DNA of 36,923 bases from Alphaproteobacteria bacterium (GTDB lineage: Bacteria; Pseudomonadota; Alphaproteobacteria; Rs-D84). The first letter of the stretch is position 1; every line of letters begins with the position of its first letter. The notes below the pieces were generated by a model. The model was not told the origin of the DNA. It ran no database searches and was given only the letters and a program-made list of their open reading frames with translations. This document shows, in pieces, positions 1 to 36,923 of this stretch. The DNA lies in NCBI GenBank assembly GCA_016927395.1, contig JAFGMU010000042.1:1-36923 (forward strand), read 5' to 3'. Position numbers and translations under genes: made by a program.

Positions 1-71
1 ATTTGCTTTTCCTGTGCCAAAGAATCGATAGCCAACAGTAAATCCTGACGTGGCATTGAAACAAAAGACAT
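1..71 (-). CDS. nusA: probable NusA, N-terminal 23 residues (partial, runs off the left edge)
   Basis: A reading frame opens on the minus strand at 71 with ATG and stays open to the window edge. A good ribosome binding site (AAGGAG, 79-84) lies 7 nt upstream. The visible peptide begins MSFVSMPRQDLLLAIDSLA and continues QEKQ. Its pattern (D/E)LL.I(A/D).(L/V)A.EK matches the first helix of alphaproteobacterial NusA, the transcription elongation, termination and antitermination factor. Only 23 residues are visible and no S1 or KH domain can be checked, so the call rests on that helix. It is divergent from lptF. Its leader carries two unusual hairpins, which would fit a gene regulated by transcription attenuation. 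Confidence 0.5.
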   Translation of the reverse strand, partial: MSFVSMPRQDLLLAIDSLAQEKQ

Positions 72-92
72 TTCTTTTCTCCTTGTTATCGT

Positions 93-115
93 AAAAAGCG
101 GTTTTCCGCCTTTTC
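93..115 (-). terminator. short terminator-like hairpin directly before the nusA-like start
   Basis: On the minus strand a GCGG-AAAA-CCGC hairpin is followed by five Ts, then the AAGGAG site and the ATG at 71. Its 5' arm (AAGGCGG) can alternatively pair with the 3' arm of the upstream hairpin at 123-150 (CCGCCCTT, one bulge). That gives two mutually exclusive folds. Confidence 0.4.
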
Positions 116-122
116 TATTTAC

Positions 123-150
123 AAGGGCGGGGTTTTTCAACCCCGCCCTT
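123..150. terminator. strong GC-rich hairpin between divergent genes, part of an attenuator-like leader
   Basis: A perfect 10-bp stem (AAGGGCGGGG, 123-132; CCCCGCCCTT, 141-150) closes an 8-nt loop. On the plus strand it is followed by an A-run, then Ts. On the minus strand no T-run follows. It lies between two divergent genes, where a simple terminator has no obvious gene to end. It is more likely a leader element of the minus-strand gene. Confidence 0.45.
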
Positions 151-178
151 AAAAAAATTTTATTTAAGAACAGACAGA

Positions 179-206
179 TTATTACCTCCGAATCGGCAAA
201 ATGCAA
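179..206 (-). promoter_or_regulatory. candidate promoter for the leftward gene (nusA?)
   Basis: On the minus strand TTGCAT (201-206) and TAATAA (179-184) are separated by 16 bp. The spacer holds the palindrome CCGATTCGG (188-196), which also occurs in the parA promoter. Predicted transcription starts near 172, giving a leader of about 100 nt that contains both hairpins at 97-150. The -10 box is imperfect. Confidence 0.35.
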
Positions 207-247
207 GAAAAAACATATCAAATAACCAATAAATTCAGGCTTGATGC

Positions 248-276
248 TTGACGCTGGCATATTTGGGCTTTATACT
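248..276 (+). promoter_or_regulatory. near-consensus promoter of the lptF operon
   Basis: TTGACG (248-253), a 17-bp spacer, then TATACT (271-276). Seven bases lie between the -10 box and the ATG at 284, so the predicted first base is the A of the start codon. No Shine-Dalgarno sequence precedes the ATG, which supports a leaderless message. Reading the TTG of the -35 box as a start codon would extend the ORF but is unlikely. Confidence 0.65.
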
Positions 277-283
277 TCAATCT

Positions 284-1345
284 ATGAAAAAAATTATTAA
301 TAAATACTTTACAAAACAGCTGGTGACCATATTCATAATGTTATTATTAGTTTTGACCGGTCTGGCTTGGATGTTACAAATTATGTCCATGATGAAGTTT
401 TTGCTTAACTATGGTATAGAACTTCACAGTTTCTTGGGTTTAACTGTTTTGATGATTCCATTTATTGTATCAATAATAATCCCATTTGTAACATTCATTG
501 CCATAATATTCGTTTACAACAAAATGATTAGTGAAAACGAAGTTACTGTCATGGCGGCATCTGGTCTGTCACCACGCCAAATTGCACGCCCTGCTTTGAC
601 CCTGGCTATATTTTTAACTGTTATAAACTGGGGGTTAAATTTATGGGTTGTACCTATGACCCAGGCAAAGTTTTACGATACGCAATGGGAACTGCGATAC
701 GGTTTAGCACATATGAAATTAAAAGAATCTACTTTTAATCAAATGGCTACTGGTTTGGTTGTTTATGTGGATAAAGTATCTGGTTATGATTTGTCACAAT
801 TAATGTTGTCAGATACAAGAAATAAAAAATCAGAACTGACAATTTTTGCAGAAAAAGGAAAACTGGTTTCTACTTCCCGTGGATTATCCATAGTAATGAG
901 TAATGGTTCATTACAGTCAAAGGATGAAAATATAACTGTTGGAACATTTGATAGTTTTGACATGGATTTAAATGTGGCTGACAAAGCCGGGGAATCCGTC
1001 TTCAAAGTCAGAAGAATTCCAACTTTGGATTTATTAAAATCGGTAAATTGGCAATCAGATCAAAAACAACATAAACTGATTCTGACAGAAATTTACACCA
1101 GAATTTTAAGTCCTTTGATGAATATTATCCTGGCCGCGCTGTGTGTAACCATACTTTTACGTTCTTCACTTTTGCGTCGCAGAACCAGCTTTTCACCAGT
1201 TATAGCGGTTGGGGCGATGGCGGTTGTTATGGCAGCATTCATGTCGGCATCAAATATGATAACCAGTTTAACCGGCCTTGGGATTATTATACTTGCACAA
1301 TTTGCGGTTTTGGCTGTAATAATGATATTCTTGTCTAAGAAATGA
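284..1345 (+). CDS. lptF: LPS export ABC permease, LptF/LptG family (YjgP/YjgQ)
   Basis: Inner-membrane permease of the Lpt machine, which pulls lipopolysaccharide from the inner membrane into the periplasmic bridge. The 353-residue protein has two hydrophobic helices near the N-terminus (about 10-85), the family motif after them (SENEVTVMAASGLSPRQIAR), a periplasmic beta-jellyroll region (about 135-250) and three C-terminal helices (about 275-350). I chose ATG 284 (MKKIINKY). The frame extends to a TTG at 248, but that TTG lies in the promoter. The stop overlaps lptD by ATGA, so the two are translationally coupled. Usually lptF and lptG are paired; here only one permease precedes lptD, so its partner must be elsewhere. 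LptG is the alternative name. Confidence 0.85.
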   Translation: MKKIINKYFTKQLVTIFIMLLLVLTGLAWMLQIMSMMKFLLNYGIELHSFLGLTVLMIPFIVSIIIPFVTFIAIIFVYNKMISENEVTVMAASGLSPRQIARPALTLAIFLTVINWGLNLWVVPMTQAKFYDTQWELRYGLAHMKLKESTFNQMATGLVVYVDKVSGYDLSQLMLSDTRNKKSELTIFAEKGKLVSTSRGLSIVMSNGSLQSKDENITVGTFDSFDMDLNVADKAGESVFKVRRIPTLDLLKSVNWQSDQKQHKLILTEIYTRILSPLMNIILAALCVTILLRSSLLRRRTSFSPVIAVGAMAVVMAAFMSASNMITSLTGLGIIILAQFAVLAVIMIFLSKK

Positions 1346-3360
1346 AATTTTATAAATTATTTTTGTTATTTTTAATTATTCCAGGTGCTGTGTACGCTGG
1401 GGCTGATGGTTTTGATACTGATGTACCAAAAACAATAACTGCACAAAAAATAGAATATAATATAAAATCTGAAACTATAAAAACTTCTGGAAAGACCGAG
1501 ATTTCAAATCAATCTGGTCAAAAAATAACTTTGGTTGATTCTTATATATTCAACAAAGGAACCAGCGCATATGGTGGTGATATTCAGCTGTGGTTGGGGA
1601 AAAACGTTTATATAAAAGCAGATAGTATAACAAAAACAGATGATGATACATTTTCAAAAAATGCTGTCTTCACAGCCTGTTACAATTGTGATAAATTTGG
1701 AAACGCATGGGAAATTTCTACAACAAAACTTTCTCATAATATGCAAAGCCATATGATGAAGTTTTATAATCCTGTTTTCTGGGCTTATAATTTACCTGTC
1801 TTTTGGTTTCCTTATTTTGAAATGCCAGATCCAACCATAAAACACAAATCTGGTTTATTGGTTCCTGATTTTAATTCTACTAACAATATGGGAACTCAGT
1901 TCAATTTACCAATTTATTTGGCTTTTTCTGATACACATGATGCCACGTTAAAAGTATCATATCTAACCCAGGAAAATCCACTATTTCAACTAGAACATAG
2001 ACTGAATACAAATCATTCTGAATTCAGAACTTCTGGATCTTTTACACACAACAAAGACGGCGAAAGTCGTTGGCACGTATTTAATGATGATGTTATTGAA
2101 ATGGGTGATAATGTCAGAACAACTGTCTTTTTAGAAAGAGCGTCTGATAAAACATATTTACAAAAATATGGATTTTACGGTGACCAACCATATTTGGATT
2201 CTGGGGCCAAAATTGAATTATTTGGACAATCTGGATATGTAGTTGCGGACACTCATACCTTTCAGGAATTGCGTGCTGACAGCACCAAATATTCAACACC
2301 AAATGGAAATATTTTACCAAACATTCGTGGTATTTATCAGACAGATCCATTATTTAATGAAACATATATTAAATTAAACGCTGATGTATTGGGGGTATCG
2401 GGCGCTGGTGTATCCAGTCAGCGTATAATTGGTGAATCCAGTTTAGTATCACCTTGGACATTATGGGGTGGAAATCGCGTTACTGCCAGTATGTCCGCAC
2501 GTTACGATGTTTATAATTTCAGTAATACAGAAATGGAAGATGGAACCATATTTTCTGGTGTAAAAACACGTTTCTTACCCAGTGGATATTTGGAATGGGG
2601 ATTACCTTTAATGCGTCCTGGTGTTACGTGGAAACAGGTTATAGAACCACGCGCCAGAATAACAACAATGCGTAATTTACAAGACCCAGTATTTGCAAAA
2701 AACAACGATTCTGCTGGTGCTTTATTATCTGATTCAACACTATTTTCAGATAATCGTTTTCCTGGTTTAGACTTATGGGAAAATGGTACTTTTGCGGACT
2801 ATGGTGTACGTTGGGCTGCTTTTGACAATGATGGTCATAACATAGAAACATTTTTGGGACAATCATACGATTTTACAAAACGCAATGATACCGATCCAAA
2901 TAGTGGATTCCATAATGGTCAGTCTGATTACGTAGGTCGCATTGATTACGAAGATTCAAAATGGTTGTCACTGTCCAGCAGATTCAGATTTGCCCAGGAC
3001 GGTATGTCACTTCGCCATATTGAAAATTCTGCACGCTTTGGAACAACCAGAAATTATTTCGAAGTTGGACACATCTGGGCAGCCCAATTCAAAGATGCTT
3101 TGACAATTGATAAAAATATAAATGAAGTAACTTCTGGACTTGGTATACATTTAACCCAAAGAGTTGGCTTAAAATTTAACGCTATTTACAATGTAACAGA
3201 ACAAAGGTTCCAACGTCATACTGGTGGAATATTCTATAATCATCCTTGTTATTTCTTGTCGCTTGAATATCGTCGCGATAATACAATCAAGGAAGATTAC
3301 GTTGGAAATACAACTATACAGTTTCGTTTTGGTCTAAATCTTGACGGAACAAAATTATAA
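1342..3360 (+). CDS. lptD: LPS-assembly protein LptD (OstA/Imp)
   Basis: Outer-membrane beta-barrel that inserts LPS into the outer leaflet together with LptE. The 672-residue precursor has a signal peptide of about 19 residues (hydrophobic FLLFLIIPGAVYA). Next comes an OstA/LptA-like beta-jellyroll (about 25-130; ITAQKIEYNIKSETIKTSG is typical), then a long C-terminal barrel rich in alternating aromatic strands, ending in RFGLNLDGTKL. Cysteines appear as a pair near residues 113-116 (CYNC) and one near the C-terminus (HPCYFLSLEYR). The start overlaps lptF by 4 bp. The protein is shorter than the about 780 residues of E. coli, as is common in alphaproteobacteria. Certain at family level. Confidence 0.92.
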   Translation: MKFYKLFLLFLIIPGAVYAGADGFDTDVPKTITAQKIEYNIKSETIKTSGKTEISNQSGQKITLVDSYIFNKGTSAYGGDIQLWLGKNVYIKADSITKTDDDTFSKNAVFTACYNCDKFGNAWEISTTKLSHNMQSHMMKFYNPVFWAYNLPVFWFPYFEMPDPTIKHKSGLLVPDFNSTNNMGTQFNLPIYLAFSDTHDATLKVSYLTQENPLFQLEHRLNTNHSEFRTSGSFTHNKDGESRWHVFNDDVIEMGDNVRTTVFLERASDKTYLQKYGFYGDQPYLDSGAKIELFGQSGYVVADTHTFQELRADSTKYSTPNGNILPNIRGIYQTDPLFNETYIKLNADVLGVSGAGVSSQRIIGESSLVSPWTLWGGNRVTASMSARYDVYNFSNTEMEDGTIFSGVKTRFLPSGYLEWGLPLMRPGVTWKQVIEPRARITTMRNLQDPVFAKNNDSAGALLSDSTLFSDNRFPGLDLWENGTFADYGVRWAAFDNDGHNIETFLGQSYDFTKRNDTDPNSGFHNGQSDYVGRIDYEDSKWLSLSSRFRFAQDGMSLRHIENSARFGTTRNYFEVGHIWAAQFKDALTIDKNINEVTSGLGIHLTQRVGLKFNAIYNVTEQRFQRHTGGIFYNHPCYFLSLEYRRDNTIKEDYVGNTTIQFRFGLNLDGTKL

Positions 3361-3380
3361 TTAAAGAATAAGGGTAAAAA

Positions 3381-4217
3381 ATGAGAGATTTCAAATCAAA
3401 AACAATTTTTGTGATTTTATTTTCATTATTTGTTACAAACACTGCAATTGCATCATCTGTTGTTGCAACAATTGATGGAAGACCGATTACAGACTCCGAT
3501 ATAACCGCCAGAACAAAACTGATGGCTAAACAGGGTGATACATCAACTGATAACCGTCGCAAGGCTTTTCAAAACATAATAGATGATTATGTAAAGCTTA
3601 ACTATGCTTCAAATTTCAACATTTCACCTACTAAACAGGAAGTAATAAAAGAATTAAACTCTATGAAACTGGGTGAAATCAGTGCAACAGAAAAAGAGAT
3701 GGCAAAAACAGCAGTTCGGGCAAACATCGCTTGGCAGATGGTTGTTGCACGAACAATTGTTCCAACCATAGATGTATCAAATGATGAAATATCCCAAGAA
3801 AAACAAGACCTGGAACGTACACGTGGTTTACCCATTGAAATGACTATTGTTCGCCTGGTTGATGTTCCACAAAACATTGTTGCAAAACTGACTAAACCAA
3901 AAAATTGTGATGATGCTGTACAACAGGCAAAAAATTTGGGTGGTGAACCACAAAGATTTACAGCCCTGCAATATGAACTATCATCGGACGTACGTGATAT
4001 TATTGCTGGTCTACCAAATATGACATGGTCTAAACCAACAGATGATTCTATTTTGCTTGTATGTGATTCTAAAAAAACAAAAGAATACGGTAAACTGGAT
4101 GATATTATAAAACAAAACGCTATTTATAAAAAAGCTATGTTCACAGCCGATCAGCAACTAAAACAACTTCGTCGCAAAGCAGTTGTTGTTATAAATGATA
4201 CAAACTATAAAATATGA
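3381..4217 (+). CDS. SurA-like periplasmic chaperone lacking a recognisable parvulin domain
   Basis: 278-residue secreted protein with a signal peptide (FVILFSLFVTNTAIA, cut near residue 24). The mature N-terminus (VVATIDGRPITDSDITARTKL) is the SurA/PpiC chaperone opening, followed by helices like the SurA N-domain (IIDDYVKLNYASNFNISPTKQEV). SurA helps outer-membrane proteins cross the periplasm. Residues about 150-230 sit where a parvulin prolyl isomerase should be. They are short and I cannot find the usual GG.LGW-type motif, so the protein may be chaperone-only. Position after lptD matches the conserved lptD-surA order. The start has a weak GGG site, and the stop overlaps rlmN by ATGA. E. 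coli SurA is about 430 residues. Confidence 0.75.
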   Translation: MRDFKSKTIFVILFSLFVTNTAIASSVVATIDGRPITDSDITARTKLMAKQGDTSTDNRRKAFQNIIDDYVKLNYASNFNISPTKQEVIKELNSMKLGEISATEKEMAKTAVRANIAWQMVVARTIVPTIDVSNDEISQEKQDLERTRGLPIEMTIVRLVDVPQNIVAKLTKPKNCDDAVQQAKNLGGEPQRFTALQYELSSDVRDIIAGLPNMTWSKPTDDSILLVCDSKKTKEYGKLDDIIKQNAIYKKAMFTADQQLKQLRRKAVVVINDTNYKI

Positions 4218-5287
4218 TTGATAAACCAATACTTTTTAATATGACAGACGCCGAGTTGGAACAATTTATTGTTTCAATCGGACAACCAAAATTTCGTGCA
4301 AAACAAGTTGCCGAGTGGTTATCCCGCGGTGCACCAAATTTTTCCGTTATGAAAAATTTACCAGAAAATTTAAGAAATGATTTGGATAATTTGGCTAGAA
4401 CTATGCCATGTACAATTATAAAAAAATTGGAATCAACAGACGGTCAGACTACAAAATTTTTGTTGGAATTAAATGACGGAAATCAGATTGAAACTGTTTT
4501 AATGCGCACCAGTTATGGTAACAGTGTTTGTGTCAGTTCCCAGGCGGGTTGCGCAATGGGGTGTAAATTTTGTGCCAGCACATTGTTGGGATTGAAACGT
4601 AATCTAACACAGAACGAAATGTTTTCCCAGGTTCTTACTGCACAATGGGAACTTCGTGGGGACAAAGATAACAAAAACATAAAACCAAATGGCGACCCGA
4701 ATAACAATGATGTATCACATGTTGTTATTATGGGTACAGGCGAGCCATTACAAAACACACAAAATACTATTGGATTTATGGAAAAACTGCACAGCGATTT
4801 GGGTATTGGCTGGCGTAAAATAACTGTTTCTACGTGTGGAATTGTGACCGGTATACGCGAATTGACTGACTGGGGTCACCCAATCAACCTGGCAATATCA
4901 TTACATGCACCAACGGACGAATTACGCAGCAAATTGATGCCCATTAACAATAAATATAAAATCAGTGAAGTTTTGGAAGCCGCATTTGATTTTGTATCAA
5001 AAAATAACCGTCAGTTAATGATTGAATACATATTGCTGGCCGGAACAAACGATTCGGTTGAAAATGCCCAGGAATTATCAAATTTATTGCAAAATAAAAA
5101 CTGCATGGTAAATTTGATTCCGTGGAATTCAGTAACTGAACGTGATTTCAAATCACCATCTGGAAATTCTGTACACCGTTTTCAGGATATTTTGATTAAA
5201 AACGGTATTCACACAAGAATAAGGAGAGAGCGTGGGCAAGATATCGGCAGTGCCTGTGGGCAACTGAGATTAAACCAAAAGAGTTAA
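4214..5287 (+). CDS. rlmN: dual-specificity 23S rRNA/tRNA adenine-C2 methyltransferase RlmN
   Basis: Radical-SAM enzyme that methylates A2503 of 23S rRNA and A37 of some tRNAs in the cytoplasm. The 357-residue protein shows the iron-sulfur CxxxCxxC motif (AGCAMGCKFCAS, about residues 114-124) and the GTGEPL motif that binds S-adenosylmethionine (about 175). The family's essential C-terminal cysteine is also present (DIGSACGQL, about residue 349). An N-terminal accessory domain (ELEQFIVSIGQPKFRAKQVAEW) is complete, and length is normal. It overlaps the SurA-like gene by 4 bp and is followed 3 bp later by an unknown gene, so it is an internal member of the lptF operon. Confidence 0.95.
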   Translation: MIDKPILFNMTDAELEQFIVSIGQPKFRAKQVAEWLSRGAPNFSVMKNLPENLRNDLDNLARTMPCTIIKKLESTDGQTTKFLLELNDGNQIETVLMRTSYGNSVCVSSQAGCAMGCKFCASTLLGLKRNLTQNEMFSQVLTAQWELRGDKDNKNIKPNGDPNNNDVSHVVIMGTGEPLQNTQNTIGFMEKLHSDLGIGWRKITVSTCGIVTGIRELTDWGHPINLAISLHAPTDELRSKLMPINNKYKISEVLEAAFDFVSKNNRQLMIEYILLAGTNDSVENAQELSNLLQNKNCMVNLIPWNSVTERDFKSPSGNSVHRFQDILIKNGIHTRIRRERGQDIGSACGQLRLNQKS

Positions 5288-5290
5288 AAT

Positions 5291-6037
5291 ATGAGCCTTA
5301 GTCGCATCACTTGTTCTGGAATTCGCGAATACGCACCGTTTGATAAAATAATTGATTTACTGAACCTTTCCGAAAAAGTTGAACTTTCTATTAATGCAAA
5401 TTCCGCTACGATGGGATTAAAGACCAATGGAAATAAATGGTTGTTTGAGTTATTAGATTTGTCATTAAAAATGCCCGAATCTTTGAATATAAAAATTCAT
5501 TTAACTGATGATTGGGGCCAACTTTTCGGTGCCAAGGGGATAATCCCAGCTGATATATTAGATTGGTTTTTTAATATCAATATGAATAATGGTAAACCAG
5601 TAGTTAAAAATTGGCAAATAGATTTGGATAAAGATCCGAATCTATTTAACTTGAACAAAGTTTCACGTATAATTAGCAACAACCCTGAATTGGAATTTTC
5701 ATTTTTATATTATCCTGATTTGCACAGAAAATTTTCCACACTAAAAGATATGAATATTAAGTTTTCTTTGCTTTATGGAACAGAATATTCCTATAAAAAT
5801 AAAACCCGTTGGTCCAGACCGGTTTTTGACACAACCCCCCAGGGATATTTAGGTGGCATTAACGGAGATAATGTTGATTTTAATCTTGATAAAATCAATG
5901 CTCTGGTCCCCCAGGATCTTGATTTTTGGATCGAAGCAAATAAAACACTTATAAACAAATCTAATGAATTTGACTTTAATTATGCAAATTATTTTGTAAA
6001 AAATACTTTAGCTTGGTCAAAGAAACTAGCAAAATAA
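5291..6037 (+). CDS. uncharacterised protein with a TIM-barrel-like pattern
   Basis: I do not recognise a named family. The 248-residue protein has no signal peptide or membrane helix and starts 3 bp after rlmN with a weak AAGAG site. It alternates short hydrophobic strands (VELSIN, LNIKIHL, WQIDLD, ELEFSFLYY, IKFSLLY, LDFWIEA) with helices, as in a beta/alpha barrel. Near the C-terminus GYLGGINGDNV followed by LDFWIEANKTL resembles the phosphate-binding end of phosphoribosylanthranilate-isomerase-like barrels (GG.npdNV, then D..sGvE). There are no trp genes nearby, so a TrpF role is not claimed. It is the last gene of the lptF operon and converges with a minus-strand gene 6 bp away. Confidence 0.6.
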   Translation: MSLSRITCSGIREYAPFDKIIDLLNLSEKVELSINANSATMGLKTNGNKWLFELLDLSLKMPESLNIKIHLTDDWGQLFGAKGIIPADILDWFFNINMNNGKPVVKNWQIDLDKDPNLFNLNKVSRIISNNPELEFSFLYYPDLHRKFSTLKDMNIKFSLLYGTEYSYKNKTRWSRPVFDTTPQGYLGGINGDNVDFNLDKINALVPQDLDFWIEANKTLINKSNEFDFNYANYFVKNTLAWSKKLAK

Positions 6038-6043
6038 AATTTT

Positions 6044-6415
6044 TTAATATACACAAGAAGATAGTAAAGAAAAAGTATTCATTGATAAATCCCTGTATGA
6101 ACCAGATACAACGTAACAACTGGATTCTGATGTACTGCCCAATGAACTTGTTGCAAGAACGGTAATACCTAAAGTTGTTGTAAAATCCGTAACAGCCGGA
6201 CAATTTGTACACGATGTGGCCGTAGAAGCTGTTGATTTATAAGTCCCTGCTGGACATTGGGAACAATAACAAGTTGAAGTACCCTGATTAACAGCATAAT
6301 AACCCGCATTGCACGTACAGCTGTAATCTTGATTAACACAGGCAGCATTTGCAATACCTGAATATGATATAAAAATTGCTAATAATAAAAATTTGTATTT
6401 ATTATTTTTTATCAT
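6044..6415 (-). CDS. small secreted cysteine-rich protein (123 aa)
   Basis: The true start is ATG 6415, preceded by AGGGTGG. The open frame extends further upstream, but that would overlap the neighbouring gene and hide the signal peptide. The signal peptide (FLLLAIFISYSGIANA) is followed by a mature part rich in cysteine, glycine, serine and threonine. It has spaced pairs (CTCNAGYY, CYCSQCPAGTYKS, SCTNCP) and a late cysteine (ESSCYV). The CPAGTY...C..CP spacing resembles EGF/TNFR-like or ephrin-receptor-like repeats found in secreted or surface proteins. No anchor is visible. It follows a second small Cys-rich gene by 14 bp, so both are probably one transcript. Function unknown. Confidence 0.7.
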   Translation of the reverse strand: MIKNNKYKFLLLAIFISYSGIANAACVNQDYSCTCNAGYYAVNQGTSTCYCSQCPAGTYKSTASTATSCTNCPAVTDFTTTLGITVLATSSLGSTSESSCYVVSGSYRDLSMNTFSLLSSCVY

Positions 6416-6429
6416 AACCACCCTGATTT

Positions 6430-6717
6430 TTAGCATGCACCCGGACTTCCATCTATACAATACATAAGAGAGGTCGAACAAACCTCTACCCAATTTCGAG
6501 TTCCACCTGTTATTACAATCGATTTATTTGTACTAATATCTGGGCAAAAGTAACAAGACTCATCGCAAGAATAATTTTGGCAGTGTATGGTCCCTTCAGA
6601 CATAGCTAAATTACCAATATTACAAGAATCGCAAAACCACCCCGTAACACCCGCCGCCCAAGAAACAGTTGAATAAAAAAAGAATACAAAGAAAAATAAA
6701 TTTTTTTTCTTTATCAT
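6430..6717 (-). CDS. small secreted cysteine-rich protein (95 aa)
   Basis: First gene of a two-gene unit. I chose ATG 6717 (MIKKKNLFFF); the TTG codon just before it is not needed. A hydrophobic leader (FFFVFFFYSTVSWA) is followed by a short mature protein with many cysteines (FCDSCN, HCQNYSCDESCYFCPD, EVCSTSLMYCIDGSPGAC). It ends in a C-terminal cysteine. The even number of close pairs suggests disulfide bonds in the periplasm or outside the cell. It has its own near-consensus promoter at 6749-6777. The family is not recognised, and its relation to the following Cys-rich gene is by layout and composition, not by clear sequence identity. Confidence 0.68.
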   Translation of the reverse strand: MIKKKNLFFFVFFFYSTVSWAAGVTGWFCDSCNIGNLAMSEGTIHCQNYSCDESCYFCPDISTNKSIVITGGTRNWVEVCSTSLMYCIDGSPGAC

Positions 6718-6748
6718 CAAATAATTCCATTTATTTAAGATTTATTTC

Positions 6749-6777
6749 ATTCTAAAGAAAACGAATATTTTTTTCAA
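6749..6777 (-). promoter_or_regulatory. promoter of the Cys-rich gene pair
   Basis: On the minus strand TTGAAA (6772-6777), 17 bp, TAGAAT (6749-6754). Predicted start is near 6742, giving a leader of about 25 nt before ATG 6717. It lies just downstream of the tRNA-Val terminator. Confidence 0.55.
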
Positions 6778-6782
6778 GCGAT

Positions 6783-6807
6783 AAAAAAACCGCAGTTTCC
6801 TGCGGTT
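6783..6807 (-). terminator. terminator of tRNA-Val(TAC)
   Basis: On the minus strand CCGCAG-GAAA-CTGCGG forms a 6-bp stem, extended by A-T pairs, with a GAAA loop and a run of seven Ts. It begins a few bases after the tRNA 3' end. Confidence 0.85.
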
Positions 6808-6813
6808 ATATTC

Positions 6814-6890
6814 TGGTGGATGTTGAGGGACTCGAACCCCCGACCCTCTCGGTGTAAACGAGATGCTCTAGCCAACTGAGCTAAACATCC
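6814..6890 (-). tRNA. tRNA-Val, anticodon TAC
   Basis: A 77-nt cloverleaf on the minus strand. The 5' acceptor GGATGTT pairs with AACATCC before ACCA, and the CCA end is encoded. The D-arm TAGCTCAGTTGGCTAGAGC is standard. The anticodon stem TCTCG/CGAGA holds loop TTTACAC with anticodon TAC (valine), and the T-arm carries GGTTCGAGTCC. It is followed at once by a terminator and has its own promoter at 6905-6933. A second valine tRNA (GAC) lies at 31387. Confidence 0.97.
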
Positions 6891-6904
6891 AATAAAGCTC
6901 GCGA

Positions 6905-6933
6905 ATAATAAACTATAATTTTAATATTCGCAA
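6905..6933 (-). promoter_or_regulatory. promoter of tRNA-Val(TAC)
   Basis: Minus strand TTGCGA (6928-6933), 17 bp, TATTAT (6905-6910), then a GC-rich discriminator (CGCGAGC). GC-rich discriminators are typical of stringently controlled tRNA promoters. The two boxes sit in an inverted repeat (GCGAATA/TATTCGC, 6901-6932) that could also fold as a hairpin after ybaB. Confidence 0.55.
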
Positions 6934-6941
6934 GGATTTTT

Positions 6942-7241
6942 TTATTCTGGTATTGGCATACCTGCGGTCGCATCACCCATAATCTTATCGATTGTGACGT
7001 CTGCCTTGGCCTTGGCATCATTAAAAGCAGCTGATATTACTTCAACCACATAAACAGAATCGTATTTTAATAATTCTGGGGATATTGTCAGATTTAATAA
7101 ATCATATTTTCCAGACATTTCAACAATACATTGACCATCACCGGCAATGCCTTTGATACTTGTTTTTGCTAATTTATCCTGGGCAGCCGCAACTTTGCTT
7201 TGCAATTGTTTTGCCTGCTCCATTAATGATCCCATATCCAT
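6942..7241 (-). CDS. ybaB: YbaB/EbfC family nucleoid-associated protein
   Basis: Small DNA-binding protein of the YbaB/EbfC family, a dimeric nucleoid-associated factor. The 99 residues open with the usual amphipathic helix (MEQAKQLQSKVAAAQDKLAK). The conserved beta core follows (GDGQCIVEMSGKYDLLNLTISPELL), then a helical C-terminus ending near ATAGMPIPE. The size is typical (100-110). Start ATG 7241 has AGGGGA upstream. It follows pnp by 21 bp. In many bacteria ybaB is linked to dnaX and recR, so this position is unusual and says little about its role. Confidence 0.88.
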   Translation of the reverse strand: MDMGSLMEQAKQLQSKVAAAQDKLAKTSIKGIAGDGQCIVEMSGKYDLLNLTISPELLKYDSVYVVEVISAAFNDAKAKADVTIDKIMGDATAGMPIPE

Positions 7242-7262
7242 CTTATGTATCCCCTGTAATTA

Positions 7263-9431
7263 TTATTTGGATTCTTTGCCTGTTTTTTGGTCGATACCAA
7301 CCATACTCATTTTGGTTTTACCACGTTTGTCAGCGCCCAAATATTTTACAAAAACTTTGTCGCCTTCTTTTATTTTGGCTTCTTCGATTTTTTCCATACG
7401 TTTTCCAGTTATTTCAGAAATATGAACCAAAGCTTCGAAACCACCCATGATTTTTACAAACAAACCAAAATCTTTTACTCCGCTGACGACACCTTCATAA
7501 ATTTGACCAACTTCTGGTTCTGCAACAATTGCTTTTATACGTGCAATTGCATCATCAGCCTGCTCTTTGGATGTTGCCATAATTTTGATTGTTCCATCGT
7601 CTGCCAAATCAATTTGTGTATTTGTTTCGCGTGTCATAGCTTGGATAACACTTCCACCCTTACCGATAACTTCACGAATTTTATCTGGATTGATTTTCAT
7701 TGCATATGCCTGTGGGGCGTATTCAGAAACATTATTTCTTGGTGCTTTGATTGCTTTTTCAATCTTACCCAAGATATGCATACGACCGTCTTTTGCCTGC
7801 GATAATGCCTTTTCCATGATTTCAAAAGTAATAGATGTGATTTTAATATCCATCTGCAATGCAGTGATACCACGATCTGTACCAGTTACCTTGAAGTCCA
7901 TATCACCAAGATGATCTTCGTCACCCAAAATATCGGTCAAGACTGCGTAATCATTACCTTCTTTGATTAATCCCATTGCGATACCTGCAACTGGACGTGT
8001 CAATGGAACACCACCGTCCATCATTGCCAATGTGGCACCACAAGTTGTCGCCATAGAAGATGAACCATTTGATTCCAAAATGTCCGATACTATACGAATT
8101 ACATAATCAAATTTTTCACGACTTGGAACCATTGGATGCACTGCACGCCATGCCAAATTTCCATGACCAATTTCACGACGACCTGGGGCCCTTAACATTT
8201 TTGCTTCGCCAACGGAATACCCAGGGAAATTATAGTTCAATATAAAATCTTGTTCTGCAGCACCATCCATCGATTCAATTGGTAATGCGTCTTTTCCGCC
8301 ACCCAATGTCAATGAAACCAAAGCCTGGGTTTCACCGCGTGTAAACAATGCACTGCCGTGTGCGCGTGGTAAAACACCCAATTCAATTTCAATTGGACGA
8401 ACGGTTTTATTATCACGACCATCGATACGTGGTTTACCAGCCAAAATATTACCGCGCATAATGCGTGCAGTTATAGATTCAACTATTTCATATGCCCATG
8501 AATTCAAAGTGCTGGATGCAGTTGTTGTTTCTGGGAACAATTCTGCAATACGGGCCTTGGCACGTGTATGAATTTCCGACAAAGTATCTAAACGCAACAA
8601 TTTTTCTTTTATTCCCAATGCATTTTCAATTTCACCAGTAAACTGTTCAAAATCTTTTTCCATTGCAACGTATTCGGCTGTTTTTTCAGCAACACTCCAT
8701 GCGGCATTGCCAACTTTTTCAGCCAATTCGTTAATTGCATTAATAACTGATTGTTGTGCATCAAAACCGAATTTAACCGCACCCAATGTTACTTTTTCAT
8801 CCAATTCACCAATTTCAGATTCAACCATCAAAACACCGTCTTTGGTTGCAGCAACAACCAAATCCATTTCGGATTCGTCTGTATCTTTTCTGGATGGGTT
8901 CAGTGTGTATTTGCCATCTACGTACCCAACGCGTGCTGCACCAATTGGTCCCTGGAATGGAACACCAGATAATGCCAGCGCAGCTGATGATGCAATTACT
9001 GCCAAAATATCGGGTTGGTTTTTCTTGTCATACGAAAATACCTGGGCAATAATTTGAACTTTGTTTTTGAAAGTTTCTGGAAACAAAGGACGGATTGGAC
9101 GATCAATCAATCTTGAAATCAGTGTTTCTGATATTGTTGATTTTCCTTCGCGGCGATCGCGTGATCCAGGGATACGACCAGCAGATGCAAATTTTTCTTG
9201 GTAATCAACTGTCAGTGGAAAGAAATCCTGACCTTCTACTGCTGTCTTTTCGGCGCAAACAGTGGCCAAAACCATTGTTCCACCCATTGTTGCCATAACA
9301 GCACCATTTGCTTGTTTTGCAAAACGACCTGTTTCCAAACGCAGTGTTTCATCACCGTATGGAATTTCAACATAAACAGGATTATTTAAACCTGCTTTTT
9401 CATCTTTTTTATCAAATAAACCAAATAACAT
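7263..9431 (-). CDS. pnp: polyribonucleotide nucleotidyltransferase (PNPase)
   Basis: Phosphorolytic 3'-5' exoribonuclease, a trimer that degrades mRNA and joins the degradosome. ATG 9431 (MLFGLFDKKDE) gives 722 residues and has GGAG 9 nt upstream. The frame extends 24 codons further upstream, but that part looks like leader. The domains are complete. RNase PH1 covers about 15-230, a helical linker follows, and RNase PH2 covers about 320-560 (GMDFKV-like GDMDFKVTGTDRGITALQMD). A KH domain has GKGG at about 590, and an S1 domain at about 641-712 contains VKDFGLFVKIMGGFEALVHISE. It lies downstream of rpsO as in most proteobacteria but has its own promoter and long leader, consistent with the autoregulation known for pnp. 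Confidence 0.96.
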   Translation of the reverse strand: MLFGLFDKKDEKAGLNNPVYVEIPYGDETLRLETGRFAKQANGAVMATMGGTMVLATVCAEKTAVEGQDFFPLTVDYQEKFASAGRIPGSRDRREGKSTISETLISRLIDRPIRPLFPETFKNKVQIIAQVFSYDKKNQPDILAVIASSAALALSGVPFQGPIGAARVGYVDGKYTLNPSRKDTDESEMDLVVAATKDGVLMVESEIGELDEKVTLGAVKFGFDAQQSVINAINELAEKVGNAAWSVAEKTAEYVAMEKDFEQFTGEIENALGIKEKLLRLDTLSEIHTRAKARIAELFPETTTASSTLNSWAYEIVESITARIMRGNILAGKPRIDGRDNKTVRPIEIELGVLPRAHGSALFTRGETQALVSLTLGGGKDALPIESMDGAAEQDFILNYNFPGYSVGEAKMLRAPGRREIGHGNLAWRAVHPMVPSREKFDYVIRIVSDILESNGSSSMATTCGATLAMMDGGVPLTRPVAGIAMGLIKEGNDYAVLTDILGDEDHLGDMDFKVTGTDRGITALQMDIKITSITFEIMEKALSQAKDGRMHILGKIEKAIKAPRNNVSEYAPQAYAMKINPDKIREVIGKGGSVIQAMTRETNTQIDLADDGTIKIMATSKEQADDAIARIKAIVAEPEVGQIYEGVVSGVKDFGLFVKIMGGFEALVHISEITGKRMEKIEEAKIKEGDKVFVKYLGADKRGKTKMSMVGIDQKTGKESK

Positions 9432-9552
9432 ATTTTTTCTCCATTTGTTATATTCAGCATCAGACCCCATGTCTGTTTTATGTGGAGAAAAATCATTCGT
9501 CATTGCGCTCTGAATAAACGCAAAAAAGAATAATCCTTTCTCCAGCTTTTTG

Positions 9553-9580
9553 ATTATATAGCATATTTAACAGTTTGCAA
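9553..9580 (-). promoter_or_regulatory. pnp promoter
   Basis: Minus strand TTGCAA (9575-9580), 16 bp, TATAAT (9553-9558). It starts immediately after the rpsO terminator. Predicted start is near 9546, so the pnp leader is about 115 nt. pnp is therefore expressed at least partly independently of rpsO. Confidence 0.6.
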
Positions 9581-9581
9581 A

Positions 9582-9608
9582 TAAAAACCCGCACAAGGCG
9601 GGATTTTT
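9582..9608 (-). terminator. rpsO terminator
   Basis: Minus strand CCCGC-loop-GCGGG stem followed by TTTTTATTT. It separates rpsO from the pnp promoter. Confidence 0.75.
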
Positions 9609-9629
9609 ATAAACAAGAAATAAATTATG

Positions 9630-9705
9630 TCCAGCGATTGCGAAGTTTTAATCAAAGGGAGTGTACAATTGTTACATGACCGGCGATTAAAACCAGCAAG
9701 CGTGG
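9630..9705. other. long imperfect hairpin in the rpsO-pnp gap
   Basis: GTTTTAATC (9645-9653) is exactly complementary to GATTAAAAC (9685-9693), a 9-bp stem around a 31-nt loop. Outside it TGC/GCA and CCA/TGG can continue the helix with internal loops. It lies just after the rpsO stop codon and before the rpsO terminator. It may stabilise or process the rpsO 3' end. No convincing protein is coded here. Confidence 0.4.
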
Positions 9706-9712
9706 ATAAAAT

Positions 9713-9985
9713 TTATTTTCTAAGACCCAGTTTCTTAATAAGGTCTTCGTAATCGGCAACACTGTTCTTTTTGATATAAGCCAACAGTTTTTTGCGACGA
9801 TTAACCATCAACAACAAACCACGTTTTGAATGGTTGTCTTTGTGATTAGATTTCATATGTTCTGTCAGATTACGGATACGTTCTGTTAAAACTGCAACCT
9901 GAGATGCAGCAGAACCACCATTATCAACATCAGATATTTTGAACTGGTTAATCAGTTCTGTCTTTTTTGTCTTTGTGACGGACAT
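9713..9985 (-). CDS. rpsO: 30S ribosomal protein uS15
   Basis: Ribosomal protein uS15, which binds 16S rRNA early in small-subunit assembly. At 90 residues it is close to the usual 89 and carries the family signature through [24 protein letters not shown] and [26 protein letters not shown]. It ends with the usual Y..LI..LGLRK tail. ATG 9985 has AAGGA upstream. It follows truB by 12 bp, as in the conserved truB-rpsO-pnp order. Confidence 0.97.
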
Positions 9986-9997
9986 TGTTTTTCCTTT

Positions 9998-10867
9998 TTA
10001 TTTTATTGTTCTTTTTGGCCGCAGTGAACCATTCCCGACCCACCCAATACCAATAAATTTATCATCGGTATAAACACGGTGTGGCCCAGACTCAATCGCT
10101 GCCGCCATTTCGACAAAGCCGCCGTTTTTATAAAAATCAGCGTCCCCATCATTCAGATTCAGAACCGGAATGTCCCCCAGTCCAAAATCAATCGGCTTCA
10201 AATATTCTTCGAAGTCCGCGCCATTATTATACAGATTTTCTAAAAAATCAAGTTTAACAGCATTTTTTATATTAAAACCATTTGTTCTGATACGACGTAT
10301 CATATCAACTGTCGCCAATGTACCACAAAATTCGGCAATATCCCGCGCAAGGCTTCGAACATATGTGCCGACCCCACAAACAACACGAAATGTTGCAGTA
10401 TCAAAATCAACTAATTCCAATTCTTTTATTAAAACCCGGCGTGGTGGTATATCAACCGATATACCATGGCATGCCATTTGATAGGCACGCTGGCCATTTA
10501 CATGAATTGCTGAATATTGTGGTGGAATCTGTTCATATTCCCCAATTAACTTTTCACAGGCACTTATAATTTCGTTACGTGTTGGTGTTTTTCCGCCTGA
10601 TTTTATCTCACGACCCTTGGCATCCAAAGTATCAGTTTGTGTTCCCCATTTGATACTGAATAAATATTCTTTGATTTTATCCGATTCCAAATAAGGAATC
10701 ATCTTGGTTGCCTGACCCAGAGCAAGCGGCAGTAACCCAGACGCCATCGGATCCAATGTTCCAATATGCCCAAATGTCTTTGCACCAAACATTCGCGCAA
10801 CACGCCCCCCAGCACCGCGACTGCTGATTCCAGATGGCTTATCCAAAATTATCCATCCATCAACCAT
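9998..10867 (-). CDS. truB: tRNA pseudouridine(55) synthase TruB
   Basis: Makes pseudouridine 55 in the T-loop of nearly all tRNAs. The 289-residue protein begins with the family opening (WIILDKPSGISSRGA). It holds the catalytic aspartate in GHIGTLDPMASGLLPLALGQATK (Asp about residue 40), the Y..SIKWG.QTDTLD segment and the RVYELELVD-like region (RVLIKELELVDFD). The GTYVRSLARDI motif is also present. A C-terminal PUA-like region is short. The start codon shares one base with the mutS stop (TAATG), so the genes are coupled. Linkage to rpsO is conserved, but here truB sits behind mutS rather than infB-rbfA. Confidence 0.95.
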   Translation of the reverse strand: MVDGWIILDKPSGISSRGAGGRVARMFGAKTFGHIGTLDPMASGLLPLALGQATKMIPYLESDKIKEYLFSIKWGTQTDTLDAKGREIKSGGKTPTRNEIISACEKLIGEYEQIPPQYSAIHVNGQRAYQMACHGISVDIPPRRVLIKELELVDFDTATFRVVCGVGTYVRSLARDIAEFCGTLATVDMIRRIRTNGFNIKNAVKLDFLENLYNNGADFEEYLKPIDFGLGDIPVLNLNDGDADFYKNGGFVEMAAAIESGPHRVYTDDKFIGIGWVGNGSLRPKRTIK

Positions 10868-13461
10868 TATTCCCCAAACAATGAAAGTTGTTTTTTCTTT
10901 GCCGGTGCGGAAACTTTTTCTTCCGCTGGTTTTACACCTGGTTCGTCGATTATTTGATTTATTTTTTCTGCGGCGACTGTTTCCACAACAACATTATCTT
11001 CGGTTACAATATCCATTTGTGGAAATATTACTGACTTTGATTCTAATCCTTCCAATACTTGCTGGGCACGCATTACAACAGATCTTGGAATTCCTGCCAT
11101 TTGTGCAACATGTATTCCATACGAACGATTCGCAACACCGGGCACTATTTTGTGCATAAAGATTATTTCGTTATTATGTTCACGAACATCAATTGTCAAA
11201 CATTGAACACCCGATAAACCATCATTTCCAACCAAATGTGTCAGTTCGTGATAGTGTGTTGCAAATAATGTTCTGGGTTTCATCTTATCCAAAAATTCCA
11301 AAACTGCCTGGGCAATTGCCATACCGTCATAAGTTGCAGTTCCGCGTCCAATTTCATCAAAAATTATAAAAGATTTATTTGTTGCGCGATTCAAAATATT
11401 TGCTGTTTCAACCATTTCAACCATGAATGTTGATTGACCAGCCGCCAAATTATCAGATGCACCAACACGACTGAACAATTGGTCACAAACACCCAAAACA
11501 GCACTGTTTGCAGGAACAAAGGAACCCAAATGTGCCAGAACAACAATCAATGCATTCTGACGCAAGTATGTTGATTTTCCAGCCATATTAGGTCCGGTCA
11601 ACAATGCAATTGATTTGGAATCTAAATTACAATCATTTTTAACAAACTGGTCCCCCCTATCATGTAAAACAGATTCGATAACCGGATGACGACCACCAAC
11701 AATATCAAATTCGGTTGCATCTGTTACATTTGGTCTGACCCATGAATAATCATTTGCACATGCGGCAAGCGAATACCAAACATCCGCGTCCGCAATCAAT
11801 TCAGATGTATTTAATAAATCATCAGATATGCCACGAATTTCATCTATTAAACCTGCAACAATATCATTTTCGATTCCGCTGGCCTTTTCAGCAGCACTGC
11901 GAACATTATTATCCAAATCAATTAACTTGGATGTTGTAAAACGCATATTTCCAGCCATTGTTTGGCGATGAATAAATCCATTTTCTGGTTTCATCATAAT
12001 GTCTGCACGGGCGGATGGAACTTCTATAAAATATCCCAGAATATTGTTATATTTTATTTTAAGCGTATTTATTCCAGTTTTGTTTATGTATTCAGATTGC
12101 AAACTTGCAATTGTATCGCGCGCACCGTTTGCCAATTCTTTCATATTATCCAGTGATGGATCGAATCCTGTTCGAATCACGCCGCCATCACGGAAAAATG
12201 TTGGTAATTCATCATTCAATGCGAACTTTAATTTCCCAGCAAAAGAATCATGTGTTTTTATTTGTGAAAACCTGGCAACCATTTCAGAATCCAATCTGGA
12301 GCCAACTGATTTTGCATTTGGAATCATAACTAAAAAATCAGAAACATTTCTAATATCACGTGGCGTTCCACGACCAGATAGCAAACGTGACAAACTGCGA
12401 CCGACATCTGGTACACGTGATAACATTTGTGCCAACAAACCAGTAACTTCCAAATTTAAAATCAAATGACCAATATGTTCCTGGCGACGACGGATTTCAC
12501 CAATATCTGACGACAAAGTTCGCAAATAAGCACGCAAACGACGCGCCCCAGCTGCGGTTTTTGTTTTATCCAAAACATCAATTAAACACGCCCCACCATC
12601 GTTTATCGCAGAATCAATTTCCAAGCTTTTCCAAGTTGCAGAATCAATAAGAAGTTGTTTACCACCACCCAAATTATAAGGGGTGCGAAAAACAATACTT
12701 GCACCGCGTTGTGTGTTAAACAAATAACCTGCCAGCAAAGCAATCGCACTGTCGGCAAGTTTGTATTCCGATTCATTATTATAATGATGTCCAGCAATGG
12801 TTTGACCAAAAACCCTGGAAACTATTTGATCAATATCCACCCGATTATATAATTTTTCATAAACGGGCGCTGTTTTGAACACGTCACGAATACGCAAAAT
12901 ATCGCGCTGTTCAGCAATGTTTTCAGGATAAATTATTTCGGCTGGGTTAATGCGCACCATATCGTCGATAATATTTTCTGATTTTCCCAGAAAAAATTCC
13001 CCAGTTGAAATATCACAACCTGCAATATCAAAACCGCCCGATTTATTAAGTGCAACCGCAACCAAGAAATTTGATTTTTTCGGACTTAATAAATTTTCAT
13101 CGGTCAGTGTACCGGGGGTCAGAACACGAATAACTTTTCTTTCTATGAATTTTCGACCCTGAGCCTTGGCCTGGGCTGGGGTTTCCATTTGTTCAACCAG
13201 CGCAACTTTGAACCCTTCGCGGACCAAGCGACCAAAATAATTATCCGCCGCATGCCATGGAATCCCACACATTGGTATATCTTCGCCATCACCATCTGTT
13301 CCACGTTGGGTTAAAACCAAACCCAAAACATGACTGATTGTTTTTGCATCTTCGAAAAAAGCTTCATAAAAATCACCCAGACGGAACATTAACAATGCAT
13401 CCGGATTTTCGGATTTCATATCCACGTACTGCTGCATAACAGGTGTAAGTTTTTGGCTCAA
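10867..13461 (-). CDS. mutS: DNA mismatch repair protein MutS
   Basis: Mismatch-recognition ATPase. The 864-residue protein has the mismatch-binding F-x-E motif (GDFYEAF, residues 31-33), connector, lever and clamp domains. The ATPase has Walker A (TGPNMAGKS, about 622), Walker B (FIIFDEIGRGTATYDG) and the ATHYHELT switch. The C-terminus ends KKKQLSLFGE; QLSLF matches the sliding-clamp (DnaN) binding motif. The start is TTG 13461, preceded by GGGGG. It keeps the conserved KLTPVMQQY segment, which an internal ATG at about codon 9 would lose. No mutL is in view. Follows xseB by 16 bp. Confidence 0.96.
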   Translation of the reverse strand: MSQKLTPVMQQYVDMKSENPDALLMFRLGDFYEAFFEDAKTISHVLGLVLTQRGTDGDGEDIPMCGIPWHAADNYFGRLVREGFKVALVEQMETPAQAKAQGRKFIERKVIRVLTPGTLTDENLLSPKKSNFLVAVALNKSGGFDIAGCDISTGEFFLGKSENIIDDMVRINPAEIIYPENIAEQRDILRIRDVFKTAPVYEKLYNRVDIDQIVSRVFGQTIAGHHYNNESEYKLADSAIALLAGYLFNTQRGASIVFRTPYNLGGGKQLLIDSATWKSLEIDSAINDGGACLIDVLDKTKTAAGARRLRAYLRTLSSDIGEIRRRQEHIGHLILNLEVTGLLAQMLSRVPDVGRSLSRLLSGRGTPRDIRNVSDFLVMIPNAKSVGSRLDSEMVARFSQIKTHDSFAGKLKFALNDELPTFFRDGGVIRTGFDPSLDNMKELANGARDTIASLQSEYINKTGINTLKIKYNNILGYFIEVPSARADIMMKPENGFIHRQTMAGNMRFTTSKLIDLDNNVRSAAEKASGIENDIVAGLIDEIRGISDDLLNTSELIADADVWYSLAACANDYSWVRPNVTDATEFDIVGGRHPVIESVLHDRGDQFVKNDCNLDSKSIALLTGPNMAGKSTYLRQNALIVVLAHLGSFVPANSAVLGVCDQLFSRVGASDNLAAGQSTFMVEMVETANILNRATNKSFIIFDEIGRGTATYDGMAIAQAVLEFLDKMKPRTLFATHYHELTHLVGNDGLSGVQCLTIDVREHNNEIIFMHKIVPGVANRSYGIHVAQMAGIPRSVVMRAQQVLEGLESKSVIFPQMDIVTEDNVVVETVAAEKINQIIDEPGVKPAEEKVSAPAKKKQLSLFGE

Positions 13462-13477
13462 AATATGCCCCCAAATA

Positions 13478-13693
13478 TTATTTATCGGAATTGGCGATTG
13501 TTGATATCTTCAATTCAGCTTCTTTTAAAACTTGTTCACAATAAGCTTTCAATTTTATACCTTTTTCATAAGCAGCAACTGATTCAGCCAGTGGCATACT
13601 GCCATCTTCCATTTTTTTAACAATTTCTGTTAATTGCTTGTAAGCTTCTTCAAACGACAGCTTTGTTTCATTTGTTGATTTTTCTTCTTTCAT
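13478..13693 (-). CDS. xseB: exodeoxyribonuclease VII small subunit
   Basis: Small subunit of exonuclease VII, which degrades single-stranded DNA with XseA. The 71 residues contain the whole family core: LSFEEAYKQLTEIVKKMEDG, then the conserved LAESVAAYEKGIKLKAYCEQVL helix. I chose ATG 13693 (MKEEKSTN); the frame extends to a TTG six codons upstream. xseA is not in the window. It opens a transcript with mutS and truB from the promoter at 13717-13745. Confidence 0.9.
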   Translation of the reverse strand: MKEEKSTNETKLSFEEAYKQLTEIVKKMEDGSMPLAESVAAYEKGIKLKAYCEQVLKEAELKISTIANSDK

Positions 13694-13716
13694 ATTAAAT
13701 ACCTTTTTCAAAGCTA

Positions 13717-13745
13717 AGACTACAAAATAAAAATCAAAAAATCAA
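13717..13745 (-). promoter_or_regulatory. promoter of xseB-mutS-truB-rpsO
   Basis: Minus strand TTGATT (13740-13745), 17 bp, TAGTCT (13717-13722). It sits just after the mreB terminator. Leader about 20 nt. Confidence 0.5.
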
Positions 13746-13756
13746 CACAGAACCGT

Positions 13757-13784
13757 ATAAAAAAACCGCCAAAAGGCGGCTTTT
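13757..13784 (-). terminator. mreB terminator
   Basis: Minus strand GCCGCC-TTTT-GGCGGT stem, then seven Ts. It ends a transcript containing mreB alone. Confidence 0.85.
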
Positions 13785-13797
13785 ATAAATTAAATTA

Positions 13798-14859
<1,062 letters not shown>

Positions 14860-14873
14860 TCATAATTCATTGC

Positions 14874-14902
14874 ACTATAAAACCTTATATTTGAAAAATC
14901 AA
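14874..14902 (-). promoter_or_regulatory. mreB promoter
   Basis: Minus strand TTGATT (14897-14902), 17 bp, TATAGT (14874-14879). Leader about 20-25 nt with a clear GGAG site. Divergent from the rnpA promoter. Confidence 0.65.
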
Positions 14903-14952
14903 GAGACGGTTATACTAAAAATACTCTTTTTTATTTGCTTATGACATAAATC

Positions 14953-14961
14953 TGGTATGAT
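14953..14961 (+). promoter_or_regulatory. extended -10 promoter of rnpA-yidD
   Basis: TG-G-TATGAT (TG at 14953, -10 at 14956-14961). The -35 side is weak (TTGCTT, only 15 bp away). Seven bases separate the -10 from ATG 14969, so the message should begin at or next to the start codon. No Shine-Dalgarno is present. Confidence 0.45.
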
Positions 14962-14968
14962 TAGCATC

Positions 14969-15304
14969 ATGAGAAACACTATAAAAAAACACAGTGACTT
15001 TATTATGGATGAAACTTGTGCGACATTCAAGACACCATTATTCATAGCCAAGGCACGTAAAACTATATTTCCAGGTGACGCACGTTTTGGATTGGTTGCT
15101 GCGAAAAAAACCTTTAAATTGGCGGTCCACAGAAACCGTGCAAAACGTCTTTTACGTGCATGGTTAATTGAAAATCAAAATATTTTGAACCCTGAACTGG
15201 ATTATGTTTTTATTGCCAGGGCATCTATTTTAGAATCTTCCAAGGAAAATGGGGTTATACAAATAAAGTCTGCACTAATGTCTTTGGACAATAAAAATGA
15301 CTAA
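14969..15304 (+). CDS. rnpA: ribonuclease P protein component
   Basis: Protein subunit of RNase P, which removes tRNA 5' leaders. The 111-residue protein has the family pattern KKHSDF near the start, then [29 protein letters not shown], which contains the RNR motif (residues about 56-65), and a typical Y.FIAR strand later. I chose ATG 14969 (MRNTIKKH) over the upstream ATG 14957, because the latter overlaps the -10 box. It overlaps yidD by 8 bp. rpmH, its usual upstream partner, is absent. Confidence 0.9.
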
Positions 15305-15548
15305 TAAAAAAACAAATCCTGCTTTATATTCGATTCGTAAATTTGCACTTATTCTTATAAAAGTTTATCAGGTTTTAATTTCACCCTTTACTGGTGGACG
15401 TGCAGTTTGTCGTTTTACACCAACCTGCAGCGAGTACACCAAACAGGCCATTGAAAAGCACGGGATAATTCGCGGTGGTTGGTTGGGAATAAAAAGAATT
15501 TCGCGTTGTCGTCCAGGCGGTGGTTTCGGTTATGACCCTGTCCCTTGA
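15297..15548 (+). CDS. yidD: membrane protein insertion efficiency factor YidD
   Basis: Small YidD-family protein, thought to assist YidC-dependent membrane insertion. The 83 residues include an amphipathic N-terminal helix ([19 protein letters not shown]), the conserved [17 protein letters not shown] and [17 protein letters not shown]. The two cysteine motifs and the PGG-GYDPVP end are diagnostic. Translation is coupled to rnpA. yidC, normally next, is missing: accB follows. The stop codon lies inside the -35 box of the accB promoter. Confidence 0.94.
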
Positions 15549-15572
15549 CATCGCTCTTGGTTATGCTAGAAT
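15545..15572 (+). promoter_or_regulatory. accB promoter
   Basis: Consensus TTGACA (15545-15550), 16 bp, TAGAAT (15567-15572). The TGA of the -35 box is the yidD stop codon. Leader about 25 nt with AAGGA before ATG 15604. The best-matching promoter in the window. Confidence 0.75.
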
Positions 15573-15603
15573 TAGCGCTGCACTATTTAAAAGGATATAA
15601 AAT

Positions 15604-16056
15604 ATGTCATCTTTTCGCTCTACTGTTGAATCCATGTCAAAAATTATGGATGAAATGGGTATAACAGAATTGGATCTGGAAAGACAGTTTTTGTTTGGGG
15701 TATATCGCAAACATATCCATCTGTCTAAACAAAACAACGTTGCTGCTGCAACAATGCCTAATTTCCCAACAGCTGCCCCAATCAAGGCAAATATCGAAGC
15801 TGAAACTGATAAAACAATCAGCGGATTCGCTTTGAAATCCCCGATGGTTGGCGTTGCATACTTGGCACCAGAACCAGGTGCAAAACCATTTACATCTGTT
15901 GGTGCACAAATCAAAGCTGGCGATACTGTTGCTTTAATAGAAGCTATGAAAACGTTTAACCCAATTAAATCTGACCGTAACGGTATTGTAAAAGAAATAT
16001 TAGTTACAGACAGTCAGGCTGTTGAGTTTGACCAACCTTTGATTATCATAGAATAA
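15604..16056 (+). CDS. accB: acetyl-CoA carboxylase biotin carboxyl carrier protein
   Basis: Carries the biotin group that shuttles carboxylate from AccC to AccAD in the first step of fatty-acid synthesis. The 150-residue protein has an N-terminal helix region (KIMDEMGITELDLER). A variable linker follows, then the lipoyl/biotinyl domain (about 75-150) with the biotinylated lysine in EAMKTFNPIKSD (about residue 117). A conserved thumb-like insert (PGAKPFTSVGAQIKAGD) precedes it. Length is normal. accC lies 75 bp downstream. Confidence 0.95.
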   Translation: MSSFRSTVESMSKIMDEMGITELDLERQFLFGVYRKHIHLSKQNNVAAATMPNFPTAAPIKANIEAETDKTISGFALKSPMVGVAYLAPEPGAKPFTSVGAQIKAGDTVALIEAMKTFNPIKSDRNGIVKEILVTDSQAVEFDQPLIIIE

Positions 16057-16061
16057 CATTT

Positions 16062-16112
16062 AAGAGGAAAGTGAACATAAGAAAAAGCTGATTTTAAGGC
16101 TTTTTTCTTTTG
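16062..16112 (+). promoter_or_regulatory. unexplained Shine-Dalgarno and terminator-like hairpin between accB and accC
   Basis: AAGAGGA (16062-16068) is a strong ribosome site but precedes only a six-codon frame (GTG 16071 to TGA 16091), with poor spacing. It is followed by a stem (AAGAAAAAGC, 16079-16088; GCTTTTTTCTT, 16099-16109, one bulge) that ends in a T-run. It could attenuate accC relative to accB. It could equally be inert. Confidence 0.3.
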
Positions 16113-16130
16113 CAATCGCTTTTGAAAAAA

Positions 16131-17519
16131 ATGCAAAAAATCAAAAAAGTACTTATTGCTAATCGCGGGGAAATTGCTCTGCGTATTATTCGCGCTTGTC
16201 GTGATATGGGTATCAGAACAGTTGCTGTTCATTCAACTGTCGATAAAAACGCAACACACGTCAGAATCGCAGACGAAGCTGTTTGTATCGGACCAGGATC
16301 TGCCAAGGATTCTTATCTGAACGAATCTGCAATTTTGACTGCTGCTTTGTTAACTAATTCTGATGCAATTCATCCTGGATATGGATTTTTATCAGAACGT
16401 GCCAGCTTTGTTGAAAAAGTTGAACAGCACGGATTAGTATGGATTGGTCCAACCGCTGAAATGATTGTAAAAATGGGTGACAAGGTTAATGCAAAAAAGA
16501 CTGCTATTGAATGCGGTCTGCCTGTTGTTCCAGGATCAGACGGTGCGGTAACATCATTAGAAGATGCGTTAGCTTGGGGTGAAAAAATTGGATACCCTGT
16601 TATGTTAAAGGCGTCCGCCGGTGGTGGTGGTAAGGGTATGCGTCCGGTTATGAATCCAGAAGAAATGGCCGAGGCATTCCAGATGACCAAAAACGAAGCA
16701 CGTTCTGGTTTTGGTGATGATACTTTATATATGGAAAAACTTCTGCTGCACCCACGTCATATTGAATTCCAGGTTCTTGGCGACCAACATGGCAATGTTG
16801 TAATATTTGGTGAACGCGACTGTTCATTGCAGCGTAAAAACCAAAAAGTTATGGAAGAATGCCCAGCGGCTGCACTGACACAAAAAGAACGCGATGATAT
16901 GATCGAAGTTTGTAAAACAGCTGCTAAAAGAATGGGATATACCAACGCCGGTACATTTGAATTCATGTTCGAAGATGGTAAATTCTATTTCTTGGAAATG
17001 AATACACGTCTGCAGGTTGAACATCCTGTTACTGAAATGGTTTATGGTGTTGACTTGGTTCGTGAACAAATTCGTATTGCGGACGGTGAAAAACTGGGAT
17101 ATTCCCAGGCTAATTTGGTACCAAACGGCCATGCCATTGAATTTCGTATCAATGCAGAAGATCCTGAAAACTTTATTCCAAACCCAGGTAAAATTACTTT
17201 ATATTCACCCCCCGGTGGTTTGGGTGTTCGCGTGGATTCAGCTGTTTATACTGGATACGTTATTCCACCAACCTATGATTCGATGATTGCAAAATTAATT
17301 GTTTATGCACCAAACAGACCAGCTTGCATTATGCGTGCTGGACGTGCATTGGAAGAATTTGTAATCGAAGGCGTTAAAACAACAATTCCATTACAACAAA
17401 GGTTGCTTAAAAACAAAGATGTTAAAACTTTGGCTTTTGACAATCATTGGCTGGAAACTTTCTTAAAAAATTCTGATTCTAAAAAAGAACAAGAGGATGA
17501 AGAAAATTCAGAAGAATAA
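16131..17519 (+). CDS. accC: acetyl-CoA carboxylase biotin carboxylase subunit
   Basis: ATP-grasp enzyme that carboxylates biotin on AccB. The 462-residue protein has KVLIANRGEIALRIIRACRD at the start and the glycine-rich ATP loop (SAGGGGKGMR, about residues 160-170). The EFQVLGD and ERDCSLQRKNQK segments are present, and MNTRLQVEHPVTEM (about 290) contains catalytic and biotin-site residues. A Lys/Glu-rich tail (KKEQEDEENSEE) is appended. I chose ATG 16131; it has almost no Shine-Dalgarno, only GAAAA. The TTG seven codons upstream is unlikely. Transcribed with accB and ended by a strong hairpin. Confidence 0.95.
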   Translation: MQKIKKVLIANRGEIALRIIRACRDMGIRTVAVHSTVDKNATHVRIADEAVCIGPGSAKDSYLNESAILTAALLTNSDAIHPGYGFLSERASFVEKVEQHGLVWIGPTAEMIVKMGDKVNAKKTAIECGLPVVPGSDGAVTSLEDALAWGEKIGYPVMLKASAGGGGKGMRPVMNPEEMAEAFQMTKNEARSGFGDDTLYMEKLLLHPRHIEFQVLGDQHGNVVIFGERDCSLQRKNQKVMEECPAAALTQKERDDMIEVCKTAAKRMGYTNAGTFEFMFEDGKFYFLEMNTRLQVEHPVTEMVYGVDLVREQIRIADGEKLGYSQANLVPNGHAIEFRINAEDPENFIPNPGKITLYSPPGGLGVRVDSAVYTGYVIPPTYDSMIAKLIVYAPNRPACIMRAGRALEEFVIEGVKTTIPLQQRLLKNKDVKTLAFDNHWLETFLKNSDSKKEQEDEENSEE

Positions 17520-17520
17520 T

Positions 17521-17546
17521 AAAAAACCGGCAAATGCCGGTTTTTT
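17521..17546. terminator. bidirectional terminator between accC and sspB
   Basis: ACCGGC-AAAT-GCCGGT stem (17525-17540) flanked by As on the left and seven Ts on the right, so it works on both strands. The same stem and loop recur after infC. Confidence 0.88.
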
Positions 17547-18010
17547 TATTTTTTATCTGTCTTTTTCTTTCTGAAATCATCCATACTGACCACACGTTTA
17601 TCATCTAAATTAGCCTTGTCTTCCAATGGTAATTCCATATCATTACCTGCACTGGGCGCTGTTTTTAGTTGAAAAGATAACATGAAATCAACTGATGGGT
17701 CTTTGAATTCAATCAATGCTGAAAAAGGTACACGAATAAAGAATGGGCGACCGTCAAATGTTAACTGTACACCGAATTCTTTGTCTGAAACATTCAGGTT
17801 ATTGTAAGAATACTGTAAAACAATTGTCATAATATCAGGATATCTGATTCGTAAAAAATCTGGTAAAACAACACCTGGGTCGCGCGTCTTGAACGTTATA
17901 AAAAAATGCGCACCATCACCCAAGCCATTAAACTGTGCATGAATCAGCGCGTCCTTTACAACGGATTTCAGCGCATTATCCAACAGTTTTTGATAGTCTA
18001 TTTTTTTCAT
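17546..18010 (-). CDS. sspB: alpha-type SspB, ClpXP adaptor/stringent starvation protein B family
   Basis: The protein matches the alphaproteobacterial SspB family. In this clade SspB tethers ssrA-tagged and other substrates to ClpXP for degradation. The 154 residues start with a helix (YQKLLDNALKSVVKDAL) and contain the family core: HFFITFKTRDPGVVLPDFLRIRYPDIMTIVLQY, then FGVQLTFDGRPFFIRVPFSALIEFKDPSVDF. A charged tail (VVSMDDFRKKKTDKK) corresponds to the ClpX-docking end. It follows recF with a 3-bp gap. Its stop abuts a bidirectional terminator. Confidence 0.88.
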   Translation of the reverse strand: MKKIDYQKLLDNALKSVVKDALIHAQFNGLGDGAHFFITFKTRDPGVVLPDFLRIRYPDIMTIVLQYSYNNLNVSDKEFGVQLTFDGRPFFIRVPFSALIEFKDPSVDFMLSFQLKTAPSAGNDMELPLEDKANLDDKRVVSMDDFRKKKTDKK

Positions 18011-18013
18011 TTA

Positions 18014-19090
18014 TCACTCCACGGCCAGTATATTAAATATTTCGCCGTTCTTGCAAGCAACAAATACAGAATCATCACAACCAGAAAAAATTTCAGTGGT
18101 AAGACCGGTGGCCCAAACTTGTGCGCACACACTATTTAATTCTTGGAACAGGTGTTTTCTGGCATTTTCATCCAGATGTGCGACCGCTTCGTCCAATAAA
18201 ACTATGGATTTTTTATTGGTTTTTGCAATGACCAGTTTTGAATGCGCTAAAACCAAATCTATCAGTATTGATTTTTGTTGTCCGGTGCTGGTCAGATGAA
18301 CAGGTAAATTTAACAACTTGTTAAATACTCCGAAATCAGATTTATGTGCGCCATCTATTACCATTTTATCACCTTGCAAATCGCGCATATTACCCAAATA
18401 TTCCAAATATTTTTTTTCTGCATCCATCGCAGTACCATTTAATAAAAATGTTTCAATTTGACCTGATACTGAAATTGCACAATTTTCAAGAAAATAATTT
18501 AATTCAGCCGCATATCGTATACGTGCAGCGGCAATTGAAACTGAAATTGCTGCAATTTGTGACTCCAGCGCAAACAGCCATTTATCATCAGCGCCGCTTT
18601 TTAATGCAAACGCACGCTCAGACAGTAACTTTGCCAAACGCGCAGTTCGTCCAGAATGGGGTGAATCAAAACTGGAAACCAGTCTGTCAAAAAAAGCGCG
18701 TCTGTCGGATGCAGAATCCACAAATAATCTATCTTCTTTTGGTGTCAGCCATATTATTCCCAAATGATTGGCTAAATCTGACAAAGGTGCATTATCGCTG
18801 TCAATTTTTGCATGACGATTTGTATCGCCATTATTAAAAAATACGGCTAGTTCGGTATCATCTTGTAAATTTGCAAAAACACTGAATCCGCCAGAACCAT
18901 CAAAACGAGCAATTTCTGTCATAACCGCGCCACGCATACCACGATCACCACCCAACATTGATACAGCTTCCAATATTGCAGTTTTACCTGATCCATTTGG
19001 ACCAGTAATTATAATATTTTTACGACCCAGGGTTTCAATACGCCCCAGGCAGTGATTTCTGAAATCTGTGAGAGTTAATGTTTTTATCAT
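18014..19090 (-). CDS. recF: DNA replication and repair protein RecF
   Basis: SMC-like ATPase that loads RecA at gaps with RecO and RecR. ATG 19090 (MIKTLTLTDFRNH) gives 358 residues; the longer frame runs through the upstream tRNA and is rejected. Walker A is ITGPNGSGKTAILEAV (about residues 30-40). GIIWLTPKEDRLFVDSASDRRAFFDRLV is the conserved central block, and Walker B is KSIVLLDEAVAHLDENARKHLF near residue 300. No dnaA, dnaN or gyrB is nearby. The start lies 7 nt after the encoded CCA of tRNA-Cys and has no Shine-Dalgarno. Confidence 0.93.
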   Translation of the reverse strand: MIKTLTLTDFRNHCLGRIETLGRKNIIITGPNGSGKTAILEAVSMLGGDRGMRGAVMTEIARFDGSGGFSVFANLQDDTELAVFFNNGDTNRHAKIDSDNAPLSDLANHLGIIWLTPKEDRLFVDSASDRRAFFDRLVSSFDSPHSGRTARLAKLLSERAFALKSGADDKWLFALESQIAAISVSIAAARIRYAAELNYFLENCAISVSGQIETFLLNGTAMDAEKKYLEYLGNMRDLQGDKMVIDGAHKSDFGVFNKLLNLPVHLTSTGQQKSILIDLVLAHSKLVIAKTNKKSIVLLDEAVAHLDENARKHLFQELNSVCAQVWATGLTTEIFSGCDDSVFVACKNGEIFNILAVE

Positions 19091-19097
19091 TTTGAAA

Positions 19098-19171
19098 TGG
19101 AGGCCCGGGTCGGAATCGAACCGGCATACAAGGATTTGCAGTCCTCTGCATAACCACTCTGCCACCGAGCC
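19098..19171 (-). tRNA. tRNA-Cys, anticodon GCA
   Basis: A 74-nt cloverleaf on the minus strand. Acceptor GGCTCGG pairs with CCGGGCC (one G-T pair) before discriminator T and an encoded CCA. The anticodon arm GGACTGCAAATCC gives GCA, and the T-arm carries GGTTCGATTCC. recF begins 7 nt downstream on the same strand without a terminator between, so they share a transcript. Confidence 0.97.
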
Positions 19172-19185
19172 TTTGTTGCTAAACA

Positions 19186-19214
19186 ATACTAGGCAATCTG
19201 AGATTAAAATTCAA
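19186..19214 (-). promoter_or_regulatory. promoter of tRNA-Cys/recF/sspB
   Basis: Minus strand TTGAAT (19209-19214), 17 bp, TAGTAT (19186-19191). It is the only good promoter before tRNA-Cys. I see none between the tRNA and recF. Confidence 0.62.
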
Positions 19215-19254
19215 CATAAAAATTTCTAAAAATCAATAAAAACACATAAAATTG

Positions 19255-19263
19255 TGATATAAT
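19255..19263 (+). promoter_or_regulatory. extended -10 promoter of the exporter operon
   Basis: TG-A-TATAAT (TG at 19255-19256, -10 at 19258-19263), with no recognisable -35. Six bases separate it from ATG 19270, which predicts a leaderless start. Divergent from the tRNA-Cys promoter about 40 bp away. Confidence 0.45.
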
Positions 19264-19269
19264 AACCGG

Positions 19270-20598
19270 ATGAGAGAATATGATATGAAAAAAATACTAA
19301 TCGCACTTTGTTTTATACCTTCTGCTGTTATGGCTGCTGATGATTGTTCATCAATAAAAAACGTTCCATCTGGTGAAATGACATTGGAATCCGTTATAAA
19401 TATGGGATTATGCAGAAATCCGCAGACTTCTGCGGCATATTTATCATCGCAAGTTGCCAGATTAAATAAAAATGCAGGTTATTCAAAATATTTGCCCAGC
19501 ATCAGTGGGTCTGTTTCTTCGACAAAATCATACCAAAATAATGAATGGGGACAATGGTCAAATGGTGCTTCTCTTTCTGCTTCGTATTTGATTTTTGATT
19601 TTGGTAAAAGACTTTCTGATTTAAATGCTCTGTCCGCTACTTGGCAAGCCACCGGATTTGATTATGATGAAACGGTTCAAAACTATGTTTACAGTGTTAT
19701 TGGTGCATATTATGCATTGTTAAATGCTAATGCTGATGTTATTACAGCCCAGTCTTTGAAAACTGTTGCTCAAACAGCAAAAGATACAGCTGATAAAAAA
19801 TTCAAAGCTGGCGCCGTTGCCAAGGCCGATGTATTAAAGGCTGATACAACACTGGCAACACGCAACCTGGAAATGGAAAAAGCAAAAAATAATCGCGAAA
19901 TTGCCAAGGGAAACCTGTTGTCTAAATTGTCTTTCCCAGCAAATCAAAATATTAAAATCGCAGATATGCCATCCGATTTCGGAAAGGCAACAGAAAATAA
20001 AAACATAGACGAATTGATTGCATGGGCTGAAAAATCAAGACCAGATTTACTAAGTGCAACTGCAAACCGCGAAGCTGCATGGCATCGCAGAAATAGTGTA
20101 TTTTTAAGCAATTTGCCAAGTATTTCTGCTACTGGTTCTATGTCTTATAATCCGTCCCCTGACGTTTATTCTGGAAATAATCGTGTCAGCGGTAATATTG
20201 GTATCCGCGCGTCTATGCCTTTATTTGCCGGATTTGCAAATTTATATGGGGTTCGTAGTGCAACTGCCAGTTATGAACGTGCAAAAGAACAAGAACGTGC
20301 AACTTCTGATTCAGCAGTATTAGATATATTTACGGCATATCAAAATTATAAAACTGCCCAGACTTTACTGACACAGACTGAAACTTTGTTAAAATCTGCA
20401 ACTGAAAATGAGCGAGTAACTGGTGGTATGTACAAAGTTGGACGTGCAACAATGTTAGATTGGCAAACTGCCCAGGCGGATTTAGCAAATGCACAAAAAG
20501 AAAATAATGCCGCTAAATACGAATTATTTACAAAACGTGCTGCGGTCGCATTGGCAGTTGGAGATATCCAGGCAGAATTATCCGGGGGAAAGAAATGA
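19270..20598 (+). CDS. TolC-family outer-membrane efflux channel
   Basis: Outer-membrane channel of a tripartite exporter. The precursor has a signal peptide (KKILIALCFIPSAVMA) and two homologous OEP halves rich in long helices. Examples are NADVITAQSLKTVAQTAKDTADKKFKAGAVAKADVLKADTTLA (in part) and the second-half NERVTGGMYKVGRATMLDWQTAQADLANAQ; the (K/V)GR/AGA...D.L.A pattern is characteristic. Two starts are possible. ATG 19270 fits a leaderless message, while ATG 19285 (MKKILIAL) gives a cleaner signal peptide and 437 residues. The stop overlaps the adaptor gene by ATGA. Substrate unknown. Confidence 0.88.
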   Translation: MREYDMKKILIALCFIPSAVMAADDCSSIKNVPSGEMTLESVINMGLCRNPQTSAAYLSSQVARLNKNAGYSKYLPSISGSVSSTKSYQNNEWGQWSNGASLSASYLIFDFGKRLSDLNALSATWQATGFDYDETVQNYVYSVIGAYYALLNANADVITAQSLKTVAQTAKDTADKKFKAGAVAKADVLKADTTLATRNLEMEKAKNNREIAKGNLLSKLSFPANQNIKIADMPSDFGKATENKNIDELIAWAEKSRPDLLSATANREAAWHRRNSVFLSNLPSISATGSMSYNPSPDVYSGNNRVSGNIGIRASMPLFAGFANLYGVRSATASYERAKEQERATSDSAVLDIFTAYQNYKTAQTLLTQTETLLKSATENERVTGGMYKVGRATMLDWQTAQADLANAQKENNAAKYELFTKRAAVALAVGDIQAELSGGKK

Positions 20599-21791
20599 AA
20601 AAAGAATCATTATTTAGACGTTTTTTAAGTTGGGTTTATCACCGTAAATGGTGGTTAATAACAATATTTGTTGTTGTTTTTGGCGGAATGTTCTTATTTG
20701 GTGACAGCAAACAACAAACAAATTCACAATTTGCAACTATTGGATTATCACGTGGTGATTTACGTCAGGTTGTAACTGCAACTGGTGAAATTCAGCCTTT
20801 GAATACAATCAGTATTGGTTCCCAGGTCAGCGGAATCATCGAAAAAATATACGTTGATTACAATTCCAAGGTTAAAAAAGGTGATATTTTACTGACAATT
20901 GATCCAACTGTATTACAGGCTTCTGTTGATGAAGCCAAAGCATCACTAATCAGCGCAGAATCCCAAAGAAATTATGCAAAGAATGATTATTCAAGAAATA
21001 AAACCTTATTCAATGATGGTTTTATATCACGTGCAGAAATGGAAAAATCACAAACAACATACGAACAATCAGAACAATCAGTAAAACGTATGAAATCGCA
21101 ATATGACCGAGCTGTAACCAATTTGGGGTATGCAACAATTGTATCGCCTGTTGATGGAACTGTGATATCAAGAAAAGTTGATAAAGGTCAGACAGTAGCG
21201 GCATCTTTCCAATCCCCAGATTTATTTGAAATTGCCGAAGATTTATCAAAAATGCAAATTGAAACATCTGTGTCCGAGGCTGATATAGGAATGATAAAAG
21301 AAGGATTGCCAGTAACCTTTACTGTTGATGCATATCCAACACAAACTTTTGCAGGTACTGTTCATCAAATTCGTTTATCACCAACAACAACTTCGAACGT
21401 GGTTGTTTATACTGTTGTAATCGATGTAGATAATTCTGATCTGCGCTTGATGCCGGGAATGACCGCATTCGTAACAATCGTAATCGCAGAAAAGAAAGAT
21501 GTTTTAAAAGTATCAAATTCAGCATTTTTGTTACGAAATTTTGATGGAATTGTTGAAAACCCTGGGGAGGCGACTCCAAAAACAGATTTAGCTGTTGAAA
21601 GAACCGTTAATGGAAAAACAACAGTAGTTTTAGTTCCATATACAAAAGGTCTAACAACATCCACTGAAACCGAGGTTATTTCAGACAAGTTAAAAGATAA
21701 TGATAAAATTATAACCGGTGTGCTGGGAAAAGCTGCGACAAATGCTATAAAAATGGGTCCAGGCAGAAACCGTAATCCAGGCGGCGAATAA
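20595..21791 (+). CDS. macA: MacA-like periplasmic adaptor (HlyD/RND membrane fusion family)
   Basis: Bridges the ABC permease to the TolC channel. The 398-residue protein has one N-terminal membrane helix (WWLITIFVVVFGGMFLF, about residues 17-34) followed by the lipoyl half (TATGEIQPLNTISIGSQVSGIIEKIYVDYNSKVKKGDIL). A coiled-coil hairpin covers about 110-165, the second lipoyl half contains ATIVSPVDGTVISR, and beta-barrel and membrane-proximal domains follow. The sequence is typical of MacA, partner of MacB. It has a good GGGGGAAAG ribosome site within tolC. The tail is Gly/Asn/Arg-rich. Substrate (drug, toxin or peptide) cannot be deduced. Confidence 0.87.
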   Translation: MKKESLFRRFLSWVYHRKWWLITIFVVVFGGMFLFGDSKQQTNSQFATIGLSRGDLRQVVTATGEIQPLNTISIGSQVSGIIEKIYVDYNSKVKKGDILLTIDPTVLQASVDEAKASLISAESQRNYAKNDYSRNKTLFNDGFISRAEMEKSQTTYEQSEQSVKRMKSQYDRAVTNLGYATIVSPVDGTVISRKVDKGQTVAASFQSPDLFEIAEDLSKMQIETSVSEADIGMIKEGLPVTFTVDAYPTQTFAGTVHQIRLSPTTTSNVVVYTVVIDVDNSDLRLMPGMTAFVTIVIAEKKDVLKVSNSAFLLRNFDGIVENPGEATPKTDLAVERTVNGKTTVVLVPYTKGLTTSTETEVISDKLKDNDKIITGVLGKAATNAIKMGPGRNRNPGGE

Positions 21792-21792
21792 A

Positions 21793-22509
21793 ATGCAGAA
21801 AAAGACTATTGTTTCTTTGAATAAAATTTGTAAAAGCTTTCCGGTGGAAATGGGTGGTGAACAACAAGTATTGTTTGATATAACATTTGATATAAATGCC
21901 GGCGAATTTGTTTCAATTATGGGACCTTCGGGCAGCGGAAAATCAACTTGTATGAATATTATTGGTGCATTGGATACGCCTAGTTCTGGCATATACAAGC
22001 TGTACGGCAAAGATGTGACAAATCTAGACGATGATGAACTGGCCGTTGTCAGAAATGAATATATCGGCTTTGTTTTTCAAAATTTTAATCTTTTATCTAA
22101 ACGGACCGTTTTGGATAACGTCATGTTACCTCTGATGTATCGGGGTTTATCAGTAACCGAAAGAATAAATCAGGCCCGTGAAATGTTACATCGTGTGGGT
22201 CTTGAAAAATTTGAAACCTATCTTCCAACCCAATTGTCTGGTGGAATGAAGCAACGTGTTGCAATTGCACGCGCACTGGCTGGAAACCCCAAGCTTATTC
22301 TGGCGGACGAACCCACAGGCGCCCTGGACAGCAAAATGGGTAATGAAATTTTAAAGTTTTTTAAAAAATTAAACGAAGAAATGGGTATAACTATTATCAT
22401 GATTACCCATGAATTTGACATTGCTAGATACTCTAACAGACTGATTCATATCCGTGACGGCCACATAACATATGATGGTAAAATTCCCAAAGACGAAAGG
22501 GGTTTATAA
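21793..22509 (+). CDS. MacB-type ABC transporter ATP-binding protein (LolD/MacB family)
   Basis: ATPase of the exporter, 238 residues, a stand-alone nucleotide-binding domain. It shows Walker A (GPSGSGKST, about residues 40-48), Q-loop (FVFQNFNLL), ABC signature (LSGGMKQRVAIARAL), Walker B (LILADEPTGALD) and H-loop (MITHEFD). In E. coli MacB the ATPase and permease are one chain; here they are separate and an unknown gene lies between. The stop overlaps the next start (TAATG). Confidence 0.93.
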   Translation: MQKKTIVSLNKICKSFPVEMGGEQQVLFDITFDINAGEFVSIMGPSGSGKSTCMNIIGALDTPSSGIYKLYGKDVTNLDDDELAVVRNEYIGFVFQNFNLLSKRTVLDNVMLPLMYRGLSVTERINQAREMLHRVGLEKFETYLPTQLSGGMKQRVAIARALAGNPKLILADEPTGALDSKMGNEILKFFKKLNEEMGITIIMITHEFDIARYSNRLIHIRDGHITYDGKIPKDERGL

Positions 22510-23150
22510 TGTCAAAAATACAAATATTTTCTGTTGAACAATTTGAAAAAGAATGGGATAAGATATTTAGACCACAATTTAATTCTTCTGCCGCAGAATT
22601 AGAAGTATTACTATTTGAAAAAAATATTACCCCAAATGTAAAAATTTTTCATAAATATAAATTACCTGAAAATCTAGTTCCCGAAGAATTTGAAAAAAAA
22701 TTGAAGAAATTATGGGGACATTTGACCTTTAATGAAGATATGGTTTCAAATTTTTTTATCATCAATCAAAATGTTTTAAAAGATCTTAAAAAAGAATATT
22801 TTTTACATTTAAAAAATCTGAAAACATTAGTTGAATACATTAAGAAAAATAATCCTGAACTATCCAATATTTTAACAAAAAATAAAAAAGATTTATTAGC
22901 ACTTGTCGACGGAGCTTGTTATGGATTTAGCCCCGAAGATATAAAATATTTTATAGATTCAAGAGGGGACAGTGAGAAAAATTTCAAAAATAACATAAAT
23001 AATGAAAAACTAGAACAAGTTATTGAGGGTTCGGTTTCTTATAAAATGTCACCAGAAAGAACAAAAGATCTGGCTGAATATGCAAAAACTCAGAAAAATT
23101 TCAATACTTACATGGACTGGCGAGAATCGCGTGGTATGGGGGATGATTAA
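22509..23150 (+). CDS. uncharacterised cytoplasmic protein inserted in the exporter operon
   Basis: Not a recognised family. The 213-residue protein is very rich in Lys, Glu and Asn, with no signal peptide or membrane helix, and is predicted mostly helical (KLKKLWGHL, LKDLKKEYFLHLKNLKTLVEYIKK). A motif repeats: YGFSPEDIKYF then EKNF (about residues 137-157), and YKMSPERTKDL then QKNF (about 178-197). Its start shares a base with the ATPase stop (TAATG), and the permease starts 3 bp after its end, so it is co-translated with both. It is more AT-rich than its neighbours. It might regulate or modify the exporter or be a cargo-related factor; this is inference. Confidence 0.7.
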   Translation: MSKIQIFSVEQFEKEWDKIFRPQFNSSAAELEVLLFEKNITPNVKIFHKYKLPENLVPEEFEKKLKKLWGHLTFNEDMVSNFFIINQNVLKDLKKEYFLHLKNLKTLVEYIKKNNPELSNILTKNKKDLLALVDGACYGFSPEDIKYFIDSRGDSEKNFKNNINNEKLEQVIEGSVSYKMSPERTKDLAEYAKTQKNFNTYMDWRESRGMGDD

Positions 23151-23153
23151 AAA

Positions 23154-24371
23154 ATGACTTTTAATGATATTTTAAAAGAATCCTGGTTATCTATCAGTGG
23201 GAACAAAGTTCGGTCGTTTCTGACTGTCCTGGGCATCATTATCGGTGTAATGGCGGTGGTTATAATGGTCGCTGTCGGTGAAACTGTTCAAAAAAGTATA
23301 AACGATCAATTTTCATCACTGGGAACTAATACTATCATGATTCGCGCTGGTGCGGCCCAAAGTTCTGGTGTACGAACTGGAAATCGTCAAACTTTGACAA
23401 TCCAAGATGCCCAGGTAATTGGTGATTTACCCGATGTAGCCGCAGTCAGCCCTGTTCAAAACAGCGGTGCACAGATAATTTATGGTAATAAAAACTGGTC
23501 TTCATCAATGATTGGCGCATACCCAGATTATATGCAGGTTCAAAATATTGAAATGTCCAAGGGTGTTTTCTTTGATCAATCTGCGGTCAGAAATGCATCC
23601 ACTTATGCAGTTATCGGTCCAGAAACAGCAAAAGAATTGGACATGCCAGATGATCCAACCGGTGAAGTAATTCGAATTCAAAATACACCGTTCGTTGTTA
23701 TCGGTATGACCAAAGAACGCGGGGATTCCGCCATGGGCAGCCAGGATGACATGATTATAATACCAATAACAACAATGAAAAAACGTATGCAGGGCAGTCG
23801 TTTTCCAGATTCAGTTAACCTGATATCGCTTAAACTTTATGCGGACGCTGATAATGTATTAGTAACAGAGCAAATTACCGCCCTGCTTCGCGATCGCCAT
23901 AAATTAAAAGATGACGATGCAGACGATTTTCAAATTATGGATATGAAACAAGTATTGGAAACAATGAATACAGTTACTGGCTATATGAAACTTCTGTTGA
24001 TTGCTATTGCAGGCGTGTCTTTGCTGGTTGGTTCAATTGGAATTATGAATATGATGTTGGTATCAGTTGCCGAAAGAACCCGCGAAATCGGTATTCGAAA
24101 GGCAATCGGCGCACGCCAACGCCATATTATCACCCAATTTTTATCAGAATCCATACTGATTTCATTCATCGGATCTATGTTTGGATTATTACTTGGCGTT
24201 GGATTATCCCAGGGTGTCGGAAGACTTATTATGCATTACAACGTGCCTTTTTCAGCATGGCCAGTAGTTTTATCCGTCAGCGTTGCAATAATTGTTGGAT
24301 TGGCATCTGGTGTTATGCCCGCTGTCAAGGCTGCAAAATTAAATCCAATTGATAGTTTACGATATGAATAA
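23154..24371 (+). CDS. macB: MacB/FtsX-type ABC transporter permease
   Basis: Membrane subunit of the exporter, 405 residues. One N-terminal helix (FLTVLGIIIGVMAVVIMVAVG) is followed by a periplasmic domain of about 230 residues (MacB core) and three C-terminal helices in the FtsX pattern. The conserved cytoplasmic element SVAERTREIGIRKAIGARQRHI (in part) and the DSLRYE ending are diagnostic. It corresponds to the permease half of MacB without the ATPase. A strong hairpin ends the operon. In the mechanotransmission model this protein pumps substrate from the periplasm through TolC. Confidence 0.92.
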   Translation: MTFNDILKESWLSISGNKVRSFLTVLGIIIGVMAVVIMVAVGETVQKSINDQFSSLGTNTIMIRAGAAQSSGVRTGNRQTLTIQDAQVIGDLPDVAAVSPVQNSGAQIIYGNKNWSSSMIGAYPDYMQVQNIEMSKGVFFDQSAVRNASTYAVIGPETAKELDMPDDPTGEVIRIQNTPFVVIGMTKERGDSAMGSQDDMIIIPITTMKKRMQGSRFPDSVNLISLKLYADADNVLVTEQITALLRDRHKLKDDDADDFQIMDMKQVLETMNTVTGYMKLLLIAIAGVSLLVGSIGIMNMMLVSVAERTREIGIRKAIGARQRHIITQFLSESILISFIGSMFGLLLGVGLSQGVGRLIMHYNVPFSAWPVVLSVSVAIIVGLASGVMPAVKAAKLNPIDSLRYE

Positions 24372-24380
24372 AAAATAACA

Positions 24381-24407
24381 AAAAACCGGCCTTTTTGCCG
24401 GTTTTTT
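24381..24407. terminator. bidirectional terminator between exporter operon and parB
   Basis: ACCGGC-CTTTTT-GCCGGT stem with A-run before and T-run after. It serves both convergent transcripts. Confidence 0.87.
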
Positions 24408-24409
24408 AT

Positions 24410-25288
24410 TTAAATATTTGATAGTTTTTCTATCAATTCTTGCATTTGAATACGATTTTTGAAAATCAAAATTATTTCGCCTGCCCCACCCTTTTTTTCA
24501 CGCAATTTTACATCTGCCCCCAGAGACTTTTTTATATTCGATTCTATTTCCTTTATTTGATTTTCCGCCATAGAATTCGACAAATGTGCCCTGCTTTGTC
24601 CTGAACGTCCGCTTTGTTTTACCTTTTTTTCAGTATCGGCAACGGACATTTTTTTAGAAATAATTTCATGTGCCAGCGCTTCTGGATTTTCAGCAACAGC
24701 AATTGTACGCGCATGCGAGGCAGATAATTCACCGCTTTCAACCAGTAATTTTACAGATTCTGGTAAATTATCCAGACGCATAATATTTCTGATATAGCTT
24801 TGTGATTTTCCAATCAAACGCGAAACATCAGACAATTCATAACCGACCTTTTCCATCAGATTCTTATAGGCCGACGCTTCTTCAATTGGATTTAAATTTT
24901 CGCGTTGAACGTTTTCTATCAATGCAATTTCCATCGCATTTTCATCAGTAATATTTTTAACCAATGCGGGAATTTCCGCCAGTCCGGCCATTTTACTGGC
25001 ACGAAAACGACGTTCGCCAGCGACAATTTCATAACTGTATGGCTGACCCTTGACCGCACGTAACAAAATTGGTTGCAAAACACCCTTTTCTTTTATAGAT
25101 GCTGCTAAATCTTGCAGTTCTGATTCTGTAAATGTTTTACGTGGCTGATCCGGATTTGCACCAATTTGTATCAATGGAACCTGTCTGACAGCAACACGTT
25201 CACTGCCAGTCAAAACCGATATATCTGGAATATTACCCATTTCTGCTTTTAAATCCGCTAAACCTTTTCCTAATCCAAACTTAGACAT
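24410..25288 (-). CDS. parB: chromosome partitioning protein ParB
   Basis: CTPase and DNA-binding protein that loads at parS and spreads to form the segregation complex. ATG 25288 (MSKFGLGKGLADL), with a strong AAGGAAGGG site, gives 292 residues; the in-frame upstream ATG is inside parA. It shows the N-terminal ParA-interacting GLGKGL motif and VPLIQIGANPDQPRKTF. The CTP-binding GERRFRASKMAGL (about 100) and ENVQRENLNPIEEA follow. The helix-turn-helix is in YELSDVSRLIGKSQSYIRNIMRL (about 145-165), and a C-terminal dimer domain closes the protein. Candidate binding sites lie at 26184, 26265 and 29375. Confidence 0.95.
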   Translation of the reverse strand: MSKFGLGKGLADLKAEMGNIPDISVLTGSERVAVRQVPLIQIGANPDQPRKTFTESELQDLAASIKEKGVLQPILLRAVKGQPYSYEIVAGERRFRASKMAGLAEIPALVKNITDENAMEIALIENVQRENLNPIEEASAYKNLMEKVGYELSDVSRLIGKSQSYIRNIMRLDNLPESVKLLVESGELSASHARTIAVAENPEALAHEIISKKMSVADTEKKVKQSGRSGQSRAHLSNSMAENQIKEIESNIKKSLGADVKLREKKGGAGEIILIFKNRIQMQELIEKLSNI

Positions 25289-25304
25289 ATTCTTCCCTTC
25301 CTTT

Positions 25305-26075
25305 TTATTTATTTCCGATACCATCAACTATTTCTGTTGCTACACGCAGGTACGCCTGGGCCCCAGCCGAGTTAAAATCATAAAACAAAGCTGGTTTTCC
25401 GTGCGATGGAGCTTCGGATATTCTGACATTTCTTGGTACAACTGTTGTGAAAACACGGTCACCAAATGTATTACGAACATCTTCTTCGACTGCACGTGTC
25501 AAACCATAACGTTTATCATACATGGTCAATAAAACACCTAAAATTTCTAACTTAGGATTCCACTTTTTTTGAACCTCAACGATTGTATTAACCAGATGTT
25601 GAACACCTTCTAATGCAAAAAATTCACACTGTAATGGTACAATCACACTGTTCGCAGTTGTCAAAGCATTCAAAGTCAAATAACCCAAAGCTGGTGGACA
25701 ATCCAACAAAATATAATCATAATGATCCATGACCGATTCCAACGCTTCGCGCAGACGGTATTCACGATTATCCATATCCAACAACTCGGCCTCGGCCCCA
25801 GAAAGTGCTGGAGATGATGGTAAAATATGCATACCAGGAACAGCTGTTGATAAAATATTATCCGCAGCGGTTGCTGTTCCCATAATCACACCATAAACAC
25901 TTTGACGATGTGCAGCGCGAACAAAACCCAAACCTGTTCCTGCATTACCCTGGGGATCCAAGTCAATTAACAAAACACGTTTTTTTATTGCGGCCAGCGA
26001 AGCACCTATGTTTATAGCGGTTGTTGTTTTACCAACCCCACCTTTTTGATTTGCAAAAGCAATTATTTCTGTCAT
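25305..26075 (-). CDS. parA: chromosome partitioning ATPase ParA (Soj)
   Basis: Walker-type ATPase that forms a gradient on the nucleoid and moves ParB-parS complexes. ATG 26075 (MTEIIAFANQKGG), with GAAGGAAAT upstream, gives 256 residues; the longer frame crosses the promoter. It has the deviant Walker A KGGVGKTTTAINIG (residues about 11-22), Walker A' LLIDLDPQGNAGTG, and Walker B DYILLDCPPALG. VPRNVRISEAPSHGKP is diagnostic for chromosomal ParA. The gap to parB is 16 bp. The promoter carries an inverted repeat. Confidence 0.95.
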   Translation of the reverse strand: MTEIIAFANQKGGVGKTTTAINIGASLAAIKKRVLLIDLDPQGNAGTGLGFVRAAHRQSVYGVIMGTATAADNILSTAVPGMHILPSSPALSGAEAELLDMDNREYRLREALESVMDHYDYILLDCPPALGYLTLNALTTANSVIVPLQCEFFALEGVQHLVNTIVEVQKKWNPKLEILGVLLTMYDKRYGLTRAVEEDVRNTFGDRVFTTVVPRNVRISEAPSHGKPALFYDFNSAGAQAYLRVATEIVDGIGNK

Positions 26076-26102
26076 TTTACTATTTCCTTCAAACACGATG
26101 AC

Positions 26103-26132
26103 AAGATACAAAAATAAGACCGATTCGGTCAA
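26103..26132 (-). promoter_or_regulatory. parA promoter with operator-like inverted repeat
   Basis: Minus strand TTGACC (26127-26132), 18 bp, TATCTT (26103-26108). A 13-bp palindrome GACCGATTCGGTC (26118-26130, plus strand) overlaps the -35 box and the spacer. It is a likely operator. The core CCGATTCGG also occurs at 188-196. Confidence 0.5.
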
Positions 26133-26183
26133 GTGGATAAAATTATAAATTTGTTATACAAGTATTTTCAATATATTATTAAA

Positions 26184-26199
26184 TATTTCACATGAAATA
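26184..26199. promoter_or_regulatory. parS-like site 1
   Basis: TATTTCACATGAAATA matches the canonical parS TGTTTCACGTGAAACA at 13 of 16 positions and is palindromic except at the centre. It lies in the rsmG-parA gap, where parS sites are commonly found near parAB. Confidence 0.5.
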
Positions 26200-26264
26200 A
26201 AAATCATTATAAACACACAATTTTAACACTCATCTTAAAAACATAATAAAATCATAGAGATATT

Positions 26265-26286
26265 AATTATTTCATATGAAATAATT
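26265..26286. promoter_or_regulatory. parS-like site 2 at the rsmG stop codon
   Basis: A perfect 22-bp palindrome whose core TATTTCATATGAAATA (26268-26283) matches canonical parS at 12 of 16 positions. It encodes the last rsmG codons (LFHMK and stop), so the coding end and the palindrome overlap. Confidence 0.5.
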
Positions 26287-26842
26287 TTATATTTTCAATC
26301 GTAATTATAAAACCGTCACCAGTTTTTGATGGTATAAGATTATAGTCAAACTTGTATTTTTCTTTGGCTGTTTTAATCTCAGACTCAATTTCCCGGCCTT
26401 TTAATAGAAAAAGCCGGCTTTTGGTTTTATATACATAATCCAATATCTTTATCAATGGTGCAAATGCACGCGCGGTAAAAATTAACTCTGTATCGCCCTG
26501 CTTTATATTTTTTACAAAATCTTCTACACGACCATGAAAAATATTCAGGTTTGGTAAATCCAAGGATTGTTTAACTGTGTTTAAAAAACTGGCTTTTTTA
26601 CCAATTGATTCTATACATGTTACATCCCATCCCATTATTGCCAAAACAACTCCTGGAAAACCTGCCCCACTGCCTAAATCTGCCACATAGACATCTTTTG
26701 GCATAACATCAACCAACTGCATCGAGTCGGCAAAATGACGATTTTCTATATCTGTCAGAGTACTGGGTGCGACCAGGTTCATAACCTTGGACCATTCGCA
26801 CAGCAATTCGGCGTATTTTTCAAATTTTTCTTTATTATTCAT
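26267..26842 (-). CDS. rsmG: 16S rRNA guanine-527 N7 methyltransferase RsmG (GidB)
   Basis: Methylates G527 of 16S rRNA; loss often gives low-level streptomycin resistance. The 191-residue protein has the family opening (YAELLCEWSKVMNLVAPSTL), NRHFADSMQL, the SAM-binding ADLGSGAGFPGVVLAI (about residues 69-83) and FTARAFAPL. The C-terminus is slightly short. ATG 26842 has no Shine-Dalgarno and its predicted leader is under 10 nt. It precedes parA by 190 bp. The common mnmG-rsmG-parA-parB order is broken: mnmG is about 9.6 kb away at the window end. Confidence 0.93.
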   Translation of the reverse strand: MNNKEKFEKYAELLCEWSKVMNLVAPSTLTDIENRHFADSMQLVDVMPKDVYVADLGSGAGFPGVVLAIMGWDVTCIESIGKKASFLNTVKQSLDLPNLNIFHGRVEDFVKNIKQGDTELIFTARAFAPLIKILDYVYKTKSRLFLLKGREIESEIKTAKEKYKFDYNLIPSKTGDGFIITIENIKLFHMK

Positions 26843-26856
26843 GGAATTTATTGTAC

Positions 26857-26863
26857 CATAATA
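26857..26863. promoter_or_regulatory. overlapping divergent -10 elements of rsmG and the TPR gene
   Basis: CATAAT (26857-26862, plus) and TATTAT (26858-26863, minus) are the same AT-rich bases read on opposite strands. The plus element lies 6 nt before ATG 26869. Neither direction has a convincing -35, so confidence is limited. Confidence 0.3.
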
Positions 26864-26868
26864 TAGCT

Positions 26869-28485
26869 ATGAGAAAAATAGAAAATTTATTTACAGGTAT
26901 TGGATTATTCGCGATTGTGATTGCAACCGGGGTTGCAATTTGGAATTTGTCGTCACAAAATGGAAAATCCGGAGTTTATGATTTTCCAACAAATAAATAC
27001 GGTGCTTTTCTGGCCAGCCAACATGCAATTTATATAAATGATTTTGAAAAAGCAGCTGAATTTTCCAAAGAATTATCTGATACTGATACGCCAATAGTAA
27101 GAAATACGATAATACTATCAGACTTTTTGAACGGAAAAATACCAGAAACAGCAAGTGTGTTGGGGGATGAAACTGGATCGGCGGCCCAACTGATATATGA
27201 TGCATATCTGGTGCAAAAAAATGATTGGGAAAATGTATATAAAAGACATAAAAATGATGAATCAGCACTTGCATCACCATTGCGTATTTGGTCTGGTGTT
27301 GCCATCGGTAAGTCTGATGAAATTATAAAATTTATAAATAGTCTGAACACCACAAATTCATGGAAAATATTTATAAAAGGCCAAATTTACGCAGAAACTG
27401 GGCGTACTGAGTTGGCGGCAAAGCAATTTGCAAAAGTACCTGTAGATTTTATGAACATTAATGATTATTTATATATAACAGCTTTTTATAATCATAACAA
27501 TATGCGTGATGCCGCAGCGGATCTGGAAAGAAGTTTTACAGAACGCCCTGGCGGCATATATATGTTGAATATGAAAATATCACCAGATTGGGCAAATTAT
27601 ACCGGATTTCATAATGCGATGGCTTTTAATCTGATTCAAAATGTTTCGCACACTCAACTAATGATGTATTCGGATCTTTCACTTTTAATGTTGCGTTTTG
27701 CCCAAGTTGTACAAGACGGTAAAAATTCAGATAAAGATGCTATAAATTATTATCTAGGCCAATATTTCTTGAATAATGGTGGTAACTACGAAGTTTATCT
27801 TAATAAAATTGCAAAAAATAGTCCATTTTATCCGTTTGCAATGATGAAGATGGCTGAAAAAACTGGTAAAACCAGTGAACTTGAAAAAGCAATTAATGCA
27901 AACCCACTGTTTGTACCAGCAATCGTAAAACTAGTTGCAAAAAATATTCAAATTGGTAACGAAAGTACAGCATTAAAAGTTATAAATCATGCGTTAAAAA
28001 ATGAAAATCTTACTGATACCGGGCGTGCATTCTTTTTGAAAACCAGGGCACATATTTACCTTATGTTCAATAAAATTGAATCTGCACAAAATGACATTCA
28101 TGACGCTGCCAAGATTTTACCTATGGATGCTGGAATACTGGCAATTCAATCAAAAATATGGGCGATTCAAAAGCGTGAATTAAATACAGCATATGAATAT
28201 TCGGTTGCACTGGTCAGCAAAAACCCTACGGATATTGAATCATGGGATGTATTGGGAATGGTTGTCTATGCAAAAGAAGGCCCATCAGCCGCACTGGACG
28301 TAATTGGTAAAGTTGCCGAAGTATCTGACAGCTGTTCTTCTTTATTTGAACACTTGGGCGATTTGCAAGCAAAACTGGGTAACAAAGAATTGGCACGCGA
28401 CGCATATTTACATGCAATTGATTTATCTGACGATGGTTTATCTGTAATTCCTCAACTTAAAAATAAAATAAGGAATCTGAAATGA
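26869..28485 (+). CDS. TPR-repeat protein with an N-terminal membrane anchor
   Basis: 538-residue protein with one N-terminal hydrophobic helix (LFTGIGLFAIVIATGVAIW, residues about 7-25) and helical repeats over the rest. The clearest TPR-like units are near 165-200 (IYAETGRTELAAKQF) and 360-520 (NESTALKVINHALK; NELARDAYLHAIDLS-like end). I expect it to be anchored in the inner membrane with the repeats in the periplasm or attached to it. The order matches alphaproteobacterial TPR proteins of unknown role. I chose ATG 26869 over the TTG at 26851, which lies before the -10 box. Stop overlaps gpsA by ATGA. Confidence 0.8.
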   Translation: MRKIENLFTGIGLFAIVIATGVAIWNLSSQNGKSGVYDFPTNKYGAFLASQHAIYINDFEKAAEFSKELSDTDTPIVRNTIILSDFLNGKIPETASVLGDETGSAAQLIYDAYLVQKNDWENVYKRHKNDESALASPLRIWSGVAIGKSDEIIKFINSLNTTNSWKIFIKGQIYAETGRTELAAKQFAKVPVDFMNINDYLYITAFYNHNNMRDAAADLERSFTERPGGIYMLNMKISPDWANYTGFHNAMAFNLIQNVSHTQLMMYSDLSLLMLRFAQVVQDGKNSDKDAINYYLGQYFLNNGGNYEVYLNKIAKNSPFYPFAMMKMAEKTGKTSELEKAINANPLFVPAIVKLVAKNIQIGNESTALKVINHALKNENLTDTGRAFFLKTRAHIYLMFNKIESAQNDIHDAAKILPMDAGILAIQSKIWAIQKRELNTAYEYSVALVSKNPTDIESWDVLGMVVYAKEGPSAALDVIGKVAEVSDSCSSLFEHLGDLQAKLGNKELARDAYLHAIDLSDDGLSVIPQLKNKIRNLK

Positions 28486-29345
28486 AAATAGGTATTCTTG
28501 GGGCAGGGGCATGGGGAACTGCGTTGGCTATTTTATCCAAAAAAGCCGGTAATCAGGTCACATTATGGTCCTATGATGGTACCGTAAAGAATTTTGACGG
28601 TATAAAAAAACAAACAAAATTAAACATTACAAAAAATATTAGTGATTTATCTGATATGGAGGCATGGTTGGTTGTTACACCAGCTGCTTACTTTCGCGAA
28701 ACAATCCGTAAAAGCGCAAAATTTTATAAAAGAAAACCTATAATTATCTGTACCAAGGGCATAGAACCGAAAACAAACAAATTTATGTCTGAAATATTAA
28801 ATGAAGAGATTCCAAACTGTAAAGATTTTGGTGTTCTGTCCGGCCCACAATTTGCAGCCGAAGTTGCAAATGATATTCCAACTGGCAGTACATTAGCGGG
28901 AACAAAAAATACATTAATTGTTGGAAGACAGATTCTAAAAGGTATGTACTTAGAAGAATCAAATGATATAATTGGCGCAGAAATCTGCGGTGTTGGTAAA
29001 AATGCTGTAGCATTAATTTCTGGGTATACCAGTATAAAAGCACTTGGTGAAAATGAAAAAGCTTTGTTATTCACACGTGCCTGGAATGAAGTTGTTGATT
29101 TTGGTCTGGCCAATGGTGCGAAAATAAGATCTTTTCTTGGACTTTGTGGAATAGGTGACTTGTTCTTGTCAGCAACATCAAAAACCAGCCGTAATTATTC
29201 AGCAGGGTTGTCATTGGCAAATAAACAACCCGTTAATGGTACAGTTGAGGGAATATCGGCACTTAACGGTTTAATATTCAGATCAAAGAAATTAAAAGTA
29301 TCTATGCCCGTATTAAAAGAATTAAAATTAAAAATGGGTATATAA
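28482..29345 (+). CDS. gpsA: glycerol-3-phosphate dehydrogenase [NAD(P)+]
   Basis: Makes sn-glycerol-3-phosphate from dihydroxyacetone phosphate for phospholipid synthesis. The 287-residue protein starts with the Rossmann loop IGILGAGAWGTALAIL and has ICTKGIEP and LSGPQFAAEVANDIPTG. The catalytic-lysine region is GVGKNAVALISGYTSIKALGENEKA (in part), and LGLCGIGDLFLSATS and NYSAGLSLA follow. It is about 40 residues shorter than the usual 325-340, mainly in the last helices. It is coupled to the TPR gene by a 4-bp overlap. Confidence 0.93.
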   Translation: MKIGILGAGAWGTALAILSKKAGNQVTLWSYDGTVKNFDGIKKQTKLNITKNISDLSDMEAWLVVTPAAYFRETIRKSAKFYKRKPIIICTKGIEPKTNKFMSEILNEEIPNCKDFGVLSGPQFAAEVANDIPTGSTLAGTKNTLIVGRQILKGMYLEESNDIIGAEICGVGKNAVALISGYTSIKALGENEKALLFTRAWNEVVDFGLANGAKIRSFLGLCGIGDLFLSATSKTSRNYSAGLSLANKQPVNGTVEGISALNGLIFRSKKLKVSMPVLKELKLKMGI

Positions 29346-29370
29346 AAAATCAATACAAACAATAAAATAC

Positions 29371-29417
29371 CGGTAATTTCATATGAAATTGTATAAAAAT
29401 ACCGGCTTTTTTTATTA
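29371..29417 (+). terminator. gpsA terminator enclosing parS-like site 3
   Basis: Outer stem CCGGTA (29371-29376) pairs with TACCGG near 29400, followed by CTTTTTTTATT. Within it AATTTCATATGAAATT (29375-29390) is a perfect 16-bp palindrome that resembles the two palindromes beside parA. It may be both a terminator stem and a ParB site. Confidence 0.5.
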
Positions 29418-29420
29418 AAT

Positions 29421-29444
29421 AAAAACCCGCAACTGCGGGTTTTT
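29421..29444. terminator. bidirectional terminator at the pal 3' end
   Basis: CCCGC-AACT-GCGGG stem with five As before and five Ts after. It acts for pal on the minus strand and as a second barrier to gpsA readthrough. Confidence 0.8.
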
Positions 29445-29465
29445 AATATTTTAAACAATCAACAA

Positions 29466-29879
29466 TTATTTAACCATTGTTGTTGCGTTTCTGTTTTGTG
29501 CCCAAACTTCTTCGCCTGTGCCTTTAACAGCTGGACGTTCTTTACCATAAGAAATTGTAGAGATACGTTTAGAGCTTATACCGTCTTTTACGATAATAGA
29601 TTTCGCAGCAGCTGCACGACGTGCACCCAATGCCAAGTTATATTCCGTAGAACCACGTTCGTCGCAGTTACCTGCTATCTGGATTTTTGTATCTGGGTGA
29701 TTCTTCATATACAAAGATTGACCCAACAAATTGTTGCTTGCATCTTCGGAGATTTCAGAAGAATCAAAGGCAAAGAATACCTTTTGACCATTCATATCTG
29801 CAGGTTCTACAATTGAACCACCGCAAGCAGCCATCAATCCAGCGATACCGGCCAACATTGCTAAGTTTTTTATTTTCAT
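29466..29879 (-). CDS. pal: peptidoglycan-associated lipoprotein Pal
   Basis: Outer-membrane lipoprotein of the Tol-Pal system that tethers the membrane to peptidoglycan during division. The 137-residue precursor has a lipobox (LMAAC, cysteine 19). A short linker leads to an OmpA-like domain beginning VFFAFDSSEISEDA, with the diaminopimelate-binding loop NCDERGSTEYNLALGARRAAAAK (in part; Asp and Arg present). It is shorter than typical Pal (about 170), mainly in the linker. AAGGGAG precedes ATG 29879. The tolQRAB genes and cpoB are not adjacent. A promoter with an inverted repeat lies upstream. Confidence 0.94.
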   Translation of the reverse strand: MKIKNLAMLAGIAGLMAACGGSIVEPADMNGQKVFFAFDSSEISEDASNNLLGQSLYMKNHPDTKIQIAGNCDERGSTEYNLALGARRAAAAKSIIVKDGISSKRISTISYGKERPAVKGTGEEVWAQNRNATTMVK

Positions 29880-29915
29880 GAAAATACTCCCTTGTATTTT
29901 TGTTGTTCATTTATT

Positions 29916-29944
29916 AGTCTATACCAAAATGTTGGTAAAATCAA
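29916..29944 (-). promoter_or_regulatory. pal promoter with an inverted repeat filling its spacer
   Basis: Minus strand TTGATT (29939-29944), 17 bp, TAGACT (29916-29921). The spacer is almost exactly the near-palindrome TACCAAAATGTTGGTA (29922-29937, one mismatch). A regulator bound there would block polymerase. Also possibly shared with the divergent gene at 29957. Confidence 0.55.
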
Positions 29945-29956
29945 GGAAAAATACTA

Positions 29957-30724
29957 ATGGGAACTAATTCTTTGCGTGATTTGAAATTGGCAGGAGTCAA
30001 ATGGGAACTATGTGATAAAACACAATTACAAAAACCAAAAAATGAAACAAAAGTCGAGCCATCTGATTTTGATTTGAGATTAAAAAATTTAAAAAGTCAA
30101 AATATAAATCAATCAATAATTCCGCCGGTTGCACCAATATCAACATCATCTGCAAAAGACAGAGTGAAAAACATAAAAAGTTTGACAGATTTTATTAATG
30201 CTATTTCAAATTTCGATCATCCGCTTCGTCAATTTGCAAAAAACATTGTGATACCGCACCTATGTGAATCTTCGGATTTATTGATAATAACCGATATCCC
30301 ATCCGGCGACGATGATGATAAAGGGCAAATAATGACGGGACGGGCAGGTGATTTATTGGATAAAATGCTTTCCGCAATTGGTCTAAAAAGAAACAATGTT
30401 TCAATTATACCATTGGTATTCTGGCGCACACCTGGTGGACGAACACCTGCACGTGAAGAAATTGACTTGATAAAACCTTTTATATCATGTGCGATTTCAT
30501 TACTTAAACCAAAAGTAATTATTACAATGGGAACATTGCCAGCAGCCGAAATTATTAATGCAAAACTACCTAAGAATCACGGAGAGATAATAAAAAACGA
30601 AGATAATATACCAGTTATACCAATATATCATCCAAATTATTTAATCTTAAAACCAGATACCAAGCGTGATGTTTGGGATGCTTTACAAAAACTGCAAAAT
30701 TTGTTGAAAAATGGGGAAATATAG
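29957..30724 (+). CDS. uracil-DNA glycosylase family 4-like protein, degenerate motifs
   Basis: 255-residue protein of the uracil-DNA-glycosylase superfamily, closest to alphaproteobacterial family-4-like enzymes. Recognisable parts are the N-terminal LRDLKLAGVKW, a proline-rich linker, and HPLRQFAKNIVIPHL where active homologues have a cysteine motif. QIMTGRAGDLLDKMLSAIGLKR follows, then VFWRTPGGRTPAREEI and the late YHPNYLI, which corresponds to the HP(A/S) loop. The usual GEAPG active-site loop reads TDIPSGDDDD, and the cluster cysteines are missing. It may be inactive or use another substrate. ATG 29957 has AAGGA. Confidence 0.7.
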   Translation: MGTNSLRDLKLAGVKWELCDKTQLQKPKNETKVEPSDFDLRLKNLKSQNINQSIIPPVAPISTSSAKDRVKNIKSLTDFINAISNFDHPLRQFAKNIVIPHLCESSDLLIITDIPSGDDDDKGQIMTGRAGDLLDKMLSAIGLKRNNVSIIPLVFWRTPGGRTPAREEIDLIKPFISCAISLLKPKVIITMGTLPAAEIINAKLPKNHGEIIKNEDNIPVIPIYHPNYLILKPDTKRDVWDALQKLQNLLKNGEI

Positions 30725-30761
30725 TTAATAATACAGTGTACAGACTTAAAAGGAGCCTAAA

Positions 30762-31310
30762 ATTAAACCGACAATTAATCGTGATAACCGCAGGGATTTT
30801 GGTCCCCGCATGAACAATAAAATATTTGCAAAAAGCGTTCAGGTAATATCCAGCACGGGTCAGAATCTGGGTGTTATGCCTACGGCTCAGGCGTTGCAAG
30901 CAGCGACCGATGAGGGTTTGGATTTGGTCGAAATCAACGGTGGATCAATACCACCGATTGTAAAAATTATGGATTATGGAAAATTCAAATACGAACAAAA
31001 AAAGAAAGCTGCCGAAGCACGTAAAAACCAGAAAACTACAGAATTAAAAGAAGTCTGGGTAAAGCCTTTTATTGAAGAAAATGATTTGAATATCAAAATG
31101 AAAAAGGTTTTTGAATTCTTGGACGAAGGTGATAAAGTAAAAATATCTGTTATGACCAAGGGCAGCAAACGCGTTTTAGCACAGGGAAGGGAAGCGATTC
31201 CAAAACTTTTTGAAAAAATAATTGAAATAATTGGTGAAAAAGGTGTATTGGAAAGTAAGTCAAAACCTGATGAACGAACAAAATCTATTATTATTGCACC
31301 AACAAAATAA
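30762..31310 (+). CDS. infC: translation initiation factor IF-3, ATT start codon
   Basis: IF-3 keeps ribosomal subunits apart and proofreads start codons. The first ATG (30810) would remove the conserved opening. Reading from ATT 30762, which follows AGGAG by 6 nt, gives 182 residues starting with IKPTINRDNRRDFGPRMN, the normal IF-3 N-terminus. infC starting with ATT is known from E. coli, where it lets IF-3 repress its own translation. The body is complete: N-domain (MPTAQALQAATDEGLDLVEI), linker (KKKAAEARKNQK) and C-domain (EVWVKPFIEENDLNIKMKKV). rpmI and rplT, usually downstream, are replaced by a terminator and tRNA-Val. Confidence 0.95.
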   Translation: MKPTINRDNRRDFGPRMNNKIFAKSVQVISSTGQNLGVMPTAQALQAATDEGLDLVEINGGSIPPIVKIMDYGKFKYEQKKKAAEARKNQKTTELKEVWVKPFIEENDLNIKMKKVFEFLDEGDKVKISVMTKGSKRVLAQGREAIPKLFEKIIEIIGEKGVLESKSKPDERTKSIIIAPTK

Positions 31311-31313
31311 AGA

Positions 31314-31335
31314 ACCGGCAAATGCCGGTTTTTTG
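31314..31335 (+). terminator. infC terminator
   Basis: ACCGGC-AAAT-GCCGGT stem followed by TTTTTTG, the same stem and loop as at 17521-17546. It lies 3 bp after the infC stop. Confidence 0.88.
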
Positions 31336-31345
31336 TTTAATTTAT

Positions 31346-31373
31346 TTGCAATTAATTTTTACTTTGTTATAAT
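31346..31373 (+). promoter_or_regulatory. tRNA-Val(GAC) promoter
   Basis: TTGCAA (31346-31351), 16 bp, TATAAT (31368-31373). Predicted start near 31380, 7 nt before the tRNA. Confidence 0.65.
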
Positions 31374-31386
31374 TTGTGGCGTTTTC

Positions 31387-31463
31387 GGGTGATTAGCTCA
31401 GTTGGCTAGAGCGTTACGTTGACATCGTAAAGGTCGTTGGTTCGAGTCCAATATCACCCACCA
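31387..31463 (+). tRNA. tRNA-Val, anticodon GAC
   Basis: A 77-nt cloverleaf. Acceptor GGGTGAT pairs with ATCACCC, then A and an encoded CCA. The D-arm TAGCTCAGTTGGCTAGAGC is identical to that of tRNA-Val(TAC). The anticodon stem TTACG/CGTAA holds loop TTGACAT with anticodon GAC (valine), and the T-arm carries GGTTCGAGTCC. With the TAC isoacceptor it covers all four valine codons. Confidence 0.97.
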
Positions 31464-31473
31464 TTATTTATAT

Positions 31474-31570
31474 AAAGGAATTTTAAATATGCGAATGTAC
31501 AACTAAGGTTATACAAAAAATTCAACGGGATTCAGTATTTTCGAACGCCCTGTTAGGGGCGTTTATTTAT
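31474..31570 (+). promoter_or_regulatory. mini-ORF and terminator-like hairpin between tRNA-Val and metG
   Basis: AAAGGA (31474-31479), 9 nt, then ATG 31489 opens a five-codon frame (M-R-M-Y-N, stop 31506). TGTACAAC and GTTATACA (31497-31516) form a small imperfect hairpin. AACGCCC/GGGCGTT (31544-31563) forms a perfect 7-bp stem followed by TATTTAT. It terminates the tRNA transcript or attenuates metG; metG has no clear promoter of its own. Confidence 0.4.
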
Positions 31571-31587
31571 AAAAAAAAGATAAAAAC

Positions 31588-33579
31588 ATGTCTGAAAAAA
31601 AACAAAAATATCTTATAACCAGTGCGTTACCGTATGTTAATTATAATTTGCATATTGGTCACATGATTGGATGTTTATTACCATCTGACGTTTATGCCAG
31701 ATTTTGTCGCGGTATGGGTCGGGATGTTTTATTTGTGTGTGGTGCAGATGAACATGGAACAACTAGTGAAGTTGGTGCAATGAAAGAAGGTATGCCAGTT
31801 GAAGAATATGTTGATAAATATCGCTCTGCACATGAAATTGCTGTTAAGCAATTTAATTTATCTTTTGATTTATATGGTAGAACACACACAAAACTGCATG
31901 AAAAACTAATCCAGGATTTATTTACACGTTTGGATGATCAGGGAATGATTGAAGAAAAAGTTTCCATTCAACCTTTTTCAATAAAAGACGAAATGTTTTT
32001 GGCAGACAGGTTTGTTATTGGCACATGTCCAAAATGCGGTTTCGAAGGTGCATATGGAAACGAATGTCCAAAGTGTAACGCTACTTTGGAACCGGGCGAT
32101 TTAATAAATCCACACAGTTCAATAACTACTGATTCTCCTGTTGAAATGCGTGAAACAAAGCATTTGTATTTCAAACTTAGTAAAATGGAGGATCAATTGC
32201 GTGATTGGTTAAAATCACGTACTGGTTGGCCAAAAACAGCTATGGCAATTGCAAATAAGTGGCTGAATGAGGGTTTGCGAGACACACCAATAACACGTGA
32301 TTTAAAATGGGGTATTCCGGTTAATAAACCGGGTTTCGAAGGTAAAGTTTTTTATGTATGGTTTGATGCACCGTGGGGATATGTTTCAATATCACAAGAT
32401 GCAAATAAAAACTGGGCTGATTGGTGGAAAAATAATGACTGTCATTATGCACAATTTATGGGCAAAGATAATGTTGCATTCCATGCAGTATTCTTTCCTG
32501 CCCAGGAATTGGCTATGAATAATGATTGGAAGACTGTTGATATATTAAAAGCCTTTAACTTTTTGAACTTTGAAGGTGCAAAAATATCTAAATCAACTGG
32601 TAATGGAATATTCCTTAATGATGCTATCAATGATGCACCAGCGGATGCATGGCGTTACGCACTACTGGCCAGCGCACCAGAAACAGACGATTCTGATTTT
32701 ACAATTGGACGTTTTGCAGAAATTGTAAACAAAGATTTAAACGGAATTCTGGGGAACTTTGTATCACGCGTTTGCAAAATAAATGAAAAGAATTTTGGAC
32801 TGAATGTACCAGAATTTGGAGATTTTATTGATTTGGTTAGTTTTAGGAATGACATTGATTTAAAATTAAACGATTTAAAATTTGCGCTGGATGCTTGTGA
32901 ATTCCGCAAGTCAATATCAATTCTACGTGAATTATGGTCATATGGAAATGAATTTTTTACAAAAACCGAACCTTGGGCATTGGTAAAACAAGACAAGGTA
33001 GGCGAAGCCGCAGATGTTTTGAACATATGTTTCCAATTAATTGATTTATATGCACGAATTTCCGCGCCGTTTATTCCAGAAACTGCTGATAAAATGATTA
33101 AAATATTTAATACGAAACTGGATTTATCATGGCCAACAAAATTTGAATGGCGTATAAATGGTGGTACAGAATTCAAAATTCCTGAAAACCTGTTTACAAG
33201 AATAGATGAAGACAAAGTTAAATTTATGTCTGAAAAATACATAAAACAGGCACCAAAGATTGTAATTGCAAAGATTCTGACTGCAAATCCACACCCTGAT
33301 TCTGATCATTTGCAGGTATTATCTGTTGATGCAGGGGACGGAAAACCATTGGAAATTGTTTGTGGTGCACCAAATGCACGGGCAGGTCTGGTCAGTGTTC
33401 TGGCACGTGTTGGGGCAAAATTACCGGCTTTTGACATGCCACTGGTAGCACGAAAAGTTCGCGGTGTTCTGTCAAATGGAATGATGTGTGCCGAAGATGA
33501 ATTGGGACTTGGTAACAATCACGATGGAATTATTGAATTGCCTGATGATTCCGTTATTGGTTCAGAATTTAAAGGTTAA
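31588..33579 (+). CDS. metG: methionyl-tRNA synthetase with C-terminal tRNA-binding domain
   Basis: Class I synthetase that charges tRNA-Met. The 663-residue protein has the HIGH motif (residues 22-25) in SALPYVNYNLHIGHMIG. A zinc knuckle with two CxxC pairs (CPKCGFEGAYGNECPKC, about 148-165) follows, then the ISKST form of KMSKS (about 333-337) and an anticodon-binding helical domain with the usual W near residue 455. From about residue 555 an EMAPII/Trbp111-like domain is appended (IVIAKILTANPHPDSDHL, IVCGAPN, VARKVRGVLSNGMMCAEDELGL), as in E. coli MetG, which is a dimer. Many alphaproteobacterial MetGs lack this domain. ATG 31588 has a weak ribosome site. Confidence 0.95.
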   Translation: MSEKKQKYLITSALPYVNYNLHIGHMIGCLLPSDVYARFCRGMGRDVLFVCGADEHGTTSEVGAMKEGMPVEEYVDKYRSAHEIAVKQFNLSFDLYGRTHTKLHEKLIQDLFTRLDDQGMIEEKVSIQPFSIKDEMFLADRFVIGTCPKCGFEGAYGNECPKCNATLEPGDLINPHSSITTDSPVEMRETKHLYFKLSKMEDQLRDWLKSRTGWPKTAMAIANKWLNEGLRDTPITRDLKWGIPVNKPGFEGKVFYVWFDAPWGYVSISQDANKNWADWWKNNDCHYAQFMGKDNVAFHAVFFPAQELAMNNDWKTVDILKAFNFLNFEGAKISKSTGNGIFLNDAINDAPADAWRYALLASAPETDDSDFTIGRFAEIVNKDLNGILGNFVSRVCKINEKNFGLNVPEFGDFIDLVSFRNDIDLKLNDLKFALDACEFRKSISILRELWSYGNEFFTKTEPWALVKQDKVGEAADVLNICFQLIDLYARISAPFIPETADKMIKIFNTKLDLSWPTKFEWRINGGTEFKIPENLFTRIDEDKVKFMSEKYIKQAPKIVIAKILTANPHPDSDHLQVLSVDAGDGKPLEIVCGAPNARAGLVSVLARVGAKLPAFDMPLVARKVRGVLSNGMMCAEDELGLGNNHDGIIELPDDSVIGSEFKG

Positions 33580-33582
33580 AAA

Positions 33583-33969
33583 ATGCATATAAACGTATAT
33601 AATTTAAAAGATAAAAAACAAAATGATTCAATTCTTTACTTCCATTGTGGTATATGTTCTTTGCGTGAAGTTTGTAAGAACACATGCCATTTTAGTGATT
33701 TTCTTGAACAAAAACTAGGCACTATGGTTCTAGCTATTGATAAATCACAACACGTCATTAATTACCATATCTCTGCCACTAATGAAAAATTCAAAAATCC
33801 AGACAACAAAAGTGATTTAGACATTTTTTACGAAGTAGTAAGATTAGCAAATGATAAATTCAAAAAAACATATCCAGCCGCCCAAATAAAAAAACATAAT
33901 GAAGAGAATGGTCAAAAATTATTGATAAAAAAAAGAAACCACATACAATCATTAACAAAACAATATTGA
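33583..33969 (+). CDS. uncharacterised small protein with an N-terminal Cys4 motif
   Basis: I do not recognise this 128-residue protein. It starts 3 bp after the metG stop and its stop overlaps the queH start (TGATG), so all three are one translational unit. Cysteines 22, 25, 31 and 35 form CxxCx5Cx3C (HCGICSLREVCKNTCHF), which would suit zinc or an iron-sulfur cluster. The rest is mixed alpha/beta with a Lys-rich tail and no signal peptide. Position before queH, a metal enzyme of queuosine synthesis, suggests a link to tRNA modification, but this is inference only. Confidence 0.65.
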   Translation: MHINVYNLKDKKQNDSILYFHCGICSLREVCKNTCHFSDFLEQKLGTMVLAIDKSQHVINYHISATNEKFKNPDNKSDLDIFYEVVRLANDKFKKTYPAAQIKKHNEENGQKLLIKKRNHIQSLTKQY

Positions 33970-34508
33970 TGAAAAAAATTAAACTTGTTTTGATGTCTTG
34001 TTGTGCGCCTTGCTCTGCTGGGGCTATTAAACAATTGGCAGATGGGGAATTTCCAGAAACATCCGATTTTATTGTTCTTTTTTACAATCCAAACATATAT
34101 CCACAGACCGAATATCAAAAAAGATTGGATGAACAGATAAAACACTGTGAAAGTTTGGGTGTTAAATACGCAGTTGGCGACTGGGACCATAATAATTGGT
34201 TGGAATATGTTCATGGATTGGAAAATGAACCTGAACGAGGATCCCGTTGCAGTGAATGTTTCAAATATCGATTCAAATTTGCGCAACAATGGGCATTGGA
34301 AAATGGTTATAATGCAATCGCGTCTGTATTTGGTGTTTCAAAACACAAAGACCAATCCCAGGTTGATACATCTGCAAACGATACAATTTCAAAAATCAAT
34401 TATTTACCAATAATTTGGAACGAATCGTTGCGCAGTGAAATAAATAAAAAAGCCGGCTTTTATCGTCAAAATTATTGCGGTTGCGAATTCAGTTTTCGCA
34501 AAGTATAA
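33969..34508 (+). CDS. queH: epoxyqueuosine reductase QueH
   Basis: QueH reduces epoxyqueuosine to queuosine in tRNA, replacing the cobalamin enzyme QueG; it uses an iron-sulfur cluster. The 179-residue protein shows the family's N-terminal MSCCAPCS (Cys 11, 12, 15), FYNPNIYPQTEYQKRLDEQ, GDWDH..W, and the paired cysteines in RCSECFKYRF (about 93-96). The HKDQSQV segment and the final YCGCEFS follow. ATG 33969 shares its first base with the upstream stop. The 3' end overlaps the fabD promoter. This identifies how the organism finishes queuosine. Confidence 0.93.
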   Translation: MKKIKLVLMSCCAPCSAGAIKQLADGEFPETSDFIVLFYNPNIYPQTEYQKRLDEQIKHCESLGVKYAVGDWDHNNWLEYVHGLENEPERGSRCSECFKYRFKFAQQWALENGYNAIASVFGVSKHKDQSQVDTSANDTISKINYLPIIWNESLRSEINKKAGFYRQNYCGCEFSFRKV

Positions 34509-34509
34509 T
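34481..34509 (+). promoter_or_regulatory. fabD promoter inside the queH 3' end
   Basis: TTGCGA (34481-34486), 17 bp, TATAAT (34504-34509). The queH stop codon is within the -10 box. Leader about 22 nt with AAAGGA before ATG 34538. Confidence 0.6.
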
Positions 34510-34537
34510 TTAAACTGTATTCAACAAAGGAAATGCT

Positions 34538-35455
34538 ATGTCTTCTATTTTAATATTCCCAGGCCAAGGCAGCCAAGCCGTAGGTATGGGCAAAGAACTG
34601 TATGATAACTTTGCTGTCGCTCGTGATGTATTTAACGAAGTCGATGAAGCATTAAATCAAAAATTATCGGATATTATTTTCAATGGTCCAATGGAAGAAC
34701 TGACACTGACTGCAAATGTTCAACCTGCTATTTTTGCAACTTCTATGGCAATGCTGCGCGTTGCAATTGAAACAAGCAAACTGAATATGGATGAAATATC
34801 TTTTGTTGCAGGACATTCATTGGGTGAATATACAGCACTGTGTGCAGCTGGTGCATTATCATTAGGTGATACTGCGAAACTGCTGCGGGTTCGTGGTGAT
34901 TCTATGCAACGTGCTGTACCGATTGGTCAGGGCGCAATGGCAGTTATTATGGGAATTGATGTTGAAAAATTAAATGAAATTTGTCGCACATCAGAAGAAA
35001 AAGCGGGTACAGATATGGTTTGTGATATTGCAAATGATAATGCACCTGGACAGATTGTTATATCAGGTTCAAAACCTGCAATTGAAATTGCAATGGAATT
35101 AGCCAAAGAAGCAGGGGCAAAACGCGCAATGTTATTACCATTGTCTGTTCCACCACATTCTAGATTAATGGCACCAGTTGCAACTGAAATGGAATTGGCT
35201 TTGGTTGGTATAAAAATGAATATTCCAAGTGTTCCATTGATTTCAAACAAAACATGTTCACCTTTGATGGATCCCACAGAAATCAAAGATGCGCTGGTTT
35301 ATCAAATTACACATGGTGTTCGTTGGCGTGAATCTGTATTGGCTATGCCTGCATTGGGAATCACTGAAACTATTGAAGTTGGCCCTGGCAGTGTTCTGAC
35401 TGGAATGGTTCCAAGAATCGAACCATCAATCACAGCAAGGAAGTTAGAGATTTAG
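34538..35455 (+). CDS. fabD: malonyl-CoA:ACP transacylase FabD
   Basis: Transfers malonyl from CoA to acyl carrier protein for fatty-acid elongation. The 305-residue protein opens with LIFPGQGSQAVGMGKELYD and has the nucleophile elbow GHSLGEYTAL (Ser about 93). An arginine sits in RVRGDSMQ (about 118), and the catalytic histidine lies in VPPHSRLM (about 205). The late GVRWRESV and EVGPGSVLTGM motifs are present. Length is normal. It begins a fab transcript with fabG two genes later. Confidence 0.96.
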   Translation: MSSILIFPGQGSQAVGMGKELYDNFAVARDVFNEVDEALNQKLSDIIFNGPMEELTLTANVQPAIFATSMAMLRVAIETSKLNMDEISFVAGHSLGEYTALCAAGALSLGDTAKLLRVRGDSMQRAVPIGQGAMAVIMGIDVEKLNEICRTSEEKAGTDMVCDIANDNAPGQIVISGSKPAIEIAMELAKEAGAKRAMLLPLSVPPHSRLMAPVATEMELALVGIKMNIPSVPLISNKTCSPLMDPTEIKDALVYQITHGVRWRESVLAMPALGITETIEVGPGSVLTGMVPRIEPSITARKLEI

Positions 35456-35457
35456 TT

Positions 35458-35703
35458 ATGTCACAACCAGATATTCATAAAGCAGGGTATGTTATAAATA
35501 ATGTTGTCAGAAGGTCCAAGATAGTTTTTGAAAAAATATTATCGTTGGATTTGCCATATGATTTGTGTCAAAAAGATATAATTAAGATTTTTGATTTATC
35601 AAATCAGATTACATATACAAAATGTCGTGCCGGCAGAAGTTCTGCGCATCGTAAACGTGCCCAAGAAAGAAGAAAAATTGGTTTACAACAAAAATATAGA
35701 TAG
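35458..35703 (+). CDS. uncharacterised small basic protein between fabD and fabG
   Basis: 81 residues, starting 2 bp after the fabD stop. The N-terminal half is mixed (GYVINNVVRRSKIVFEKILSLDLPYD). The C-terminal third is highly basic (CRAGRSSAHRKRAQERRKIGLQ), which suggests nucleic-acid binding. The tail faintly recalls the RNA-binding end of ribosomal protein bS18, and in alphaproteobacteria the rpsF-rpsR-rplI cluster is often next to fab genes. The match is too weak to name it. Codon composition is like its neighbours and it is tightly embedded, so I take it to be a real gene. Confidence 0.6.
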   Translation: MSQPDIHKAGYVINNVVRRSKIVFEKILSLDLPYDLCQKDIIKIFDLSNQITYTKCRAGRSSAHRKRAQERRKIGLQQKYR

Positions 35704-35728
35704 ATAAATAAAAAAGAAGGAAGTAAAA

Positions 35729-36460
35729 ATGTTTTCGTTAAAAGATAAAGTGGCTTTAATTACTGGTGCAACTGGCGGTATTGGTATTGCAATTGCAAAA
35801 CAAATGCGCGACGCTGGTGCACGCGTTGTCGTAACTGGACGCAATCAGGCAAAATTGGATTCTGAATTTGATGATTCTTATATCAAAATTGCAATGGATG
35901 TTTCAAAAGATGGTGCAGCAGAAGAATTGATTAAAGAAACTATCGAAAAAGCCGGTAAAATCGACATATTAGTAAATAATGCTGGTATTACAAAAGATAC
36001 ATTGTTGATGCGTATGACAGATGAACAATTTGATGATGTTATAAACACAAATTTGCGCTCTACCTTCAAATTGTGCCGCGCTGCAATTATGCCAATGATG
36101 AAAAATAAATTTGGACGTATTATTAATATGGCTTCAATTGTGGGTGCAATCGGCGGGCCAGGCCAGGCAAACTATGCAGCCAGTAAGGGTGGAATGATTG
36201 CAATGACAAAATCAATTGCAGCTGAACCAACAGCGTCACGCGGTGTTACAGCAAACTGTATTGCACCTGGATTTATTAAAACACCAATGACTGATGTTTT
36301 AACAGATGAACAAAAGACAACATATTTTGCACAGATTCCATCTGGCCGATTTGGTGAACCATCAGACGTTGCAGCAGCCTGTGTATTCCTGGCATCCGAC
36401 GAAGCAGGTTATATCAATGGTCAAACATTACATATAAATGGTGGATTGGGACGTTTTTAA
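35729..36460 (+). CDS. fabG: 3-oxoacyl-[acyl-carrier-protein] reductase FabG
   Basis: NADPH-dependent reductase of the fatty-acid cycle. The 243-residue short-chain dehydrogenase has the cofactor loop TGATGGIGIAIAKQM (about residues 13-20), NNAG (about 84), and the catalytic Ser-Tyr-Lys set in MASIVG and YAASKGG (about 135, 148, 152). C-terminal AGYINGQTLHINGG is diagnostic of FabG. AAGGAAG precedes ATG 35729. acpP and fabF, which often follow, are replaced by mnmG 3 bp downstream. Confidence 0.95.
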   Translation: MFSLKDKVALITGATGGIGIAIAKQMRDAGARVVVTGRNQAKLDSEFDDSYIKIAMDVSKDGAAEELIKETIEKAGKIDILVNNAGITKDTLLMRMTDEQFDDVINTNLRSTFKLCRAAIMPMMKNKFGRIINMASIVGAIGGPGQANYAASKGGMIAMTKSIAAEPTASRGVTANCIAPGFIKTPMTDVLTDEQKTTYFAQIPSGRFGEPSDVAAACVFLASDEAGYINGQTLHINGGLGRF

Positions 36461-36463
36461 TCT

Positions 36464-36923
36464 ATGAATGAATTTGATGTGATTATTATTGGTGGCGGTC
36501 ACGCCGGGGTCGAAGCTGCAGCAGCGGCTGCTCGTCGTGGTGCGACCGTCGCATTATTCACAAAATCAGATTCAGATTTGGGTGCGATGTCATGTAACCC
36601 CAGTATTGGTGGACCTGGCAAATCACAAATGGTTTCTGAAATCGACGCACTGGGTGGTGTTATGCCCGTTGCAGCTGACTTATCAGGAATCCATTGGCGA
36701 ATGTTAAATGCCAGTCATGGCGCAGCTACCCAGGCGTTACGTGCACAAATCGACAGAAATTTATATCACAACGCAATAAAATCGATTTTATCTGAATATA
36801 AAAATTTAAATATTATTTTTGAATCTGTTGAAAAACTGGATTTAGAAAATAAAATCATAAATAAAAAATATTCTGCCAAGTCAATTATTCTGACCACTGG
36901 AACTTTTTTGGGTGGTTTGGTTC
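36464..36923 (+). CDS. mnmG: tRNA uridine 5-carboxymethylaminomethyl modification enzyme MnmG (partial)
   Basis: FAD enzyme that, with MnmE, modifies wobble uridine 34 of tRNAs. Only the first about 153 residues are in the window; the frame is open at the right edge. The FAD-binding fold is clear: FDVIIIGGGHAGVEAAAAAARRG, then MSCNPSIGGPGKSQMVSEIDALGG, RAQIDRNLY and LTTGTFLGG. In the usual SKGPAVRGPRAQ stretch this protein has SHGAATQALRAQ, a local divergence in a conserved loop. No strong Shine-Dalgarno precedes ATG 36464. Here it is separated from rsmG-parAB, its frequent neighbours. Confidence 0.93.
   Translation, partial: MNEFDVIIIGGGHAGVEAAAAAARRGATVALFTKSDSDLGAMSCNPSIGGPGKSQMVSEIDALGGVMPVAADLSGIHWRMLNASHGAATQALRAQIDRNLYHNAIKSILSEYKNLNIIFESVEKLDLENKIINKKYSAKSIILTTGTFLGGLV

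Follow-up and report, generated by a model that had tools for sequence, protein, structure and literature searches.

Close tRNA-Cys/recF junctions in small-genome Alphaproteobacteria and the probable role of tRNA 3′ processing in forming the recF message

The tRNA-Cys/recF junction

In the analysed stretch of DNA (the window, 36,923 nucleotides), a tRNA-Cys gene, a recF gene and an sspB-like gene follow one another on the minus strand (Table 1). The CCA end of the tRNA is encoded in the DNA (19100-19098), and the recF ATG (19090-19088) lies 7 nt beyond it. The recF reading frame is identified by TIGR00611 with 193.6 bits, against a cut-off of 172, and the Walker A motif and ABC signature are invariant across 12 aligned RecF proteins. 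The sspB-like gene, which has no NCBIfam match, begins 3 nt past the recF stop and is presumably carried on the same transcript. A single full-length close match to tRNA-Cys is present in the assembly, which is 92% complete; the other matches are 75% and 83% identical, the 83% one being partial.

Table 1. Features at the tRNA-Cys/recF junction of the window.
Feature	Position	Strand	Basis
Probable tRNA-Cys promoter: TTGAAT (19214-19209), 17 nt, TAGTAT (19191-19186)	19186..19214	-	read from sequence
tRNA-Cys(GCA), CCA encoded	19098..19171	-	ARAGORN
Spacer TTTCAAA, 7 nt, proposed 3′ cleavage site and recF message leader	19091..19097	-	sequence and 66 homologous spacers
recF, 358 aa plus stop	18014..19090	-	TIGR00611 over cut-off; SMC_N
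sspB-like gene	17546..18010	-	PF04386, 95.8 bits

The probable tRNA-Cys promoter is also kept in the sister genome G001. The consensus scan, with a threshold of 9, does not list it, since only 8 of its 12 positions match. Between tRNA-Cys and recF, the scan lists neither a terminator-like site nor a minus-strand promoter-like site, and its nearest minus-strand promoter match (19038-19011) falls inside recF. With both genes on one strand and no terminator or second promoter, the junction has the layout of a mixed tRNA-mRNA operon. The sequence upstream of recF pairs with the anti-Shine-Dalgarno (anti-SD) sequence at -2.5 kcal/mol, a value that indicates no SD; the other 25 genes of the window that were compared average -4.89. 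The anatomy given by the original prediction is borne out in each of these respects: the 7-nt spacing, the shared strand, the lack of an intervening terminator or promoter, and the lack of an SD. No promoter is seen inside the tRNA, which the prediction had named as a finding that would speak against it.

A 390-aa open reading frame that begins inside tRNA-Cys is mechanical, the tRNA being free of stop codons in every frame in 124 of the 127 family loci with an ARAGORN call. A read-through reading frame across the tRNA is ruled out, since the gap lengths of the 66 close junctions described below use all three frames (27, 26 and 13 loci).

Two further genes of the window show a leaderless promoter layout: a TolC-like open reading frame on the plus strand, where TATAAT ends 6 nt before the ATG at 19270 (19258-19270), and a gene at 26842 on the minus strand, presumably rsmG, where TACAAT ends 7 nt before the ATG. 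An ARAGORN tmRNA call (6339-6907, minus strand) overlaps tRNA-Val (6814-6890) and is probably false.

Two gap classes and their expression signals

The window's family consists of small-genome gut Alphaproteobacteria, and the organism itself belongs to an uncultured group of these. RecF was sought in 183 of its genomes and matched in 173; 169 recF loci, one per genome, were read, four of the 173 being left out. tRNA-Cys lies upstream of recF on the same strand in 129 of the 169 loci, 127 by ARAGORN and two (L077 and L190, with gaps of 10 and 9 nt) counted though the tRNA is cut by the contig end. It is divergent from recF in 5 loci and not found in 35, a count to be read with the length of the loci: most hold at most 600 nt upstream of recF, so that a more distant tRNA would be missed, and three of the 35 (L091, L104 and L171) had under 340 nt. 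In 17 stretches from other families or orders (L034-L050), no tRNA-Cys is found around recF.

The gaps between CCA and ATG in the 129 loci form two classes, a tight class of 7-14 nt (66 loci) and a long class of 51-359 nt (63 loci), with no locus at 15-50 nt, the related species in these counts not being independent. The tight loci are distributed as 1 in genus g1, that of the window's genome, 2 in g11 and 63 in g10. On the comparison of these sequences, the tight gap is judged to be more than chance.

The two classes carry different signals. A terminator-like hairpin starting at most 22 nt from the CCA is present in 56 of 63 long loci and in 0 of 64 tight loci. A -10 box that ends 5-8 nt upstream of the recF start codon is found in 40 of 63 long loci, in 29 of the 40 loci with no co-directional tRNA and in 1 of 64 tight loci; it is absent at this distance from 23 long loci and 11 of the others. 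Among the box-bearing loci, TTG stands at a -35 spacing of 16-18 nt, mostly 17, in 34 of 40 long loci and 24 of 29 others, and recF's own promoter in many relatives reads TTG, 17 nt, TATNAT. A box in this place would make transcription begin at the ATG or right beside it, so the species that bear it probably have a leaderless recF. Leaders longer than 14 nt may exist in some species, since the box is lacking from those 23 long loci and three of them also lack the hairpin (L002, which is G001, of the window's genus and with a gap of 52 nt; L010; and L014).

An SD of at least 4 bases upstream of recF is found in 0 of 66 tight, 1 of 63 long and 0 of 40 other loci. The mean anti-SD energies are -1.33, -2.09 and -1.45 for these three groups, and for comparison -2.72 for random recF 18-mers, -4.53 for secE and -4.89 for the 25 window genes; the tight recF value is weaker than that of the random 18-mers. 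The predicted openness of the start region hardly differs from that of internal recF windows (0.58 vs 0.53). For relatives, the original prediction had named conserved spacing as its check and variable spacing together with an SD as what would speak against it. That counter-finding is half borne out: the spacing varies, though in two separate classes, and a 4-base SD is absent from 168 of 169 loci.

A promoter within the tRNA gene or the spacer would be another way to drive recF at the tight loci, and a TATAAT-like string does lie directly at the ATG in 4 of 64 tight spacers and ends 4-6 nt before it in three more. Against this, in tests for promoters of the TATAAT/TTG type, a hexamer matching TATAAT at 5 of 6 positions and ending 7-29 nt before the ATG is present in 0 of 64 tight loci, a TA...T box at 5-8 nt in 1 of 64, and a box combined with TTG at the -35 spacing in 0 of 65. 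An internal promoter is accordingly rated very unlikely.

On a FastTree tree of the 169 RecF proteins, which does not give the direction of change, at least 9 switches between the tight and the long state are needed; the lower bound becomes 8, 6, 5 and 4 when branches with support under 80, 90, 95 and 99 are collapsed. The window's genome, with 7 nt, differs in state from its sister G001, with 52 nt. A clade made up of 39 tight species, with support 92, keeps a spacer of 7-13 nt throughout, with variable sequence. This persistence argues against relaxed selection, under which recF would be dispensable and its expression signals in the course of being lost. The RecF proteins argue in the same direction: Walker A and the ABC signature are present in 66 of 66 tight loci and the Walker B/D-loop pattern in 59 of 66, and RecF has at least 330 aa in all tight loci except L202, where it is cut off by the end of the stretch. 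RecF has no match in 10 of 183 family genomes and in 4 of 115 among the better genomes, which would favour such a loss, a reading that nevertheless has hardly any probability.

Within the single genus g11 (L015, L019, L017, L020 and L018), tRNA-Cys precedes recF tightly on the same strand with gaps of 12 and 8 nt, is divergent at distances of 64 and 274 nt, or is not found in its vicinity. The gaps of L016, L006 and L008 (131, 315 and 346 nt) hold an additional copy of the tRNA-Cys 3′ end, which in L016 sits 13 nt before the recF ATG; they look like the result of an insertion at the tRNA 3′ end that duplicated that end.

Spacers, processing enzymes and other tRNA junctions

The 66 tight spacers comprise 61 distinct sequences and have 13% GC, against 39% in the long gaps. 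T predominates at positions 3-5 after the CCA, and position -3, counted from the recF ATG, is an A at 55 of the 66 tight loci (mean of shuffled spacers 25.7, highest 37), at 18 of the 63 long ones and at 8 of the 40 others. In Salmonella, RNase E is described as cutting at the motif RN↓WUU (accessible text of PMC5222698), and cleavage sites in Rhodobacter are AU-enriched (accessible text of PMC6238624). One nucleotide after the CCA, RN↓WUU is found at 39 of the 66 tight loci and 17 of the 63 long ones; when the tight spacers are shuffled 2000 times, the mean is 13.2 and the highest value 24. The strict motif has no match at this position in 27 of the 66 tight spacers, and the motif lends weak support to RNase E, because the window's own spacer does not match it.

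RNase E/G is found in 36 of 40 genomes and RNase PH over its cut-off in 16 of 24, the window's genome (G000) being included in both cases. RNase Z is over its cut-off in 0 of 40 genomes, and its absence is not proven, because weak, partial, sub-threshold matches to it occur in 19 of the 40, G000 again included; the same search in 14 control genomes gives matches in all 14, over the cut-off in 9. In Propionibacterium acnes, the cut is placed a few nucleotides past an encoded CCA and trimming comes later (PMC3848588, as far as its text was accessible), and in E. coli RNase E cuts 2 nt after a tRNA (PMC4191395, likewise).

The tRNA-Trp gene before secE in the same family serves as a control, with 31 loci that are the 30 best-scoring secE matches plus L226 and not a random draw. 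Among these, the gaps measure 28-282 nt and fall at 28-50 nt in 11 of 31, so that distances never seen for recF are open to another gene. A strict 4-base SD precedes secE in 1 of the 31 loci, and its anti-SD energy is clearly stronger than that of recF.

The control bears on ordinary compaction, in which deletion in a small genome left recF behind the tRNA, the gap is functionless, and recF is co-transcribed with the tRNA, its translation using either the precursor or RNA that has been cut at random. The size of the genomes (779,205 bases for G000), the 3 nt between recF and sspB and the ordinary occurrence of mixed tRNA/protein operons, as in Corynebacterium glutamicum, where eight tRNAs share transcripts with protein genes (accessible text of PMC3890552), are all in its favour. 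Compaction alone, however, predicts neither an empty class at 15-50 nt, which tRNA-Trp/secE of the same family fills, nor a minimum of 7 nt and a maximum of 14 nt across 66 loci with 61 different spacers. It is considered unlikely.

A generic tRNA pattern run on five genomes lists 42 matches, some overlapping or not tRNAs by ARAGORN; 12 of the matches have no locus, and 29 locus ids were examined. Among the 29, only recF and L070 show an open reading frame longer than 100 aa that starts no more than 15 nt past the end of a tRNA, so tRNA punctuation seems not to be general here. At L070 (about 1524-1540, in the window's genome), tRNA-Pro is followed after 15 nt by a 167-aa open reading frame. 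Open reading frames of 72-92 aa lie near tRNA ends at L208, L213 and L223. At L215 (about 1524-1560), tRNA-Ala lies 36 nt upstream of an open reading frame with an SD-like stretch, which we take to encode ribosomal protein S21.

A proposed origin of the recF message

The best reading of the sequence comparison is a mechanism based on tRNA processing. Tight junctions with no terminator, no SD and, but for one locus, no -10 box, alternating with a leaderless promoter, fit a message whose 5′ end would come from tRNA 3′ maturation. recF is probably a mostly leaderless gene in which, in the tight class, processing of the tRNA 3′ end replaces the transcription start. In many relatives, recF would use a promoter of its own, which stands behind the tRNA-Cys terminator and ends 5-8 nt upstream of the start codon. 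Where the junction is tight, both terminator and promoter are absent, and the tRNA-Cys promoter would drive tRNA-Cys, recF and sspB together. The 5′ end of the tRNA is formed by RNase P. Within the AU-rich spacer of 7-14 nt, an endonucleolytic cut, most likely by RNase E, would separate the tRNA from the message, and exonucleases would then trim the tRNA 3′ end. The released recF-sspB message would have a leader of at most about 14 nt and no SD, and would be translated as a message of the leaderless type.

The proposal in the original prediction that tRNA 3′ maturation yields the recF message gains weight from the tight junction, present in 66 of 169 loci and alternating with recF's own leaderless promoter, and its steps of co-transcription and cleavage remain ones that we infer. 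Its further suggestion of a functional or regulatory tie between DNA repair and tRNA processing is not supported. A regulated form of punctuation, in which the rate of tRNA-Cys 3′ maturation sets the output of RecF (and SspB), repair capacity follows RNase E activity or stress, and the wiring was for that reason rebuilt several times by selection, is unlikely.

tRNA punctuation of mitochondrial transcripts was reportedly described by Ojala, Montoya and Attardi in 1981. In mitochondria, the 5′ UTR of an mRNA is a few nucleotides long or absent (accessible text of PMC11112386). The tight recF junctions resemble this arrangement in the tRNA just before the start codon, the small or absent leader, the lack of an SD and a 5′ end that would come from tRNA excision. 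They differ in several respects: recF keeps 7-14 nt between CCA and AUG, close but not abutting; the CCA is encoded; one gene rather than a whole genome is involved; RNase E, and not RNase Z, is the probable enzyme; and the alternative state is a bacterial leaderless promoter. The best reading is that the recF case works like the tRNA punctuation of animal mitochondria, though not as a genome-wide system here.

Among bacterial systems, mixed tRNA-mRNA operons are represented by tRNA-tufB of E. coli. The tight class shares with this type, as seen in tRNA-Trp/secE of the family, a single strand with no terminator between the genes; unlike the 28-282-nt secE leader with its SD-like signal, recF has 7-14 nt and no such signal. 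Caulobacter has 375 leaderless mRNAs, and leaderless messages are translated there about as well as others (accessible text of PMC4117421). Like such alphaproteobacterial messages, recF has no SD and would have its start codon at or near the 5′ end, and many long-class loci have the corresponding promoter layout; unlike them, the tight recF 5′ end would arise by RNA processing rather than by transcription start. MazF in E. coli makes leaderless mRNAs by RNA cleavage (accessible text of PMC3848588 and PMC4117421). There too a nuclease yields a short or absent leader, the agent being a stress toxin instead of the routine tRNA maturation proposed at recF.

In the literature searched, which was mostly non-subscription and seen in part, no bacterial leaderless message is described as arising from tRNA 3′ processing, and none of the searches turns up a paper on recF and tRNA-Cys as an operon. 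Leaderless messages are usually thought to be made by transcription starting at the AUG, and mitochondrial ancestors are usually assigned or joined to the Alphaproteobacteria. In conclusion, the tRNA-Cys/recF finding is real, and its extent goes beyond what a single locus could reveal. How far a start codon may lie from a processed 5′ end is sharply predicted by the two gap classes. The 169 loci suggest that tRNA processing can substitute for a leaderless promoter and that lineages of this family switched between the two several times, which would give bacteria their own equivalent of tRNA punctuation in mitochondria.
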